In this document: piece after piece, positions 1-64,000 of the stretch
How positions within the stretch are numbered: position 1 is the stretch's first letter
Layout: every line of letters begins with the position of its first letter
DNA from: Tellurirhabdus rosea
GTDB lineage: Bacteria; Bacteroidota; Bacteroidia; Cytophagales; Spirosomataceae
Direction: 5' to 3'
Length of the DNA: 64,000 nucleotides
Assembly (NCBI RefSeq): GCF_026278345.1
Contig: NZ_CP111085.1
Location: forward strand, 2,368,001-2,432,000
The notes under the pieces: model-generated
Seen by the model: only the letters and a program-made list of their open reading frames with translations
The model's database searches: none
Told to the model about the DNA's origin: nothing
Made by a program: the position numbers and the translations under genes

Positions 1-1
1 C

Positions 2-961
2 GAGTTTGCGAAAGACTTCCGCAACGAGGGCATGAGCCGCTTCCACAACCCGGAATTTACGCAGGTGGAACTGTACGTGGCCTACAAGGACTACAACTGG
101 ATGATGGACCTCATCGAGGAAATGGTCGAAAAAATTGCGCTCGATCTGCACGGCACCACGGAAGTGCCCGTCGGCCCGAACGTCATCAATTTCCAGCGCC
201 CCTGGAAACGCCTGACGATGTTTGAAGCCATTCAGGAATTTACGGGCGTAGACGTGTCGGACATGGGCGAAGACGAACTCCGGAAGGTGGCCGAAAGCCG
301 CGGCATCCAGACCGACAGCACCATGGGCAAGTCGAAGCTCATAGACGAACTCTTCGGCGAAGCCTGCGAACCGAACCTGATTCAACCGACCTTCATCACG
401 GATTACCCGGTCGAAATGTCGCCGCTGACCAAAAAGCACCGCAGCAAAGCAGGTCTGGTGGAGCGCTTCGAAGCCATCTGCAACGGAAAAGAAATCGCCA
501 ACGCCTACTCCGAGCTGAACGACCCGCTGGACCAGCGCGCCCGTTTTGAAGAACAGCTCGAACTCGCCAAACGCGGCGACGAAGAAGCGATGGCGATGGA
601 CGAAGACTTCCTCCGCGCCCTGGAATACGGCATGCCGCCCACCGCCGGCGTCGGGCTGGGCATCGACCGCCTGTCGATGATCATGACCAATTCGGCCTCG
701 ATTCAGGACGTGCTGTTTTTCCCGCAGATGCGCCCGGAAAAGAAAGTGGAAGCGTCTGCCGAAGCCGATTACGAAGCGAAGGGCGTTCCGGCCGTTTGGG
801 TGCCCGCTTTGCAGAAAATGGGCTTCACGCAGGTCAATCAACTGGACGGAGCCAACGCCAACAAGATCTTCAACGACCTCGGCGGCATGCGCAAAAAACT
901 GAAAATCGACGCCCCCATGCCGAAGCTGGAAGAGGTGAAGGCGTGGACCGGAAATAGTTAA
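2..961 (+). CDS. lysS: Lysyl-tRNA synthetase, class II (3' part)
   Basis: The open frame enters from the left edge (first complete codon at base 2), so the N-terminal anticodon-binding OB domain lies outside the window. The visible 319 residues begin at class II motif 2 ([15 protein letters not shown]) and include motif 3 ([11 protein letters not shown], near base 650), which bind ATP and lysine for charging tRNA-Lys in the cytoplasm. After the usual family end (FPQMRPEKK) there is a C-terminal extension of about 70 residues rich in Lys and Glu; such tails occur in Bacteroidota LysRS. The stop codon (959-961) lies inside the left arm of the palindrome that follows. Identification is firm; only the part in this window can be judged. 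Confidence 0.96.
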
Positions 962-1056
962 AAGTTAAAAGTTAAGAGTTAAAAGTAAGGCTCCGCTGAT
1001 TCAGGTTACTGACCCGGCGGAGCCTACTTTTAACTCTTAACTTTTAACTCCTAACT
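956..1056. repeat. Intergenic low-complexity palindrome A (AGTTAAA words)
   Basis: The left arm (about 956-995) is built of AGTTAAA/AGTTAAG words ending in GGCTCCG, and the right arm (about 1018-1056) is its near-perfect reverse complement, with roughly 22 bases between them. It fills the space between two convergent genes and contains both stop codons (lysS 959-961, and 1044-1046 on the minus strand). The RNA could fold into a long hairpin from either side, so it may act as a bidirectional terminator. The same word makes up palindrome B at 18519-18640. Confidence 0.85.
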
Positions 1057-1412
1057 GGCTGAAAGCCATAGGCTTGCTTGAGGGTCCGTTCGTTGCCGGT
1101 TTCGGGGGCTTCGTAGCTGCGCTCGCCTACTTCGATGGATACTTTTTTGTGCAGCAACTGCTTGGTATCCAGTTGCTTGCCTTCTTCCGCTTCGATGCCT
1201 ACGGCCTTGAACAGTCCCATCAGAATGGGCATTCCCGGACCAGACAGGTAGAACCGCTGGTTTACAAAACCGTCTTCATTTTCGAAGCGGCAGGCAAAGA
1301 AAGGCACATCCTTATACTCGCTGGAACCTTCCTGAATATCAGTAATCTCGACTTCGTGCCGCCCGTCGGGCAGGAACGGTTTATCGGCTCCTTTTTCTAC
1401 GTCAATCTTCAT
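1044..1412 (-). CDS. Conserved hypothetical protein, DUF669-like
   Basis: This 122-residue soluble protein has no signal peptide or membrane segment. Its N-terminal half (DGRHEVEITDIQEGSSEYKDVPFFACRFENEDG) resembles the beta-rich start of phage-type DUF669 / OB-like proteins, which are often linked to single-strand DNA handling; that link is an inference from pattern only. The minus frame was preferred over the overlapping plus-strand frame (1074-1442) because its composition is that of a normal charged soluble protein. The last codons (Arg-Ser-stop) are formed by the repeat arm of palindrome A. It converges on lysS. Confidence 0.6.
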   Translation of the reverse strand: MKIDVEKGADKPFLPDGRHEVEITDIQEGSSEYKDVPFFACRFENEDGFVNQRFYLSGPGMPILMGLFKAVGIEAEEGKQLDTKQLLHKKVSIEVGERSYEAPETGNERTLKQAYGFQPVRS

Positions 1413-1597
1413 ACGTGCGTTGAATCACTATTGGTTCAGTAGGATAACCGGTCTGTCCGCGGAAATGTTGGTCCCGACCGGCCCCAAAAAGCGGTTCTAC
1501 ACGTGAGCAAAGTCACCTAAAAGGCTGATTCCAAGCATTCAGGCGGCCCGGCGGCGCTGGTAATATTGCATCAGACAAAACGAAAATCCCTACGACC

Positions 1598-1831
1598 ATG
1601 AGCATTACCCGCAAACTGCATAAGCAAAGCCGCGAATCCTACGCCTCCCGTGCCATGCACAATACCATGGGCGTACTGCCCGAACTGGGCCAGATGTATG
1701 ACCGGACGCTGAGCAACGAACTGATTTCCAGACGGACTCACGAAAACGAACTGGACGTGCCGGCCGATTTTGAACAGATCGAAATCCTGGCCGCGACCAC
1801 CGGCGAAGACGCCGCCGAAACCGAAAACTAA
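1598..1831 (+). CDS. Small hypothetical protein, 77 aa
   Basis: The product is a short hydrophilic protein with a basic N-terminus (SITRKLHKQSRESYASR) and an acidic C-terminus, and no recognised domain. A Bacteroidota-like -7 element (TAATATTGC, 1561-1569) lies about 30 bases before the ATG, and a strong terminator follows at 1854-1891, so it appears to be a monocistronic unit. The minus-strand frame opposite (1605-1937) is very Arg-rich and is judged a shadow. Function unknown. Confidence 0.6.
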   Translation: MSITRKLHKQSRESYASRAMHNTMGVLPELGQMYDRTLSNELISRRTHENELDVPADFEQIEILAATTGEDAAETEN

Positions 1832-1853
1832 TCAACTCCGCAAAGGAGCTTTC

Positions 1854-1891
1854 ATAAAGAAGGCCAGCCTCTGGGGGCTGGCCTTCTTTAT
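1854..1891. terminator. Bidirectional intrinsic terminator
   Basis: A perfect 16-bp stem (1854-1869 with 1876-1891) closes a 6-base loop (TCTGGG). T-rich sequence lies at both ends, so it can serve the 77-aa gene on the plus strand and the DUF4136-like gene on the minus strand, whose stop codon begins at 1893. Confidence 0.9.
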
Positions 1892-2460
1892 TACGATTTT
1901 TCCCGGTCCGGGTACCTTTCCAGAATCTTCCGGACATCCTTGGTCAGCTTCGTCGTGATGCGGGCCGGATCGGTTACCGCCTCTTCGACGGAACCCCGCC
2001 AGACCAACCTGCGCGTCCGGGCATCGACCAGGTCAACCACCACGGTGCCTTCGTTGTATTGTTCGGTCCGGGTCTGCGGGCCACCCCAGCCGTACCAGGT
2101 GGGTGCCCAGCCCCGGTAGCCCCATCGCCCCCAGCCGTAATACGGGCCGTAGAGCGGGTACGGGTCCTGCACCGTCCGGGTTTTCTTTTCCACGAAAAAA
2201 TGGTAGCCGATCAGCAGGTCCGGGCGGCGGTTGCTTTCCTGCAAGCCTTTCTCCTTCAGCACCGTCGTGACGGCGTTCTCCACGTTCTGCGTTGCCAGGT
2301 CGCTGTAATACAACGGGTTTTTACCGGCCTGAACATCGGAATCCATCAAGGCGTACGTTTTATACTTATCAAAATTCACATTCTTGTTGTAGTCCACCGC
2401 CACGCGGGAACAGTTCCAGAAAAAGGCGACAAATGTCACCAGCAACAGGCTCTTTCTCAT
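1891..2460 (-). CDS. DUF4136-like exported protein
   Basis: With the start placed at MRKSLLLVTF (2458-2460) the product is 189 residues with an N-terminal export signal ending at a Cys (FFWNC), which may be lipidated although the lipobox is poor. The mature part has the DUF4136 pattern: VDYNKNVNFDKYKTYAL near the start, a central Tyr/Trp/Gly-rich stretch (YPLYGPYYGWGRWGYRGW), and a C-terminal VVDLVDARTRRLVWRG strand. Upstream in-frame codons to 2544 were left out because they would put a non-secretory leader before the signal sequence. These proteins are outer-membrane-associated and of unknown function. Confidence 0.8.
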   Translation of the reverse strand: MRKSLLLVTFVAFFWNCSRVAVDYNKNVNFDKYKTYALMDSDVQAGKNPLYYSDLATQNVENAVTTVLKEKGLQESNRRPDLLIGYHFFVEKKTRTVQDPYPLYGPYYGWGRWGYRGWAPTWYGWGGPQTRTEQYNEGTVVVDLVDARTRRLVWRGSVEEAVTDPARITTKLTKDVRKILERYPDREKS

Positions 2461-2582
2461 CTCGTTTCGACATTGTACCTGCTGAAAAAACCACCGGAAC
2501 GGGCGAAGGTTTGCAAACGGCCCTACCTTTCGGGTCAGTAGCAAGCATTTGGAGCCGACTTTAAGAGGGCAAAGGCTTTCTT

Positions 2583-4061
2583 ATGTTCGTCCGACTTCTG
2601 TTTCTGCTCCTCCTGCCCGCCGTCGCTCTTTCACAGACGACCCTGAATCCGAAAGCATCCGGCTACAACGGAATCTGGTATTTTATTGGTAAAACGGGGA
2701 ACGCCTACGCCCACAAATACAGCGGCGGACTGGGCACGTATCCGGCCAATCACTACCCTTTCTCGGTCTACGCCCCGGCCGTCCGGAAAACGTTCTTCTG
2801 CTACGGCGGCGTTCTGGATTCGACAACTCAGAAGCTCTGCCACTTCGTCGGGTTTTATGACCACCGCACCGGCCAGGTTTCCCGCCCCACGCTGCTGCTC
2901 GACAAACAGACGGACGACGCCCACGACAACCCGATCATCCAGCTCGACGACCGGGGCTACATCTGGATTTTCTCGACCTCCCACGGTACCGAACGACCTT
3001 CCTTTATCCACCGCAGCCGCCAGCCCTACGGCATCGACGCCTTCGACCCCGTGGCCGCCACCCGCCTCGACGAAGCGGGCAGGCCGGTGCCTTTCGACAA
3101 TTTCTCGTATGTGCAGAGCTACTACCAACCCGGTCGGGGCTTTCTGAACCTGATGACCCATTACGACCGGGGCGTGCTGGTCTACGGAGCGAATAAACCC
3201 CGGCGGACCATGAGCTTCATCACCAGCCCGGACGGCCAAACGTGGTCGGCCTGGCAGGACCTGGGCACCATCGAAGAAGGGCATTACCAGACCAGCGGGC
3301 AGTGGCGCAACAAGATCGGCACGGCCTTCAATTATCACCCCAACACCCAGAAAGGCAGCGGCCTCGACTACCGGACCAACCTGTATTACCTCGAAACGGG
3401 CGACTTCGGCAAAACCTGGAAGACGGCCGGGGGCCAGACCGTGGCCCTTCCCCTGCGTGACCCGGCCCATCCGGCTCTCGTGAAAGAGTACAAAAGCGAA
3501 GGCAAAAACGTCTACATCAACGACGTGGCCTACGACGGGCAGGGTCGGCCCATCCTGTTTTACCTGACCAGCAAAGGCCCCGAACCCGGCCCGGAGAACG
3601 GCCCTTACCAGTGGAACACCGCCTGGTGGAACGGTCGGCAATGGGAAATCCGGGAGGTTGCCCAATCGGACCACAATTACGACATGGGCTCGCTGTACGT
3701 TGAGGGTGGACTCTGGCGCATCATCGGTCCGCTCGAACCCGGTGGGCAGCCCTTCGGCACGGGCGGCGGGCTGGCAATGCTCGAAAGCCGGGATCAGGGC
3801 AGGACATGGCAGAAAGTGAAGTCCCTGACGCCCGGCAGCGAACGGAACCATTCCTACCCGCGTCGCCCCGTCGGTGCCCATCCGGACTTTGTGGCGCTCT
3901 GGGCCGACGGCAACGCGCGCCAGGTTTCGCCTTCCCGCTTGTACTTTTGCAATCAGCAGGGACAGGTCTTCCAGTTGCCGACCGTCATGAAAGCCGATCT
4001 GGAAAAGCCTGTCCCCGTTTTCACAACACCGGTCCGGAAGACCCCTAATGAACCGAAATGA
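2583..4061 (+). CDS. Secreted BNR-4 repeat protein
   Basis: The 492-residue product has a signal peptide (about 1-18, ending ALSQ) followed by a sialidase-like beta-propeller of the BNR-4 type: blades carry motifs such as DDRGYIWIFSTSHGTERPSFIHRS, SPDGQTWSAWQDLG and ESRDQGRTWQK. BNR-4 proteins are found in Bacteroidota and Planctomycetota carbohydrate loci; substrate cannot be inferred. A -7-like word (TACCTTTCG, 2525-2533) precedes it. Its stop codon overlaps the next start (ATGA, 4058-4061), so it is translationally coupled to the GreA-C-like gene. A 611-codon open frame opposite is a GC-rich shadow. Confidence 0.88.
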   Translation: MFVRLLFLLLLPAVALSQTTLNPKASGYNGIWYFIGKTGNAYAHKYSGGLGTYPANHYPFSVYAPAVRKTFFCYGGVLDSTTQKLCHFVGFYDHRTGQVSRPTLLLDKQTDDAHDNPIIQLDDRGYIWIFSTSHGTERPSFIHRSRQPYGIDAFDPVAATRLDEAGRPVPFDNFSYVQSYYQPGRGFLNLMTHYDRGVLVYGANKPRRTMSFITSPDGQTWSAWQDLGTIEEGHYQTSGQWRNKIGTAFNYHPNTQKGSGLDYRTNLYYLETGDFGKTWKTAGGQTVALPLRDPAHPALVKEYKSEGKNVYINDVAYDGQGRPILFYLTSKGPEPGPENGPYQWNTAWWNGRQWEIREVAQSDHNYDMGSLYVEGGLWRIIGPLEPGGQPFGTGGGLAMLESRDQGRTWQKVKSLTPGSERNHSYPRRPVGAHPDFVALWADGNARQVSPSRLYFCNQQGQVFQLPTVMKADLEKPVPVFTTPVRKTPNEPK

Positions 4062-4504
4062 GCAAAGAATCGCTTTATCAGTACTGTCAGCATTACGTCG
4101 CCCAGCGCATCGAAACCGCCCGGACGGCCATGGAAGCGGCCCAGGCCTCGGCCAACGAAGAATCCAAAAGCAGCGCCGGCGATAAGTACGAAACCGGACG
4201 CGCCATGGCCCAGCTCGAACGCGACCGCCACGCCCAGCTGCTGGCCGAAGCCCTGCGCCTGCGCGACGACCTCGCCCGCATCGACCCCGACAAAAAGACG
4301 GAGACCATCCAGCCGGGAAGCCTGGTCGAGACTGACCGCGGCACGTTTTACATTGCCCTGAGCATCGGGAAGGCCGTTGTGAACGGGCGGGATTATTTTC
4401 TGGTGTCGCCCGCCTCGCCCATCGCCGCGGCGATGGCTCACCGAAAGGCGGGCGCTTCGGTCTCATTCAATAACGTCGTTTATCAGATCCGGGCCGTTCA
4501 CTAA
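4058..4504 (+). CDS. GreA/GreB C-terminal-domain-like protein
   Basis: The 148-residue cytoplasmic protein has a helical, Ala/Glu/Arg-rich N-terminal half (residues 1-85, probable coiled coil) and a C-terminal half matching the FKBP-like domain of GreA/GreB: GSLVETDRGTFYIALSIG, then VSPASPIAAAMAHRKAG and a final VVYQIRAV strand. Gre factors insert a coiled coil into RNA polymerase to rescue backtracked complexes. The protein is shorter than GreA, and its coiled coil lacks an obvious acidic tip pair, so catalytic transcript cleavage is doubtful. Homologues are often mislabelled 3-oxoacyl-ACP synthase; no thiolase-fold motif is present. It overlaps the preceding gene by 4 bases. Confidence 0.7.
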   Translation: MSKESLYQYCQHYVAQRIETARTAMEAAQASANEESKSSAGDKYETGRAMAQLERDRHAQLLAEALRLRDDLARIDPDKKTETIQPGSLVETDRGTFYIALSIGKAVVNGRDYFLVSPASPIAAAMAHRKAGASVSFNNVVYQIRAVH

Positions 4505-4574
4505 CCGGGCAGCAAGTGTTCGGGCAATCAAGTAAATCTGTCCGGGCGTTTTCTTTTTCCCGAAAAAAGCGTCC

Positions 4575-5525
4575 ATGTCCGACTTTTCACCCACCCGTCG
4601 CCAGACCCTTGCCGCCCTGGGCACTGCCCTGGCGGCCGCCGCCGCCCTGCCCGTTCAAGCCGCCGCGCAGGCCGCCGCTCCGGAAGCTACCCCCGCCTTT
4701 TCGTTTTGTCTGAACACCAGCACCATCCGCGGCCAGCAGCTGGGTTTCCGCAAAGAACTCGAAATAGCGTCCAAAGCGGGTTATAACGGCGTCGAAATCT
4801 GGATTGACCCCTTGCAGAAATACGTCAGCGCGGGCAGCAGCACGGGCGAAGTCCGCCGGATGCTGGCCGATCTGAACCTGAAAGTGGAAGACGCCATCGG
4901 GTTCGCCCAGTGGATTGTGGACGACGAAGCCGTTCGCAGCAAGGCCCTCGACCAGTTGAAGCGGGAAATGGAACTGCTGGCCGAAATCGGCTGCAAACGC
5001 GTGGCCGCCCCGGCTATGGGAGCCACGCAGGGAACCGCTCTGGAACTGAAAAAAATCGCCGACCGCTACCGGACCATTCTGGACCTGGGCGAGCAGACGG
5101 GCGTCATGCCCCAGCTCGAACTCTGGGGCTTCTCTAAAAACCTGAGCCGCCTCAGTGAGGTGATGTACATCGCCGTCGAAAGCGGCCACCCCGGCGCGCG
5201 GCTGCTGCTGGACGTTTACCACCTCTACAAAGGCGGCTCCGACCTCCGCACGCTGCCGCTGGTGGGCAAACCGGCCATTGAGGTCTTTCACATGAACGAT
5301 TATCCAACGGCCCCGCCCCGCGAAACCATCGGCGATGCCGACCGCGTCTTCCCCGGCGACGGCACCGCGCCCATCGCCTCCATCCTGAATACGCTCCGTA
5401 CGCCCGGCAAACAGATCGTTCTTTCGCTCGAACTCTTCAACAAAACCTACTACGCGCAGGACGCCCTGCAGGTCGCCAAAACCGGCCTCGCCAAAATGAA
5501 AGCCCTGGCCAGTGTGAAAAGCTGA
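4575..5525 (+). CDS. Tat-exported TIM-barrel sugar isomerase/epimerase-like protein
   Basis: The product (316 aa) begins with a twin-arginine-type leader (TRRQTLAALGTALAAAAALPVQAAAQA), followed by an AP-endonuclease-2/xylose-isomerase-like TIM barrel: KAGYNGVEIWID, a central LELWGFSKNLS, LLLDVYHLYKGGSD, VFHMNDYP and a C-terminal LSLELF. The Glu, Asp, His and Glu in these strands are the metal ligands expected for this superfamily. Export to the periplasm is inferred from the leader. The substrate is not predictable. Palindrome D follows directly. Confidence 0.82.
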   Translation: MSDFSPTRRQTLAALGTALAAAAALPVQAAAQAAAPEATPAFSFCLNTSTIRGQQLGFRKELEIASKAGYNGVEIWIDPLQKYVSAGSSTGEVRRMLADLNLKVEDAIGFAQWIVDDEAVRSKALDQLKREMELLAEIGCKRVAAPAMGATQGTALELKKIADRYRTILDLGEQTGVMPQLELWGFSKNLSRLSEVMYIAVESGHPGARLLLDVYHLYKGGSDLRTLPLVGKPAIEVFHMNDYPTAPPRETIGDADRVFPGDGTAPIASILNTLRTPGKQIVLSLELFNKTYYAQDALQVAKTGLAKMKALASVKS

Positions 5526-5549
5526 ACAAGAACGGGGGGAAAGAGATTA

Positions 5550-5736
5550 GTGAGAGAGAAAAGAGATTAGAGAAAAGAAACAGGAGAAAAGAGAAAGGGC
5601 ACGAGGTAGACCGGGACGAAGGCTCTTGCCGCCCCACCACCAGCCTCCTGGATTTCCCCCCAGTATCTTATCGCCTTCCTCTTTTTTTCCTTTCTCTAAT
5701 CTCCTGTTTCCTTTCTCTAATCTCTTTTCTCTCACC
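5550..5736. repeat. Intergenic low-complexity palindrome D (GAGATTAGA words)
   Basis: A purine-rich left arm (about 5550-5598, GAGAAAAGAGATTAG words) is matched by a pyrimidine-rich right arm (about 5688-5736). Both include the block GAAACAGGAGA or its complement, with about 90 bases of unrelated sequence between. It fills the gap between two co-directional genes. The strong purine/pyrimidine strand bias of each arm is notable. Palindrome E at 44896-44968 uses a related word. Confidence 0.8.
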
Positions 5737-5752
5737 TTCAACATCCAACGTT

Positions 5753-6106
5753 ATGATACGCTTCATTCCGACAAAAGTTCATGGTGTGATTGATTACGCC
5801 GCCGGGGCTACTTTTATGGCCTCCCCCTGGCTTTTTGGTTTTGCCGACGATACGGCGGCTACGTACGTGCCCGTAGGCATCGGGGTGGCGGCCCTCGGCA
5901 CGTCGCTGTTTACCGATTACGAACTGGGGGCCGTCCGCAAGATTCCGATGGAGGGCCATCTGGCGGGCGATATTGCGCAGGGCGTCGCGTTCCTGGCGGC
6001 CCCGTACGTCTTTGGTTTTGCCCGACGGGTCAAATGGCCGCACCTGTTGTTTGGGGCTTTTGCCATCGGGGCGGGGCTGCTGACCAAAACGCAGGTGGGC
6101 CGCTAG
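5753..6106 (+). CDS. SPW-repeat membrane protein
   Basis: This 117-residue integral membrane protein has about four hydrophobic helices and the SPW signature (ASPWLFGFAD, residues 22-31), echoed by AAPYVFGFAR in the second half, as expected of the two-fold SPW repeat. Charged loops include YELGAVRKIPMEGH. Members of this family are small inner-membrane proteins of unknown function. It stands alone between palindrome D and the phosphoesterase gene. Confidence 0.78.
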   Translation: MIRFIPTKVHGVIDYAAGATFMASPWLFGFADDTAATYVPVGIGVAALGTSLFTDYELGAVRKIPMEGHLAGDIAQGVAFLAAPYVFGFARRVKWPHLLFGAFAIGAGLLTKTQVGR

Positions 6107-6215
6107 CGTCCGCCATCGGGAGGCTTGCAAAAAATAGCAAAATCGTAACGCGGGCCGGGCGGAATTTCCTAGATTTTGGCTCAATTTTATCCGTCAAAAT
6201 CCATCCGTCCGACCC

Positions 6216-8921
6216 GTGCTTTCCTCTGTCCTGAAATCCTGCTTTTTGCTGCTCCCATTCGCGGCTTATTCCCAGAAAACCGTCCAAACGCTTCAGGTGC
6301 CGGGCCGCGCCCGGTACGCCCAAATCGACACCGCGGCGGCCTCGGTCCTGCCCAGCGGCCGGTTTGTGACGCCGGCGGGCAAAACGGTCCGCATTTCCCA
6401 CGACCCGTTCGGGCTGGCCATCGCCCCGGACGGAAAAACGGCCATTACCCTGCACGACGCCGCCATCACGGTGCTCGACCTCGGCGGGGCCGCGGCCCCG
6501 CTGCGCCTGCCGCCTTACAACAGCAAGGAAAAATCGCCGGTCGACGGGGGCGCTTTTCTCGGCGTCGCTTTTTCAACGGACGGAAAAACCGCTTACCTCA
6601 GCAACGGCGACAAAGGGAAAGTGGTCGTTTTTGATGTCCAGAAGCGGGAGAAAACGGGCGAAATCAGTCTGGACGGGCCGTTGGGCGGCGTAACCTACGG
6701 CGAAAGCTTCACCTCCGACCTGCTCGTCAACCCGGCGCAGAATGAACTGCTGGTGCTGGACCGCGCCAACTTCCGGCTCGTGCGCATCGATCTGGCCACC
6801 CGGCAGCTCAAATCGTCGGTCAGCATCGGGCGGCAGCCGTTCGGCATCGCCCTGAGCCCGGACCGGAAACTGGCGTTTGTGGCGCATGTCGGGCTGTACG
6901 AATATCCGCTGGTGCCGGGCGTGACGCCGACCAACAAGGACACAATGATGCTCAAATTTCCGGCCTACGGCGCGCACACCAAAGAGTCGCGCGAGGGCGT
7001 GGAGGTGGAAGGCCGCCGCATTCCCGGCCTGGGCGACCCGCTCGACGACGAAGCGATGAGCGTCTGGACCATCGATCTGGCGACAAACCGGGTGCTGGCC
7101 AAACACAAAACCGGCGTGCAGATCGGCGAAATGATCGAAGAGGCGGAGGTCGTCGGCGGGGCCAGCCCGAACTCGGTGGCCGTCGGCAGCCGCTTCGCTT
7201 ACGTCACTAACGCCACCAACGACAACATTTCCATCATTGACTACCGGACGCACCAGATCGTCGGCACCATTTCCCTGAAAATTGACCCGCGCCTCGACCG
7301 TTACCGGGGCCTGATGCCGTTCGGCCTGACCCTGAGCAACGACCAGAAAACGCTCTACGTGGCCCTGCTGGCCTTCAATGCCGTGGCGGTGGTGGACGTG
7401 CCGACGCGCCGGGTCCGCGGCCTGATTCCGACCGGCTGGGGGCCGACCCGCGTGGCCCTTTCCCGCGACAACCGAACGCTGTACGTGGCCTCCGCCCGCG
7501 GCTACGGGGCCGGACCGAACGGCGGGAAAGGCTTCGTGAAACCGCCGCAGGGAACTTACATCGGCGACATTCAGCTCGGCACGTTCCAGACGATTCCGGT
7601 GCCGGACGCCGCCGCGCTGGCCCGCTACACCAAACAGGTGCTGGCGAATACCTACCAGCCCGTGCTGGTCAAAGACGACGGGAAGAACCCGCTGCCGCCC
7701 CTGCCCCGCCTGCGGAAATCCCCCATCAAACACATTGTTTACATTACAAAGGAAAACCGGACGTACGACGAGGTTTTTGGCCAGTTGACCGGCGGAAAAG
7801 GCGACCCCACGCTGGCCCGTTTCGGCGAAAAAGTGACCGTAACGACCAAAACCGACACGCTCCGGGCAGCCGACATCATGCCCAACCACCTGCGCATTGC
7901 CCGGCAGTTTGCGTTTTCCGACAATTTCTACTGCGATTCGGACGCCTCGGTGCACGGGCATCACTGGATGGTCGGGACGATTCCGAACGAATGGGTGGAG
8001 GCCAACGCCGCGTCGCCCGCTACGTTCGACGCTTTCTCGAAAGTGCCCGGCCGCCGCATGCCGCGCACCATCGGCGCCATCGACCCCGAGGATTACAACG
8101 AAACGGGCGGTTTATGGGAAAATCTGGAACGGAACAAGATTTCATTTTACAACTTCGGCGAAGCCAACGAATACGCCGGGGCGTCGGAGGAGTACCACAA
8201 CACGCCCTTCGGAACGGCCCATCCGGTGTCGTTTCCGATGCCTAAAGCGCTTTTTCCGCACACGTCCCGCAACTATGCCGGCTACAATACCAGCGTGCCG
8301 GACCAGTTTCGGATGGACCAGTTTGAGAAAGAATTCACGGACAAATGGCTGAACGGCAAAGGTGTTATGCCGCCGCTGCTGACCGTCGCCATTCCCAACG
8401 ACCACGGCGCGGGTGCCCGGCCGGATTTTGGCTATCCGTACCTGCATTCCTACATGGCCGACAACGATCTGGCCGTGGGCCGCATTCTGCATTTTCTGTC
8501 GCGGACGCCATACTGGAAAAACATGCTCGTCATCATCACCGAAGACGACCCGCAGGGCGGCGTGGACCATATCGACGCGCACCGCTCGGTGCTAATGCTG
8601 GCCGGACCGTATGTCAAACGGGGTTATGTGTCGGGCACCCACGCCAATTTCGGCTCGATTCTGAAAATGCTGTACAACCTGCTGAACCTCCCGTACGTGA
8701 ACCAGTACGACGTGACGGCCTCGCTGCTGCAGGATTTCTTTACGGATAAACCCAATTTGACGCCCTACACCGCCGTGCTGCCCGACCCGCGCGTTTTCAA
8801 TCCGCAGAAGGCGCTCGACATTTACAAAAAGACCTTCGACTGGAAAGCCATTCAGCAGGGACCCAAGCTCGACGATCCGGATGAACAGCGGGCGGAGCAC
8901 TACAGGCAGCAGGAAAATTGA
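6216..8921 (+). CDS. YncE-type beta-propeller fused to phosphoesterase
   Basis: The 901-residue product uses a GTG start that gives a clean signal peptide (MLSSVLKSCFLLLPFAAYSQ). Residues about 35-430 form a YVTN/YncE-like seven-bladed propeller (repeated units such as GIALSPDRKLAFVAH, GLTLSNDQKTLYVA, VALSRDNRTLYVAS). Residues about 504-870 form an alkaline-phosphatase-superfamily phosphoesterase of the phospholipase C / AcpA type: HIVYITKENRTYDEVFG, then DNFYCDSDASVHGHHW, IPNDHGAG and ITEDDPQGGVDHIDAHRS, where Asp/His/Glu residues bind the metals. The fused architecture is known in bacteria; it would act in the periplasm or outside the cell on an unknown phosphoester. It converges with the GH5 gene. 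Confidence 0.9.
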   Translation: MLSSVLKSCFLLLPFAAYSQKTVQTLQVPGRARYAQIDTAAASVLPSGRFVTPAGKTVRISHDPFGLAIAPDGKTAITLHDAAITVLDLGGAAAPLRLPPYNSKEKSPVDGGAFLGVAFSTDGKTAYLSNGDKGKVVVFDVQKREKTGEISLDGPLGGVTYGESFTSDLLVNPAQNELLVLDRANFRLVRIDLATRQLKSSVSIGRQPFGIALSPDRKLAFVAHVGLYEYPLVPGVTPTNKDTMMLKFPAYGAHTKESREGVEVEGRRIPGLGDPLDDEAMSVWTIDLATNRVLAKHKTGVQIGEMIEEAEVVGGASPNSVAVGSRFAYVTNATNDNISIIDYRTHQIVGTISLKIDPRLDRYRGLMPFGLTLSNDQKTLYVALLAFNAVAVVDVPTRRVRGLIPTGWGPTRVALSRDNRTLYVASARGYGAGPNGGKGFVKPPQGTYIGDIQLGTFQTIPVPDAAALARYTKQVLANTYQPVLVKDDGKNPLPPLPRLRKSPIKHIVYITKENRTYDEVFGQLTGGKGDPTLARFGEKVTVTTKTDTLRAADIMPNHLRIARQFAFSDNFYCDSDASVHGHHWMVGTIPNEWVEANAASPATFDAFSKVPGRRMPRTIGAIDPEDYNETGGLWENLERNKISFYNFGEANEYAGASEEYHNTPFGTAHPVSFPMPKALFPHTSRNYAGYNTSVPDQFRMDQFEKEFTDKWLNGKGVMPPLLTVAIPNDHGAGARPDFGYPYLHSYMADNDLAVGRILHFLSRTPYWKNMLVIITEDDPQGGVDHIDAHRSVLMLAGPYVKRGYVSGTHANFGSILKMLYNLLNLPYVNQYDVTASLLQDFFTDKPNLTPYTAVLPDPRVFNPQKALDIYKKTFDWKAIQQGPKLDDPDEQRAEHYRQQEN

Positions 8922-8953
8922 CGTCGCCCCTCCCGCTGAACCGAAAAGCGGCT

Positions 8954-10096
8954 TTAGGCTTTCTGCATCAGTTCGAGCAGCTTCCGGTCGAGTTTCTGGC
9001 CGTACCAGTCCTCGTACGCCACGTCGGCCCGTTTGGAGTTGAGGACGCCGAAGTCGCCGCTGAACTCCCAGAGTGCAAAGCCAATGCCGTTGGACGACAG
9101 AATGTCCAGCACGTCGCCGAACCAGGCCAGAAACACCGGATGCGGGGTTTTGTTCCAGCAGCCGCATTCGCCGCAGTGGACGCCCACGCCTTTTTCGACC
9201 AGTTCGATCCACGGTTTGTAGAATTTTTCGAGCATTTCGCGGCTGAGGTACTGGTTGCCGACCTGTCCGGGCCATTTCGGTTCGGGCAGGTTGTCGGGGT
9301 CTTTCATGGCCCAGGGCGCTTTGTAGTGCGAAATAATACCCGGATTGTAGCCCCGGCAGCTCTGGGCAATGTCCAGATCGGCGATTTCAGGAATGACCGA
9401 GGAGCCGGTGTCGTTGCCGTCGGCGATGATCAGGTGTTTTTTATTTTCCTTTCGAATGGCCTCCGAAGCGGCGATGGCCACCCGGCGATACGCCTCGCCC
9501 GGCACCGAACTGCGTTTGGAATGCTGGTCGTTCATGTCGGCCCGCATGCTCGGCTCGTTGACCAGATCGAAGCTGATTTTTTTGGACGAAACGTTTTTGT
9601 AGCGCTTCGCCCACATGTTCCAGTGGAACGTGAAAGCGTCGAGGGCCGCCTGGTCGGTCCAGAGGTTGTACGGTTCGTAAAAGCCCGCATTCACGCAGTA
9701 GCCCGGCGCACGGTGCAGGTTCAGGCTGACGTGCAGGTTGTGTTTGTGAGCCAGGTCCACGAGGGCGTCGATGCGGTCTACGGCCTGTTCGTCAATCTGA
9801 TACACTTCTTCCGGCTTGATATTCCGGCTCCGGTCGAACTTGAGATAGTGCGGGTACGCCATCGGCAGGCGGACAAAGTCGAACCCCCAGTCACTGATCC
9901 ATTTCAGGTGTTCTTCAGTGGTGCCCCGCCGCCCGCCGGTCGGGCTGGGCGAAAAGAAATCGAGCAGGTTAAAACCTTTCCACTGCGGAATTTTATTCTT
10001 CTTTTTCAGTTCCGGCAAAGCCAGCGCCGAGGACCCGGCCGCGGCAACGGTAGCGGCGGCGAGCCCGGTATTTTTGAGAAATGAACGACGGTGCAT
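8954..10096 (-). CDS. Glycoside hydrolase family 5, Tat-exported
   Basis: The chosen ATG (10094-10096) gives 380 residues with a twin-arginine leader (HRRSFLKNTGLAAATVAAAG); an upstream TTG would add two residues. The (beta/alpha)8 fold of GH5 is recognisable: WKGFNLLDFF, WGFDFVRLPMAYP, HVSLNLHRAPG, the acid/base Glu in DLVNEPS (about residue 178), and the nucleophile Glu in VHCGECGCWN (about residue 309), then FALWEFSGDFG. It hydrolyses a beta-glucan or beta-mannan in the periplasm; the exact substrate is not visible. It diverges from the DUF5690 gene. Confidence 0.9.
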   Translation of the reverse strand: MHRRSFLKNTGLAAATVAAAGSSALALPELKKKNKIPQWKGFNLLDFFSPSPTGGRRGTTEEHLKWISDWGFDFVRLPMAYPHYLKFDRSRNIKPEEVYQIDEQAVDRIDALVDLAHKHNLHVSLNLHRAPGYCVNAGFYEPYNLWTDQAALDAFTFHWNMWAKRYKNVSSKKISFDLVNEPSMRADMNDQHSKRSSVPGEAYRRVAIAASEAIRKENKKHLIIADGNDTGSSVIPEIADLDIAQSCRGYNPGIISHYKAPWAMKDPDNLPEPKWPGQVGNQYLSREMLEKFYKPWIELVEKGVGVHCGECGCWNKTPHPVFLAWFGDVLDILSSNGIGFALWEFSGDFGVLNSKRADVAYEDWYGQKLDRKLLELMQKA

Positions 10097-10283
10097 ACGC
10101 AAAATGGATTCGTTTCTGCAAAAAGAGCAAATCCCGGGAGATATACCAAGTGAGTCCCGGCGGCACGACCGCCGGGCGGGTCCGTCAAAGCCGGGCGGAC
10201 CGGCAAAACCGAAAATCCTTCCGGACTTCTTTCGGAATCAATTCTCTTCGTTAACTTGGGATTTTGCGATTTCCCAAACCTGT

Positions 10284-11564
10284 ATGCCATCCCCGCGTTT
10301 TCTCCGTCATCCCGTCCTGTTTGTCCTCTTCGGGGCGACGGCCTCGTTTTGTACCTACGCCTGCATGAACGCCTTCCGCCGGGGCATTACAGCGACGGCC
10401 TTTGAAGGGCTCGTTTTTGCGGGAGTCAACTACAAAATCTGGCTGGTGACGGCGCAGGTGCTGGGCTACGCCACCTCGAAGGGCCTCGGCATCCGCTTTG
10501 TCTCCGAACTGACGCCCGCCCGCCGGGCTGCCACGCTGATCGGGCTGATGATCGTCGCCCTGCTGGCGCTGCTGGGCTTCGCGCTGGTGCCCGCTCCCTG
10601 GAACATTCCGCTTCTGTTTCTGAACGGCATGCCGCTGGGCATGGTCTATGGCATCATGCTGGGCTTTCTGGAAGGCCGACGGCAGACCGACGCGCTGGTG
10701 GCGGGCCTGACCGCCTCGTTCATCTTCGCCGCCGGGCTGGTCAAAACCGTTGGGCTGACCATCCGCGATTCGTGGGGCGTTTCCGAATTCTGGGTCCCCT
10801 TCGTAACCGGCTCGCTGTTTGTGCTGCCGCTGCTGGTGTCGGTCTACGGGCTGACCCTGCTGCCGCCGCCCACCGACGAAGACCGCGCCCTGCGCACCGA
10901 ACGCCGCCCGATGAACGCGGACGAGCGACGGACGTTCATCGCGACGTTCCGGCCCGGTCTGGTACTGCTGATCGTGTCGTACGTCCTGCTTTCGGCCTTT
11001 CGTGATTTCCGCGACAATTTCGGCCCCGAAATCGTGCGGGCGACCGGACTGACCAATCCGGCCGTATTCACCCAGACCGAGACGCTGATTGCGCTGGGAA
11101 CGCTGGTCATGATGGGGTCGATGCAGGTGGTCAAAGACAATTTTCGGGCGTTTCGTTACCTCAACGGCCTGATGCTGCTGGCCGGGGCGCTGGTGGGCCT
11201 CAGTACGTGGGCGTACCAGCAGGGTCTGCTGTCGCCGGGCGTCTGGTACACGCTGGTGGGCATGGGGATTTACATGGCCTATGTGCCCTGCAACGGGCTT
11301 TATTTCGAGCGGCTGGTGGCTTCGTTCCGGTACGTCAGTACGGTGGGCTTCATGGTGACGCTGGCCGACTGGTACGGCTACCTGGGCAGCGTGGCCGTGC
11401 TGCTGTACAAGAATTTCGGGCAGCCGAATATCAGTTATCTGTCCTTCTTCATCTACGCCGCTTACGGGATGGCGGCGCTTTATGTGGTGCTGGTGGCGTT
11501 TTCCTTCCGGTATTTTCGAAAAAAATACCGGCTTTACCGGGAAGAGGCCGTCGCGGCGACTTAG
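10284..11564 (+). CDS. DUF5690 family, MFS-like membrane protein
   Basis: The reading frame is open from 9918, but the first part overlaps the GH5 gene in antisense; the ATG at 10284 gives a normal 426-residue polytopic protein with about 12 hydrophobic helices. It begins SPRFLRHPVLFVLFGATASFCTYACMNAFRRG and contains an MFS-like central charged loop (PPPTDEDRALRTERRPMNADERR, about residues 195-220). DUF5690 proteins are uncharacterised transporters limited mainly to Bacteroidota. The C-terminal tail is basic (YFRKKYRLYREE) and presumably cytoplasmic. Substrate unknown. Confidence 0.85.
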   Translation: MPSPRFLRHPVLFVLFGATASFCTYACMNAFRRGITATAFEGLVFAGVNYKIWLVTAQVLGYATSKGLGIRFVSELTPARRAATLIGLMIVALLALLGFALVPAPWNIPLLFLNGMPLGMVYGIMLGFLEGRRQTDALVAGLTASFIFAAGLVKTVGLTIRDSWGVSEFWVPFVTGSLFVLPLLVSVYGLTLLPPPTDEDRALRTERRPMNADERRTFIATFRPGLVLLIVSYVLLSAFRDFRDNFGPEIVRATGLTNPAVFTQTETLIALGTLVMMGSMQVVKDNFRAFRYLNGLMLLAGALVGLSTWAYQQGLLSPGVWYTLVGMGIYMAYVPCNGLYFERLVASFRYVSTVGFMVTLADWYGYLGSVAVLLYKNFGQPNISYLSFFIYAAYGMAALYVVLVAFSFRYFRKKYRLYREEAVAAT

Positions 11565-11644
11565 TTCAATTCCAAATTAAGCCGGAGGCGAACGTTTATA
11601 ACGGCAAAAGTGTACCTTCGCTACAGGTAGATTTTACTGACGAC

Positions 11645-12028
11645 GTGAAAGCTGTGGTTCTTCTTCTGCTGAGTGGCCTTGTCCTGCTGGGAAGCTTTTT
11701 CCCGGCGTTTGGCCCCAATCAGTCCGGCAAAATGGCCGAGCTGGTGCAGCACTACCGTGACCATTCCCGCCAGACTTCTGACCTGAGCGTTTTCGATTTC
11801 CTGAAGATGCATTACGGCGCCTCTTCCGAACATCACAAGCATCCGAACCACGGGCACCAGCAGCTTCCCTCCATTGATTTCACGGCTCCCAGCTTCCTGC
11901 CGCTCGGTACGGATTGTGTACTGACGTTGCCAGCCGTTGCCGTGCTTTCAACTGGCAAGCTCATCAGCAGTTACCAGTTGCTTTACTCCTTTCTTTCGGT
12001 CACTTCGCTGCTGAATCCGCCGCAGTGA
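11645..12028 (+). CDS. Small exported His-rich protein preceding metal efflux genes
   Basis: A GTG start at 11645 gives 127 residues beginning with a hydrophobic segment (VVLLLLSGLVLLGSFFPAFG). The middle resembles the small proteins that often precede CusA/CzcA genes in Bacteroidota: ELVQHYRDHSRQTSDLSVFDFLKMHYG followed by a His cluster (EHHKHPNHGH). A promoter-like word (TACCTTCG, 11613-11620) lies just upstream. Metal binding in the envelope is an inference from the His cluster and position. The start codon is uncertain because no ATG is available in frame; the minus-strand frame 11621-11857 is the alternative, judged less likely. Confidence 0.65.
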   Translation: MKAVVLLLLSGLVLLGSFFPAFGPNQSGKMAELVQHYRDHSRQTSDLSVFDFLKMHYGASSEHHKHPNHGHQQLPSIDFTAPSFLPLGTDCVLTLPAVAVLSTGKLISSYQLLYSFLSVTSLLNPPQ

Positions 12029-12035
12029 GGTTTTG

Positions 12036-12057
12036 CGGCCCTTCATGACGAGGGCCG
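12036..12057 (+). terminator. Hairpin between small protein gene and cusA
   Basis: A 7-bp stem (CGGCCCT at 12036-12042 with AGGGCCG at 12051-12057) lies just after the stop of the small His-rich gene and is followed at a distance by T-rich sequence. It could reduce read-through into the efflux gene or protect the 3' end; it is weak for a terminator. Confidence 0.35.
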
Positions 12058-12141
12058 GCCCGTATTCTTTTTGCTTCTTTTTCTCCCATTCTTATTCTCA
12101 CAGGCGGCACGTGCTCCAGTTGCGCTCCTGTCGGTACAATT

Positions 12142-15100
12142 ATGTTTGACGCCATTATCCGGTTTTCTATCCGGAACAAACTCCTCATTGGCGCGATGAT
12201 GCTCGCCCTGCTGGGCTGGGGTGGGTTCGCTGCCTACAACCTTCCCGTCGACGCCGTTCCTGACATTACCAACAACCAGGTTGTGGTCATCACGCAGACA
12301 CCCGCCCTGGCTGCCCAGGAAACCGAGCGTTTCATTACGGCACCACTCGAACTGGCGATGGCTAACCTGCAGGACGTGGTCGAAATTCGGTCGGTTTCCC
12401 GGTTGGGGCTGTCGGTCCTGACCATCGTTTTTTCGGAAGACACCGATATCCTGAAAGCCCGCCAGCTTGTTTCGGAGCAACTGACCACGGCCCGGCAGAA
12501 CATCCCGGCGGAGTTTGGTCAGCCTTTTCTGGCCCCGATTACTACCGGCCTGGGCGAAATCTACCAGTACACGCTGGTTCCGAAGCCGGGCTACGAAAGC
12601 CGCTACAGTCTTTCTGAACTGCGCACGATTCAGGACTGGATCGTCAAACGACAGCTGGCGGGCATTCCCGGTGTCATCGAAATCAGCAGTTTTGGCGGAT
12701 ATGTGAAGCAGTATGAAATCAGCGCCGACCCCGACCGGCTACGGGCCGTGGGCGTCAGCCTGACCGAACTGACGGAAGCCGTCAGCCGCAACAACGCCAA
12801 TACGGGCGGCAGTTATATCGAAAAAACCGGACAGGCTTACTTCATCCGGGGCGAAGGGGCCACCCGCGACCTCCGCGAAATCGGCGACATTCTCGTCCGA
12901 AACCACAACGGCGTTCCGCTGCGGGTGAGCGACATTGCGGAGGTCCGGTACGGGCATGCGGTGCGGTTCGGGGCCCTGACCCGCAACGGAAGCCGTGAGG
13001 TCGTCGGCGGCATTGTACTGATGCTGAAAGGCGCCGATTCGGAAACGACCATCAAAGGCGTGCAGGAACGCATCGGCCGGATTCAGAAAACCCTTCCCGA
13101 GGGCCTGAGCGTGGAGCCGTTTATCGACCGGACCAAGCTCATTTCCAAAACCATCCGGACCGTCGTGACCAACCTGATCGAAGGCGGGCTGATCGTCGTT
13201 GCCGTTCTGATTGTGCTGATGGGCAGCTGGCGGGCGGGGCTGGTGGTCGCCTCGGTGATTCCGCTGGCGATGCTTTTTACGCTCGGTATGATGTACACGC
13301 TCGGCATCTCGGCCAACCTGATGAGTCTGGGAGCCATCGACTTTGGCCTGATCGTAGACGGCTCGATCATCGTGGTGGAAGCCGTTCTGCACACGCTCTT
13401 CGGCGCAGCCCACCTGCGCGGCCGCACACTGAGCCAGACCGAAATGGACGAAACCGTGTTCCAGTCGGCCAGCAGCATCCGGCAGTCGGCGGCTTTTGGC
13501 GAAATCATCATCCTCATTGTCTACCTCCCGATTCTGGCGCTGACGGGTATTGAGGGGAAGATGTTTCGGCCGATGGCGATGACGGTCAGCTTTGCCATTC
13601 TGGCCGCCCTGATTCTGTCGCTGACGTACGTGCCCATGATCGCCACGCTGGTTTTATCGAAGAAAATCGATTCGAAAAAAACGCTCGCCGACCGGTTCAT
13701 GGAATGGCTCTATCGTCATTACGAGCCGCTGCTCCGGCGCGCCCTTCGCTGGCGCAAAACGACGGCCGGGCTGGCAGTGGCCCTTTTTGGGGGAACCCTG
13801 ATTCTGTTCGGCCAGCTGGGCGGGGAATTTGTACCCACGCTCGACGAAGGGGATATGGCCATTGATTTCCGCACGGCCTCCGGCACCTCCCTGAACGCAA
13901 CGGTTGAAGCGACCCTGAAAGCCGAACAGGCCCTTATGCGGCATTTCCCCGAAATCAACCAGATTGTCGGCCGGGTAGGCGCTTCGGAAATTCCGACGGA
14001 CCCTATGCCGGTCGAAATGGCTGACCTGATGATTAACATGAAAGACCGCTCGGAGTGGAAGGCCGCTAAAAACCGGGAAGAAATGGCCGAAAAAATGAGT
14101 GAGGTCCTGAGCCGCGAAGTACCCGGTACCTCTGCGGAATTCACCCAACCCATTCAGATGCGGTTCAACGAAATGATGACGGGCGTGCGCTCGGATGTGG
14201 TCGTGAAAATTTTTGGGGAAGACCTCGATACGCTTTTTCACCGGGCCAATGCGTGCGCCCGGCTGATTGAAAAGATCGACGGCGTGGCTTCCTGCAAGGT
14301 CGAACAGGTGGTAGGTCTACCCCAGATCAACGTGCAGTACGACCGGGCCAAACTTGCCCAGTACAATATCTCCATCGCCGATGCCAACCAGTTGCTCCGC
14401 ACGGCCTTTGCGGGCGAGATGACCGGCGTTGTCTTTGAAGGCGAAAAGCGGTTTGACGTTGTCGTGCGGCTGGATTCGGCGTACCGGAAAGACATTCAGA
14501 ACGTCCGGAATCTGGTGCTGCCGCTGCCCGGCGGAGGCAGTCTGCCTCTCGAAGAGGTAGCCGCCATCAGCTACCAGCTCGCCCCCGCTCAGATTTCCCG
14601 CGACGGCACCAAGCGCCGCATCACCATTGGCGTCAACATCCGGGGGCGCGACGTAGAAAGTGTGGTGGCCGACGTACAGAAACGGATTGAGTCGCGGGTG
14701 AGCCTGCCCGCCGGGTACTACTTCACCTACGGAGGCGCTTTTGAGAACCTGCAGGAAGCCAAACAGCGGCTGATTATTGCGGTGCCTATCGCCCTGTTCC
14801 TGATTTTTATGCTGCTGTTTATTACGTTCCGGTCACTGCGGGAAGCCCTGTTGATTTTCAGTTCGATTCCGCTGGCGGCGGTGGGCGGCATTCTGGCTCT
14901 GTGGTTGCGCGGCATGCCGTTTAGTATTTCGGCAGGCGTTGGGTTTATCGCGCTTTTTGGCGTGGCGGTATTAAACGGCATTGTCCTGATCAGCTATTTG
15001 AATCATCTGGAAAAAGAAGGCGACCATAACCTCTACGAGCGAATCTTGCACGGGGTTCAGGTGCGCTTCCGGCCGGTGATTCTGACGGCGGCGGTAGCCT

Positions 15101-16482
15101 CATTGGGTTTCCTGCCAATGGCGTTGTCGGGAACGGCCGGGGCCGAAGTGCAAAAGCCGCTGGCGACGGTCGTCATTGGCGGGCTGATTACGGCTACGCT
15201 GCTGACGCTGGTCGTGCTGCCGGTGCTATACAGTTTGTTTGGGCGGAAAAAACCGAAGGCGCAGGGCCCGGCGCTGGCGACCGTCGTGCTGCTTTCTGTT
15301 TCCCTGTCGGCGGTGGCTCAACAACCGGCGGCATCCGTCGGCCAGACACCAAGCGTGCTTTCCCTGCGGGAAGCGCTGGAAACCGGCCTGAAGCAGAACC
15401 CGCAAATCCTGACGCGACAACTCGAAGTACAGGGCCAGCGGGCGCTGCTGCCGACGGCGTTCGACCCACCCCGGGCAGTGGTGGATGGGCAATTTGGGCA
15501 AACGCAGGCTTCCACTTTCGATTATACCGTGAGTGGGTTCCAAACCTTTGCGATGCCGGGCGTTTACCGGGCTCAGCGGCAGGTTCTGCAAACCGCCGTC
15601 ACCACGGCCGAACAGCGGACAGTCATCCAGCGAGCCTCCCTGGCCGCCGACATCAAACGGACGTATTACCAGCTCCTTCATGACTTCCAGTTGTTACGAC
15701 TCATCCAGCAGCAGGACAGCCTGTACCGGCAGGCGTCCCGGGCGGCGGCGATCCGCCTGCGGACGGGCGAAACCAACCGGCTGGAAGCGGTTTCGGCAAC
15801 ATCCCGCCAGCAGGGCAGTCAGTTGCGGCTGGTTACGCTCCGGGCGGCGATTCAAAGCAACCAGCAGGCGCTGCAACTGCTGCTGAATAGTACGACACCC
15901 GTACTAGCGGATACCCTCACGCCCCTGCGCCGGGACCCTCCGGTGGATTCAGGCGGCGTTGACGGAAATCCGGTGGTGGGGCTGTTCGAGCAGCAGCTGG
16001 TTCTCAGTCGCCAGCAGACGGCCCTGGAACGACTGCGGCTGCGCCCGGATTTTCAGGTTGGGTACCTCAATCAGTCGATTCTGCGGACGGCGGGTTATCA
16101 GGCGTTTCTGGTCGGTATGGCGATTCCGCTTTTTGCCAAAGCGCAGAAAGCCCGGATTACGGCCTCCCGCATTAGCGAACAGATTAGCGAAACTCAGCTT
16201 GATTATACCCGTACCCAGTTGCGGGGGCAGATCGAACAGTTATTGCGGGCTTCGCAGGCGGCGCAGACTTCCCTGCAATTCTTCGAACAGTCTGCCCTGC
16301 CGCAGGCTCAGTTGATTCTGACGACGGCTCTGCGCAGCTACCAGAACGGCGAGATTGACTATGTCGAACTGTTTCAGAACACCCAGCAGGCTTATCAGAT
16401 TCGGGAGCAATACCTGACGGCCCTGCTGTCGTATTCTCTATTGACGATTCGCGTAGAAGAGTTAATTGGTATTCAGCAATAA
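12142..16482 (+). CDS. cusA: CusA/CzcA heavy-metal RND transporter fused to TolC-like channel
   Basis: The 1446-residue product has an RND pump (residues 1-1035) and a TolC-type outer-membrane factor domain (about 1070-1440). RND signs are the N-terminal FDAIIRFSIRNKLLI helix, VDAVPDITNNQV, and SLGAIDFGLIVDGSIIVVEA in TM4 with the proton-relay Asp, then a second TM bundle to residue about 1035. The C-terminal part has the OEP repeats (SLREALETGLKQNPQILTRQLEV and IRLRTGETNRLEAV). Between them, residues 1041-1060 form a signal-peptide-like segment ending SAVAQQ. The protein exports Cu/Ag or Co/Zn/Cd with the CusB-like adaptor encoded 52 bases downstream. Such fusions are common in Bacteroidota; the metal is not determined by what is visible. 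Confidence 0.95.
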   Translation: MFDAIIRFSIRNKLLIGAMMLALLGWGGFAAYNLPVDAVPDITNNQVVVITQTPALAAQETERFITAPLELAMANLQDVVEIRSVSRLGLSVLTIVFSEDTDILKARQLVSEQLTTARQNIPAEFGQPFLAPITTGLGEIYQYTLVPKPGYESRYSLSELRTIQDWIVKRQLAGIPGVIEISSFGGYVKQYEISADPDRLRAVGVSLTELTEAVSRNNANTGGSYIEKTGQAYFIRGEGATRDLREIGDILVRNHNGVPLRVSDIAEVRYGHAVRFGALTRNGSREVVGGIVLMLKGADSETTIKGVQERIGRIQKTLPEGLSVEPFIDRTKLISKTIRTVVTNLIEGGLIVVAVLIVLMGSWRAGLVVASVIPLAMLFTLGMMYTLGISANLMSLGAIDFGLIVDGSIIVVEAVLHTLFGAAHLRGRTLSQTEMDETVFQSASSIRQSAAFGEIIILIVYLPILALTGIEGKMFRPMAMTVSFAILAALILSLTYVPMIATLVLSKKIDSKKTLADRFMEWLYRHYEPLLRRALRWRKTTAGLAVALFGGTLILFGQLGGEFVPTLDEGDMAIDFRTASGTSLNATVEATLKAEQALMRHFPEINQIVGRVGASEIPTDPMPVEMADLMINMKDRSEWKAAKNREEMAEKMSEVLSREVPGTSAEFTQPIQMRFNEMMTGVRSDVVVKIFGEDLDTLFHRANACARLIEKIDGVASCKVEQVVGLPQINVQYDRAKLAQYNISIADANQLLRTAFAGEMTGVVFEGEKRFDVVVRLDSAYRKDIQNVRNLVLPLPGGGSLPLEEVAAISYQLAPAQISRDGTKRRITIGVNIRGRDVESVVADVQKRIESRVSLPAGYYFTYGGAFENLQEAKQRLIIAVPIALFLIFMLLFITFRSLREALLIFSSIPLAAVGGILALWLRGMPFSISAGVGFIALFGVAVLNGIVLISYLNHLEKEGDHNLYERILHGVQVRFRPVILTAAVASLGFLPMALSGTAGAEVQKPLATVVIGGLITATLLTLVVLPVLYSLFGRKKPKAQGPALATVVLLSVSLSAVAQQPAASVGQTPSVLSLREALETGLKQNPQILTRQLEVQGQRALLPTAFDPPRAVVDGQFGQTQASTFDYTVSGFQTFAMPGVYRAQRQVLQTAVTTAEQRTVIQRASLAADIKRTYYQLLHDFQLLRLIQQQDSLYRQASRAAAIRLRTGETNRLEAVSATSRQQGSQLRLVTLRAAIQSNQQALQLLLNSTTPVLADTLTPLRRDPPVDSGGVDGNPVVGLFEQQLVLSRQQTALERLRLRPDFQVGYLNQSILRTAGYQAFLVGMAIPLFAKAQKARITASRISEQISETQLDYTRTQLRGQIEQLLRASQAAQTSLQFFEQSALPQAQLILTTALRSYQNGEIDYVELFQNTQQAYQIREQYLTALLSYSLLTIRVEELIGIQQ

Positions 16483-16534
16483 TTACCCTTCCTGTCAGGG
16501 TTTTGTAAACCACGGGGCGAAAACGAACCATTTC

Positions 16535-17686
16535 ATGAGCATTTACCCACTTCTCATAGCTTCCTTACTGGCACTGTCTGCCTGCCAGTCGACTCAGCCT
16601 TCGGAGGACGAGTCCGACGCCGAAAACGCGCCTTCGGCCAATTCGGATGTTATTTCAATCACTACCGAACAGGCCTCCTCTCTTGGTCTTCAGGTCGGCG
16701 CCGTACAGCAGATAACCGTCAGCGACGAAGTGCGCGCCACCGGCATAGTCGATGTACCGCCACAATACCGCGCTTCGGTCAGCGCCCCGATTGCCGGCAT
16801 TGTCAAAAGCATCTCTGTGTTGCCTGGACAGGCCGTTCGGAAGGGGCAGTCGTTGCTCACTCTCCAAAGCCTGGAATATGTACAAATGCAGCAGGACTAC
16901 CTGCAGGCCGCCAGTCAGACAGAATTACTGGCAAAAGAGCTTGAGCGCCAGCGAACCCTGACCAGTGAAGAGGTCGGGGCCCGTAAACGACTCCAGCAGG
17001 CAGAGGCCGACTACCGCGCCAATCAGGCTGTCCTGAACGGGCTGGGAACGAAATTGACGCTGCTCGGGACACCGCTGGCGACTCTCCGGGCGGGCCGAAT
17101 CCAGCCGGCTCTGACCGTGCGCGCGCCCATCTCGGGTCATGTTTCCAGTACGGCCGTCAACCTCGGTCAGGATGTAAGCCCTGCCACAGCACTTATCGAC
17201 CTGATTAACCGGGAACACATGCATCTGGAGCTCAAGGTTTACGAGAAAGACGCCCTGAAAATCCGGAAAGGTCAGCCCATTCTGATTACGGACAAACGCA
17301 TCGACAACCAGCCAGTGCGGGGAACCGTTTTTCTGGTTGGGCAGGATTTGCAGGGAGAAGACCGGACCATCAACATTCACGGACACATCACCAATCGACA
17401 GCAGGAAGCGCGGCTGCTGCCAGGGCTCTACCTGACGGCCAGTATTCTGACCGGTTCAAGGCGGGCGATGACCGTCCCGGAAGATGCGGTGGTCAGGCGG
17501 GGGGAAACCGGGTTTCTGTTTGTCGAAACGGCCCGAAATCAGTACCGCCGCGTACCCGTCCGGATTGGAGCCGGGCAGAACGGCCAGCTGGAGATCCAAC
17601 CGCTTCAGGACACCCGTTTGACCCGAGTCGTGCTGAAAGGAGCCTACGGGCTGGCGGGCGAACTGACCAAAGGCGAAGAGGAATAA
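16535..17686 (+). CDS. cusB: Efflux RND periplasmic adaptor, CusB/CzcB-like lipoprotein
   Basis: The start at 16535 gives a lipoprotein signal (SLLALSAC, Cys at residue 17) and a 383-residue membrane-fusion protein. The lipoyl/barrel-sandwich halves are visible (ASVSAPIAGIVKSISVLPGQAVRKGQSLLTLQS and LTVRAPISGHVSSTAVNLGQDVSPATALIDL), separated by an alpha-helical hairpin rich in Gln, Glu and Leu (about residues 115-175). It bridges the pump and channel domains across the periplasm. It is the last gene of the efflux unit, with a strong terminator directly after. The 23 extra upstream in-frame codons would block the lipobox and were left out. Confidence 0.93.
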   Translation: MSIYPLLIASLLALSACQSTQPSEDESDAENAPSANSDVISITTEQASSLGLQVGAVQQITVSDEVRATGIVDVPPQYRASVSAPIAGIVKSISVLPGQAVRKGQSLLTLQSLEYVQMQQDYLQAASQTELLAKELERQRTLTSEEVGARKRLQQAEADYRANQAVLNGLGTKLTLLGTPLATLRAGRIQPALTVRAPISGHVSSTAVNLGQDVSPATALIDLINREHMHLELKVYEKDALKIRKGQPILITDKRIDNQPVRGTVFLVGQDLQGEDRTINIHGHITNRQQEARLLPGLYLTASILTGSRRAMTVPEDAVVRRGETGFLFVETARNQYRRVPVRIGAGQNGQLEIQPLQDTRLTRVVLKGAYGLAGELTKGEEE

Positions 17687-17692
17687 AAACAA

Positions 17693-17721
17693 AAAACCCC
17701 GGTCGCCGACGCCGGGGTTTT
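17693..17721. terminator. Bidirectional intrinsic terminator
   Basis: A 10-bp stem (AAAACCCCGG at 17693-17702 with its complement at 17712-17721) and a 9-base loop lie between convergent cusB and the cold-shock gene. A-run and T-run flanks make it usable in both directions. Confidence 0.9.
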
Positions 17722-17742
17722 ATCTTCATGAAGGACAATGCC

Positions 17743-17949
17743 TTACATCACTCCTTCCATTTTCTTCACCTTCACGGCATTCAGCCCCTTTTTACCTTCG
17801 ATCACTTCAAACGTGACGCGGTCTTTTTCCCGGATTGTCGTTCCATTCAATCCGGTGATGTGGACGAAGATGTCGCGGTTCGATGCGTCCTCGACGATGA
17901 ACCCATAGCCTTTGCTCTCGTTAAAGAACTTGACTGTACCTGTTTGCAT
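17743..17949 (-). CDS. Cold-shock domain protein
   Basis: This is a complete 68-residue CspA-family protein. The RNA-binding motifs RNP1 (KGYGFI) and RNP2 (DIFVH) are both present, as is the conserved start GTVKFFNESKGYGFI. It binds single-stranded RNA or DNA and acts as an RNA chaperone. The 350 bases upstream are gene-free and AT-rich, so a long regulatory 5' leader, as in many csp genes, is possible. Confidence 0.97.
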   Translation of the reverse strand: MQTGTVKFFNESKGYGFIVEDASNRDIFVHITGLNGTTIREKDRVTFEVIEGKKGLNAVKVKKMEGVM

Positions 17950-18299
17950 AAAACTGAATAATTAAGAATTAAGGATTACATGGGTTGAACTTAGGAACAA
18001 AAGTCACTAAACAGGTACCAATCGCACACGATTAAGGGTCTACGGGGTCGAACTGGCCGTATCTGTACTGACTTTGTGCAACTTCGTTGGCTCTAAAATA
18101 AATAAAACCAACGCATTAGTAAACACAAGGTAATGAAAATAGTTTACTGTCAAAAGTTTTTTACTTTGTTCGCATTATCCTATTTAGGAAACGGTATTTC
18201 ACCCATTTGGCCCATATACTAAATGGTAGTAACATTCCCTAAAAGGGGTTGTTCCATCAGAAATGAAAGCGTATTTTTGACCATAAACTCATTGGTAGT
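17950..18299. other. 350-base gene-free divergent region
   Basis: This AT-rich stretch separates the minus-strand cold-shock gene from the plus-strand PspC-like gene. No convincing open frame is present. It holds several promoter-like words (for example TTTACTTTG near 18161-18169, toward PspC) and A/T runs (AAATAAATAAAA near 18100). The part next to the cold-shock gene may be its transcribed leader. No hairpin with an intrinsic terminator pattern was found. Confidence 0.5.
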
Positions 18300-18521
18300 A
18301 TGAATAAAGTCAGGTACTTCGTGGAGAGCCAGGCCTTTGGCGTCTGTACCCGGCTGGGAGAGAAAATGAACATCTCTGCCAGTAGCATCCGGCTGTACTT
18401 CATTTATACCTCCTTCCTCACGCTGGGTTCGCCGGTCATCATCTACCTGATCATGGCTTTCTGGATGGAAATGAACAAACACCTCCGGCGGCATAACCAC
18501 CCGACGGTTTGGGAGCTATAA
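18300..18521 (+). CDS. Small PspC-domain membrane protein
   Basis: The 73-residue protein has the PspC pattern: an N-terminal FGVCTRLGEKMNISASSIRLYFIYTSF and a single long hydrophobic stretch (SPVIIYLIMAFWMEM). PspC proteins sit in the inner membrane; in enterobacteria they take part in the phage-shock response, but short stand-alone members in Bacteroidota are uncharacterised. The stop codon coincides with the start of palindrome B. Confidence 0.82.
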   Translation: MNKVRYFVESQAFGVCTRLGEKMNISASSIRLYFIYTSFLTLGSPVIIYLIMAFWMEMNKHLRRHNHPTVWEL

Positions 18522-18640
18522 AGGGGAGTTAAAAATTAAGAGTTAAGAGTTAAGAGTTAAAAGTAGCGCTGCCGGGCGAGGAGTTGTCCCGCTGCGAAGC
18601 TACTCTTAACTCTTAACTCTTAATTTTTAACTCCTTTTTA
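18519..18640. repeat. Intergenic low-complexity palindrome B (AGTTAAG words)
   Basis: The left arm (about 18519-18572) is made of GAGTTAA/AGAGTTAAG words; the right arm (about 18590-18640) is the reverse complement, with a GCTGC/GCAGC-capped centre. The element occupies the whole gap between convergent genes and contains the stop codon of each. It uses the same word as palindrome A about 17.5 kb away. Confidence 0.85.
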
Positions 18641-19637
18641 GTTGGTCGAACGTCTTTTTTGCCTGGACGAAATAGGACCAGACGATGCTTTGGGGGTAGA
18701 CCTGTTCGGGCAGCGGGGCGGGTTTGGGGTCCGGGCGGGTTATCGTTTTGTTAATTATCCAGCCGTAAAAGGCGAAATGGGCCTGAAGGATGGCGAGGGT
18801 CTCCCGCCAGCGCCCCTGCACCAGAAACTGCACGCCCGAGATGCCATCCAGCACCAGCCGGCCGAAGATCGTTGGGAAGACCCGACCCGCGGGCAGGTTC
18901 CGGTAGAGCATCGCCAGGCTGTTGCGAAAATTCAGAAAGGTCTTGCGGGGATTGGATTTCGGGAGCGTCCCTCCTCCGACATGATAGACCGTGGCCCGGG
19001 GGCAATACCAGATTTCGTGGCCCGCGTTCTGCAACCGCCAGCACAGGTCAATCTCCTCCATATGGGCGAAAAAAGCCGCCTCGAAGCCGCCCAGTTGCCG
19101 GAACACGTCCGCCCGGACGAGCATACAGGCTCCGGTCGCCCAGAAAATGCGGCGTTCGTCGTCGTACTGGCCCCGGTCGGGCTCCACGGTGTCGAAAATC
19201 CGGCCGCGGCAGAACGGATAGCCCAGCGGGTCGATGTAGCCGCCCGCCGCCCCGGCGTATTCAAACTGTTCTTTCTGATGAAACGACCGGATTTTGGGCT
19301 GGCAGGCGGCCGCGCCGGGATGCCGCCGCATCAGGTCGAGCAGCGGCGCGAGCCAGTTGGCCGTTACTTCGACGTCCGAATTGAGCAGGAGAAAATACCG
19401 GGCTTCCACCCCGGCCAGCGCCCGGTTGTAGCCGCCGGCATAGCCTTCGTTCTGCGCCAATCGGATGAGCCGGACCTCCGGAAAGCGCTTTTCCAGCAGG
19501 GCAACCGAATCGTCGGTGGAGGCATTGTCCGCGACATAAACGGCATGGCCCGACGAATGCGCCAGGACGGAAGGTAGAAACTGCTCCAGAAACGCCCGGC
19601 CGTTGTAATTCAGAATAACTACGGCAAGTTCCTCCAT
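18627..19637 (-). CDS. Glycosyltransferase family 2
   Basis: The 336-residue product is a GT-A fold glycosyltransferase: AVVILNYNGRAFLEQFLPSV at the N-terminus, VADNASTDDSV, the DXD-type LLNSDVEV, and a C-terminal acceptor part with WATGACMLVRADVFRQLGGFEAAFFAHMEEIDLCWR, which is the rhamnosyltransferase-like ED motif region. It probably adds a sugar to a cell-surface polysaccharide using a nucleotide-sugar donor. The stop codon is part of palindrome B. It lies 3 bases downstream of ybaB and is probably cotranscribed with it. Confidence 0.92.
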   Translation of the reverse strand: MEELAVVILNYNGRAFLEQFLPSVLAHSSGHAVYVADNASTDDSVALLEKRFPEVRLIRLAQNEGYAGGYNRALAGVEARYFLLLNSDVEVTANWLAPLLDLMRRHPGAAACQPKIRSFHQKEQFEYAGAAGGYIDPLGYPFCRGRIFDTVEPDRGQYDDERRIFWATGACMLVRADVFRQLGGFEAAFFAHMEEIDLCWRLQNAGHEIWYCPRATVYHVGGGTLPKSNPRKTFLNFRNSLAMLYRNLPAGRVFPTIFGRLVLDGISGVQFLVQGRWRETLAILQAHFAFYGWIINKTITRPDPKPAPLPEQVYPQSIVWSYFVQAKKTFDQLKRS

Positions 19638-19640
19638 CCG

Positions 19641-19976
19641 TTACGACATCATGCTGCCCAGGTCGAAGCCCGGAATGTTTGGCAGCAGGCCTTCGGTGGC
19701 TTTCCGCAGGTGTTCCTTGATGGGTCCTTCGACGTTTTCGAGGGCTTTGTTGGTGGCCGCCACGATCAGGTCCTGGAGCATTTCCCGGTCGTCGGGGCGG
19801 ACGAGTTCCTGGTCGATTTCGATTTTCAGCACGTGCTTCTGGCCGTTTACCGTCACGCGCACCATGCCCGCGCCGGAATCGCCCGTGGCGGTGATGCCTC
19901 CCAGTGACTGCTGGGCTTCCTTCATCCGGCTCTGGAATTCCTTGACCTTGCCGAACATATCCATCATATTGAACAT
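19641..19976 (-). CDS. Nucleoid-associated protein YbaB/EbfC
   Basis: The 111-residue protein shows the family pattern: a helical start (FGKVKEFQSRMKEAQQSL), a central beta sheet (GMVRVTVNGQKHVLKIEIDQEL) and a helical C-terminus (MLQDLIVAATNKALENV). It is a dimeric DNA-binding protein of the nucleoid. The usual dnaX/recR neighbours are not here; instead it precedes a glycosyltransferase gene on the same strand. Confidence 0.94.
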   Translation of the reverse strand: MFNMMDMFGKVKEFQSRMKEAQQSLGGITATGDSGAGMVRVTVNGQKHVLKIEIDQELVRPDDREMLQDLIVAATNKALENVEGPIKEHLRKATEGLLPNIPGFDLGSMMS

Positions 19977-19987
19977 AGCTGTTGTGT

Positions 19988-20120
19988 GTTGGCGGGCTTT
20001 AGCCCGCGATTGGTTGTTTGGAACTATACGCGAGCGATGACTTCTTTTGGTAAAAAGTTACCGCTTCGGCCTGTGTCCATTCAGTCGGGCTCAGGCCTCA
20101 CACGGGCTGAAGCCGTGGGT
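19988..20120. repeat. Short GGGCT/AGCCC hairpins in intergenic region
   Basis: Two small REP-like hairpins lie in the gap between ybaB and the T9SS gene: GCGGGCT-tt-AGCCCGC near 19988-20005 and CACGG-gctgaag-CCGTG near 20098-20116. The two are partly alike (GGGCTttAGCCC and GGGCTgaAGCC). They may be remnants of one dispersed element. Confidence 0.45.
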
Positions 20121-20168
20121 ACAGATGTAAACACAAAACTACGTCAAAAGTAAGGCGAGGCCAATAGT

Positions 20169-22154
20169 TTATCGAATCAGAACGACCGTCCCGCGCCGAA
20201 CGGTCGTCTGGCCAAGCTGGTCAACGGCTTCGACGCGGTAAATGTACGTGCCCGGGGGCGCCGGCTGTCCGTTTAGCGACCCGTCCCAGCCTTCGGCTTT
20301 GTCGCTGGAAAACAGCGCCTCGCCCCAGCGGCTGAAGACCGTGAGCGTCACCGTCCGGAAGAACGAGCTTCCCTTGACGACAAAAGCATCGTTGATCTGG
20401 TCGCCGTTGGGCGTAAATGCGTCCGGCACAAACAGCAGCGGCTGGGCCGTGAAAGTGCGGTAATTGGAGTAACTGATGGAGTTATCGCTGGAATAGGCCA
20501 CCACGCGGAACCGGAACCGCTGAATGTCGGGGTCGGTCAGGTTCGGGCGGAAGCTGGTGTTGGCCTGCAAATCCTTTTCCTCGACCACGGCCCCGCTCTC
20601 GTCCAGTTTTTCCAGTCTGTAACGGGCGACGGTCTCCCCAACGAACGGCGATTCCGGCGTCCAGTCTACCGAATTGGGCGAATCGGACTTCAGCCAGATG
20701 GTACAGGCCGGAGCCGAGAGCGTGGACGTGATGCCGCAGCTGTTCTGATACGCCACCTGAAAACAGTACGACTGGCTGTTGACGTTCAGGCCCATCACCT
20801 GATGCGAACTCCGGGAAACCTCCTCGGCTACCTGCCGGAACGGGCCGCCGGGCGAATCCTGCCGGTAGACCAGCATTTTGTAATTCGGTTTATTGTTCAC
20901 CGAGGCGTCCAGCAGCCCCTGCAGATCGACGCGCCCATCGGCATTCACGGACACGATCACTTTCCGGTAGGGCGGCGGCACCTCCGTCGAATTGGCCGTC
21001 ACCTTTTTAATTTCGGACTCAATGGTGGTCACCCCGTTGTTGGCCAGCGCCCGTAACTGGTACGCGTACGCCGTCCCGCAGGCCAGGTTCTGATTATCGG
21101 TATAGGTCATGGGCTGTCCGGCATTGACGGTCGTTACCGGGGTGTTGTCCCGCAGCACCGTATACCGTGGCACGCCTTTGCCCTCGGAGGTCCATCTGAC
21201 GGTATTGACCAGATTCCCGGCCGTCACGTCGAGGCCGATGCTGCACACTTCGTCCGAAGGCTGCTGGTTGTTGCAGGCGTCCTTCACCACCGCTCGGAAG
21301 CAGGCCGGAGCCGCCACGGGGCTGGAAAGCGTAAAGGAGCCGGTTCCGGTAAAGGACTGCACCACCGTATACCCGCCGCCGCCGACACTCGCTTCCAGCG
21401 TGAAGGTCTGCGTATTCGGAATTCCGCTCACGCTAAGCGTGACGCCGCCGTTGGCGCTGGTGACGAGGCTAGAAATAGTGGGTTTGGGAAGGGTAGTAAA
21501 CGGGGTTACTGTCTGAGGCACGACGGAACTCTGGCAAAAAATACTACCCGAAGCGTTCTTGTAGATTCCTGCAACCGTAATCGTGCGAGTCGCCGATGTA
21601 GGATAGCTTTTAGTAGCGGTCAGCGTGGTTTTGGGAAGCTCCTCGGAGCTACCGTCTCCCCAGGTAATGCGATAGCCATCATACATTCGGCTAACTGCGT
21701 CGTCTGTAATTGTAACGTTGACTTGCCGCCCGGAGCAAGTTTTAATATCATATTTTACAGGGCTATTATCAAGTACTTCGACTTCCTGACAGGCCACAGA
21801 ACCGGTTCCTACGCTACCCAATTGTAGAATTTTGTATTTCCCCGGCTTGTTATAGGTGAACTTCATAACAGAGATGCCCTGGCCACCGTCTATCGGGTTT
21901 CCTCCTTTGTAATCATATACATAGAGGAAAATATTATCTGGACTGGCGGTCGTATTGGTTACGGTGATGGTAGCCGGAACCCCGCAGACACGCGTGGAGG
22001 AAACGGTAAAGCCACCTTTTGGTGCTCCTGCCGGTGGAACAGCACACCAATCAACCTGAGCGAAAGCAGACCGACCCAGCAGCACCAGCATTCCCATCAA
22101 AAAAAGCCGTAGCCAGCGGCTGGCAGAGCCGGGCTTATCATTCCACGTTAACAT
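20169..22154 (-). CDS. Secreted protein with T9SS type B sorting domain
   Basis: The ATG at 22154 gives 661 residues: a signal peptide (ending GRSAFAQ), an N-terminal PKD-like region, several Ig/fibronectin-like repeats, and a C-terminal gliding-motility-associated sorting domain (TIGR04131-like: FVPDAFTPNGDQINDAF, FSRWGEALFSS, GWDGSLNGQPAPPGTYIYRVEA). Such domains direct secretion across the outer membrane by the type IX system. The protein is probably a surface adhesin or matrix protein. Divergent from ribBA; part of its 5' region is AT-richer than the rest. Confidence 0.9.
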   Translation of the reverse strand: MLTWNDKPGSASRWLRLFLMGMLVLLGRSAFAQVDWCAVPPAGAPKGGFTVSSTRVCGVPATITVTNTTASPDNIFLYVYDYKGGNPIDGGQGISVMKFTYNKPGKYKILQLGSVGTGSVACQEVEVLDNSPVKYDIKTCSGRQVNVTITDDAVSRMYDGYRITWGDGSSEELPKTTLTATKSYPTSATRTITVAGIYKNASGSIFCQSSVVPQTVTPFTTLPKPTISSLVTSANGGVTLSVSGIPNTQTFTLEASVGGGGYTVVQSFTGTGSFTLSSPVAAPACFRAVVKDACNNQQPSDEVCSIGLDVTAGNLVNTVRWTSEGKGVPRYTVLRDNTPVTTVNAGQPMTYTDNQNLACGTAYAYQLRALANNGVTTIESEIKKVTANSTEVPPPYRKVIVSVNADGRVDLQGLLDASVNNKPNYKMLVYRQDSPGGPFRQVAEEVSRSSHQVMGLNVNSQSYCFQVAYQNSCGITSTLSAPACTIWLKSDSPNSVDWTPESPFVGETVARYRLEKLDESGAVVEEKDLQANTSFRPNLTDPDIQRFRFRVVAYSSDNSISYSNYRTFTAQPLLFVPDAFTPNGDQINDAFVVKGSSFFRTVTLTVFSRWGEALFSSDKAEGWDGSLNGQPAPPGTYIYRVEAVDQLGQTTVRRGTVVLIR

Positions 22155-22224
22155 CACGGGGATTCCAATTGAAGTTTCTAAACTGACTTGCGTGTGGGAG
22201 GCTTACGTAAAAAACGGAAAACTC

Positions 22225-22257
22225 TGTCTTTTAGCATCCCACGAAACGTATCTTTGC
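22225..22257 (+). promoter_or_regulatory. Probable promoter of ribBA
   Basis: TATCTTTGC at 22249-22257 matches the Bacteroidota -7 consensus TAnnTTTG exactly, about 60 bases before the ribBA ATG. The -33 element is weak (a TCTTTT run around 22227-22232). Confidence 0.6.
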
Positions 22258-22316
22258 GCAATGATGTTTCCAAGGCAGCAAGCAACAGACGTACCAAGCG
22301 CCTGCCATTTACCTTC

Positions 22317-23603
22317 ATGAACAACACGCATTCCGATATAAAGATGCTAAACGGGGAAAATAGTAACGTCACTCCCCCGCCCGTCCGGCTCGATTCGATC
22401 GAAGAAGCCATTCAGGATATTCGCGACGGGAAAATTATCATCGTGGTGGACGACGAGGACCGGGAAAATGAAGGCGACCTGATCTGCGCCGCCGAAAAAA
22501 TCACCCCGGAAATGGTCAACTTCATGGTGAAGGAAGGCCGCGGCCTGATGTGCGCCCCGCTGACCGAAGAACGCTGCGAAGAACTGGGCCTCGAAATGAT
22601 GGTCACCAGCAATACGTCCGTTCATACCACGCCGTTTACGGTTTCGGTCGACCTGCTGGGCAACGGCTGCACGACGGGCATCTCCGCCTCCGACCGCGCC
22701 AAAACCATCCGGGCCCTGGTCGATCTGGAAACCAAACCGGAAGACCTCGGCCGTCCGGGACATATCTTCCCGCTCCGGGCCGTGCACGGCGGTGTGCTGC
22801 GCCGGACCGGCCATACCGAAGCCGCCGTGGATTTCGCCCGCCTCGCCGGACTGGCTCCCGTGGGCGTACTGATTGAAATACTGAACGAAGACGGCACGAT
22901 GGCCCGCCTGCCGCAGCTTCGGGAAATTGCCGATAAATTTGGAATGAAACTCGTGAGCATTCAGGACCTGATCGAATACCGCCTGAAAAAGGAATCCCTC
23001 ATCAAACGGGAAATCGGCGTGGACATGCCGACCGAATGGGGACATTTTGAACTCATCGCCTACAAATCGCTGGCCACCGGCGATACCCACCTCGCGCTCA
23101 TCAAAGGAAGCTGGGAGAAGAACGAGCCCGTCATGGTGCGCGTCCACTCGTCCTGCATCACGGGCGATATTTTTGGTTCCTGCCGCTGCGACTGCGGCGG
23201 ACAGCTCCACGGAGCGATGGAACTCGTCGAAAAGGAAGGCAAGGGCGTGGTGCTGTACATGAACCAGGAAGGCCGCGGCATCGGGCTGCTCAACAAACTG
23301 AAAGCCTACAAGCTGCAGGAGTCCGGCATGGATACCGTCGAGGCCAATCTGGAACTGGGCTTCAAGATGGACGAACGAGATTATGGCGTCGGTGCGCAGA
23401 TTCTCCGCGACCTGGGCATTCACAAAATCAAGCTCATTTCGAATAACCCCAAAAAACGCGCCGGCCTGATGGGCTACGGGCTGGAAATTGTGGACACGGT
23501 GCCGCTTCAGATTCCGTCCAACCCGCATAACGAGCGTTACCTGCAAACCAAGCGCGACAAGATGGGCCACATGCTGACCCACCTGACCGACAAGCATCTG
23601 TAA
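22317..23603 (+). CDS. ribBA: Bifunctional DHBP synthase / GTP cyclohydrolase II
   Basis: The start at 22317 gives 428 residues. Residues about 20-225 are RibB ([45 protein letters not shown]), making dihydroxybutanone phosphate from ribulose 5-phosphate. Residues about 226-420 are RibA, with the zinc cysteines in [17 protein letters not shown] and the [12 protein letters not shown] motif, opening GTP. Together they feed both branches of riboflavin synthesis. The frame is open 43 codons further upstream, but those lie across the promoter-like element, so they were excluded. No FMN riboswitch was recognised upstream. It ends 9 bases from the convergent sugar operon. Confidence 0.96.
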
Positions 23604-23612
23604 ACCGGCCCG

Positions 23613-25088
23613 CTACCCGCGCCACGTCCGCACGGCCTCCCCGGCACCGGACAGGGTTTTCAGGTTCATTTCGGAATATTTCCGCGACAGAATAATCCCG
23701 TCGGAGCCGCCCCGCAGGGCCGCTTCGACGGATGTTTTCAGCCCCGCCGCGCCCAGATTGCGCTCATTTCCGGCCGAGGGCAGGTCTACGTCGATACCGG
23801 CCAGCACCTGCGTCGGGGCGTCGCCGAGTCCGGTCCGGATGCGGCGCGTTTCGTTGGTGATGTATTCGCTGCTGAAGCCCTTGGTCGTCAGTTCGCTGAA
23901 CCCCGGCTGGTTGTAGCCCATGATGGCGTATTCCAGTTCCAGCATCTGCTCGGGTGTCAGGTCGCCGTACCAGGCCATTGTGGCGTTTTCGATGTACTTC
24001 GCCATGCGGTTGCCGATCACGGATTCGTACATGGTCACTTTCAGGAAATCGCTGTACGGGGCCATGGCGGGCCAGTCCTGTTCGGCGCGGTAGAACGGGT
24101 TCAGGCCGTTGTTGACCGCAATCGCCCACCCGACCTGCGTCCGGGGTCGGTCTTTCTTCACAAAAGCGTACACATCGCGGTACATCCGCTGCAAACTATC
24201 GGTCTGAAAGGTCTGCCACTGCAGGATTTCCGGATAACGCAGCAGCAGGCGCAGAAACGTCACGTGGAAGCCGTCGTTGGGGCGTTTCCCGGCACGGCTC
24301 TGGGCCACAAATCCTTCCAGCTTTTCGTAGCCTTCCTGCACCCGCGCGAGGTTGATGCCCTGCGCCCGGCCAAGCCGCTGGCAGTGTTCGCAGAAACAGG
24401 TCGGTTCCGAGAAGCCGAGGTGCGTCAGGCCCATCGTTTTGCTCAGCGGCCCGATCCGTTCGCTGCGGTAGAGCAGCCCGTCCACGTCGTAACTCGTCAG
24501 GCAGTCGGCAAGCAGGCCAAACAGGACTTCCCGGTACGACTCGTTGTTCATGCAGACCTCGCCCCGCGGCTGGCCCGTGCGGCTGCGCTCGACCAGATTT
24601 TCGAAGGCTTTTACGCCGTGCCGGATGTTGTCGGCAAAGAACACGTACGTTTTCAAACCGCGTTTTCGGGCGGCAGGAATGACTTCTTTCAGCACGTCGA
24701 AACCGGGCAGGTCGGGCGAGCGGAAGGCTTCGTACAGCGGACTTTTGTGAAATTTCGGGTGCAGCGTGGCGTAGTAGCCGCCTTTGAAACCGTCGTCGCC
24801 GAGGTAGATTTTTTTGCCGTGGTCGGGAAAGGGAAAGCCCTTGAGCTGCCGCCCGGCCAGCCCGTCGTTGAAGGCCAGCACGGTGATGAAAATCGTGTTC
24901 ACCGCCGCGAGCCGCTGCACGTTGTCGAGCACCGCTTCCACACCTTCGTCCACAAACGACACGGCCGGAATCTGGATGCCGATGAGTTTGTCCCGCCCGG
25001 GCGAACCCGCAACGGCCGAAAAAGCCGGGACTGTGGGCAGGGCCGCCGCTGCCAGGGCTGTATTCACTAAAAATTCACGTCGATTCAT
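23613..25088 (-). CDS. Tat-exported TIM-barrel glycoside hydrolase-like protein
   Basis: The start at 25086-25088 gives 491 residues with a twin-arginine leader (NRREFLVNTALAAAALPTVPAFSAVAG). The rest reads as a TIM barrel: DEGVEAVLDNVQRLAAVNTIFITVLAF, VIPAARKRGLKTYVFFADNI, DVDGLLYRSERIGPL, then CFCEHCQRLG (about residue 231), WAIAVNNGLNPFYRAEQD and GGSDGIILSRKYSEM. Proteins of this appearance belong to uncharacterised glycoside hydrolase-like families; the CxCxxC motif suggests a structural metal or disulfides. It is the last gene of the seven-gene sugar operon, 16 bases after an enolase-superfamily gene. Enzymatic activity is not established. Confidence 0.75.
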   Translation of the reverse strand: MNRREFLVNTALAAAALPTVPAFSAVAGSPGRDKLIGIQIPAVSFVDEGVEAVLDNVQRLAAVNTIFITVLAFNDGLAGRQLKGFPFPDHGKKIYLGDDGFKGGYYATLHPKFHKSPLYEAFRSPDLPGFDVLKEVIPAARKRGLKTYVFFADNIRHGVKAFENLVERSRTGQPRGEVCMNNESYREVLFGLLADCLTSYDVDGLLYRSERIGPLSKTMGLTHLGFSEPTCFCEHCQRLGRAQGINLARVQEGYEKLEGFVAQSRAGKRPNDGFHVTFLRLLLRYPEILQWQTFQTDSLQRMYRDVYAFVKKDRPRTQVGWAIAVNNGLNPFYRAEQDWPAMAPYSDFLKVTMYESVIGNRMAKYIENATMAWYGDLTPEQMLELEYAIMGYNQPGFSELTTKGFSSEYITNETRRIRTGLGDAPTQVLAGIDVDLPSAGNERNLGAAGLKTSVEAALRGGSDGIILSRKYSEMNLKTLSGAGEAVRTWRG

Positions 25089-25104
25089 AAACGATTTTCC
25101 TGAT

Positions 25105-26331
25105 TTAAACGACCCGTTCGGCCCCTTTCCAGATGCCTTCGTCGTACTGGATTCCGAGCCCCGGCGTCTCGGGAATGGCCATCCTCCCCTGCTGCACCCG
25201 CAGGGCGGGCGTGTACCACGAAGCGGGCTTTTCACCCGGATTATAAACAAATTCCTGCAGGCCGTAGAGATTGGGCACCAGCGCGGCCACCTGCCAGAAC
25301 GGACCGATAAGCGGATCGGCTTTGGGCGTATGCGGCGCGATGGTTTTCCCGAGCTGGCCAACGATGGCCGATACCTGCAAGGTCCGCAGAATCCCGCCGT
25401 TGTAGTACAGATCGGGTTGCAGCAGGTCGTACACGCCCGTTTGGGCCAGCCGCTGAAACCGGTACAGGCTCGAATCCTGCTCGCCGCCCGCCAGCACGAT
25501 TTTGGTCAGCGCTTGGTTCACCTGCCGCATGCCTTCCTCGTCCTCAAACGGGCAGGGCTCTTCAAAAATCGCCACGCCGTACTCCTCCAGAAACCTGCCC
25601 GTCCGGATGCCCTGTTCGGGCGTGAAGGAGCCGTTGCCGTCGGCGTAAATCGTGACGCGGTCGCCGAGCTTCTTCCGGACCAGCGGCACAAACTGCCGGG
25701 TGCGGCGGTCGTCCTCGTCGGTGTTCTGCATCCGTCCGCCGACTTTGATCTTCACGCCCCGCGCGCCGGTAACGGCCAGTTTTTCGGCCAGCCGGTCCAC
25801 CACGGCTTCGGCCGGGTCGCCACCCCGCCAGAAATCGGAGATGTAGACTTCGTAGTCGTTCCGGACGGGTTTCCCGAGCAGGGCGTAGACCGGCTTGCGC
25901 GTCAAACGGCCCAGCAGGTCCCAGACGGCGATTTCGACCGAGCCGATGCAGTTCCAGAGCGGCATTCCAGCGTACTTGTAGTTGCTGTTGAGGCGGTAGG
26001 CGTTATCGACCAGTTGCGGCAGGTCGCGGGCGTCTTTCCCGACAAAATGCGGCAGCACCAGCCCTTTCAGCAGCGAGGTGAGATTCGGCATCCGGTCGTT
26101 GCACTGGGTCACGCCCCGGCTGCCGTCCTGCGCCGTCACCACCAGCAGGAGCCGCCCCTGCGTTTTGAGCAGTTCCACCGAACGGATCGGCACCGGGTCG
26201 GGCAGCGCTTTTTTTAGATCGGGCAACGGCCAGACGGGGAGCGGGGCGGCGGAGACACCGGCCACCGATATACCCATCAGGCTCAGGGCACTCAGGGCGG
26301 TCAGCTGTTTCAGAAAATGGGTTCGGTTCAT
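25105..26331 (-). CDS. Exported enolase-superfamily enzyme (MR-like) 1
   Basis: The 408-residue product has an export signal (MNRTHFLKQLTALSALSLMG, cut near VSAA) ahead of a mandelate racemase/muconate lactonising fold. Catalytic signs are a KxK motif (GVKIKVGG), three metal ligands in order (Asp of YADGNG, Glu of FEEPC, Glu of GGEQDSS), the Asp of LQPDLYYNGG and the His of APHTPK, which form the Asp-His dyad. Family members abstract a proton alpha to a carboxylate, as in sugar-acid dehydratases. Periplasmic location is unusual and is inferred from the leader. It lies 36 bases after the second enolase-like gene. Confidence 0.88.
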   Translation of the reverse strand: MNRTHFLKQLTALSALSLMGISVAGVSAAPLPVWPLPDLKKALPDPVPIRSVELLKTQGRLLLVVTAQDGSRGVTQCNDRMPNLTSLLKGLVLPHFVGKDARDLPQLVDNAYRLNSNYKYAGMPLWNCIGSVEIAVWDLLGRLTRKPVYALLGKPVRNDYEVYISDFWRGGDPAEAVVDRLAEKLAVTGARGVKIKVGGRMQNTDEDDRRTRQFVPLVRKKLGDRVTIYADGNGSFTPEQGIRTGRFLEEYGVAIFEEPCPFEDEEGMRQVNQALTKIVLAGGEQDSSLYRFQRLAQTGVYDLLQPDLYYNGGILRTLQVSAIVGQLGKTIAPHTPKADPLIGPFWQVAALVPNLYGLQEFVYNPGEKPASWYTPALRVQQGRMAIPETPGLGIQYDEGIWKGAERVV

Positions 26332-26367
26332 CGTCGATCGGGCGCTTGGGAAAACAGGACGGTTCGA

Positions 26368-27564
26368 TTAGTACTTAAAGAGCGCTTTGGCCCTCTTCTC
26401 ATTAACGACCAGCCCCAGACCGTTCTCTTTCGGTAGCAGCATCTCGCCATTTTTGAATTCAAGACCCTGGTCGAAGATCGAGCAGATGGTGGCGTAGCGG
26501 TCGGCTTCGATGTATTCCACCATCGGCCCGCAGTTCGGAATGGCCGACAGAATCTGGATGGTGGCGGCGCTGCCGAGCATCGGTTTGGTGTTGTGCGGCA
26601 CAATGCCTTTGTGGTAAACCTGCGCCAGATGGCAGATTTTCAGTCCTTCGGTGATGCCGCCCGATTTGATAAAATCCGGATTGATCAGGTCCGGCCGCCC
26701 GGTTTTCATCAGCTCGTCGAACATCCAGCGGTTGTAGCATTTCTCCCCGGCCATGACGGGGATGGTCATCGCATCGACCACCGTAGCCAGGTCGCGCAGG
26801 TTTTCGTTGGGGCACGGGCTTTCGTAAAATTTCATGCCCAGACCTTCCAGCGCCTTGCCGATCTCGATGGCCCGGTAGCCGGTATAACCTTCGTTGGGGT
26901 CCAGAAAAAGATCCACCGAATCGGGCAGGGCTTTCCGGATGGCCGTGTAATATTTCAGGCTGGGATCGTCTTTCGGGTTGATGTTGTACTCCCGGATCTG
27001 CGCGCGGATTTTGACGGTTTTAAAGCCTTTTTCGGCCAGCTTAACGGCCTGTTTCACCGCCTCGTCCACCGGAATGGTCCCGGCCTTGATGCCGAAGCCC
27101 GCATAAGCCGGAACGCGGTCGCGGAATTTTCCGCCGATGAGTTTATAGACCGGCACTTTCAGCAGTTTGGCTTTCAGGTCCCAGAGCGCACAGTCGACGC
27201 CCGCGATGGCGTAGGTCAGCGCACCGCCCCCGCCGAGGTCGTGGTTTTTCCAGAACATGGCCTCCCAGAGCCGCTCGGTATCGAACGGACTCTGGCCGAC
27301 CACCTCCCGTTTCAGCAGGTCGTTGATAATGGCCTGGATGGCCCGGATGCCGTTGGCGCTGCTTTCGCCCCAGCCCACCGTCCCGTCCGTGGCCTCGATG
27401 CGGACGTACACGCCCCGGTCGTAGCCATCCTGAAAAACGAGTCCTTTGACATCTTTCACCCGGATGTCGTCCGGCAAGTCGGGCTGTTGCGCGAGAGCCG
27501 GCAGGGCGAGGGTTCCCAGGCCCAGCAGGGCGGTTTGGCGGAGGAATTGTCGTCGTGTATTCAT
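26368..27564 (-). CDS. Tat-exported enolase-superfamily enzyme (MR-like) 2
   Basis: The 398-residue product begins with a twin-arginine leader (NTRRQFLRQTALLGLGTLALPALAQ). The MLE/MR fold follows: the barrel entry with TVKIRAQ (KxR), metal ligands in FLDPNEGY, YESPCP and AGEKCYN, the dyad Asp in NPDFIKSGGITEG and the His in VPHNTKP. This pattern is typical of acid-sugar dehydratases and epimerases; the exact substrate needs structure or assay. It differs clearly from its neighbour, so the two are probably sequential enzymes or act on different epimers, not recent duplicates. It follows susD by 61 bases. Confidence 0.9.
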   Translation of the reverse strand: MNTRRQFLRQTALLGLGTLALPALAQQPDLPDDIRVKDVKGLVFQDGYDRGVYVRIEATDGTVGWGESSANGIRAIQAIINDLLKREVVGQSPFDTERLWEAMFWKNHDLGGGGALTYAIAGVDCALWDLKAKLLKVPVYKLIGGKFRDRVPAYAGFGIKAGTIPVDEAVKQAVKLAEKGFKTVKIRAQIREYNINPKDDPSLKYYTAIRKALPDSVDLFLDPNEGYTGYRAIEIGKALEGLGMKFYESPCPNENLRDLATVVDAMTIPVMAGEKCYNRWMFDELMKTGRPDLINPDFIKSGGITEGLKICHLAQVYHKGIVPHNTKPMLGSAATIQILSAIPNCGPMVEYIEADRYATICSIFDQGLEFKNGEMLLPKENGLGLVVNEKRAKALFKY

Positions 27565-27625
27565 GGTCAGCCTGCGGCGGGAAGGCGTTTTGTCGGCCGA
27601 AACGCCTTCCCGCCGCTAGTGAAAG

Positions 27626-28993
27626 TTAGTAGCCTTTATTCTGATCCAGATTCGGGTTCAGGTCAATCTCCCGGGTGGGCACCGGCCAGAGGATGAAATC
27701 CGGGTTGGTCAGGCCGGGAATGGTTCCGACGGCCTTGTTCCAGCGGACGAGGTCGTACCAGCGGTGGCCTTCCAGGCAAAGCTCCAGATAGCGCTCGTTT
27801 TCGATCGCCAGCCGCAGGGCGGCCTGTGTCGTCGCCGTGGTGGGAGCCAGTCCTGCCCGCGTCCGGATCTGGTTCAGGAACGGGATGGCCTCGGCGGTGC
27901 GGCCCAATTCGTTGAGGCATTCGGCCCGCAGCAGCACAATATCGGCCAGCCGGAGCAGGACCACATTACTGGTCTGCGTGCCCCGGTTGGTGGTGGTCGG
28001 AGGGCCCTGTTCGTACTTGCGGGTGTAGTTCCGGTTGTTGAACGTCGCCACGCTGATGGCCGCCCGCCCATCGCCGGTACTGGCCGCAAACGCCTGCATC
28101 AGTTTATTTTCCGGAGCCAGCCGGTAGGCCGATCCCGAAAACGGCACCGTCTCGCGGTCCAGCCCGTGCCCTTCGACGGCCGTGCTGGGCCGGTACGAAA
28201 TTTCAAACAGGGTTTCGGGCGTATTCTGTCGGCCGGCCGCAAACAGATCGGCATAACTGGCGCCTGCCACCAGCCGGTACTGCGAATCCGCCATCACTTC
28301 CTCGCATTCTTTCAGGGCCAGATCGAAATCGCCCTGCGCGCCCCGCTGGAGGTAGACCTTCGCCAGCCAGCCGCGGGCGGCTCCTTTGGCGGCGCGGGCC
28401 CGGTTGGTATGCTGGACGGGCAGAAGTTTTTCGGCTTCCAGCAGGTCGGCGATGATCTGCCGGTAAACGTCGGCCACTTCACTGCGCTTCAGCTGAAAAT
28501 CCTGGGCCGACGATTTGGAGGGCTGCAGCGGCAGCGGAATTTTGCCGTAGAGCCGGGTAAGGTGGAAGAAGGCCAGCGCCCGGCCGAAGTACGCCTCACC
28601 CAGCACGCGGTCTTTGGCCAGCGCCGGGTCGTTGATGGCCGGGACGTTCGCCAGCACGTCGTTGGCGGCGTGAACGGCGAAGTAATAATCCCGCCAGAAA
28701 TCGCTCACGTTGCCCTGCCCCGGCTGCACCGTGAAGGCTTCATGGCGCGTGAAGTTCCCGCCCGAAACGGCCCGGCCGTCGTCGCCCATCACGCTCGGCA
28801 CGATGATGACGTTCTGCGTGACCGGTGCCTGCAGGAAGTTGTACATGTTCATCAGGCCCGCCTCGGCATCACCGGCCGTCTGCCAGAAATTCTGGGCCAC
28901 AATCTGGCTGATGGGCGACATCTCCAGCATCGAATCGCAGGCCGTCAGGCTCAGGAACGCCGCCGCCAGGGTAAGTCTTTTTATCGTTTTCAT
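27626..28993 (-). CDS. RagB/SusD family outer-membrane lipoprotein
   Basis: The 455-residue protein has a lipoprotein signal (FLSLTAC, Cys at about residue 19), the N-terminal helical TPR-like region (NFWQTAGDAEAGLMNMYNFL, WRDYYFAVHAANDVLANVPAI) and the C-terminal SusD part ending LRLAIENERYLELCLEGHRWYDLVRW. SusD-type proteins form the lid over the paired SusC channel and capture glycans or other nutrients at the cell surface. It begins 12 bases after susC, as usual for these pairs. Confidence 0.96.
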   Translation of the reverse strand: MKTIKRLTLAAAFLSLTACDSMLEMSPISQIVAQNFWQTAGDAEAGLMNMYNFLQAPVTQNVIIVPSVMGDDGRAVSGGNFTRHEAFTVQPGQGNVSDFWRDYYFAVHAANDVLANVPAINDPALAKDRVLGEAYFGRALAFFHLTRLYGKIPLPLQPSKSSAQDFQLKRSEVADVYRQIIADLLEAEKLLPVQHTNRARAAKGAARGWLAKVYLQRGAQGDFDLALKECEEVMADSQYRLVAGASYADLFAAGRQNTPETLFEISYRPSTAVEGHGLDRETVPFSGSAYRLAPENKLMQAFAASTGDGRAAISVATFNNRNYTRKYEQGPPTTTNRGTQTSNVVLLRLADIVLLRAECLNELGRTAEAIPFLNQIRTRAGLAPTTATTQAALRLAIENERYLELCLEGHRWYDLVRWNKAVGTIPGLTNPDFILWPVPTREIDLNPNLDQNKGY

Positions 28994-29005
28994 GATTCGT
29001 TCGGG

Positions 29006-32000
29006 TTAAAAGCCTAGGTTCAGTCCCACCGTGACGACGCGCGCCTGGGGCTGCGTCAGGTAATCGACACCCAGCGACGGAATGCGCCCGCCGCCCGTGT
29101 TCTGGCTCTCGGGATCGAAACCGGAGTAATTGGTCAGCGTAATCAGGTTCTGGCCGCTGACGTACAGCCGGGCGTTGCTGAGCCGGATGCGCTGGAGCAG
29201 CGCCGTCGGGAAGGTGTAGCCCAGGGTGATGTTGCGGAAACGCAGAAACGAGCCGTCTTCGAGGTAGCGGTCCGAGACGTCGGTCGGGGCCGCGCCGCTG
29301 ATGGCCGACGAGCCGTAGAGCGGTTTGGGAACGTCCGTCACATCGCCGGGTTTCTGCCAGCGCCGCAGCACGTCGGTGCTCTGGTTCAGGTCTTCGATCA
29401 TGCCCGTCAGTACGGCTCGCGTCATGTTGTAGATCTGGTTGCCGTACGACCAGTTCATCACCACGCTCAGTTCCAGCCCTTTGTAACTGAAGGTATTGGT
29501 CAGCCCGCCAATGTGGCGCGGCAGGGCGTTGCCGATGATGACGCGGTCGAACTGGCGGGAGAAGAACCCGTCGTTGTTCACGTCCAGAAAGGCCGCTTCG
29601 CCCGCCCGGACGCCCCGTTCGTACAGGTCCGTGACGGCGTTGGTCGGGTCCTGAATGCGCGGAATATCCTCGTTGGTCGAATAGACGCCGAGGTAGCGGT
29701 AGCCGTAGAAATTACCGACCGACTGCCCCACGCGGTAGACGGTGTACGGCCCTTCGACCCCGTAGGCATCCGGCAGTTTGAAAATAAAATCGGACCCGAG
29801 CGCCCCGTTGTCGGGCAGGTAGGTGATGCGGTTGCGGTTGAAGGAAATGTTAAAATTGGTCGTCCACTTCAGGGCGCCGGTCAGGTTGCGGGTGTTGAGC
29901 GTAAACTCCAGCCCGCGGTTTTCCATCGTGCCGATATTGGCGTTGCCGATGGATTCAAAGCCCGAGGTCCACGGCAGCTGACGCTGGAAAATCAGGTCTT
30001 TGGTTCGTTTCAGGTACGCTTCGGCCGTCAGGCTGACGCGGCTGTTGAGGAGCGAAATATCGAGTCCGGCGTTGGCCGCCGCCGTCGATTCCCAGCCCAG
30101 TTCGGGATTCGGAATGTTGGATTGACCGATGCCGGGATTGCCGTCGTAGTTTCGCCCGGTGCCGTACAGGGCCAGCGCCGGATAATCGCCGCCCAGCCCT
30201 TCCTGGTTGCCCGTGACGCCGTAGCCCACCCGCAGTTTCAGGTCGTTGATGAGCGGATTGTTTTGCAGGAAAGGTTCCTCCGAAATGCGCCAGCCAACCG
30301 ACAGCGCCGGAAACGCGCCGTAACGTTTGTTGGCCCCGAAGCGGCTCGACCCATCGACGCGGAAGCTGGCGTCGGCCAGGTATTTGTCCTTGTAATTATA
30401 ACTGGCCCGGCCAAAATAGGACAGCAGCGCCCATTCGGACAGGCTGTGAATTGGCGTGTAGGGGTCGGCAATGGCGATTGTCTTGATGATGTTCGACCCG
30501 GCCGTCTGCCCGCCCGCCTGCAGGAAGTTGTTCTGGGATTTCTGGAGCCCTACCCCGCCCAGCACCGTAACCGTGTGCGCACCGAACTGCTGCCGGTACG
30601 TGAGCGTGTTGTCACTCAGCCAGGTAAACTGATCGCTGTCGACGGCCAGCGCCTCGGCCCGGCCGTTGCGCGAGAGCACATAACTCGGCACAAACCGCTC
30701 CTGCCGGTCGTCGAGGTTGTCGATGCCGAAGGTCGAGCGGAAGGTCAGGTTTTTCAGAATCTGGTATTCGGCGTACAGATTCGAAATGACCCGTTTCTGG
30801 GTGCTCTGAAACAGGACGTCGCTGGCCAGCATCACCGGGTTTTCGTTCAGCAGCGGGTCGGTCGGATACGTTCCGTCGGCGTTCCGGACGGGCAGGTTGG
30901 GGTTGCGTGTCAGGGCGTTGGCCAGAATCGAAAAACCGCTATAATCGTTGGCTACGCGGTTGGTCCGGGCAATGCTCAGCAGCGTGCTCGTCCCGAATTT
31001 TAGCCGGTCTGTGGCCTGGTAATCGAGGTTAATGCGCAGGTTGAAGCGGTTGTAATCCTGCCCGATGATGGTTCCCTGCTGCCGGAAATAACCCAGCGAC
31101 ACAAAGCTGCTCGTGCGCTCGTTGCCCCCCGCCACCGAGAAGTTGTAATTGCTGATGGGCGCGGTACGGAAAATCTGGTCCTGCCAGTCGGTGTTGAGGC
31201 CGGTCGGCTTCACGTCGCTGAACGGAAACTCCGTCAGCGGGTTGCGGCCCCGGTTCACCAGCGATTCGCGCAGGATTTCCACAAACTGATCGCCGTTGAG
31301 CAGGTCGAGCCGTTTGGTTACGTTCTGGACTCCCGTGTAGGCATCGAAGCTGAACCGGGCCTTGCCCGACTTGCCGCGCTTGGTCGTGATGAGCACCACG
31401 CCGTTGGAACCCCGCGCCCCGTAGATGGCGGCAGCGGCGGCATCTTTCAGGATATCAATGCTTTCAATGTCGTTTGGGTTCAGGTCGGCGAGGGCCGAGG
31501 TGCGCTGTCCACCGGCGTCGAGCACCGTTCCGCCGAAATTGTTCAGGGGAACGCCGTCGACCACAAACAGGGGCCGCGTTTCGCCCAGCAGCGAGGCGGT
31601 GCCGCGGATGCGGATGAAAATTTCCCCGGCGGGCGACCCGGAGTTCTGCACCACCTGAACCCCGGCGGCTTTCCCCTGCAACAGGGCGTCCGGGCTCGTG
31701 ACGGGCTGGTTCTGCAAATCCCGGCTTTTCAGGGACGTGATGGAACTGGTCAGGTCGCGCTGCTGGGCCGTGCCGTAGCCCACCACGATCACTTCGTTGA
31801 GCGCCCGGGTATCGGGGGTCAGACTCAGATTGAGGGTGCTGTGGTTGCCAACCGGTACCTCCTGGGGCAGATACCCGACAAAGGAGAAGACCAGCGTCAC
31901 GGCTCCGTCGGGCACCGACAGGGCGTAGCGACCGTCGGCATCCGTGCTCGTGCCGCGCGTAGTGCCTTTGATGGCGACGCTGACCCCCGGCATGGGCTGG

Positions 32001-32428
32001 CTGTTGTCCGACCCGGTCACCTGTCCGGTAACCCGGCGTTCCTGCCGGACTTCAGCCGGGGCGACCGGAGCCGGTTTTTCGCGGAGAATGTACAGCCGGC
32101 TGCTGACCGCTTCGTAGGTAAGTCCCACCGGCGAAAGCAGCGCCTCCAGTGCAGCGGGCAGGTTATCGGCCTGGACCGGGTTTAGCAACGGTTTTCCGTC
32201 GAGGAGGCGGCTTTCGTACCCAAACCGGACCTTAAACCGGCCTTCCAGGTCCCGGAGCGCCTGCCGGAGCGTGACGGTCTGCCGCGGGGTAGAATCGATG
32301 CGAAACAGAGTCGGGCCGTTTTTGGCCAGCAGGCCCTGGGCCGAAACGGGCAGCGTACTCACCACAAGCAGGGCACAGAGTACAGTCCGACCGATTTTTT
32401 TAAGCCATACATAGAAGTTCATGTGCAT
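29006..32428 (-). CDS. SusC/RagA TonB-linked outer-membrane transporter with STN domain
   Basis: The 1140-residue protein has, in order, a signal sequence (LCALLVVSTLPVSAQG), an STN/secretin domain (residues about 45-115, TVTLRQALRDLEGRFKVRFGYES), a carboxypeptidase-regulatory-like domain (RRVTGQVTGSDNSQPMPGVSVAIKGTTRGTSTDADGRYAL), a plug with the SusC signature (ALNEVIVVGYGTAQQRDLTSS) and a 22-strand barrel. It imports substrate in a TonB-dependent way; the STN domain means it also signals to the FecR-type anti-sigma encoded 6 bases upstream. The first of two in-frame ATGs was chosen. Confidence 0.96.
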   Translation of the reverse strand: MHMNFYVWLKKIGRTVLCALLVVSTLPVSAQGLLAKNGPTLFRIDSTPRQTVTLRQALRDLEGRFKVRFGYESRLLDGKPLLNPVQADNLPAALEALLSPVGLTYEAVSSRLYILREKPAPVAPAEVRQERRVTGQVTGSDNSQPMPGVSVAIKGTTRGTSTDADGRYALSVPDGAVTLVFSFVGYLPQEVPVGNHSTLNLSLTPDTRALNEVIVVGYGTAQQRDLTSSITSLKSRDLQNQPVTSPDALLQGKAAGVQVVQNSGSPAGEIFIRIRGTASLLGETRPLFVVDGVPLNNFGGTVLDAGGQRTSALADLNPNDIESIDILKDAAAAAIYGARGSNGVVLITTKRGKSGKARFSFDAYTGVQNVTKRLDLLNGDQFVEILRESLVNRGRNPLTEFPFSDVKPTGLNTDWQDQIFRTAPISNYNFSVAGGNERTSSFVSLGYFRQQGTIIGQDYNRFNLRINLDYQATDRLKFGTSTLLSIARTNRVANDYSGFSILANALTRNPNLPVRNADGTYPTDPLLNENPVMLASDVLFQSTQKRVISNLYAEYQILKNLTFRSTFGIDNLDDRQERFVPSYVLSRNGRAEALAVDSDQFTWLSDNTLTYRQQFGAHTVTVLGGVGLQKSQNNFLQAGGQTAGSNIIKTIAIADPYTPIHSLSEWALLSYFGRASYNYKDKYLADASFRVDGSSRFGANKRYGAFPALSVGWRISEEPFLQNNPLINDLKLRVGYGVTGNQEGLGGDYPALALYGTGRNYDGNPGIGQSNIPNPELGWESTAAANAGLDISLLNSRVSLTAEAYLKRTKDLIFQRQLPWTSGFESIGNANIGTMENRGLEFTLNTRNLTGALKWTTNFNISFNRNRITYLPDNGALGSDFIFKLPDAYGVEGPYTVYRVGQSVGNFYGYRYLGVYSTNEDIPRIQDPTNAVTDLYERGVRAGEAAFLDVNNDGFFSRQFDRVIIGNALPRHIGGLTNTFSYKGLELSVVMNWSYGNQIYNMTRAVLTGMIEDLNQSTDVLRRWQKPGDVTDVPKPLYGSSAISGAAPTDVSDRYLEDGSFLRFRNITLGYTFPTALLQRIRLSNARLYVSGQNLITLTNYSGFDPESQNTGGGRIPSLGVDYLTQPQARVVTVGLNLGF

Positions 32429-32434
32429 ACGGAA

Positions 32435-33523
32435 TTAAGGATTCACCGGACGGGCCGCCCGGATCAACAGGGTTTTGTCTTGTCGGATAATGTGCAGCGA
32501 AAACGCTCGTTCGAGCGCGGTCAGAAGAACATCCAGATTGGAATCGGGCAGGGTTGCCGTCAGGCGGCGGGAGGCCAGCGCGGGGTCTTCGAGGGCAACC
32601 CGGTAGCCGTAATTTTCTTCGATCAGCGTCGCAATGTCAGACAGCGGCGTTTCTTCGAAAACGAGTTCGTCTTCCGTCCATGACGAGTGCTTGTCGGCTT
32701 CGATGCGGCTGTGCAGCGAAATGGCCTGCTGTTCGCTCACTTCGACCAGGTCGCCCGGCAGCATGTCCAGCGTCCGTTTCGCCACGTTCAGCCGGATTTT
32801 GCCTTCGTTGAGCACGACCTTCACGCGGCGGTGGCGGGTCGATACGTCGAACTGCGTCCCAAGCACCTCCACCCGGACCCCCGCGGCCCGCACGGCAAAT
32901 TTCACGCGCTGTCCGTCGCGCTGTTGCTTCCGGACGCGGAAAAACGCCTCCCCGTTCAGCCTCACCTCGCGCTTTCCGTCCGCCCAGCCGGGCGTCAGGG
33001 CCAGTTCAGAATTGGCGTTGAGGGTCACGACCGACCCGTCGGGCAGGGTCAGTTCGCGGCGTTCGCCGAAGCCGGTGCGGTACACCACGGCATCCGCCGC
33101 CCCGGGCGCTTCCGAAGCCGGTGCGGATCGGGGAGCTTGGGTCGCCACGGGCGTTTCGGCGGGCTGTCCCGCCTGCTGGCTGTACCGCCAGATTCCCACG
33201 AAGCCGACCAGCAGCAGCACGGCGGCGGCGGCCCGTCCAACCGGACCAGAAACCCAGCGCTGCCAGCGGGGCCTGCGCAGGTCTACCAACTGCTGCACTT
33301 TCCGGATTTCGTCTTCGAGCTGGTCGGGGGGCAACTGGCGGGGGCGGTACGCCGCCAGGGCCTCGACGAGCCGGGCGGCGGCCTCCACATCCGTCCGCCG
33401 GTCGGGATGACGGGCCTGCCATTCGTTCCAGTACCGCACCGCTTCCGGGTCGCTGCCGTGAACGAAGGCCCGGAACGAAGGGTCGTCGGCGAGGCTAAAC
33501 GGGTTGAGGGAATCGGAGTTCAT
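32435..33523 (-). CDS. FecR-type anti-sigma factor
   Basis: The 362-residue product has an N-terminal cytoplasmic sigma-binding part, one membrane helix (about residues 97-112, AAAAVLLLVGFVGIW), a periplasmic FecR domain (VVYRTGFGERRELTLPDGSVVTLNANSEL and GEAFFRVRKQQRDGQRVKF) and a C-terminal DUF4974-like part that contacts the transporter STN domain. It holds the sigma factor encoded just upstream until SusC signals substrate. It is 60 bases from the sigma gene and 6 bases from susC. Confidence 0.95.
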   Translation of the reverse strand: MNSDSLNPFSLADDPSFRAFVHGSDPEAVRYWNEWQARHPDRRTDVEAAARLVEALAAYRPRQLPPDQLEDEIRKVQQLVDLRRPRWQRWVSGPVGRAAAAVLLLVGFVGIWRYSQQAGQPAETPVATQAPRSAPASEAPGAADAVVYRTGFGERRELTLPDGSVVTLNANSELALTPGWADGKREVRLNGEAFFRVRKQQRDGQRVKFAVRAAGVRVEVLGTQFDVSTRHRRVKVVLNEGKIRLNVAKRTLDMLPGDLVEVSEQQAISLHSRIEADKHSSWTEDELVFEETPLSDIATLIEENYGYRVALEDPALASRRLTATLPDSNLDVLLTALERAFSLHIIRQDKTLLIRAARPVNP

Positions 33524-33583
33524 GTCCTGCTTTTTTTTACAGGACGGACGACGGCGGCCCTTTTACCGGTTTTCTGAAAAAAA

Positions 33584-34189
33584 TTATCCGAAAAATACCG
33601 AACCCAGGTACAAAGTCGCCAGGCGGTTCAGCCATTCGGGCGGGAGTTGCTGGCGGAGCGTGTTGAGCCCTTCGTGAACGAGGTTGTAGACGGTGCGTTC
33701 GCGGATGTCCATGATGCGGGCAATGTCGGCATAGTCCAGTTCCTGAAAATACCGCAGAAAGACGGCTTCCCGCTGCCGCCGGGGCAGTCGGTTGAGGGCA
33801 TCGGCCAGTTGCTGCGAGCGGTGGAGCCGGGTGGTTTCTTCGATCAGAAAGTCTTCGGGCGAAAAGACAAAGTCAGGCTGCAGGGCGGATTCCTCCGAAT
33901 CGGACCAGAAGATGGTCGGCACGAAGCGTTTGTTGCGCCGCTGGTAATCGATGAGCCGGTGGCGGAGCGACACCAGCAGGTACGCCCGGATGGATTCGAT
34001 GGTACTCCACTCGTGGCGACGGTTCCAGAAGGCCAGAAACGTTTCCTGAATGCAGTCCTTGGTCGTTTCCTCGTCGCCGCGGGTGAGTTTGAGACCGTAG
34101 TCGTAGAGCAGGTTATAATGCTGCTGCATGAACTGGGCCAGCCGGGCTTCGGGTGTCCCCGACGAAGAGGCGGTAGAGTTGACGTTCAT
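33584..34189 (-). CDS. ECF RNA polymerase sigma factor (FecI-like)
   Basis: The start at 34187-34189 gives 201 residues; an in-frame stretch of 20 codons upstream is open but not needed. Region 2 (YNLLYDYGLKLTRGDEETTKDCIQETFLAFWNRR) and region 4 (LPRRQREAVFLRYFQELDYADIARIMDIRERTVYNLVHEGLNTLR) are both intact, with a linker and no region 3, as in group IV sigma factors. It is the first gene of the seven-gene operon and is expected to turn it on when released by the FecR-type protein. A CGTAC word on its strand lies about 40 bases upstream (34228-34232). Confidence 0.94.
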   Translation of the reverse strand: MNVNSTASSSGTPEARLAQFMQQHYNLLYDYGLKLTRGDEETTKDCIQETFLAFWNRRHEWSTIESIRAYLLVSLRHRLIDYQRRNKRFVPTIFWSDSEESALQPDFVFSPEDFLIEETTRLHRSQQLADALNRLPRRQREAVFLRYFQELDYADIARIMDIRERTVYNLVHEGLNTLRQQLPPEWLNRLATLYLGSVFFG

Positions 34190-34311
34190 GAATTCATGCG
34201 CTGCCTGCCTGATCCGGCTGGGTAAATGTACGTAAGCAATCGGGATCAAAAGCGGAACCGGAAAGATTTATACCGGGGCCGATTTCTGTTCTTTCAAAAA
34301 TAATACGTCGC

Positions 34312-34342
34312 CCACGCAACCCTCCGCGGCCCGGCTCCGTAC
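34312..34342 (+). promoter_or_regulatory. ECF-type promoter candidate 1
   Basis: CGCAACC (34315-34321), 16 bases, then CGTAC (34338-34342). The same pair with the same spacing stands before the second sigma gene at 35241. The AAC and CGTA parts resemble -35 and -10 elements of ECF promoters. The predicted start lies about 40 bases before the lipoprotein gene. Confidence 0.6.
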
Positions 34343-34388
34343 TGGCTCCGAAACCTTTCCGACTACGCACCATTTTTCCTGAATTCCG

Positions 34389-35210
34389 ATGAAACGCCTC
34401 GTTTACACCTTTACTGCCGCCCTGCTGCTGGCGGGACTGCTTTCCTGCGAAGACAAAGAAACCGCTCCGGACCCGGGCGTTCTGGTCAGCCAGACGACCC
34501 TCGGCAACGTTTTGACCGACGAAAGCGGACGGACGCTCTATTTCTTTGCCAACGACACCGACGGCAATTCGGCCTGCACCGGCAACTGCCTGACCAACTG
34601 GCCCGTTTTTTACCGGGAAACTATGCCCAACCTGGCCACCAGCCTCAACGCTGCGGATTTCAGCACCATTACCCGCGCCGACGGCACCAAACAAACGGCC
34701 TTCCGGGGCTGGCCGCTGTACTATTACGCCAAAGACAGCAAGGCGGGCGACCTCACGGGCGAAAACGTCGGCAACATCTGGTTCGTGGCCAAACCCGACT
34801 ACAGCATCATGTTTGCCAACCGGCAGCTGGTCGGTCACGACGGCAAGAATTACACGAGCGATTACAAGGAAGGCACCGGCAGCACCGTCTTCCTGACCGA
34901 TGGCCGCGGCAACACGCTTTACGGCTTCGCGCGCGACAAACGCAACAAAAACAACTACACCCGGGCCGATTTCAGCAACAACGCCATCTGGCCGATCTAC
35001 GAAGTCACGCTGAAGGACATTCCCTCGACCCTCGACCGGACGCAATTCGGTACGATTCCGGTGGGGAACCGGACGCAGCTCACTTACAAAGGCTGGCCGT
35101 TGTATTATTTCGGGCAAGACACCAAACGCGGCGACACCAAAGGCGTCAGTTTCCCGTCGCCGGGCATCTGGCCGATCATCCAGAAGGACACGCCGGTAGC
35201 GCCGGAATAG
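34389..35210 (+). CDS. Lipoprotein with two PF03640-type secreted repeats
   Basis: The 273-residue product has a lipoprotein signal (LLLAGLLSC, Cys about residue 20) and two copies of the secreted repeat of COG4315: LGNVLTDESGRTLYFFANDT...SACTGNCLTNWPVF and TDGRGNTLYGFARDKRNKN...NNAIWPIYEV, each followed by a FRGWPLYYYAKD / YKGWPLYYFGQD block. Only the first copy keeps the Cys pair. Function is unknown; it is anchored in the envelope. A shared promoter motif suggests control by the ECF sigma encoded next. Confidence 0.88.
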   Translation: MKRLVYTFTAALLLAGLLSCEDKETAPDPGVLVSQTTLGNVLTDESGRTLYFFANDTDGNSACTGNCLTNWPVFYRETMPNLATSLNAADFSTITRADGTKQTAFRGWPLYYYAKDSKAGDLTGENVGNIWFVAKPDYSIMFANRQLVGHDGKNYTSDYKEGTGSTVFLTDGRGNTLYGFARDKRNKNNYTRADFSNNAIWPIYEVTLKDIPSTLDRTQFGTIPVGNRTQLTYKGWPLYYFGQDTKRGDTKGVSFPSPGIWPIIQKDTPVAPE

Positions 35211-35237
35211 CAACTTTTTTTCGGTAATTAGCGACGG

Positions 35238-35268
35238 CCACGCAACCCCGGCGCCGTTTTTCCCGTAC
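35238..35268 (+). promoter_or_regulatory. ECF-type promoter candidate 2 (autoregulatory)
   Basis: CGCAACC (35241-35247), 16 bases, then CGTAC (35264-35268), identical in both parts and in spacing to the element at 34315-34342. It lies about 25 bases before the sigma ATG, so the sigma would regulate its own gene. Confidence 0.6.
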
Positions 35269-35292
35269 CGTCAAAGAACCCGGTCCTTCCCT

Positions 35293-35856
35293 ATGACCCT
35301 AACCGCCGACATCCCCGCGCTTCTGACGGAGTGCCAGAGCGGAAACCGCAAAAGCCAGGAACGCCTGTACCGGGAGTTCTACGGCTACGCCATGGGAATC
35401 TGTCTGCGCTATTCGTACAGCCGGGAAGATGCCGTCGAGATTCTTAACGACAGCTTTCTGAAGGTGTTCACGCGCGCACACCAGTACCGGCCGGAAGTAC
35501 CGTTTAAACTCTGGCTGCGCCGGATTCTGATCAATTCGGCAGTGGATTACCACCGCCAGCAGCAGAAACACCGATTTCACGAAGATATTGGCCGGGCCGA
35601 CCAACTGCCTACAGTGGAGGCGAACGCACTGGAACAGATCACGCACAGCGAATTGCTGGACATGATCCGGCAGTTGTCGCCGGCCTACCGCCTTGTGTTC
35701 AACCTGTACGTCATCGACGGATTTTCGCACGAGGAGATCGCGGCACAGCTTCAGATTTCGATCGGAACGTCGAAATCAAACCTGTCGCGCGCCCGCGAAC
35801 AGTTGAAAAGTATGCTAACCCGCAGAGACCATGCCACTTATGGACGAACTTCCTGA
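35293..35856 (+). CDS. ECF RNA polymerase sigma factor 2
   Basis: The 187-residue product has region 2 (RLYREFYGYAMGICLRYSYSREDAVEILNDSFLKVFTRAHQYRPEVPFKLWLRRILIN) and region 4 (LSPAYRLVFNLYVIDGFSHEEIAAQLQISIGTSKSNLSRAREQLKSML). It is unlike the FecI-like sigma 1.1 kb away and has no SusC neighbour. Its 3' end overlaps the next gene by 26 bases, so the two are translationally coupled, and the next product is the likely partner or anti-sigma. The gene is preceded by its candidate own promoter. Confidence 0.94.
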   Translation: MTLTADIPALLTECQSGNRKSQERLYREFYGYAMGICLRYSYSREDAVEILNDSFLKVFTRAHQYRPEVPFKLWLRRILINSAVDYHRQQQKHRFHEDIGRADQLPTVEANALEQITHSELLDMIRQLSPAYRLVFNLYVIDGFSHEEIAAQLQISIGTSKSNLSRAREQLKSMLTRRDHATYGRTS

Positions 35857-37537
35857 AGACGAGCCCAGAGGCGACGAACGCCTCGACGGCCTCTTCCGGG
35901 AGGCTGCGGATGGGCACCAACCGACGTTCAATCCCGCCGACTGGGCCGACCTGAACCAGCGTCTGGACCAGCACGACCGGACTACGTTCTGGGCCCAGTG
36001 GCTCCGGCGGGGCCTGTATGCGCTGCTGCTGTTGCTGCTCACCGGCGCCGGTTTGTGGTTCTGGCGGCAAAATGAACCTTCCGGAAAAGCGGCATCCGGC
36101 GGGGCAAAGAACCCTGCCGTTACTTCGCCCCAAACAGACGGTACCGGACTGGCTCAGCGGGAAGCCAGCGGAGAAGCCCCAAACCCGGCAGCAACAATAG
36201 AAAAAGAGAAAACTAAGTCCGCCAGTTCTCCGGATGGCACCGCTCTGACCCGGGTGCAGTCGTCGGAAGATCCGGCCGCAACGGGCGGAGCGGAGGCTGT
36301 TACCCCGGAAAAGATCGGGGTCCGTCCGGGAGCTTCCCGCCCCGAGGCTTTTGCTGGCCGGGCCAATCCGGATGCGCCGCTTTCCGGCCCTTCGGCGGGC
36401 GGGTCTTTACCTACCTCAAAGAATGTGGATAAGTATGTGGATAAGTCCATAAATGGCAGGGGATCAGTCCGGACGAACACCCGTAAAAAGTCGCTTTACA
36501 GGTCAGAACAACGCAAAACAGGCTCCATTGAGTTATCCACACCGGTCGCCGCCCAAACCCGTCGCCGGAGACCGATAGCCGGGGCAAAACAGCCGGAGGC
36601 CAACGACATTTTTAACCCGGAACACCGGCCAATCGCAAGTTCATCGGTCGCCGGATCGCCGGACGCCGGTTCGCCGGTCGCTGGACGGTCGGACGGTTCC
36701 CGGAAGACGGGGGCATCGACAGCCAGCGATCCGGTAACCAGTTCACAAGCGGCCGGCGACCGGCGATCCGGCGATCTGGCGGCTGGCGATCCGGCGGCTG
36801 GCTTTCCCGACAGTCGGCTGGCGCTTGGGGAACTGCCCCTGCTGGCGACCCGGCCACTTTGGCGTCCCGACAGCCTGCTTCGGCAGGAAACACCGTACTT
36901 TGAAGCCTCGGGGGCGACGGAGCCTCGCGTTACGCCTCCGCCGCGCTGGTCGCCGCTGAGCATCCGGGTGGCGGCGACACCGGACATGAGCTTTCTGGGC
37001 GGGAAGGGTCCGGCACTGGCGCTGACCTACGGCGGCCTGCTTGAATACCAGTTTACGCGGCGGTTCGTCCTGCAGGGCGGCGTGCTGCGCTCAGTAAAGC
37101 AGTATTACGCCGGACGGCAGGATTACACGTTTCAGCACTGGTACCAGCAACTGAAACCCGACCGCATTGAAGCGCACTGTACCCTTCTGGACATTCCGAT
37201 CAACCTTCGGTTCAATGCCCTGATCAACGAACGCCGCCGCTGGTTTATCAGCGGCGGCATTTCCACCTACATCATGCGCAAAGAGAAGTACGAGTATTAT
37301 TACGACCAGATTCCGCCGGGAACCCAGATTCGGTACTGGAACCTGCAGGTGACCCCGGCTACGGGCCGCTTCAACGCGAGCCACCTGAATTTTTCGGTCG
37401 GGTACGAACGCAGCTTCTCGCGCCGCCTCTCGTGGCAGGCAGAACCGTTCCTGAAAGCGCCGCTCAAAGGCGTTGGCTGGGGGAAAGTCCGGCTGCTGAC
37501 CACGGGCGTTCTTTTCTCGCTGCGCTATAACTTATAA
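35831..37537 (+). CDS. Anti-sigma-like N-terminus fused to outer-membrane beta-barrel-like domain
   Basis: The 568-residue product has an acidic cytoplasmic N-terminus (residues 1-60), one membrane helix (61-78, YALLLLLLTGAGLWFW), a long low-complexity periplasmic stretch rich in Gly, Ala, Ser and Pro (about 80-370, including repeated AGSPDAGSPVAGRSDG-type units) and a C-terminal beta-rich domain (about 376-568) resembling PorT/OmpA-like barrels (LSIRVAATPDMSFL, YGGLLEYQFTRRFVLQGGVL, SVGYERSFSRRLSWQAEPFLKAPL). Coupled translation with the sigma gene suggests an anti-sigma that senses the cell envelope. ATGs at 35831 and 35840 are both possible starts. Confidence 0.8.
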   Translation: MPLMDELPEDEPRGDERLDGLFREAADGHQPTFNPADWADLNQRLDQHDRTTFWAQWLRRGLYALLLLLLTGAGLWFWRQNEPSGKAASGGAKNPAVTSPQTDGTGLAQREASGEAPNPAATIEKEKTKSASSPDGTALTRVQSSEDPAATGGAEAVTPEKIGVRPGASRPEAFAGRANPDAPLSGPSAGGSLPTSKNVDKYVDKSINGRGSVRTNTRKKSLYRSEQRKTGSIELSTPVAAQTRRRRPIAGAKQPEANDIFNPEHRPIASSSVAGSPDAGSPVAGRSDGSRKTGASTASDPVTSSQAAGDRRSGDLAAGDPAAGFPDSRLALGELPLLATRPLWRPDSLLRQETPYFEASGATEPRVTPPPRWSPLSIRVAATPDMSFLGGKGPALALTYGGLLEYQFTRRFVLQGGVLRSVKQYYAGRQDYTFQHWYQQLKPDRIEAHCTLLDIPINLRFNALINERRRWFISGGISTYIMRKEKYEYYYDQIPPGTQIRYWNLQVTPATGRFNASHLNFSVGYERSFSRRLSWQAEPFLKAPLKGVGWGKVRLLTTGVLFSLRYNL

Positions 37538-37685
37538 GTAATTTTCACTAAATAAGCAGGGGAAGAAAATCGTTTATGTTCCGGTAATTCGTATATAAAC
37601 CGCTTGCGGACTAATCCGGAAAGCCCCGCGCCTTTCGCTGTAGCAACATTAATTCATTTCTGATTCGTATTAATTTCCAGAAACC

Positions 37686-38180
37686 ATGACCAACACCCAA
37701 CCTGACCAGATGAAACGCGGCGAGTTCCTGCGTAGCCTCGGCCTGAGCAGCGCCGCCCTGATGTCCGTTTACTGCCTCGGTACGCTGACGTCCTGCTCCA
37801 GTGACAGCGACGATCCGGCACCGACCCCTCCCGCCGCGGGCTTTACGGGCAATGCCGACACCAGCAAAGGAGCCATTGATTTTACGCTCGACCTGACGGC
37901 GGCGGCCTACAGCAAGCTCAAAACTGTGGGGGAATTTGTGGCCGTCGACAGCGTGGTGGTGGCCAATGCCGGAGGCAACATGGTCGCCGTGGGCCGGGTG
38001 TGCACCCACCAGGCGGGCCGTCTGACGTACCGTTCAACCACCAACGACTTTATCTGCGACAATCATGGCGGACTTTTCAACACCAACGGCTCGGTGAAGG
38101 CTTCGCCGCCGACTACGCCCGTGCCTTCGTACAAAACGAGCCTGACCAACAGCGGCAATACCCTGCGCGTAACCGCCTGA
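37686..38180 (+). CDS. Rieske [2Fe-2S] lipoprotein
   Basis: The 164-residue product has an export signal with a KRGEFLRSLG twin-basic motif and a Cys (TLTSC) suitable for lipidation. The Rieske ligands are present as CTH (about residue 105), 15 residues, then CDNH, which is the standard C-x-H / C-x-x-H spacing; the second box continues GGLFNTNGSV. It carries a high-potential 2Fe-2S cluster on the envelope side of a membrane. It is followed by a His-rich membrane protein gene and a YceI gene on the same strand. A Met at residue 9 is an alternative start. Confidence 0.9.
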   Translation: MTNTQPDQMKRGEFLRSLGLSSAALMSVYCLGTLTSCSSDSDDPAPTPPAAGFTGNADTSKGAIDFTLDLTAAAYSKLKTVGEFVAVDSVVVANAGGNMVAVGRVCTHQAGRLTYRSTTNDFICDNHGGLFNTNGSVKASPPTTPVPSYKTSLTNSGNTLRVTA

Positions 38181-38200
38181 CCGGATTAACCCTTTACCCC

Positions 38201-38896
38201 ATGAAATACCTGTTCGCCATTGTCTTTTTGATGCTTGCTACGCTGGCCGTGCGGGCGCAGGATACCACCCAGGTAGCTGCGCCCGCCGCCAGCGATTCGG
38301 CCACCGTGGATTCGGCGGCCGACAGTCTGCTCGCCAGTCTGACCCAGGAATCGGCCCCCACGACCGCCGATATGATTCCGAAAAAGATGACGCTCGGCCA
38401 GCGGATTCTGTGGAGCCGGAAGGGCCTCATCCGCACGACCGGCCTCGCCCCGCTGACACCGGAAGGCCGCGAAAAAGAGCTGAAGCTCCGCCGGACGATG
38501 CTGGTCACCCACCAGGTCGTCGGGTTCGCCACCCTGGCCGGGATGATTGCGCAGGGCATCCTGGGTTCGCAGTTGTACAAGGCGCAGGGCGACCGGTACA
38601 CTCGTCTAAAGGATACGCACCGCGGCGTGGCTACATTTATCAACATTTCGTACGGCACCACGGCTTTGCTGGCGTTTACGTCGCCGCCGCGGCTCCCGAC
38701 GAGTAGCCACCGGCGCGGGTTCAGTTCCATTAAACTGCATAAAACGCTGGCCTACGTGCATTTGGCGGGTATGATTGCCACCAATGTACTGGCCCGACAA
38801 CTCGACGGCAGAGAAACCATCAAGATGGCGCACCGGGCCGCCGCGTTCACTACGTTCGCGGCGTTCGGGGCGGCCATTGTCGCCATTAAGTTCTGA
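38201..38896 (+). CDS. Four-helix His-rich membrane protein, b-type-cytochrome-like
   Basis: The ATG at 38201 gives 231 residues: a signal sequence ending AVRAQ, a linker rich in Ala, Ser and Asp, then four hydrophobic helices. Each helix begins with or carries His: VTHQVVGFATLAGMI, DTHRGVATFINIS, LHKTLAYVHLAGMIATNV and MAHRAAAFTTFAAFG. That pattern would suit a di-heme b561-like cytochrome, but heme binding is inferred only. It lies 20 bases after the Rieske gene and 6 bases before yceI. The frame is open upstream to 38000 over the Rieske gene, which is not used. Confidence 0.72.
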   Translation: MKYLFAIVFLMLATLAVRAQDTTQVAAPAASDSATVDSAADSLLASLTQESAPTTADMIPKKMTLGQRILWSRKGLIRTTGLAPLTPEGREKELKLRRTMLVTHQVVGFATLAGMIAQGILGSQLYKAQGDRYTRLKDTHRGVATFINISYGTTALLAFTSPPRLPTSSHRRGFSSIKLHKTLAYVHLAGMIATNVLARQLDGRETIKMAHRAAAFTTFAAFGAAIVAIKF

Positions 38897-38902
38897 CAGC
38901 TT

Positions 38903-39460
38903 ATGAAAACTTTCCTTTTTGCGGCCCTGTGTCTGGTCGCCGGGTTGCTTACGTCCTTTACCGAACCGGCGGCCCGCCGTAAACTGATGGCCGACAAAAG
39001 CGCTTCGACCATTTCCTACGCCATGCGCCACCCCATGCACGAATGGGAAGGCATCAGCCGCGACGTGGTCTGCGCCATTGTGTACGACGACGAAGCGAAA
39101 AAAATCGAAAACGTGGCGGCCGTCGTCAAGGTTTCGACCTTCGACAGCCAGAATACCAACCGCGACTCGCACGCGCTGGAAGTGCTCGATGCGCTGAAAT
39201 ACCCGAATGTGACGTTCAGCAGTCAGGACATCAAACCCGGCGCCAACAATACGCTCGCCATCCGGGGTAACCTGACCTTCCACAACGTCACCCGCCCCGT
39301 CACGCTCCAGGCAGTCCGCAAGGACGGCAACGGCCGCTTCACCATCGAAGGCCAGTTCGACCTCAAATTATCCGACTACAAAATCGAACGCCCCACCCTG
39401 ATGATGGTCCCGACGGAGGATGAGGTGAAGATGAAGTTTACGTTTGTGTTTAAAGAATGA
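38903..39460 (+). CDS. YceI family periplasmic protein
   Basis: The 185-residue product has a signal peptide (FLFAALCLVAGLLTSFTEPA) and the YceI lipocalin-like beta barrel: STISYAMRHPMHEWEGISRDV, VKVSTFDSQNTNRDSHALEVLDALKYPNVTFSSQDI, GNLTFHNVTRPVTLQ and a final KMKFTFVFKE. YceI proteins bind polyisoprenoids or quinone-like lipids in the periplasm. The gene lies 6 bases after the four-helix membrane protein, so the three genes are probably one transcript. Palindrome C follows the stop. Confidence 0.93.
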   Translation: MKTFLFAALCLVAGLLTSFTEPAARRKLMADKSASTISYAMRHPMHEWEGISRDVVCAIVYDDEAKKIENVAAVVKVSTFDSQNTNRDSHALEVLDALKYPNVTFSSQDIKPGANNTLAIRGNLTFHNVTRPVTLQAVRKDGNGRFTIEGQFDLKLSDYKIERPTLMMVPTEDEVKMKFTFVFKE

Positions 39461-39462
39461 CT

Positions 39463-39542
39463 GAATGTTGAATGTTGAATGTTGGATAGCTTCGAACATT
39501 CAAGCAAAGCGGAGTTATTTCAACATTCAACATTCAACATTC
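39463..39542. repeat. Intergenic low-complexity palindrome C (GAATGTT words)
   Basis: Three tandem copies of the 7-mer GAATGTT followed by G (39463-39484) face a perfect 22-base reverse complement (39521-39542). The element fills the gap between convergent yceI and the cox subunit III-like gene. A further GAACATTCAAG near 39493 belongs to the same word. Confidence 0.9.
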
Positions 39543-39550
39543 AAAATTTC

Positions 39551-40141
39551 CTACACCCCGTGGTGAAACAGCAAAAACAGAAACACGTACATCCAGAGCA
39601 CGTCTACAAAGTGCCAGTAGAGCGTGACGAGGCGGAGGCGGAGCTGATTGGGGGGATTGACGCTGTAGACGAAAATTTCGATATAAGGCTTGCGACGGAT
39701 GGCTTCAGCGTAGGCAATTCCGAGGAAGATTAAGCCGATCAGAATGTGCAGCAGGTGCAGCCCGGAGAGAAGATACAGAAAGCTGCTCGACGGGTTGGTT
39801 TGCAGATAAACCCCGTCCATCACCCACTCGCGCCAGCCCAGAATCTGCAGCAGGACGAACAGAATGCCCAGAAACAGGGTCGTGCCCATGTAACTCCGGT
39901 ATTGCCGGAACCGCTCCTGCCGAAAAGCGCCGTTGGCGATGTGCAGCGTCAGGCTGCTGGCCAGAATGACGGCCGTGCTGGCCAGAAACACCCTGGGCAT
40001 CGCAATGTCCTTCCAGTCGGCGCTGGTCCGGCGCACGATATAAGCAGCCAGAAGAATGGTGAAAATAAACACGCTGCCGGCAATGAGCAGCCACAACATG
40101 AATCGTTTGGGTTCCCGGCGTCGGGTGAGAAAGTTACTCAT
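39551..40141 (-). CDS. Cytochrome c oxidase subunit III-like protein
   Basis: The 196-residue protein has five hydrophobic helices and subunit III features: MLWLLIAGSVFIFTILLAAYI, LASSLTLHIA, the GLHLLHILIGLIFLG helix and the C-terminal YWHFVDVLWMYVFLFLL signature. In heme-copper oxidases it stabilises the catalytic core in the inner membrane. No other oxidase subunit gene is in the window, so it is a solitary copy, perhaps an extra paralogue. Expression is probably linked with ispE, which ends 28 bases upstream on the same strand. Confidence 0.88.
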   Translation of the reverse strand: MSNFLTRRREPKRFMLWLLIAGSVFIFTILLAAYIVRRTSADWKDIAMPRVFLASTAVILASSLTLHIANGAFRQERFRQYRSYMGTTLFLGILFVLLQILGWREWVMDGVYLQTNPSSSFLYLLSGLHLLHILIGLIFLGIAYAEAIRRKPYIEIFVYSVNPPNQLRLRLVTLYWHFVDVLWMYVFLFLLFHHGV

Positions 40142-40169
40142 GAACAGGTCAGCGGGGGCAGAATCTCAC

Positions 40170-40976
40170 TCAAAGGTCTCCCTGCCAAACGCGATAGGCC
40201 GCAAAATGGTTTGGCAGAACGGGCGCTTGCTCAAAAATCCCGTAAATCGTCGACCCGGAGCCGCTCATGCTGGCGTAGACGGCCCCCTGTTCGTACAGTT
40301 CCGCTTTCAGCTTCTCCAGAACGGGATACTTCGGAAACAGGCTTTCCTCAAAATCATTCCGGACGGCCCGGCGCCATTCCGCGACCGGCGTCTCCAGTAA
40401 GGCCCGCAGCGGCACCTCCGGGCGGCGCGGGCGGATCCCGGCGTACGCTTCCGCCGTCGAAATCGCCAGATTCGGGTACACCAGTACAGCCGCATAGCCT
40501 TTCAACGAAAGGCTGATTTCTTCAAAAACATCCCCCTTTTCCACGCAGTAAACGGGCTCGTTGCGGACAAAAAACGCGCAATCGCTGCCCAGCGGCCGGG
40601 CGTAACCCTCCATCTGGTCCGGCGAAAGACCGAGCGCAAATTTTTCATTGAGCAGCTTCAGGGCAAACGCCGCATCAGCCGAACCGCCGCCCAGCCCGGC
40701 CCCGATGGGCACGATTTTGTGCAGGTGCATCTTCACCGGCGGCAGATCGAAGTCCTGCTTCAGGGACTCGTAAGCCCGCACGCAGAGGTTGCGGGCCGGG
40801 TCGCCGGGGATGGCCAGTCCGCCGGTGGTGAAGGAAAACGTTTCGGCCGGGACCACCTCCAGCACATCCGTCCACCCGACCGGATAGAAGCAGGATTCGA
40901 GGTTGTGGAACCCGTCCGGGCGTTTTTCGACGATGTTCAGACCGATATTAATCTTCACGTTGGGAAACTGCACCAT
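40170..40976 (-). CDS. ispE: 4-diphosphocytidyl-2-C-methyl-D-erythritol kinase
   Basis: The start at 40974-40976 gives 268 residues. GHMP-kinase motifs are complete: FPNVKINIGLNIV with the active-site Lys, KRPDGFHNLESCFYPV, the ATP loop PIGAGLGGGSADAA, GSDCAFF, and the C-terminal ASMSGSGSTIYGIF. It phosphorylates CDP-methylerythritol in the MEP route to isoprenoids. The 26 further upstream codons are not typical of IspE and were left out. Another isoprenoid-route gene (HMG-CoA reductase) is about 5 kb away. Confidence 0.95.
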   Translation of the reverse strand: MVQFPNVKINIGLNIVEKRPDGFHNLESCFYPVGWTDVLEVVPAETFSFTTGGLAIPGDPARNLCVRAYESLKQDFDLPPVKMHLHKIVPIGAGLGGGSADAAFALKLLNEKFALGLSPDQMEGYARPLGSDCAFFVRNEPVYCVEKGDVFEEISLSLKGYAAVLVYPNLAISTAEAYAGIRPRRPEVPLRALLETPVAEWRRAVRNDFEESLFPKYPVLEKLKAELYEQGAVYASMSGSGSTIYGIFEQAPVLPNHFAAYRVWQGDL

Positions 40977-41144
40977 GCTGACGTAAGAACTGCTCCCCGG
41001 CCACCGGGAAGGCAAATTGCGGAGCAAGATTACAAAAATCCGCGCAGATGACATTCGTCATTTTCGGGCGGCGTTATTCTGCTAAGGGAGCATTTATCAG
41101 ACATTAAATCTTTCTTAATATCTATCATATCAATTGGTTATGTA

Positions 41145-41175
41145 TTGTTATTAGAAAAACAACGTCTTACTTTCG
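41145..41175 (+). promoter_or_regulatory. Promoter candidate for the PQQ-dehydrogenase gene
   Basis: TTG (41145-41147), 20 bases, then TACTTTCG (41168-41175), close to the Bacteroidota TTG / TAnnTTTG pattern, in an AT-rich 110-base stretch. The ATG is 25 bases further on. Confidence 0.45.
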
Positions 41176-41200
41176 TATCGATTTACTCACCGTAACTTTT

Positions 41201-44200
41201 ATGAGCCGTAACTTTAAGGTATCCGTATGGATGCTCCTTGTGCTTTGCTGCCTGGGAATATCCACGCGAGGTTTTGCGCAGCTTGAGGCTGGTTTTCAGG
41301 ACCAGCCCTTTGTCGGATCGTTCCCCAACGGTACCGGCATGACGTTCGACAGGAACGGTATTTTGTATGTGTGGGAAAAAGGCGGAAAGCTCTGGCGCGT
41401 CGAAAACGGCGTTAAACCCGCGGCCCCCATGCTCGACATCAGCGAAGAAGTCGGCGACTACGGCGACCACGGTCTGCTCAGCGTAGTCACCGACCCCAAC
41501 TTTGCGACCAACGGGTACGTGTACCTCTATTACGTAGCCGACCTGCACCACCTGCTGTACTACGGAACCCCGCAGTACGACCCCACGAAAACCATCAGCG
41601 ATCGCTCGACCATCGTCCGCGTGGCCCGGTACACGGCCCGCGCCTCGGACGGCATGCGGACGATTGATCCCGCCAGCCGCCTCCTGCTGCTGGGCGAAAC
41701 CAAATCGACCGGCATTCCGGTGCTGCACCTGTCGCATGCCGGCGGGGCGATGGTCTTCGGGACCGACGGCACGCTGCTGATCTCGACCGGCGACGGAGCG
41801 GGCTTCGGCTCACCGGACATGGGTTCGCATCCGGAAACGTTCTTTCAGGCCGGACTGGACGACGGGATCATTCCCGCTTCCGAAAACATCGGCTGCTTCC
41901 GGGCCCAGAGCCTGAACTCGCTTTGCGGAAAAGTGCTGCGGATCAATCCGGGCACGGGCAACGGCGTTTCGTCGAACCCGTACTACGATGCCGCCAACCC
42001 GCGTTCGCCCAAATCGCGAATCTGGGCGGCGGGTCTCCGCAATCCGTTCCGGATGTCGCTGCGCCCCGGCACGGGTGTGACCGATCCGGCCGCGGGCAAC
42101 CCCGGCGCGCTCTACATCGGTGACGTGGGCTACTCCCGATTCGAGGAAATCGACGTCGTGACGGGCAAAGGACAGAACTTCGGCTGGCCGTTTTACGAAG
42201 GTATGGACCGCGGTTCCGACGAGTTCTGGTGGAACAATGCCGGGATTCCGTACCGTCCGGCAACGCCCATCGGTGCGGTGGTAGCCTGGCGCGGAACGGG
42301 TCTGGTTCGTCGCGGAGCGACGCAGTACCCGCTCGGGCAGGCTCCGTTCGCCATTCAGGGCATTTCGGGCAACTGCGTCATCGGCGGCGAATTCCATCCC
42401 GGCGGCGGCAACTACCCGGCGGCTTACCAGAACCGGTATTTCTTCACCGATTACGGCTCGGGCTGGATCATTGGCTCCCGCTTCGACGCGGGCAATGAAC
42501 CGGAAGAAAACGGAATGATCTCGATGGCCCGCGGCGGCTTTATTCCCGGCGTGGCCTGTATGGCGTTCAACCCCGTTGACAAAAATCTGTATTACATGCG
42601 TTTCGGGCAGGGAGCCAGCATCCGCCGGGTCGTTTATGCCGGGGCAGTCAACCAGCCGCCCGTGGCCCGCATCACGGCCGACCGGACGTCCGGCAACAGC
42701 CCGCTCACGGTAGCCTTCTCGGGCAGTCAGTCCACCGACCCCGACGGCCAGCCGCTGACCTACACCTGGAATTTTGGAGACGGCACCACCGGCACGGGCC
42801 TGGCCCCCACGCACACGTTTACGACCACGGCCACCGGCCCCAATTCGTACACGGTGACGCTGACCGTTGCCGACAATGCCGGTGGGTCTGCTCAGGCCCA
42901 GCAGGTGATTTCGATGCGCAATACGCCGCCGGTCATTTCGGGCACCAGCCTCGACGCCATTGTCCGTTTCGACAACACGCAGGCGCAGACCGTCAACCTC
43001 TCGGCCACGGTATCCGATGCGCAGACGCCGAATGCCCAGCTGACGTACAAATGGTCGGCGTTCCTGTATCACAACGACCACCGGCACCACGACCTCGATA
43101 TTAACGCACCGACCGGCACACTGAGCATCAGCCCGCTTTCGTGCGACGGCTCAGCCACGTACTGGTACCGCATTTACCTGACCGTCACGGACCCGGGCGG
43201 GCTTTCGACGGAATATTACAAAGATCTGTACCCGGCCTGCGCCGGTCAGCAGCAGACCATCACTTTCCCGACGCTGGCCGACCGGACTACGGCTTCCCCT
43301 TCGTTCATTCCGCAGGCCACGGCTTCGTCCGGACTGCCGGTTGAGTATTTCGTGGTGGAAGGTCCGGCCTTTATCAACAACGGCCGCGTGGAACTGAACG
43401 GCGGACAGGGCCGGGTGACCATCCGGGCCACGCAGCACGGCAACAGCACGTTCTCTCCGGCAACGGCCGTCGAACGGTCATTCAACGTAACGGGCGTACA
43501 GGCGTTCAACCCAGCGTACACCCGTCCGGAAGGCCACCTCGACGAAGCCGATTGCAGCTTCGTCAAAGGCTGGGTCGTCGACCGCAACCAGCCGAACGTG
43601 CCGATTACGGTGGACCTGTATATCGACGGGCAGTTTGAAGCTACGCTTCGCGCCGATCTGTACCGGCAGGATTTGGCGCAGTATCTCGGCGATAACGGCT
43701 ATCACGGCTTTCTGTATACCCTGCCGGCGGGTCGTCGGACGGGCGGCACGCACCGGGTTGAAGCCAAATTCGGGGGCACCACCCTCGCGCTGAACACGCC
43801 GATGCGGCAATACACCTGTACCGCTCCGGCACCGACGCCCGCTCCAGCACCGGCTCCAGCCCCGACCCCTGCTCCGACGCCAGCACCCGCTCCGGCCCCG
43901 ACCGTGAGTTACGGTGCGCCGGAAGGTCACCTCGACGAGGCGCAGTGCGATTTTGTCAAAGGCTGGGCGGTTGACCGCCGCGCTCTGAATCAGTCCGTGA
44001 ACGTAGACATCTTCATGGATGGGACCTTGATTGGGACGATCAAAGCGGACCTGTCGCGGCCGGACGTGGGAACGTATCTGGGGGATAATGGTCTGCACGG
44101 GTTCCGATTCCCCATTCCGACGAACTATCAGACTCCCGGCACGCACCGCATCGAAGCCCGTTTTGCGGGAAGTACCATCGTCCTGACCGGGTCGCCGAAG

Positions 44201-44890
44201 CAGTACACCTGTACCACGCCGGCTCCTCAGGCAGCGCCCGCCCCGACCCCACCCACGGCTGTAACTTACGGCTCACCGGAAGGCCACCTCGATGTTGCGC
44301 AGTGTGATCTGGTGAAAGGCTGGGCGGTCGACCGCCGGGCGCTGAACCAGTCGATCAGCGTCGATATCTACCTGGACGGAACGCTGATTGCAACGGTGAA
44401 AGCGGATCAGTCGCGGCCGGACGTGGGCACGTATCTTGGCGACAATGGCCTGCACGGGTTCCAGTACGCCATCCCGGCCACTTACCGGACACCGGGCACG
44501 CACCGCATCGAAGTGAAGTATGCCACGTCAAACCAGGCACTGCTGGATTCTCCGCGGCAGTACTCCTGCAACAGTGTAGCCCGTACGGCTGCGGTTGCCA
44601 AGGAACCCACGCCGCAGCAGGTTGCCGAAGGCCAGTGGCGGCTGTTCCCGAACCCGACGACGGACGAAGTGACTGTGGAGCTTCCGGCGGTTTTCAGCGC
44701 CAGCGACGTTCAGTTGTTCATCGTCACGCAATCGGGGGGTAAAGTGGCCATTCCGGCTAGCATGGTGCAGATCAGCGGCAACCAGTTGCGGGTCAGCACG
44801 CAGGCCTTGCAACTGCCGAAAGGCTTGTACTTCCTGCAGGTAACCCAGGGCCGCTATCCGCTGAAGACGCTGAAGTTTATTAAGCACTGA
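41201..44890 (+). CDS. PQQ-type sugar dehydrogenase with PKD, three 98-aa repeats and T9SS tail
   Basis: The 1229-residue secreted protein has a signal peptide (to FAQ, about residue 27). A glucose/sorbosone dehydrogenase six-bladed propeller spans about 30-480 ([68 protein letters not shown]). A PKD domain follows (about 483-573, [21 protein letters not shown]), then a beta-rich region, three repeats (776-873, 907-1004, 1026-1123) and a T9SS type A sorting domain ([14 protein letters not shown]...[10 protein letters not shown]). The catalytic His and PQQ ligands of the propeller were not traced one by one. It would oxidise a sugar or aldose at the cell surface. Alternative: a lectin-like propeller without activity. 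Confidence 0.88.
   Translation: [1229 protein letters not shown]
43526..44569 (+). repeat. Three tandem 98-residue repeats with Ala-Pro linkers
   Basis: The three units are 43526-43819, 43919-44212 and 44276-44569, each exactly 98 codons from the Pro of PEGHLD to the Cys of QY(T/S)C. Shared motifs are EGHLD, VKGW-VDR, VD-Y/F-DG, YLGDNG-HGF and GTHR-E. Each has a Cys near the start (DC/QCD) and one at the end, a likely disulfide. The first linker is a long Ala-Pro/Thr-Pro run; the second is shorter. Confidence 0.9.
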
Positions 44891-44895
44891 TTTTT

Positions 44896-44968
44896 TAGAA
44901 AAAAGAGTATAGAAAAACGACTCATCTATTTTAATCTAGGCTAGTCTTTTCTCTCATCTCTTTTCTCA
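44896..44968. repeat. Intergenic palindrome E (AGAAAAGAG words, imperfect)
   Basis: The left arm (about 44896-44922, AGAAAAAAGAG and AGAAAAACGACT) and the right arm (about 44943-44968, AGTCTTTTCTCTCATCTCTTTTCTC) are imperfect reverse complements. The purine word is related to palindrome D. It lies between convergent genes, next to a normal terminator. Confidence 0.6.
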
Positions 44969-44969
44969 G

Positions 44970-45000
44970 AAACCCCGGACGCGCCTTGCGTTCGGGGTTT
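44970..45000. terminator. Bidirectional intrinsic terminator
   Basis: An 8-bp stem AAACCCCG (44970-44977) with CGGGGTTT (44993-45000), extended inward by ACGC/GCGT, closes a CCTT loop. It serves the PQQ-dehydrogenase gene and the convergent glycosyltransferase gene, whose stop is at 45005. Confidence 0.85.
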
Positions 45001-45004
45001 TGTG

Positions 45005-45754
45005 TTACCGGATGTCGGCGTAGAGCCGTTTCAGTTTTTCGGGCGAATAGCCCACACCCCAGAGAAAGCCGATGTACAGAAAAAGCGCATTCGCCCGCCA
45101 GAAACCCCATTTTTCCACCCGCCGGTCCGACGATTCCACCACCCGATTGACCTGCCGGATGCGCCCGAAGCGGACCAGTTTCAGCAGCAGGTCGGCCTCT
45201 TCCATGATCGGCAGTTCGTCCGTGTAGCCGCCGCAGGCCAGAAACTGTTCCCGGCGGCAGAAAATGACCTGATCGCCGAACAGCAGCCGCGCCCCTTTGA
45301 AGAAAAACAGATGCGGCCGGAACAGCAGCGGGGCGTAATAACTTTTGATATAGTTGTGAAACGACGTGATCCAGCGCGTCTGTAGCGGCCCGCGCATGAG
45401 CGAAATAAAGCCGCCCGCCGCCGTCCGGGTATCCGCCAGGGTTTCGAGCATAACGTTCAGGGCATCGTCGGGCAGGGTGGTGTCGGCGTGGAGAAAACAC
45501 AGAACGTCACCGGTAGCGGCGCGGGACCCGTGGTTCATCTGCACCGAGCGGCAGGCCACCGGGCTTTTCAGCACCCGCAAAAAAGGCAGTTCGGCCCGGT
45601 AGGTTTGCAGCAGCCGGAGGGTCCCGTCGGTGCTGCCGCCGTCCACGACAATCACCTCCACCGGTTCCGGGCACAGTTGCCGGATCTGCCGCAGGGTACG
45701 GGGCAGCGCCTTTTCTTCGTTGAGGGTTGGAATGATGACAGAAACCGTAGCCAC
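45005..45754 (-). CDS. Glycosyltransferase family 2, TIGR04283-like
   Basis: A GTG start gives 249 residues. The GT-A fold is shown by VSVIIPTLNEEKALPRTLRQI, VDGGSTDGT, CFLHADTTLPDDAL with the DXD-type motif, then FGDQVIFCRREQFLACGGY and PIMEEADLLLKL. The short size and motif pattern match TIGR04283, members of which are linked elsewhere to arsenosugar synthesis, a role not supported by neighbours here. It has its own promoter region against the divergent HMG-CoA reductase gene. Confidence 0.9.
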   Translation of the reverse strand: MATVSVIIPTLNEEKALPRTLRQIRQLCPEPVEVIVVDGGSTDGTLRLLQTYRAELPFLRVLKSPVACRSVQMNHGSRAATGDVLCFLHADTTLPDDALNVMLETLADTRTAAGGFISLMRGPLQTRWITSFHNYIKSYYAPLLFRPHLFFFKGARLLFGDQVIFCRREQFLACGGYTDELPIMEEADLLLKLVRFGRIRQVNRVVESSDRRVEKWGFWRANALFLYIGFLWGVGYSPEKLKRLYADIR

Positions 45755-45850
45755 TGGACTTCCTCGCGGTTAGTAGTAATCTTGCAACAAGTTGTGAAGG
45801 TATAGGTTTGAACTTGTTAACAGCTCCCCTATCCCGAAAACCTGCTTTTT

Positions 45851-47404
45851 ATGTTCAAATTCTTACCGAACGCCCTGCTCAAACAGCTTTATACCCGCAA
45901 CAGTCTCCGCAACACGTCCGACGGTTTTGCTTTTTCGCTGAAAAACCGGCTGGCCGACGCCCGTTTTACCGGTCTGCAAAAAGCCCTCATCGACGGACGC
46001 GAGTACCCGGCAGCGGCCTTCACGCTGGAACCCGACGGAGGCGAGGCCGTTGCCCTGACCGCCATTTCGGCCAGCCAGCCGCTGAGCTTTCCCCTGCGCC
46101 GCTCGGTGAGTGTCCGGGCCAAAGGCGATTCATTGCCGGAAGGGCGGCATCAGTTGGAGATTACGCTGCATACGCAGCCCTTCGGGACGATCACGCTGAA
46201 AGTGGAGGACGAGCTCCAGACCGCCCCGCCGCCCGCAGAACGACCCGGCATTCCCCGGAATCCGGTCGATGATTATACGGCGGAAGCGGTCGGGAACCGG
46301 CAGGACTACCTGCGCACCACGACCGGCCTGAACCCCACGCACCTGACGGGCTATTCGTTCGAGCCGGAGGTGATGCGAGGCAACTGCGAAAACTTCGTCG
46401 GGGTGGCGCAGGTGCCGGTTGGACTCGCCGGGCCGCTCCGCATCAACGGCGAACACGCGCAGGGCGACTTCCTGATTCCGCTGGCGACCACCGAGGGAAC
46501 GCTCGTGGCCTCCTACAACCGGGGCATGAAGCTCATCAACCTCAGCGGCGGCGTCCGCTGTACCGTTCAGGACGAAGGCATGCAGCGCGCCCCGGTTTTC
46601 GGGTTTGCCGATGCCCGCGCCGCCCGGGATTTTGTGCAGTGGATCGACGGGCACCGCGCCGACCTAGCGACCGAGGCCGAAAGCACCTCCCGCTACGCCC
46701 GGCTCCGCTACGTGGACAGCTACCTGACCGGTCGGCTGGCGTTCCTGCGGTTCGGCTTCTCGACGGGCGACGCGGCGGGGCAGAACATGGTCAGCAAGGC
46801 CACGCTGGCGGCCTGCAACTGGATTATGCAGCATTACGACGGTATTGAGGAGTTTTTTCTGGAATCCAATCTGGCGACCGACAAAAAGCCTTCGCAGATC
46901 AACGTGCTGAAAACCCGGGGGCGACGCGTCACAGCCGAAATCCTCATTCCCCGCGACCTGCTGATCCGGGAATTGCAGGTCGAACCGGCGACGCTGGACC
47001 GGCACGCCCGCTTTGGAAACATCGGCTCGTGGCTGGCGGGGGCCAACAACAACGGGCTGCATTCGGTCAACGGGCTGGCGGCGCTCTTCATCGCCACGGG
47101 ACAGGATGTGGCCTGTCTGGCCGAGTCCTCGGCGGCGATTGCCTTCTCCGAAGTCCGGCCGAACGGCGACCTGTACGGATCCATCACGCTGCCTTCGCTG
47201 GTCATTGCCACGCACGGCGGCGGCACGGGCCTGCCGACCCAGCGCGAATGTCTTGAAATGATGGACTGTTACGGCTCCGGGAAGGTCAGCAAACTGGCCG
47301 AGATCATGGCGGGCGTGGTGGCCGCCGGGGAATTATCGCTGGCCGCCGCCATTTCCTCGCTCGACTGGGTGTCGAGCCACGAGGCGGCGCGGCGGGCGGA
47401 GTAA
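45851..47404 (+). CDS. Hydroxymethylglutaryl-CoA reductase with N-terminal extra domain
   Basis: The 517-residue product has an extra N-terminal domain (residues 1-130, LLKQLYTRNSLRNTSDGFAFSLKNRL...FPLRRSV) and then the reductase: ENFVGVAQVPVGLAGPL (about 179), ATTEGTLVASYNRG, FSTGDAAGQNM (about 306), ATDKKPSQIN with the catalytic Lys (about 344), and HSVNGLAALFIATGQDVA (about 401). The DKK motif and overall pattern are class I-like. It would interconvert HMG-CoA and mevalonate with NAD(P)H. The other mevalonate-pathway genes are not in the window, while the MEP-route gene ispE is. Confidence 0.9.
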   Translation: MFKFLPNALLKQLYTRNSLRNTSDGFAFSLKNRLADARFTGLQKALIDGREYPAAAFTLEPDGGEAVALTAISASQPLSFPLRRSVSVRAKGDSLPEGRHQLEITLHTQPFGTITLKVEDELQTAPPPAERPGIPRNPVDDYTAEAVGNRQDYLRTTTGLNPTHLTGYSFEPEVMRGNCENFVGVAQVPVGLAGPLRINGEHAQGDFLIPLATTEGTLVASYNRGMKLINLSGGVRCTVQDEGMQRAPVFGFADARAARDFVQWIDGHRADLATEAESTSRYARLRYVDSYLTGRLAFLRFGFSTGDAAGQNMVSKATLAACNWIMQHYDGIEEFFLESNLATDKKPSQINVLKTRGRRVTAEILIPRDLLIRELQVEPATLDRHARFGNIGSWLAGANNNGLHSVNGLAALFIATGQDVACLAESSAAIAFSEVRPNGDLYGSITLPSLVIATHGGGTGLPTQRECLEMMDCYGSGKVSKLAEIMAGVVAAGELSLAAAISSLDWVSSHEAARRAE

Positions 47405-47736
47405 CGACAGTTAAGATTTCCGGAAAGCTGTGAACAGCCAGACCCGCCTTCTGCTTCCCGATGCATAGCGGTTTGCCTTTGTCAATTCAGTTGGATCGCT
47501 ACGCGATGGAACAAGGGAAGAATGCCGGGCCTGCTACCTGCTACAAACTTTTGATCGCTACGCGATGGGAAACGACCCATCTCCGGCTGGCCCAAAATAT
47601 GCCTGCTGCTGGCCGGTGTCCACACCGGAGGTGCAAAGCCGGACCGCTTTTACATTAGGAATAATTCAGCAACCGCTTTCGTATAGTAACGACAAGGTGG
47701 AGTCACTTTAGCTTATAATCGTTTCCGTTCTTCGTT
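47405..47736. other. 332-base gap with short dyad repeats
   Basis: No convincing gene is present. The element GATCGCTACGCGATGG, itself a hairpin (ATCGC-tac-GCGAT), occurs twice, at 47494-47509 and 47553-47568. A second dyad, GGCCGGTGTCCACACCGG (47611-47628), resembles the terminator-like palindrome at 48989-49020. The last 80 bases are AT-rich and hold the presumed promoter (TTATAATCG near 47712-47720) of the next gene. Confidence 0.6.
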
Positions 47737-48990
47737 ATGTACAGGCCATTAGCGCAACTGATTCTATCGGTTTTTTTACTGGCGCAGATTCGGGCTGTAC
47801 ATTTCGATCATTTTCCGAAAGAAGGTCAAAGCAATCGTTTGAACAGGCTCGGGGCTGGCCCTTTTTACGATACAACTTCCGTTAAAAACAATTTAAACCT
47901 GCTTCATACAAGCCTCGATAACGGCTTTAGCCTCCAAATGTTTTTTTGTTTCAAGGTTAACTCATTACAGGCACAGGTTAAATCTGATTCCGTCAAAATT
48001 GCATTCGAGATAAACGACCAGGGACAACCGATTATAACACAGGTTCACAAACATCTGATTGGCGTAGAGAGTCATCATCATAAAGAAATTTGTAACGGTT
48101 TCCTTTATTCAAACCCTGGAATTCCCGCCTGGAAGAAGTCCCCTTCTTTGTGGAACGCAGAGACACCAAAAACCTATTCTTACCATATTCATTTTACGTA
48201 CGATCGTTCATCGGCAGAAGATTACGTTCATAAATCAATTGGCTTCCGAGCCTTTTCGGTGAAGAAGAACCGTCCTTATTTAAACGGGAGAGCGTTGACA
48301 ATAAAGGCCGTTGAATGGCCAAACGTTCTGGATTCATCAGCCTCAGAAAGGGCGTTAGGCTTACTCAAGAGGCATTTTATCAATACAATCTTGATTTCAA
48401 AACGCCAGCCGGATATCTTTTATGAACAATGCAGCCGATTAGGCTTTTATTTATTTTGTCAGTTTGACAATATAACGGACGTAGAAGCGCTGCAATCATC
48501 CATCAATCCGTGTTTGTTGGGTTTCGTGAAAACCAACCGTAAACCAAATGAGGTAACCTACTACAAATTAGAGGAATTAAAAACGGGCTCATATTCAATT
48601 AATCCATACGGTACCATTTTGGGCATCGCGGATCTAAAACGGCTTGATGTAGCGGCTGGCAGGCTGTTCCCTCTGCAAATAGACACCACATCCCGGGGTG
48701 ATTCGGTTTATGTTAACATTACCAACAAATTTGATTTTTCTACCTTAAAGAAAACGGTAGTCAGCGTTTTCGACAGCGCTACCGGCTCCCCACTTCGGCA
48801 ACTAACCGTGGCCGACCTCAAGCCTATGCGTTCCTTAACGACGGGCCTTTGTCATAAAAAAGATGTAAAAAACTACACGCTGTTTTTTGTCATTACACCG
48901 GGGGAGGAGGACCGTCAGACACTGCTTTTTTATCGAAAGATTACAGCTGTCCCTTCACGATCGGGTTTCAGAATGCATTATGAAAATTGA
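47737..48990 (+). CDS. Beta-galactosidase (GH2)-derived protein lacking the catalytic core
   Basis: The 417-residue product has an export-like N-terminus. Residues about 136-245 match the end of GH2 domain 2 and the first part of the GH2 barrel: SLWNAETPKTYSYHIHF, SIGFRAFSVKKNRPYLNGRALTIKAVEWP, ERALGLLKRHFINTILI and FYEQCSRLGFYLFCQFDN. Residues about 283-345 resemble the later GH2 beta domain (INPYGTILGIADLK, VYVNITNKFDF). The roughly 400-residue segment that should carry both catalytic Glu residues is absent, so hydrolase activity is not expected. The gene is clearly richer in A and T than its neighbours. It may be a decayed relic or a repurposed binding protein. Confidence 0.65.
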   Translation: MYRPLAQLILSVFLLAQIRAVHFDHFPKEGQSNRLNRLGAGPFYDTTSVKNNLNLLHTSLDNGFSLQMFFCFKVNSLQAQVKSDSVKIAFEINDQGQPIITQVHKHLIGVESHHHKEICNGFLYSNPGIPAWKKSPSLWNAETPKTYSYHIHFTYDRSSAEDYVHKSIGFRAFSVKKNRPYLNGRALTIKAVEWPNVLDSSASERALGLLKRHFINTILISKRQPDIFYEQCSRLGFYLFCQFDNITDVEALQSSINPCLLGFVKTNRKPNEVTYYKLEELKTGSYSINPYGTILGIADLKRLDVAAGRLFPLQIDTTSRGDSVYVNITNKFDFSTLKKTVVSVFDSATGSPLRQLTVADLKPMRSLTTGLCHKKDVKNYTLFFVITPGEEDRQTLLFYRKITAVPSRSGFRMHYEN

Positions 48991-49020
48991 TTCTGGCCGG
49001 TGTCCGCACCGGCCAGAATC
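48989..49020. terminator. GGCCGGTG palindrome between convergent genes
   Basis: A 14-bp stem (48989-49002 with 49007-49020, GATTCTGGCCGGTG and its complement) closes a 4-base loop. It follows the GH2-like stop codon and precedes the convergent oxidoreductase end (49038). No clear T run follows, so termination is probable but not certain. Confidence 0.65.
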
Positions 49021-49037
49021 AGGCACGCAATTCGGAT

Positions 49038-50243
49038 TTACGCCTGCTCCGCGGCGGTTTTATCCAGAACCTGAATGATGTCTTTGGTCGACACCCGGTT
49101 GCCCGTCTGCGCGGCCCGGTAGATGGCTTCGATCAGCTGCACGTCGCGCATGCCCATCTCGCCGGGTACGGTCGTTTCCTGATTGTTCAGGATGCAGTCG
49201 GCAAAGGCGTCCATCTGGCGGGCCTGCTGGTTCAGGTTTTCCAGTTTCATCTCCCCTTTGCTGGTCGTGCCTTTCAGGCCATCGTACTGGTAAGCGGGCT
49301 CCAGGGCAAACCAGCCGCTGGCGGCTTCGGCCCGGAGGATGTTGTACTTGTCGTTGTAACTGGTCTTGCAGGCCGCCACCGTGCCGTCCGGGAATTCCAT
49401 CTGAAAATCGACGCCCTCTTCCACCTCGCTGAATTTTTCCTTGTCCGTAATAGGATGAAATTTGGCCGTTACCGAAACCGGCACCTGCCCTTTCGTGTAA
49501 ATGGCCCCCTGAATGCAGTACACGCCCACGTCGGGCAGCGGACCGCCGCCGCTAAGTCCCTTGCCCAGCCGCCAGGGGGTGTCCATGCCCTGTTTCTGGC
49601 CGTTCTGGGCGATGATCCGGTTTACCTTACCGAATTCCTGCGTTTGCCCGAGCCGCATCATCTCCCGGTTGAACGGTTCAAAGTGCAGCCGGTAGCCGAT
49701 CGACAGCTTTTTGCCCGCTTTCCGGCAGGCATCGATCATTTTCTGGCAGTCAGCGGCATTGGTGGCCATCGGTTTTTCGCAGATGACGTGCTTTCCGGCC
49801 TGCGCCGCCCGGATGACGTATTCGGCATGCAGCGCGTTGGGAAGCACCACGTAGACAATGTCGATGTCCGGATTATCGGCAATCCGGTCGAAGGTCTGGT
49901 AGTTGTAGATATTCTTGTCCGGAATGTTATACTCTTTTTTCCACTTCTCGGCCTTCTCCGGCGTGCCCGTTACGATACCCGCCAGTCGGCACAGCTTGGT
50001 TTCTTTGAGGGCCGGGGCCAGCTCGCCTTCGCTGTACTTGCCCAGCCCGACGAGGGCAATGCCGAGCGTCCGCCCGCCCGAAGCATCCGCGGCTTCCTTT
50101 TTTTCGGACGACTGGCTCTCGCCGCCACCGCAGGACGTGAGCAGAGACATGGCGGGCAGCACCAGCGCCGACGCGCTGGCATACCGGATGAAGTCGCGGC
50201 GGACAAGGCGCCGGTCAGGAACGTAAATCGGGGTTGTATTCAT
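49038..50243 (-). CDS. Gfo/Idh/MocA oxidoreductase, Tat-exported
   Basis: The start at 50241-50243 gives 401 residues with a twin-arginine leader (VRRDFIRYASASALVLPAMSLLTSCGGG); the Cys suggests possible lipidation. A Rossmann domain (LGIALVGLGKYSEGELAPAL), the GKHVICEKPMATN motif with the catalytic Lys, and a glucose-fructose-oxidoreductase-like C-terminal domain (GGGPLPDVGVYCIQGAIY) follow. It probably oxidises or reduces a sugar with tightly bound NADP in the periplasm. It diverges from an exported TIM-barrel isomerase gene. Confidence 0.92.
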   Translation of the reverse strand: MNTTPIYVPDRRLVRRDFIRYASASALVLPAMSLLTSCGGGESQSSEKKEAADASGGRTLGIALVGLGKYSEGELAPALKETKLCRLAGIVTGTPEKAEKWKKEYNIPDKNIYNYQTFDRIADNPDIDIVYVVLPNALHAEYVIRAAQAGKHVICEKPMATNAADCQKMIDACRKAGKKLSIGYRLHFEPFNREMMRLGQTQEFGKVNRIIAQNGQKQGMDTPWRLGKGLSGGGPLPDVGVYCIQGAIYTKGQVPVSVTAKFHPITDKEKFSEVEEGVDFQMEFPDGTVAACKTSYNDKYNILRAEAASGWFALEPAYQYDGLKGTTSKGEMKLENLNQQARQMDAFADCILNNQETTVPGEMGMRDVQLIEAIYRAAQTGNRVSTKDIIQVLDKTAAEQA

Positions 50244-50472
50244 AACGCTGATGGACTGGCCGACCGAGGCCGGACCGATTAATTCTCTGGTTAACCGGCT
50301 GATTCGAAGAATGTTCGACCGAGTCCGCCCCGACGCCCGACAGAGCGCAACGGAGCCGGTGAAAAGCGGTAACGGCCCCGGCCCGGGTCGCAGGGACACT
50401 TATCCACAGGAGGGCACAGGATGAGAAGGCCGCTTTTTTGTCCTTTCTTGTCAAAAACCCTCACCCTTCTCC

Positions 50473-51351
50473 ATGTCACACCCCAAAAAAGATTTATCCA
50501 GACGGGATTTTCTGCAAGCCTCCCTTGCGGTCGCGGCCGGTACACTGGCTTTGCCTGCCTACAGCAGCGCCCGGCTGTCGCTGCCGCTTGGCGTTTGTGC
50601 CCCGTACGAAAAAGCCGCCCTGCTCAAAGACCTCGGCTATGATTTTGTCGAAGAAAATGTCGGCCGTTTTCTGCTGCCCGAAGCCGACGAAGCCTACAGC
50701 CAGAACCGGCAAAAGCTGGCAGCGGGCCTTCCGGTGCGCTCCTACATTTCGTTTTTTCCGGGAAGTCTGAAATCCGTCGGGCCGACCACGCACCACGAAG
50801 CCATTCTGCAACGGGCCGACAAAGCGCTGCAGCGGGCGAAGGAGTGCGGCTCGAAAAACATTGTCTTCGGCAGCGGCGGCTCCCGGGCCATTCCGGACGG
50901 CTTCGACCGCGAGACGGCCAAGAAGCAGCACATCGAACTTTGCCGGAAAATGGCTCCGCTGGCCGAAAAACACGGCGTTACGCTGGCCGTCGAACCGCTG
51001 AACCGGGGCGAAACCAACTTTATCAACAGCCTCGCCGATGGCGTCGAAATCATCCAGGCCGTGCAGAATCCGTGGTTTAAGCTGCAATGCGACATTTACC
51101 ACATGCTGAAAGAGGACGAAAAGCCGGAGGAAATCGTGCGGTTCAAAGAGTTTATCGTTCACTGCCACATCGCCGAGAAAGCCAAACGGACGGCCCCCGG
51201 CATCGCGGGCGACGACTTCCGGCCGTATTTCCGGGCTTTGAAAAAAATCAATTACAAAGGCGGTCTGTCGCTGGAATGCAACTGGACCAATTTTGACGAA
51301 GAGGTAAAACGCGGCATCGACGTGCTCAAAAAGCAACTGAGCGAGGTTTGA
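50473..51351 (+). CDS. Tat-exported sugar isomerase/epimerase-like TIM barrel
   Basis: The 292-residue product has a twin-arginine leader (LSRRDFLQASLAVAAGTLALPAYS) and the xylose-isomerase-like barrel of the hydroxypyruvate isomerase group. Predicted metal ligands are the Glu of LAVEPLNRGETN, the Asp/His of QCDIYHM, the His of VHCHIAEK and the Glu of SLECNW. It shares a divergent control region with the Gfo/Idh/MocA gene, so the two probably act on related sugars. Substrate unknown. Confidence 0.88.
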   Translation: MSHPKKDLSRRDFLQASLAVAAGTLALPAYSSARLSLPLGVCAPYEKAALLKDLGYDFVEENVGRFLLPEADEAYSQNRQKLAAGLPVRSYISFFPGSLKSVGPTTHHEAILQRADKALQRAKECGSKNIVFGSGGSRAIPDGFDRETAKKQHIELCRKMAPLAEKHGVTLAVEPLNRGETNFINSLADGVEIIQAVQNPWFKLQCDIYHMLKEDEKPEEIVRFKEFIVHCHIAEKAKRTAPGIAGDDFRPYFRALKKINYKGGLSLECNWTNFDEEVKRGIDVLKKQLSEV

Positions 51352-51400
51352 CCGGACGGCCATCCGCAATTGTATTTTTTTGTAACCATTCTATCCTTCA

Positions 51401-51434
51401 GGGGTTTCATGATGACAACACGTTATGAAACCCC
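51401..51434. promoter_or_regulatory. 34-base dyad just upstream of the GH13 start
   Basis: GGGGTTTCAT (51401-51410) and its exact complement ATGAAACCCC (51425-51434) are separated by 14 bases and end one base before the ATG at 51436. It can be a repressor site or an RNA hairpin near the start codon. If translation instead begins at 51409, it would be coding. Confidence 0.55.
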
Positions 51435-51435
51435 T

Positions 51436-53136
51436 ATGCGTTACTGGCTGCTTCTGACCTGGGTAGGTGCTCTTTTCTGGTTGCATCCGGCCTTGAGTCA
51501 ACCCCGCCCCACGGACTTCATTCGCGAATTATGGTACAAGAATGGCGTCATCTATAATCTGGACGTCAAGGTCTTCAACGACTCCAACGGCGACGGCATC
51601 GGCGACTTCAACGGCCTGACGGCGAAGCTGGATTACCTGAAGGATTTAGGCGTTACGGTCATCTGGCTGGCGCCGTTTCAGCCCAGCCCCGGCGAAGACG
51701 ACGGCTACGATGTCAGCGACTTTCTCGGCATCGACAAACGGCTGGGCACAACGCGCGATTTTCAGAACTTCATGCAGCAGGCCAAACGGCGGGGTTTTCG
51801 GGTGATGATGGACCTGGTCGTCAACCACACCTCCAATCAGCACCCGTGGTTTCAGCAGGCCCGGAAAAGCAAGTCGTCGCCTTTCCGTTCGTGGTACGTC
51901 TGGTCCGAAAAACGGCCGCGCGATGCCGACAAGGGCATGGTCTTTCCCGGCGTTCAGAAGGAGACCTGGAGCTACGATTCTCTGGCCGGCGAATACTTTT
52001 TCCACCGTTTTTACCGCTTTCAGCCCGACCTCAACGCCCAGAATGCGGCCGTGCAGGCGGAAGTCCGGAAAGCCATCCGGCACTGGCTGGCGCTGGGTCT
52101 GGACGGGTTCCGGCTCGATGCCGTGCCTTTTTTCATCGAAGTTCCCGGCACCAACATCGAGAAGCCCGAGCACCAGTTCGACCTCATGTACTGGCTGCGG
52201 CAGTACGCGCAGTGGCGAAAAGGCGATGTGGGGCTGCTGGGGGAAATCAACGTCGAACCGGGCGAAAACAAGCAGTATTTCGGCGAAAATGGGCAGGGAC
52301 TGCACATGCTGTTCAACTTTTACGTCAACCAGTTTCTGTTTTACTCGCTGGCTTCGGGAGAGGTCAAAACGCTGCTGGAAGCCCTCGAAAAAACCAAAGA
52401 ACTGCCAGCGACGGCCCAGTGGGCCCATTTTCTGCGCAATCACGACGAGATTGACCTCGCCCGCCTTAGCAACCGGCAGCGCGAAGCGGTCTTTGCCCGC
52501 ATGGGACCGGACAAAAACATGCAGCTCTATGACCGGGGCATCCGCCGCCGCCTCGCTCCGATGCTCAGCAACCCGCAACAGCTCCGGATGGTCTACAGCC
52601 TGCTTTTTTCGCTGCCCGGAACGCCCGTGCTGCGGTATGGAGAAGAAATCGGCATGGGCGACGACCTGCGGCTGAAAGAACGGTTTTCGATCCGGACGCC
52701 CATGCAGTGGAGCAGCGCCCGTAACGGCGGCTTCTCGACGGCCGCAAAGACGCTGCGCCCCGCCATCAGCGGAAACGAATACGGGTACCAGCGGGTCAAC
52801 GTTGCGGCCCAGCGGAAAGATTCGGCCTCGCTGCTCAACCACATCCGGCACCTCATCCGGCTGCGCGGACAGTATCCTGAAATCAGCCGGGGCGAGTGGC
52901 GGCTGCTGGAAAGCGATTCGCCGCACGTGCTGGCGCTAGCCTACGAAGGAACCGGGCGCACACTGGTCACCTTGTTGAATTTCAGCGACAAACCGCAAAC
53001 CGCCCGGTTTAAGCTGGCCGGCAAAACAATCCGGACGGTCTTCGCCGAAGGTTCCGCCCGACAGAAGGGCAGCGCCGATTTATCCGGCCTCGAAATGCCC
53101 GCTTACGGATACCGCTGGATACAGGTCCAGCCCTGA
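51436..53136 (+). CDS. GH13 alpha-amylase/trehalose synthase-like hydrolase, exported
   Basis: The ATG at 51436 gives 566 residues with a signal peptide (RYWLLLTWVGALFWLHPALSQ). GH13 motifs are complete: DLVVNHTS, the nucleophile Asp in GLDGFRLDAVPF, the acid/base Glu in LLGEINVEP, and LRNHDEID with the transition-state Asp. VIYNLDVKVFNDSNGDGIGDFNGL and GEDDGYDVSDF resemble the trehalose synthase-like subgroup, but an exported enzyme here may be an amylase or transglycosidase. An ATG at 51409 in the same frame would add nine residues. A C-terminal beta domain begins near residue 480. Confidence 0.9.
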   Translation: MRYWLLLTWVGALFWLHPALSQPRPTDFIRELWYKNGVIYNLDVKVFNDSNGDGIGDFNGLTAKLDYLKDLGVTVIWLAPFQPSPGEDDGYDVSDFLGIDKRLGTTRDFQNFMQQAKRRGFRVMMDLVVNHTSNQHPWFQQARKSKSSPFRSWYVWSEKRPRDADKGMVFPGVQKETWSYDSLAGEYFFHRFYRFQPDLNAQNAAVQAEVRKAIRHWLALGLDGFRLDAVPFFIEVPGTNIEKPEHQFDLMYWLRQYAQWRKGDVGLLGEINVEPGENKQYFGENGQGLHMLFNFYVNQFLFYSLASGEVKTLLEALEKTKELPATAQWAHFLRNHDEIDLARLSNRQREAVFARMGPDKNMQLYDRGIRRRLAPMLSNPQQLRMVYSLLFSLPGTPVLRYGEEIGMGDDLRLKERFSIRTPMQWSSARNGGFSTAAKTLRPAISGNEYGYQRVNVAAQRKDSASLLNHIRHLIRLRGQYPEISRGEWRLLESDSPHVLALAYEGTGRTLVTLLNFSDKPQTARFKLAGKTIRTVFAEGSARQKGSADLSGLEMPAYGYRWIQVQP

Positions 53137-53154
53137 CATTAACGCTATTCTGCC

Positions 53155-53376
53155 ATGAAAACGCTGACTTTCAAAACAAACATCCATGAACCGGCGGCGG
53201 TCGAAGCCATCACGCAGTCGCTGAACGCCATTGAACCCATCGACGGCTGGCGTCTGGAAACGGAGCGCCCGGACGGACTGCTGACCATCCAGACCATCGA
53301 CAACCGGATTGCCGACCAGGTCGTTGAGGCCGTCGCCAAAGCGGGGTACAAGGCCGAGTGGATTCCGGAAGCCTGA
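53155..53376 (+). CDS. Small HMA-fold-like protein without CXXC
   Basis: The 73-residue product looks like a heavy-metal-associated domain of the Bacteroidota type (MKTLTFKTNIHEPAAVEAI, GWRLETERPDGLLTIQ, VVEAVAKAGYKAEW). The usual CXXC metal-binding pair is replaced by HEPAA, so copper binding of the normal kind is unlikely. It is 18 bases after the GH13 gene and probably cotranscribed. Fold assignment is by pattern only. Confidence 0.7.
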   Translation: MKTLTFKTNIHEPAAVEAITQSLNAIEPIDGWRLETERPDGLLTIQTIDNRIADQVVEAVAKAGYKAEWIPEA

Positions 53377-53377
53377 A

Positions 53378-54241
53378 TCATCTCTCCGGACTTTTCCGGC
53401 GCGTTTCGGGGCGTTCTCCGCTGGGCAGTCGCCATTCCCGCTGCGGGCCGAAGGGCATTTTTAGAAGTGCCCCGACCGTCAGTTCGCGCTCGTCCCGGTA
53501 AGCGGGAACGCCGAGGGTCAGTTCGTGCTGGGGAATGTCCAGGCGGTGCGTGCCGTGCAGGCGGTCCCACCACGAAAATAGCGTTCCCCAGTTGGAATCG
53601 AACTCGTCCCGCACGATGGAATGATGAATGCCGTGCATCCGGGGCGTGACAACGACCGCGTTGAGCCAGCGTTCGAGCCGGGCGGGCAGCCGCCAGTTGG
53701 AATGATGAAACTGCCCGGCCGTTTCGAAAACGACTTCGTACGCCAGCGCCGCCCAGAAACTGACTCCGAAAAGCAGCACGACCGCCGCCCGAAAGGGCAC
53801 ACTCAGGAGTAGTTCGCCAAAATGAAACCGGATGGCCGTTGAGACATCCATGTCCAGGTCGGTGTGGTGGACGTTGTGAAACCGCCAGAGCAGCGGCACT
53901 TTGTGCGTGGCATAATGCCACCAGTAGTACGCGTAATCGAAGGCGGCAACCCCAAGCAGGCCGCCCATCCAGGGCCAGTAGCCCGTTTGGGGAATCAGCC
54001 AGTTGAGCAGACCCACCCCGTGACGGTCCGCCCAACTGGCCACCAGCAGCGGGATGGGCAGCAGCAAAAGCCGAAGGGTCAGCAGGGCGGGCATGGAAAG
54101 GCCAATGTTTCGCATCAGGCGGCCCATCGTACGGAGCTGCTGGCGGCGCAAAGGTCGGCGGGCCTGAATCCAGAGCAACACGCCGAACACCAGCACCAGC
54201 CACGGGGCTCCCGCAAAATCGAACGCCGGAATCTGAAACAT
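53378..54241 (-). CDS. Fatty acid hydroxylase / sterol desaturase family
   Basis: The 287-residue membrane protein has about four hydrophobic helices and the His boxes of the diiron family: HYATHK, HNVHHTD and HGIHHS. This group adds oxygen to lipids in the inner membrane. The C-terminal tail is Arg-rich. The gene follows the SDR gene on the same strand with a 15-base gap. Substrate (fatty acid, hopanoid or carotenoid) is not determined. Confidence 0.9.
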   Translation of the reverse strand: MFQIPAFDFAGAPWLVLVFGVLLWIQARRPLRRQQLRTMGRLMRNIGLSMPALLTLRLLLLPIPLLVASWADRHGVGLLNWLIPQTGYWPWMGGLLGVAAFDYAYYWWHYATHKVPLLWRFHNVHHTDLDMDVSTAIRFHFGELLLSVPFRAAVVLLFGVSFWAALAYEVVFETAGQFHHSNWRLPARLERWLNAVVVTPRMHGIHHSIVRDEFDSNWGTLFSWWDRLHGTHRLDIPQHELTLGVPAYRDERELTVGALLKMPFGPQREWRLPSGERPETRRKSPER

Positions 54242-54256
54242 TGGCCCTTTTCTGCC

Positions 54257-55321
54257 TTACGCCAGCGCGTCCTCGACGGCCGCCTTGGCGTTGTAATACG
54301 AACCTTTCAGCGAATCGACCACCGAGTCCACGGCGTTTTCCACCGAGTCGGTCACCGACCGGGTTTTCCGGTTAAAGCGTCCGGCGTTCCAGCCGTTTCC
54401 GTTGAGGTTGATGTTCCGGAAACGGCCGTTACGCCGTCCCGAAGAGGCCAGCAGGATGCCGCCGATCACCAGGGCCGTTACGCCCAGCGCCAGCACGAGG
54501 GTCGAGGTCTTGTTCTCCTCGTTCGCTTCTTCCTGACTCTTCATCAGGTTGCGGGCGTTCTGGGTCACCATCTGGTCGGGCATGAAGTGGGAGGCGGCGG
54601 CCATCACTTTCGTCTTCAGCCCGGCGGCAACCTTGTCCTTGCCGCTCATCAGGGCGTCGTAACCCGCCTGGGCCACGTCCGCCGGATTCATCGACCGGGC
54701 CTGTTCCTGCGCCACCGTATGCGTCGCGCCCGCTTTGTTGAAAAAGTCGGTATCCGTGGCGGGCGGCATCAGCACCGTCACGGTGATGTCCGTGTCTTTC
54801 AGTTCGTTATGCAGGGCTTCCGAAAACGAGTACACGAATGCTTTCGTCGCGGCGTAAACGGCCATCATCGGGTTGGGCATCACGGACGCAATCGAGCCGA
54901 GCATCAGGATCTTTCCTTCGTTGCGCGGCATCATGTCCCGCAGGTACAGCTTCGTCAGGTGCACCAGCGACTTGACATTCAACTGGATGATCGCCAGTTC
55001 TTTCTGCAGATCAGACTCGTTGGCAAACATGCCGTACTCGCCTACGCCCGCATTGTTGACCAGCACATCGACCTGCAACCCCTGCGCGGAGGTTTGCTCG
55101 TAAATTTCATCGGCGGCGTTGGGCTGCGTCAGGTCCTTGCTGATGACGGTGGTTTCGATGCCATACTGGCGCTCAAACTCCTCCGCGACCTGCTGGAGCG
55201 TGTCGCCGCTGCGGGCCACCAGGACCAGATTGTAGCCGTCTTTAGCAAAAAGATTCGCCAGTTCCCGGCCGATACCGCTCGATGCGCCGGTTACCAGCGC
55301 GGTTTTTCCTGTTTCGTTCAT
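54257..55321 (-). CDS. SDR oxidoreductase with C-terminal membrane segment and tail
   Basis: Residues about 1-250 are a classical SDR: TALVTGASSGIG for cofactor binding, VLVNNAGVGEYG, the catalytic SIASV Ser, and YAATKA with the catalytic Tyr and Lys. An unusual addition follows: a membrane helix (about 285-303, TLVLALGVTALVIGGILLA), an Arg/Asn-rich segment, and a helical tail (SVTDSVENAVDSVVDSLKGSYYNAKAAVEDALA). The tail suggests membrane or envelope attachment. The gene precedes a fatty acid hydroxylase gene. Confidence 0.9.
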   Translation of the reverse strand: MNETGKTALVTGASSGIGRELANLFAKDGYNLVLVARSGDTLQQVAEEFERQYGIETTVISKDLTQPNAADEIYEQTSAQGLQVDVLVNNAGVGEYGMFANESDLQKELAIIQLNVKSLVHLTKLYLRDMMPRNEGKILMLGSIASVMPNPMMAVYAATKAFVYSFSEALHNELKDTDITVTVLMPPATDTDFFNKAGATHTVAQEQARSMNPADVAQAGYDALMSGKDKVAAGLKTKVMAAASHFMPDQMVTQNARNLMKSQEEANEENKTSTLVLALGVTALVIGGILLASSGRRNGRFRNINLNGNGWNAGRFNRKTRSVTDSVENAVDSVVDSLKGSYYNAKAAVEDALA

Positions 55322-55361
55322 GGTGTTGATATTTAGATGGTTAATTTCTCAAACTGTTTTT

Positions 55362-55450
55362 TTCTCGCAGATTTACTCAGATTGTTAACGCAGATTTACT
55401 CAGATTTTTCAGCGAAAATCTGCGTTAACAATCTGCGTGAATCTGCGAGA
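55362..55450. repeat. Intergenic low-complexity palindrome F (GCAGATTTA words)
   Basis: The left arm (about 55362-55408) is CTCGCAGATTTACTCAGATT with further CAGATT units; the right arm (about 55414-55450) is its reverse complement, lacking one CTCAGATTTA unit. It stands between the SDR start and the end of the molybdenum enzyme gene, both on the minus strand. Confidence 0.85.
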
Positions 55451-55460
55451 AACTCACCCC

Positions 55461-57707
55461 TTAAACCGTCTCCAGCGAAGCCAGCAACACCTTATCCAGG
55501 TGAATAGGCAGGTCGTGAATCCGTTTGCCGATGGCGTGGTAGATGGCGTTGGCGATAGCCGCAGGCATAGCCACCAGCCCCACTTCGCCCACGCCTTTCG
55601 CGCCCAGCGGGTTGACCACCGTGTCCGTCTCCTCGACAAAAATCACGTCCATGTCCGGCACGTCGGCGCAGACCGGGATGTGGTATTCGGCCAGATTGTG
55701 GTTCATGAACCGCCCGAACCGGTGGTCCATCTTGCTGTCTTCCTGCAGCGCCGAACTGATGCCCCAGACCATCGCGCCAATAATCTGGCTGCGGGCCGTT
55801 TTGGGGTTCAGAATCTTGCCGGCGGCCACCGCACTCACCGCCCGCGTGACCTTGACCACCCCGAGTTCTTCGTCCACGGTCACTTCGACGAATGCCGCCG
55901 CGTGCACGTTGCGGGCGTATTTGTAATGTTCGAGCACGTTGGGCAGGGAAGTGGCCGTTTCCCGCACCGCCCGCCCGCCGTTCCGGGCCACAATCTCGCG
56001 CAGGGCGACAGCCACCGACGGGTCGCTGGTCAGCTGCATCTGCCCGTCCACAAACCGGACCTCCTCAAAACGGGCCCGGGCGAACGGCGACTCCGGCATC
56101 TTCCGGGCCATGCCGAACAGCGTTTTGCCCAGTTCTTCGCAGACTTTTTTCACCGCCGAGCCGACGGTCGATGCCGTCCAGGAACCACCCTGAATGGGTG
56201 CCAGCGGCATTTCGGTGTCGCCGAGCCGGAAAATGACGTCTTCCACCGGCATGCCGAGCGTGTCGGCCGCGATCTGGGTCATGATGGTGTACGTACCCGT
56301 CCCGATGTCGGCGGTGGCGCTGCTGACGCGCAGTTTTCCGTTGACGGTCAGCACGGCCTCCGCACGGGCGGGCACCTGGGCGGCGTCCCAGATTCCGGTT
56401 GCCATGCCCCAGCCGACCCATTCACGGCCGCGCTGCATCGAGCGGGGCTGCAGCGGGCGGTCGGCCCAGCCAAACCGTTCGGCACCCTGCCGGAAACATT
56501 CGCGCAGTTCTTTACTCGAAAACGGCTTTTTCTCGGTCGGGTCCGTTTCGGTGTAATTTTTCAACCGCAGCTCGACCGGGTCCATGCCGAGTTTGTACGA
56601 AAGCTCGTCGATGGCGCTTTCGATGGCGTGCATGCCCGTCACGCCGCCCGGGGCCCGCATGTCGAGCGGGGTAAACAGGTCGAGGGACTTGAGTTTGTAC
56701 GAGAGCGTGACGTTGTCGGAGGCGTAGAGCTTGCCGGTCCAGTTGACGACCGTTTCGGTATAATCCTCAAACTGCGACGTTTCGGCGATGGCTTCGTGCT
56801 CGATGGCGGTCAGCGTGCCGTCGGGACTGGCCCCGAGCCGGACGGTCTGCACCGTTTGGGGGCGGTGGCCGAAGCTCCACATCTGCTGCCGCGTGAGCGA
56901 CACCCGCACCGGGCGTTTCAGGTCCAGGGCGGCCATCACGGCCATAAACAGCTGGTATTGCGGCCGCAGACCCGAACCGAACGCCCCGCCCACGTACGGC
57001 GACACCACGCGGACCTTCTTCATCGGCAGGTTGAATGCCTGGGTCACGTAGAGGTGGCTGTTGGTGGCACCCTGGGTTTTGTCGTAAATGGTCAGTTTGC
57101 CGTTGCGGTGGTAGTCTACCGTCGACGAAAACATTTCCATCGGATTGTGGTGCTGCGGGCCGTGGACGTATTCCGCCTCCATTTTAACCGGAGCATTCAG
57201 ATACGCTTCTTTCGAATTGCCCCAGGGTTTGGGCGGCATCGGTTTGAAGACGTTCATCAGACCCGATTCGGGTTTGCGGGCGGCCGGTAGGTTCGAGAGC
57301 AGATCCGTTTCGTGGGGTTCCTCTTCATAAGACACTTTCACGAGGGAAGCCGCGTACCGGGCAATTTCGAACGTTTCGGCCACTACCAGCGCCACCGGCT
57401 GGCCGTTGTAAAGGATTCGGTCGCCGTGCAGTGGCCGGAAAGGCGAGCCGGGCGGGGCGTCCTGGTCTTTGTAACTGAGGTCGAGCCGGGCCGTCCGGGG
57501 CCGGTTCTCGTGGGTAAATATTTTAATGACGCCGGGCAGCATGGCGGCGCTCGTATCAATGCCCGTGATGCGTCCTTTCGTGATTCCGCCCGAAACCACC
57601 ACGCCGTAGGTCAGGCCCGGAAGGTTGAATTCGGCGGCATATTTCGCCTTGCCCGTTACTTTTTCCCGCCCGTCGACACGGTTTATGGGTTTTCCGATTG
57701 AGTTCAT
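55461..57707 (-). CDS. Molybdopterin-binding subunit of xanthine dehydrogenase/aldehyde oxidase family
   Basis: The 748-residue product matches the PaoC/YagR-type large subunit: IGKPINRVDGREKVTGKAKYAAE at the N-terminus, PLHGDRILYNGQPVALVVAETFEIA, YVGGAFGSGL, APGGVTGMHAIESAIDELSYKLG, and the C-terminal GAKGVGEVGLVAMPAAI, where the Glu of GVGE is the conserved catalytic base. It would hold the molybdenum cofactor and oxidise an aldehyde or purine-like substrate. The other two subunits follow on the same transcript, with palindrome G in the gap. No Tat leader is seen on this subunit. Confidence 0.93.
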   Translation of the reverse strand: MNSIGKPINRVDGREKVTGKAKYAAEFNLPGLTYGVVVSGGITKGRITGIDTSAAMLPGVIKIFTHENRPRTARLDLSYKDQDAPPGSPFRPLHGDRILYNGQPVALVVAETFEIARYAASLVKVSYEEEPHETDLLSNLPAARKPESGLMNVFKPMPPKPWGNSKEAYLNAPVKMEAEYVHGPQHHNPMEMFSSTVDYHRNGKLTIYDKTQGATNSHLYVTQAFNLPMKKVRVVSPYVGGAFGSGLRPQYQLFMAVMAALDLKRPVRVSLTRQQMWSFGHRPQTVQTVRLGASPDGTLTAIEHEAIAETSQFEDYTETVVNWTGKLYASDNVTLSYKLKSLDLFTPLDMRAPGGVTGMHAIESAIDELSYKLGMDPVELRLKNYTETDPTEKKPFSSKELRECFRQGAERFGWADRPLQPRSMQRGREWVGWGMATGIWDAAQVPARAEAVLTVNGKLRVSSATADIGTGTYTIMTQIAADTLGMPVEDVIFRLGDTEMPLAPIQGGSWTASTVGSAVKKVCEELGKTLFGMARKMPESPFARARFEEVRFVDGQMQLTSDPSVAVALREIVARNGGRAVRETATSLPNVLEHYKYARNVHAAAFVEVTVDEELGVVKVTRAVSAVAAGKILNPKTARSQIIGAMVWGISSALQEDSKMDHRFGRFMNHNLAEYHIPVCADVPDMDVIFVEETDTVVNPLGAKGVGEVGLVAMPAAIANAIYHAIGKRIHDLPIHLDKVLLASLETV

Positions 57708-57719
57708 AAGGAGCTTGTT

Positions 57720-57843
57720 AATGACGAATGAACCGCGGCGGACCGCAATGAATGCTCCGCTTTTCTAACCTTGTTGGAGTCAGGCAGCGCCTTCATTGCG
57801 GTCCACCGCAGTTCATCATTCCTCATTCATTAGTCATTCATTA
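57720..57843. repeat. Palindrome G within the molybdenum enzyme operon
   Basis: The left arm (about 57720-57757) contains AATGA, GCGGCGGACCGCAATGAA; the right arm (about 57790-57843) is the reverse complement, with further AATGA-type words to its end. The right arm contains the stop codon of the FAD subunit gene (57830-57832). It lies inside an apparent operon on the minus strand. Confidence 0.8.
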
Positions 57844-58828
57844 AAACCGCGTCTTCCAGCGCCCGCACAATCGCCCGGTGCGCCAGTTCGATTTTGAAGG
57901 TATTGGAACCGTGGCCCACGGCTCCTTCCAGCAGCGCATCGGCCACGGGTACGAAGTTTTCGCGAACGGCGGATTTGCCGATCAGCAGGTCTTCCGCTTC
58001 GGTTTTTCGCCAGGGTTTATGCGCCACGCCGCCCATCGCCAGCCGGGCATGGCGAACGATGTCGCCGTCCAGTTCCAACCCGACCGCTACCGACACGAGG
58101 GCGAAGGCATAGGAGGCCCGGTCGCGGACTTTCAGGTATTTGTGATGACCGGCAAAGCCGTTCGGCGGCAGGTCGATGGCCGTCACCAGCTCGCCGCGCT
58201 CCAGCGTGTGGTCGCGCCAGGGTTCGTCGCCGGGCAGCCGGTGGAGGTCGGCAATCGGAATGGATCGGTCGCCGGATGGGCCGCTGATCTGAATGACCGC
58301 TTCCAGGGCCGCCAGCGCCACGCACATATCGGACGGATGAGTGGCAATGCAGTGCTGGCTTTCGCCCAGAATGGCGTGAATCCGGTTGTAGCCGCCGATG
58401 GCTCCGCAGCCCGCCGCGCCGTTGGCCGTACACTGACGTTTGTTGCAGGGCGTTGCCGCGTCGTAGAAATAATAGCAGCGAGTGCGCTGAAACAGGTTGC
58501 CGCCGTTGGTCGCCATGTTGCGCAGCTGCGCCGAAGCGCCGGCCAGAATCGTTTTTGAAAGCAGCGGATAGCGTTCCGTCACCAGCGGGTGATACGCCGT
58601 GTCGGCATTGGTCGCCAGAGCCCCGAGCCGCAGCCCGCCCTCCGGCAGTTCTTCAATCGTGTTCAGCGGCAGGCGGTTGATGTCCACCAGACGGGAAGGC
58701 CGTTCGACATCCTCCTTCATCAGGTCGATGAGGTTGGTGCCTCCGGCAATGAAGCGGGAGTCCGGCCGGGCGAGTTCCAGTACGGCCTCTTCGGTATCGG
58801 AGGGCCGGGCGTAGGAGAAAGGGCGCAT
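57830..58828 (-). CDS. FAD-binding subunit of xanthine dehydrogenase/aldehyde oxidase family
   Basis: The 332-residue product is the YagS/PaoB-type medium subunit: FIAGGTNLIDLMKEDVERP (FAD binding), TNGGNLFQRTRCYYFYDAATPCNKRQC...GCGAIGGYNRIHA (four Cys, matching the extra 4Fe-4S cluster known in PaoB) and SDMCVALAAL. It passes electrons from the iron-sulfur subunit to an acceptor. Its stop lies in palindrome G. Confidence 0.92.
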   Translation of the reverse strand: MRPFSYARPSDTEEAVLELARPDSRFIAGGTNLIDLMKEDVERPSRLVDINRLPLNTIEELPEGGLRLGALATNADTAYHPLVTERYPLLSKTILAGASAQLRNMATNGGNLFQRTRCYYFYDAATPCNKRQCTANGAAGCGAIGGYNRIHAILGESQHCIATHPSDMCVALAALEAVIQISGPSGDRSIPIADLHRLPGDEPWRDHTLERGELVTAIDLPPNGFAGHHKYLKVRDRASYAFALVSVAVGLELDGDIVRHARLAMGGVAHKPWRKTEAEDLLIGKSAVRENFVPVADALLEGAVGHGSNTFKIELAHRAIVRALEDAVLMND

Positions 58829-58832
58829 GAGT

Positions 58833-59369
58833 TTAGTGGTTGGGTTCGGTTGGCATGACAGCCATGATGGCCTCGACGATATTCGGATAAGCGCCGCAGC
58901 GGCAGAGGTTGCCGCTCATCAGTTCGCGCACCTCTTCTTTGGTATGGGCGTGCCCTTCGGACAGCAGCCCGACGGCCGAGCAGAGCTGGCCGGGTGTGCA
59001 GTAGCCGCACTGAAAGGCGTCGTGGTCGATAAAGGATTGCTGGAGCGGATGCAGGTCCTCGCCCTTCTGGGTGTCGGCCAGTCCTTCGATGGTCGTGATT
59101 TCGTGGTCCTCGTGCATGATGGCGAGGGTCAGGCAGGCGTTGATGCGTTTGCCATCGACGAGTACGGTACAGGCTCCGCACTGGCCGTGGTCGCAGCCTT
59201 TTTTGGTGCCCGTCAGGCTGGAGTATTCGCGGAGCGCGTCCAGCAGCGTCGTCCAGGGAGCCAGTTCGAGGCGGTACTCCTGCCGGTTGATCCGGAGCGT
59301 TACCGGCTGGGGAGAGGGAAGGGCCTCCGGGGCCTTGTCAACCGCCGGCAGGATTAGCGTAGTCTGCAT
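58833..59369 (-). CDS. [2Fe-2S] subunit of xanthine dehydrogenase/aldehyde oxidase family
   Basis: The 178-residue product has a plant-type ferredoxin domain (GCDHGQCGACTVLVDG) and a second cluster domain (QCGYCTPGQLCSA and GNLCRCGAYPNIV). It is the small subunit and first gene of the three-gene unit, 4 bases before the FAD subunit. Unlike E. coli PaoA, the N-terminus (MQTTLILPAVDKAPEALPSP) has no twin-arginine signal, so the enzyme is probably cytoplasmic. Confidence 0.93.
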   Translation of the reverse strand: MQTTLILPAVDKAPEALPSPQPVTLRINRQEYRLELAPWTTLLDALREYSSLTGTKKGCDHGQCGACTVLVDGKRINACLTLAIMHEDHEITTIEGLADTQKGEDLHPLQQSFIDHDAFQCGYCTPGQLCSAVGLLSEGHAHTKEEVRELMSGNLCRCGAYPNIVEAIMAVMPTEPNH

Positions 59370-59621
59370 AGTTTTTCAGGAAGCTGAGTATCTGGCAGAA
59401 CCGCCGCGCCGGTCAGTTGTTCAGGAATAATTAGTAAAAGTCCTCATTTTACTAAAAGGATATTTCCGGATGAACCAGCGCCATCGGACCGAACCGGCGT
59501 CGGCAGAAGGTGCGCTGGATAAGGAAAAGCAGAATAATTTTCACTTTTTAAAACCAAAAAGTAACCGCCCGGTTCCAAAGGGGAGATACAACTCACTTTC
59601 TTTCACACAACTCAATCTGTT

Positions 59622-60791
59622 ATGAAACAGCTTATCCGCACGACAAGACGGATGACGTCTCCTTTTTGTTCTTTTGTAACCCTTACTCTATCGGTTAAGA
59701 AATTTTCCGGATTTGGCCTGACCTTATTTCTGCTGGTGCTGATCGGCTGTCAGGATCACCCGGCACTCAACCCCCAAACGCCTTCACCCGGCCAGAATAT
59801 CCGCCCGAAAAGTCCGAATCCCGACTGGGCTCCCAACATCGACCCGCCCATGTGGGCTGTTATTGAAGAACTCCTTCGGCTCAACCCGACTCCGCTCTGG
59901 CAACTGACGCCCCAGGAAGCCCGCCAGCGGCCAACGGTCAAAGACGCCGTCAACAACCTGCTGAGCCAGAACAACATTGCCCCGCCGCCCGTCAACGTGA
60001 CGATTACCGAGCGCACCATTCCCGGTTGGAACGGCGCTCCGCTGCGGGCCAAAATCTACACGCCGAAAACCGGCAGCGGACCGTTCCCCGTCATCGTCTA
60101 TTTCCACGGCGGCGGCTGGGTAATTGCCAATCCGGACGTGTACGAGGCCTCGACCATTGCACTTTCGCAAAACACGGGGGCGGTGGTTGTTTCGGTCGAA
60201 TACCGGAAAGCACCCGAGTTCAAATTCCCGACGGCGCACGAGGATACCTACGCTTCGTATGTATGGGTCCGTAACAACGCCGCCTCGCTCAACGGCAACC
60301 CGGCCAAAATTGCGGTGGCGGGCGAAAGCGCGGGCGGCAACATGGCCGTCACGACCAGTCTGCTGTCGAAAGAGCGCGGTACGCCGCTGCCGGTGCACAT
60401 TCTGTCGGTTTATCCGGTGGCCAACAACGACCTTAACACACCTTCGTACCAGCGTTTCGCCAATGCCAAACCGCTGGACAAGCCGCTGGTCGAATGGTTT
60501 GTCGATAAATATTTCAACAGTCCGGCTGATGGGGATACGAAGCTGATTTCGCTGGTCGATGTGGCCGACCTGAGTGGTCTGCCCCCGACGACGATCATCG
60601 CCGCCGAGATTGACCCGCTGCTGAGCGAAGGCAAGCAACTGGCCGACAAAATGCAGTCGCAGGGTGTGCCGGTGGCCTATCAGTACTACGAGGGCGTCAC
60701 GCACGAGTTTTTCGGCACCTACGCCATCGTGCCGGATGCCGCCCGGGCGCAGGATTTCGCCGCCAGCCGCCTGAAGGAAGCCTTCCGTTAA
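59622..60791 (+). CDS. Alpha/beta hydrolase (HSL-type) lipoprotein
   Basis: The 389-residue product has a lipoprotein signal (FGLTLFLLVLIGC) and an HSL/esterase fold: the oxyanion motif VYFHGGGWV, the nucleophile motif VAGESAGGN, the acid region TTIIAAEIDPLLSEG and the His in YYEGVTHEFFG. It would hydrolyse a short acyl ester at the envelope. It is divergent from the molybdenum enzyme genes, with 252 bases between. A strong two-way terminator follows. Confidence 0.93.
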   Translation: MKQLIRTTRRMTSPFCSFVTLTLSVKKFSGFGLTLFLLVLIGCQDHPALNPQTPSPGQNIRPKSPNPDWAPNIDPPMWAVIEELLRLNPTPLWQLTPQEARQRPTVKDAVNNLLSQNNIAPPPVNVTITERTIPGWNGAPLRAKIYTPKTGSGPFPVIVYFHGGGWVIANPDVYEASTIALSQNTGAVVVSVEYRKAPEFKFPTAHEDTYASYVWVRNNAASLNGNPAKIAVAGESAGGNMAVTTSLLSKERGTPLPVHILSVYPVANNDLNTPSYQRFANAKPLDKPLVEWFVDKYFNSPADGDTKLISLVDVADLSGLPPTTIIAAEIDPLLSEGKQLADKMQSQGVPVAYQYYEGVTHEFFGTYAIVPDAARAQDFAASRLKEAFR

Positions 60792-60797
60792 ATCGGG

Positions 60798-60853
60798 AGT
60801 CCCCGGTAAAAAAAGCCCACGGTTTCAACCGTGGGCTTTTTTTACCGGGGACT
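60798..60853. terminator. Bidirectional intrinsic terminator
   Basis: A long palindrome: AGTCCCCGGT, A run, GCCCACGGTT on the left and its complement on the right, with a very short loop. A and T runs sit in the middle of the stem. It lies between the convergent esterase and Wzi-like genes. Confidence 0.95.
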
Positions 60854-60856
60854 TTT

Positions 60857-62362
60857 TTACCACCGTTTCCGAACGCTGAAAAAACCACCCGCTGCCGCTG
60901 GGAACATGCCTTTGCCATCAACGGCCAGCGACGTGGTCAGCACGGTATTGGGCCAGCGGGAAAGCGGAATTTCGGCCCCCGCCAGCGCCGAAAACTGACC
61001 GATGGCCGCGGCGTACGGCACCGGAATTGTCCCGAAATTCTGGCTGTAGGAAGCCCGCAGGGTAAGGCCGACGCGGTTCTTCACCAGGCCCCGGGCCCCG
61101 GCGTACCACATCCGGACGCGGTTGTTCGGGAAGAAGCCGCCGCTTTGGGCCTGCACTTCGGGCCGGTAATTGGTGATAGGCGCCAGAAACGGCGTGCCGA
61201 TGCTGCGGTTCCGGTACGACCACCCTTCCTTGTACTGCCCGTGGTTGAAATAATTGTCCGCTCCCTGATAGCTGGAGCCCGGAACGTAGAACGTGGAAGC
61301 CGTCTGGTCGACGGTCATCAGGTATTCGAGGGTCAGGCGCTCCAGCCGAAAGGCGGGCGAGCGGGTCAGGGGCGGCACATTGGCCCAGCTAAAGCCCCAG
61401 AGTCCGTCCGGGAAGTTCATGAACAGCAGGCTCGACACGTCTTCGTACGGATGCTGGTGGTAGAGCATGAGGTTGCCCTGCCGGGTGTTGAACTCCAGTC
61501 CAAAGTCGTAGCTGCCGAGGTGATTGCCGATTTTATAGCTGTCAAAGCTGATATAACCACGTTCGGCCCAGTTGCCGGGCACAATGGCCGAGATGATAAA
61601 GCCGTAGTCTTTCAGGGAAGAGGGCAGTTTGCCGTTAGCCGAAAGCCCGGCCGGTCCTTTCAGGTATTCGGCTTCGCCGCCCCACTGTACCTGGTGGTTG
61701 ATGCCCGCGTGCACTTTCAGCCGCGACCGGGGCTTGCCGAATCGCAGGTACAGGTGTTTCTGGTGCAGATAAGCCCCCCGGATATACGGCACGTTGAACC
61801 AGGCGTGGCCGAAGGAGGCACTGACGGCCACAAACCGGCCCAGAAACGGCAGGGACGCATAGCCCCGGGTACCAATCTGAATTTTGGGAATCGGCAGTGC
61901 ATTTCCGGAACCAATCAGAAACCCGGAGGTCAGGGTCGTATCGCCCAGCCCGATGACTTCCCGCCGCCGACCGCCGAACAGCTCGATCATCCCGTATTTG
62001 ACTTTTACAAACGCCTCGGGCAGCAGAAGCCCATTTTCGCGTCCGGCATTGACGACCGGGTTGACCACAAATCCCCAGTCGAAGCGCCGGGCGGCGCGGG
62101 TCGTGTCCAGACGGCCGTATTCCCGCCGGAGGCTGGCCCGCAGCGTGACGATGGGCGATTCGAGAGGAACAATGCCGTACAGATTCGTTCGTAGCCAGAA
62201 AGGCGTCGCCCGGTCCGTCGAAACGAGGCCCCCGGCCTCTACTTCGCCTTGAACCGAACGGCCCGGAAATCCCGACTGGGCCAATCCGGGGCCGCAGCCA
62301 AGCAGGGAGAACAGAGCGGGCAGGAGGAGCCGGAACGCATTTCCCGTAAAAGTTACCTTCAT
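60857..62362 (-). CDS. Capsule assembly Wzi family-like outer-membrane protein
   Basis: The 501-residue product has a signal peptide (FRLLLPALFSLLGCGPGLAQ) and a beta-barrel pattern: VEAGGLVSTDRATPFWLRTNLYGIVPL, SFGHAWFNVPYIRGAYLHQKHLYLRFG, GLEFNTRQGNLMLYHQHPYED and a final strand rich in Phe (FFSVRKRW). The order of motifs agrees with Wzi-family proteins, which anchor capsule polysaccharide in enterobacteria. The first residues (10-25) also suit lipidation at a Cys. Family assignment is by motif. Confidence 0.83.
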   Translation of the reverse strand: MKVTFTGNAFRLLLPALFSLLGCGPGLAQSGFPGRSVQGEVEAGGLVSTDRATPFWLRTNLYGIVPLESPIVTLRASLRREYGRLDTTRAARRFDWGFVVNPVVNAGRENGLLLPEAFVKVKYGMIELFGGRRREVIGLGDTTLTSGFLIGSGNALPIPKIQIGTRGYASLPFLGRFVAVSASFGHAWFNVPYIRGAYLHQKHLYLRFGKPRSRLKVHAGINHQVQWGGEAEYLKGPAGLSANGKLPSSLKDYGFIISAIVPGNWAERGYISFDSYKIGNHLGSYDFGLEFNTRQGNLMLYHQHPYEDVSSLLFMNFPDGLWGFSWANVPPLTRSPAFRLERLTLEYLMTVDQTASTFYVPGSSYQGADNYFNHGQYKEGWSYRNRSIGTPFLAPITNYRPEVQAQSGGFFPNNRVRMWYAGARGLVKNRVGLTLRASYSQNFGTIPVPYAAAIGQFSALAGAEIPLSRWPNTVLTTSLAVDGKGMFPAAAGGFFSVRKRW

Positions 62363-62383
62363 GCGGTGTGATCAGGACAAAAA

Positions 62384-62423
62384 AATTCGCTTTGCCGAAC
62401 AGGTTCATTCAGCAAAGCGAATT
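62384..62423. repeat. Dyad AATTCGCTTTGC downstream of SDR gene
   Basis: AATTCGCTTTGC (62384-62395) and its exact complement (62412-62423) are separated by 16 bases. It lies between the SDR stop and the Wzi-like start on the minus strand, so a termination or RNA-stability role is possible. Confidence 0.5.
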
Positions 62424-62476
62424 AAAGCCATTTGCCGGTCTGACCGACAGCGATGGGAATATGCTTGTGTTAAATA

Positions 62477-63340
62477 TTATTTAGTGACCGAAACCCGGCC
62501 TTCCATCGAGTGATGGAGCAAGAGCGTATCGGCGGGCTGCTCTTTCAGCCGCGAATCTGCCTTGTCACCGATCGGGCCTTTGCCAATGGTGATGCCACCG
62601 TCCACCTCGTAGATGGCCCCGGTCACGTAAGAGGCTTCGTCGGAGGCCAGAAACAGGTACACGTTCGCCACTTCTTCGGGTGTTCCCAGACGGCCCAGCG
62701 GCGTGGCCTGGGTGTTCGTTTTTTCCATCTCCTTGTCCATGGGGCCGGTTTCGGCATGCGTCCAGGCGGTGTCGATGGGGCCGGGCGCGACGATGTTACA
62801 CCGCACGCCGAACTGCGCCTGCTCGGCCGCGAGGCCCTTCGTGAACGCGTGGTTGAACGCCTTGGTGCCGCCGTAGGGCGCATTTTTGGGAATGCCCAGC
62901 AGGCCCGCTTCCGAGCCGGCGGTCACGATATTGCCTTTCGTTTTCTGCAACTCCGGCAGGGCCGCTTTCGACATCATGTAGGTCGTTTTGCAGTTATTCC
63001 GGAGCAGAAAGTCAAAGGATTCTTCGGTGAAGTCCGTCAGCGCGTTGGTTTCCGGGAAGACCCCGGCGTTGTTGATCAGCACGTCCAGTTTACCGTACGT
63101 GCTCACTGCGAGATCGACGCAGGAGCGCGCTACCACCTCCCGCGACAGGTCACCCTTGAACGCCGTCGCACTGCCGCCATGCTGGTGAATTTCGTTGACG
63201 ACGGCATCCACCGGGTCGTCGGCCATGCCGGCCACGATGACTTTGGCCCCTTCCTGGGCGAATTTTTTGCAGATGGCTTCCCCGATGCCGGTGCCTCCGC
63301 CGGTCACAATGGCGACCTTTCCTTCCAAACGCTTTTTCAC
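62477..63340 (-). CDS. SDR family oxidoreductase, glucose 1-dehydrogenase-like
   Basis: A GTG start gives 287 residues. Classical SDR motifs are the cofactor loop VTGGGTGIG, LINNAGVFPET, catalytic Ser in AGSEAGLL, a divergent catalytic motif YGGTKAFNHAFT (Tyr and Lys present), and NIVAPGPIDTAWTHAE. A C-terminal part continues through GGITIGKGPIG to an extra 30 residues. Upstream a GGTTAACC palindrome (63379-63386) may be an operator. Substrate unknown. Confidence 0.92.
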   Translation of the reverse strand: MKKRLEGKVAIVTGGGTGIGEAICKKFAQEGAKVIVAGMADDPVDAVVNEIHQHGGSATAFKGDLSREVVARSCVDLAVSTYGKLDVLINNAGVFPETNALTDFTEESFDFLLRNNCKTTYMMSKAALPELQKTKGNIVTAGSEAGLLGIPKNAPYGGTKAFNHAFTKGLAAEQAQFGVRCNIVAPGPIDTAWTHAETGPMDKEMEKTNTQATPLGRLGTPEEVANVYLFLASDEASYVTGAIYEVDGGITIGKGPIGDKADSRLKEQPADTLLLHHSMEGRVSVTK

Positions 63341-63432
63341 TTGTCTTTCGGTTAACGTTGAGAACTACCCACTCAGGTGGTTAACCAGCAAGACGAAGGA
63401 TAGGTTATGCGGGGGTGTCAAAAAGAAGAAAA

Positions 63433-64000
63433 TTACTTGATAGCCAGCACCTTAAATTCGGTGCGGCGGTTGCGCTGGTATTCGGCTTCGGTGCAGATGA
63501 CGCCATCGACGCAATTATTCACGGGCATAGTTTCGCCGTACCCCGCCGCCACGAGCCGTTTCCGGCTGATGCCTTTGGACGCCAGGTAATTAACGACCGA
63601 GCTGGCCCGCTGGGCCGAGAGGTAGCGATTGTAGGTATTTTCGCCCCGGCTGTCGGTATGCGACCGGATTTCGACGCTCAGGGTCGGGTATTTCCGCATT
63701 GTCGCCACGAGCTTGTCCAGTTCGCGGGCGGCATCCGGGCGGATCGTCCACTGGTCGAGGTCGTAGTAAATGTTGTCGAGTTCGACGATATCACCGACGC
63801 GCAGCATTTTCAGATCGGCCGAAAGCACTTTGGGCGGCGTCCGTCTCGGCAGTTTCCGGATGCGGTTGGTATTGGTGCCGTACCGTTCCTTGGCCGCAAT
63901 GAGCGTAAACTCGCAGTTTTCGGTCAGTTCAAATTCGTAGCGGCCATCCGCGCTGGTCACTACCTGCTGCACCATGCCGTCGCATTCGTTCTTCAGCCGG
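63433..64000 (-). CDS. OmpA-family protein (3' part)
   Basis: The frame stays open to the right edge, so the N-terminal part is missing. The visible 188 residues hold a CarboxypepD-like or beta-rich segment (TSADGRYEFELTENCEFTL) and a C-terminal OmpA peptidoglycan-binding domain: IYYDLDQWTIRPDAARELDKLV, SVEIRSHTDSRG and NRYLSAQRASSVVNYLASKGI. It would anchor the outer membrane to the cell wall; a PD40 or TPR N-terminus is common in such proteins but not visible here. Confidence 0.92.
   Translation of the reverse strand, partial: RLKNECDGMVQQVVTSADGRYEFELTENCEFTLIAAKERYGTNTNRIRKLPRRTPPKVLSADLKMLRVGDIVELDNIYYDLDQWTIRPDAARELDKLVATMRKYPTLSVEIRSHTDSRGENTYNRYLSAQRASSVVNYLASKGISRKRLVAAGYGETMPVNNCVDGVICTEAEYQRNRRTEFKVLAIK

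Follow-up and report, generated by a model that had tools for sequence, protein, structure and literature searches.

Seven genes of a SusC/SusD operon

The window, that is, the whole stretch of 64,000 nucleotides of the Tellurirhabdus rosea chromosome that was analysed, contains seven minus-strand genes at positions 23613-34189 that form one compact unit, with intergenic gaps of 60, 6, 12, 61, 36 and 16 bp from the sigma factor gene to the gene for protein T. Families were assigned with Pfam and NCBIfam profiles, and both these and the gaps of 6-61 bp agree with the preliminary description of the region as a single, closely packed group. The first gene (33584..34189), which starts with ATG at 34189, encodes an ECF sigma factor of the FecI type (Pfam Sigma70_r2, 1.2e-10, and r4_2, 2.2e-16; NCBIfam sigma70-ECF, 6e-26). 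It is followed by genes for a FecR-type anti-sigma factor/signal transducer (32435..33523; Pfam FecR, 6.5e-19, and FecR_C, 2.5e-9), a SusC/RagA TonB-dependent transporter (29006..32428; TIGR04056, E=1.2e-274) and a SusD-family surface lipoprotein (27626..28993; Pfam SusD_RagB, 2.5e-37, and SusD-like_3, 1.4e-24). By eye, the N-terminal stretch of the SusC protein resembles an STN domain, but the domain scores only 12 bits (E=0.19) against a cut-off of 28.4. SusC and SusD are adjacent, the arrangement by which a Sus-like locus is recognized.

The remaining three genes, on the same strand, encode two proteins of the mandelate-racemase (MR) subgroup of the enolase superfamily, E1 (26368..27564; MR_MLE_N, 1.1e-17, and MR_MLE_C, 2.9e-47) and E2 (25105..26331; MR_MLE_C, 4.4e-43), and a predicted TIM-barrel protein, T (23613..25088). 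The T reading frame called automatically from a TTG at 25361 overlaps E2, and judging from the sequence the likely start codon is the ATG at 25088 (MNRREFLVN...). Nine bp separate the end of T from a convergent gene (22188-23603) that by eye looks like ribBA. A terminator scan of the region gave predictions no better than background, and a promoter scan was uninformative, the sigma-70 pattern used not being one for Bacteroidota.

All three proteins have N-termini of the export type. E1 MNTRRQFLRQTALLGLGTLALPALAQ carries a clear Tat signal (MNTRRQFLRQ..ALPALAQ, with the motif TRRQFLRQ) and T MNRREFLVNTALAAAALPTVPAFSA a clear twin-arginine motif (MNRREFLVN), whereas E2 MNRTHFLKQLTALSALSLMGISVAG begins with MNRTHFLKQ and a hydrophobic stretch and is without the second arginine (NRTHFLK). 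Of the export signals first proposed for both enzymes, that of E1 is unambiguous and that of E2 is a degenerate Tat signal with a single arginine. The motif RR-x-F-[LF] occurs in 6/6 E1 sequences, including that of the window, and a signal-like R-x-x-F N-terminus in 25/25 E2 sequences, also including the window's (13 of them with RR; L093_8 was taken from an internal start). Such constancy goes beyond chance. The idea that loss of the arginine leaves E2 unexported was set aside, since every orthologue has a signal-like N-terminus. TatC is encoded in the host genome, which also holds ten MR-type members besides the true enolase, E1 and E2 among them. Five of the ten have Tat-like N-termini, namely E1, E2 and those on L001, L004 and L010. 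To judge by these sequences, export is nothing unusual for the MR-type family in this genome, which makes the finding less surprising; the preliminary description, which treated export as a departure from the norm, overstated its rarity.

Active sites of E1 and E2 and the predicted fold of T

Pfam finds both the N- and C-terminal MR_MLE domains in E1 and E2, and both have full active sites, as two genuine members of the enolase superfamily should. In an alignment with its cousins and E2, E1 keeps the catalytic set K185-x-R187, D222, E248, E274, D297, H324 and E350, and the equivalent set in E2 (KxK, D, E, E, the D/H dyad and E) is kept in 25/25 sequences. Three acidic metal ligands on strands 3-5 and the His-Asp dyad are present in both; the basic pair on strand 2 is K-x-K in E2 and K-x-R in E1. 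Enzymes of the MR subgroup take the proton alpha to a carboxylate. In an aldonate this is the C2 proton, and its removal leads to a 2-keto-3-deoxy acid; in a uronyl unit it is the proton on C5, and its removal leads to 4,5-elimination or C5 epimerisation.

The curated NCBIfam profiles nearest to E1 and E2 are those of galactonate, arabinonate and gluconate/galactonate dehydratases, which favours a scheme in which SusCD imports a small aldonic or aldaric acid, or a lactone, and E1 and E2 are periplasmic dehydratases whose 2-keto-3-deoxy product leaves through a KdgT/GntP-type carrier. We regard this scheme as possible but doubtful. All scores lie far under the curated cut-offs, with best equivalog scores of 192.7 bits against 311 for E1 and 124.3 against 750 for E2, so that neither enzyme can be given the identity of a named acid-sugar dehydratase by NCBIfam. 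The solved structures nearest in sequence are 3n4e and 4ggb for E1 and 3tcs, 3u4f, 3t8q and 3t9p for E2. From sequence, both appear to be active members of the MR subgroup with a substrate not assignable to a named family.

The nearest solved relatives of E2 carry the label 'racemase, putative', and in E2 the K-x-K pair and the His-Asp dyad lie on opposite faces, a two-base arrangement used by racemases and epimerases of the MR subgroup. Both enzymes could accordingly be exported epimerases or racemases that cause no net degradation and turn an imported uronate or hydroxy acid into the isomer accepted by an inner-membrane carrier or cytosolic pathway. Identical residues also serve dehydratases, however, E1 carries R where the second K would be, and the presence of two distinct enzymes in a single operon speaks for more than one step, all of which make this explanation unlikely.

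No sequence match to T was found in Pfam, NCBIfam or the PDB. An AlphaFold model built with 20 relatives (pLDDT 86) predicts a TIM barrel, in line with the early suggestion of a third Tat-exported protein with this fold. The closest structural neighbours of the model are Cwp19 and the hydrolase domain of PgaB (Z about 26), followed by GH42 and GH164. In comparison with GH42, GH153 and GH164, the modelled barrel is of a similar fold and a sequence-level match is absent. An invariant E210 follows strand 4, where GH-A-like enzymes have their acid/base residue; at the C-terminal face, R80, Y354 and Y471 also come after strands. Strand 7 showed no invariant carboxylate. On the strength of the predicted fold, T is probably an enzyme of the glycosidase kind from a family not yet catalogued. 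No recognised CAZyme is detected among T, E1 and E2 by Pfam or NCBIfam profile, and the preliminary description was correct to this extent in reporting no glycoside hydrolase or polysaccharide lyase, but the modelled fold of T is like that of a glycoside hydrolase.

Neighbourhoods of E1, E2 and T in related genomes

Scripted analyses covered individually retrieved loci, whose genes were called with a simple codon-usage script, and some starts are approximate. E1 (at least 79% identity) is present in 6/222 genomes of the family, in each of which E2 lies no more than 17 kb away and the same SusC/SusD is found; in the five besides the host, E1 orthologues are 79-82% and SusC orthologues 75-83% identical, with SusD and E2 nearby. 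The co-occurrence of E1 and E2 in family genomes has a hypergeometric P of 9e-7, kinship ignored. At these other loci the place of T is taken by a 345-aa protein and a WD40 protein, which stand between E1 and E2 in 4/5 genomes, and a 745-aa protein without a Pfam match, found there in 3/5. A PDB sequence search with the 745-aa protein (L066) gave nothing useful, and no homologue of it was found in the host genome. E2 is more widely spread (24/222 family genomes), frequently without E1 or a SusCD locus (L073, L078, L081, L093), and the E2 tree does not trace the E1-linked state to one origin.

An E1 cousin, E1b, 36-38% identical to E1, has E2 no more than 10 kb away in another six genomes (L070, L071, L080, L087, L088, L089). 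In the phylum sample, 3/5 genomes with E2 have E1b (hypergeometric P 1e-5, kinship ignored). Beside this pair, which is found in other genera, glycan-related genes recur: GH28 in L070, L071, L088 and L089, GH2 in L070, L087, L088 and L089, and heparinase II/III, a CE15-type glucuronoyl esterase, a GH43-like protein and a BNR_4 protein in L080. PF03747 proteins are found in L070, L088 and L089. Other neighbours are a dicarboxylate symporter in L071, a galactonate-type MFS carrier in L088, and tagaturonate reductase (UxaB), a GntP permease and glycerate kinase in L087. At L106, E1b lies with UxaC (glucuronate isomerase), UxaB, a UxaA-type (galactarate/altronate-type) dehydratase, ManD and Eda (KDPG aldolase), as well as a galactonate-type MFS carrier, GH28 and GH2; E2 is absent from the 20 kb read there.

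These neighbourhoods bear on the dehydratase scheme in both directions. In its favour are the GntP permease and glycerate kinase that adjoin the pair in L087, and the KdgT, PdxA and threonate-kinase-like genes that adjoin the T homologue in L036, and aldonate dehydration is kept alive by the acid-sugar permeases of these two loci. Set against it are the recurrent glycan-cleaving genes, the glycosidase-like fold predicted for T, and the ManD and UxaA-type dehydratase already in the cytosol at L106. Given that dehydratases already stand beside E1b there, the exported enzyme probably acts earlier, but with only 36-38% identity the transfer of a substrate from E1b to E1 is uncertain. The same neighbours, with the predicted fold of T, weaken the initial proposal that the locus is distinct from polysaccharide loci.

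T is present in 6/222 genomes of the family and 1/395 of the phylum sample. Four relatives (L032-L035) have a second, tandem copy of T without a signal peptide, suggesting a periplasmic/cytoplasmic pair. A PDB sequence search with the protein L033_1 gave nothing useful. In L036, a T homologue stands beside SusCD, KdgT, PdxA, a D-threonate-kinase-like protein and a sulfatase. Distant cytoplasmic relatives (27-31%) in Rhodobacteraceae and Acidobacteria lie near Xaa-Pro dipeptidase-like genes and near others that by eye resemble aminotransferase and peptide-ABC genes. Together with the fact that SusCD relatives can import peptides, these linkages could mean that the operon serves a non-carbohydrate substrate such as an aromatic hydroxy acid or an amino-acid conjugate. 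No such genes occur near E1/E2 in the Bacteroidota loci read, however, where the neighbours are glycan and acid-sugar genes, and we consider this very unlikely. An explanation drawn only from the peptide-linked relatives of T was likewise ranked low.

A BNR_4 beta-propeller protein is encoded at 2583..4061 on the plus strand (Pfam BNR_4, 4.8e-16), 20 kb away and outside the operon. Orthologues of about 60% identity lie 2-4 kb from E2 in four relatives (L075, L079, L080, L092). A PDB sequence search gave nothing useful. The structural model of the protein is of moderate quality (pLDDT 71); its closest match is PL25 ulvan lyase (Z 29.6), followed by GH145 and PL42 (Z 26-28). FoRham1, a Rha-GlcA lyase of PL42, also belongs to BNR_4 (PMC8377490), and this, with the likeness to PL25, GH145 and PL42, again points to glucuronate-type linkages. 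The modelled BNR_4 protein is a possible uronate-lyase partner.

A candidate periplasmic step in uronate-glycan use

The host genome also holds a cluster at about 151-158 kb with an MFS carrier, KDPG aldolase (Eda), a PfkB kinase, UxaC and GH88, and with it the hexuronate pathway needed downstream of the operon is present elsewhere on the chromosome. Three GntP permeases are encoded in the genome as well; these and the KDPG aldolase would also suit periplasmic dehydratases. We give an even chance to the operon being a FecI/FecR-regulated system for SusCD uptake and periplasmic processing of a saccharide bearing uronic acid. SusCD would carry the saccharide across the outer membrane and the glycosidase-like T would trim it in the periplasm, where the Tat/Sec-exported, metal-dependent E1 and E2 would take the proton beside the uronate carboxylate, at C5. 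The likely outcome would be 4,5-elimination or C5 epimerisation, the alternative being that a sugar acid is released and then dehydrated. What they form would then pass the inner membrane through a hexuronate-type carrier and feed the cell's usual hexuronate pathway, whose genes lie at another place on the chromosome. Observed directly are the genes present, the intact active sites, the export-type N-termini, the conserved linkage and the host's cluster with GH88 and UxaC; we infer the substrate class, the order of these steps and, above all, the reaction.

Periplasmic uronyl chemistry is favoured over ordinary aldonate dehydration because the cytosolic hexuronate pathway at L106 has dehydratases of its own and the partners cleave glycans. 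Counting against a uronate saccharide, the operon has no lyase or named glycoside hydrolase, E2 often stands without E1 or a SusCD locus, the other E1 loci have different proteins where T would be, and the known substrates of enolase-superfamily enzymes are small acids in free form rather than uronate bound in a glycan. Thus, of the original proposal of sugar-acid uptake with conversion in the periplasm, the uronate or sugar-acid chemistry fits the sister loci, but a small-molecule locus is not supported, nor is a lactone as the imported substrate. A stronger version, in which E1 and E2 act directly on uronyl residues of an oligosaccharide by 4,5-elimination or C5 epimerisation and T represents a new glycoside hydrolase family, is improbable; it would mean that the enolase superfamily has a way of its own to do the work of polysaccharide lyases or uronyl epimerases.

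Textbooks place the carbon-acid chemistry of the enolase superfamily in the cytoplasm, in the metabolism of small acids. That an exported pair recurs and is co-inherited in SusCD loci suggests that one step of uronate-glycan use takes place in the periplasm, a step that present locus annotation misses because E1, E2 and T are not counted as CAZymes. In the open-licence literature, we found no description of SusCD loci with exported enolase-superfamily enzymes, and no relevant paper on enolase-superfamily enzymes with PULs, Tat signals or C5 epimerisation; two papers (PMC5507952, PMC10444878) describe sugar-acid pathways without SusCD.

Several features of the operon are familiar from known systems. 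It shares with FecI/FecR-controlled Sus-like polysaccharide loci the ECF sigma factor, FecR, SusC, SusD and exported enzymes downstream in one operon, but where those loci have named CAZymes, this one has two enolase-superfamily proteins and the glycoside-hydrolase-like T. With the MR-subgroup acid-sugar dehydratases and cycloisomerases (galactonate, arabinonate, talarate/galactarate; 3n4e, 4ggb, 5olc, 3tcs), E1 and E2 have the two domains and the catalytic set in common, and differ in having export-type N-termini and in falling under every curated equivalog cut-off. T has a predicted fold in common with the PgaB hydrolase domain, Cwp19, GH42 and GH164 barrels (Z 21-26), but is 11-15% identical to them, matches no family profile, and showed no second invariant carboxylate on strand 7. 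Ashwell hexuronate clusters with GH28 and GH2 are also known, and E1b lies inside one at L106, whereas the pathway genes of the host are apart from the operon. Taken singly, SusCD loci, FecIR control, enzymes of the MR subgroup and clusters for hexuronate use are all known; in the open-licence papers searched, none had them together with a co-inherited, exported pair of enolase-superfamily enzymes.

Paralogues and a probable hexuronate cluster in the same genome

Away from the operon, the T. rosea genome encodes three more enolase-superfamily paralogues of the mandelate-racemase type, each with a Tat-like N-terminus (L096, 9210-10490; L108, 10060-11535; L109, 9297-10706). A cluster located at about 151-158 kb (L111, 10422-16918) combines an MFS carrier, KDPG aldolase, a PfkB kinase, UxaC and GH88, and likely represents the cytosolic hexuronate route.

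Copies and distant relatives of the TIM-barrel protein

In the SusCD loci L032-L035, the gene for T, the putatively Tat-exported TIM-barrel protein that ends the operon, occurs as a tandem pair, one copy with a Tat signal and the other without. These copies may form a periplasmic/cytoplasmic enzyme pair. Distant cytoplasmic relatives of T lie in a conserved gene cluster in Rhodobacteraceae and Acidobacteria MAGs (L017-L021), alongside Xaa-Pro dipeptidase-like, aminotransferase-like and peptide-ABC-like genes.

Neighbors of the operon and of its enolase-superfamily relatives

Divergently oriented upstream of the sigma factor gene is a secreted protein with three Lipoprotein_15 repeats (window 34389-35210). 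Between the genes for the putatively exported enolase-superfamily proteins E1 and E2, relatives (L066, 9038-13496) encode a WD40 protein and two proteins of 745 and 345 aa without a family match; the 745-aa protein has PHP-like histidine motifs by eye, and a search of the T. rosea genome did not find it. In L070, L088 and L089, GH28, GH2, E2 and the E1 cousin E1b are repeatedly joined by proteins of the ADP-ribosylglycohydrolase family (PF03747), odd companions in a glycan locus; those of L070 and L088 are Tat-like. Genes near E2 in other genomes are orthologues of the window's BNR_4 propeller protein (2583-4061), whose predicted fold is PL25/GH145/PL42-like.
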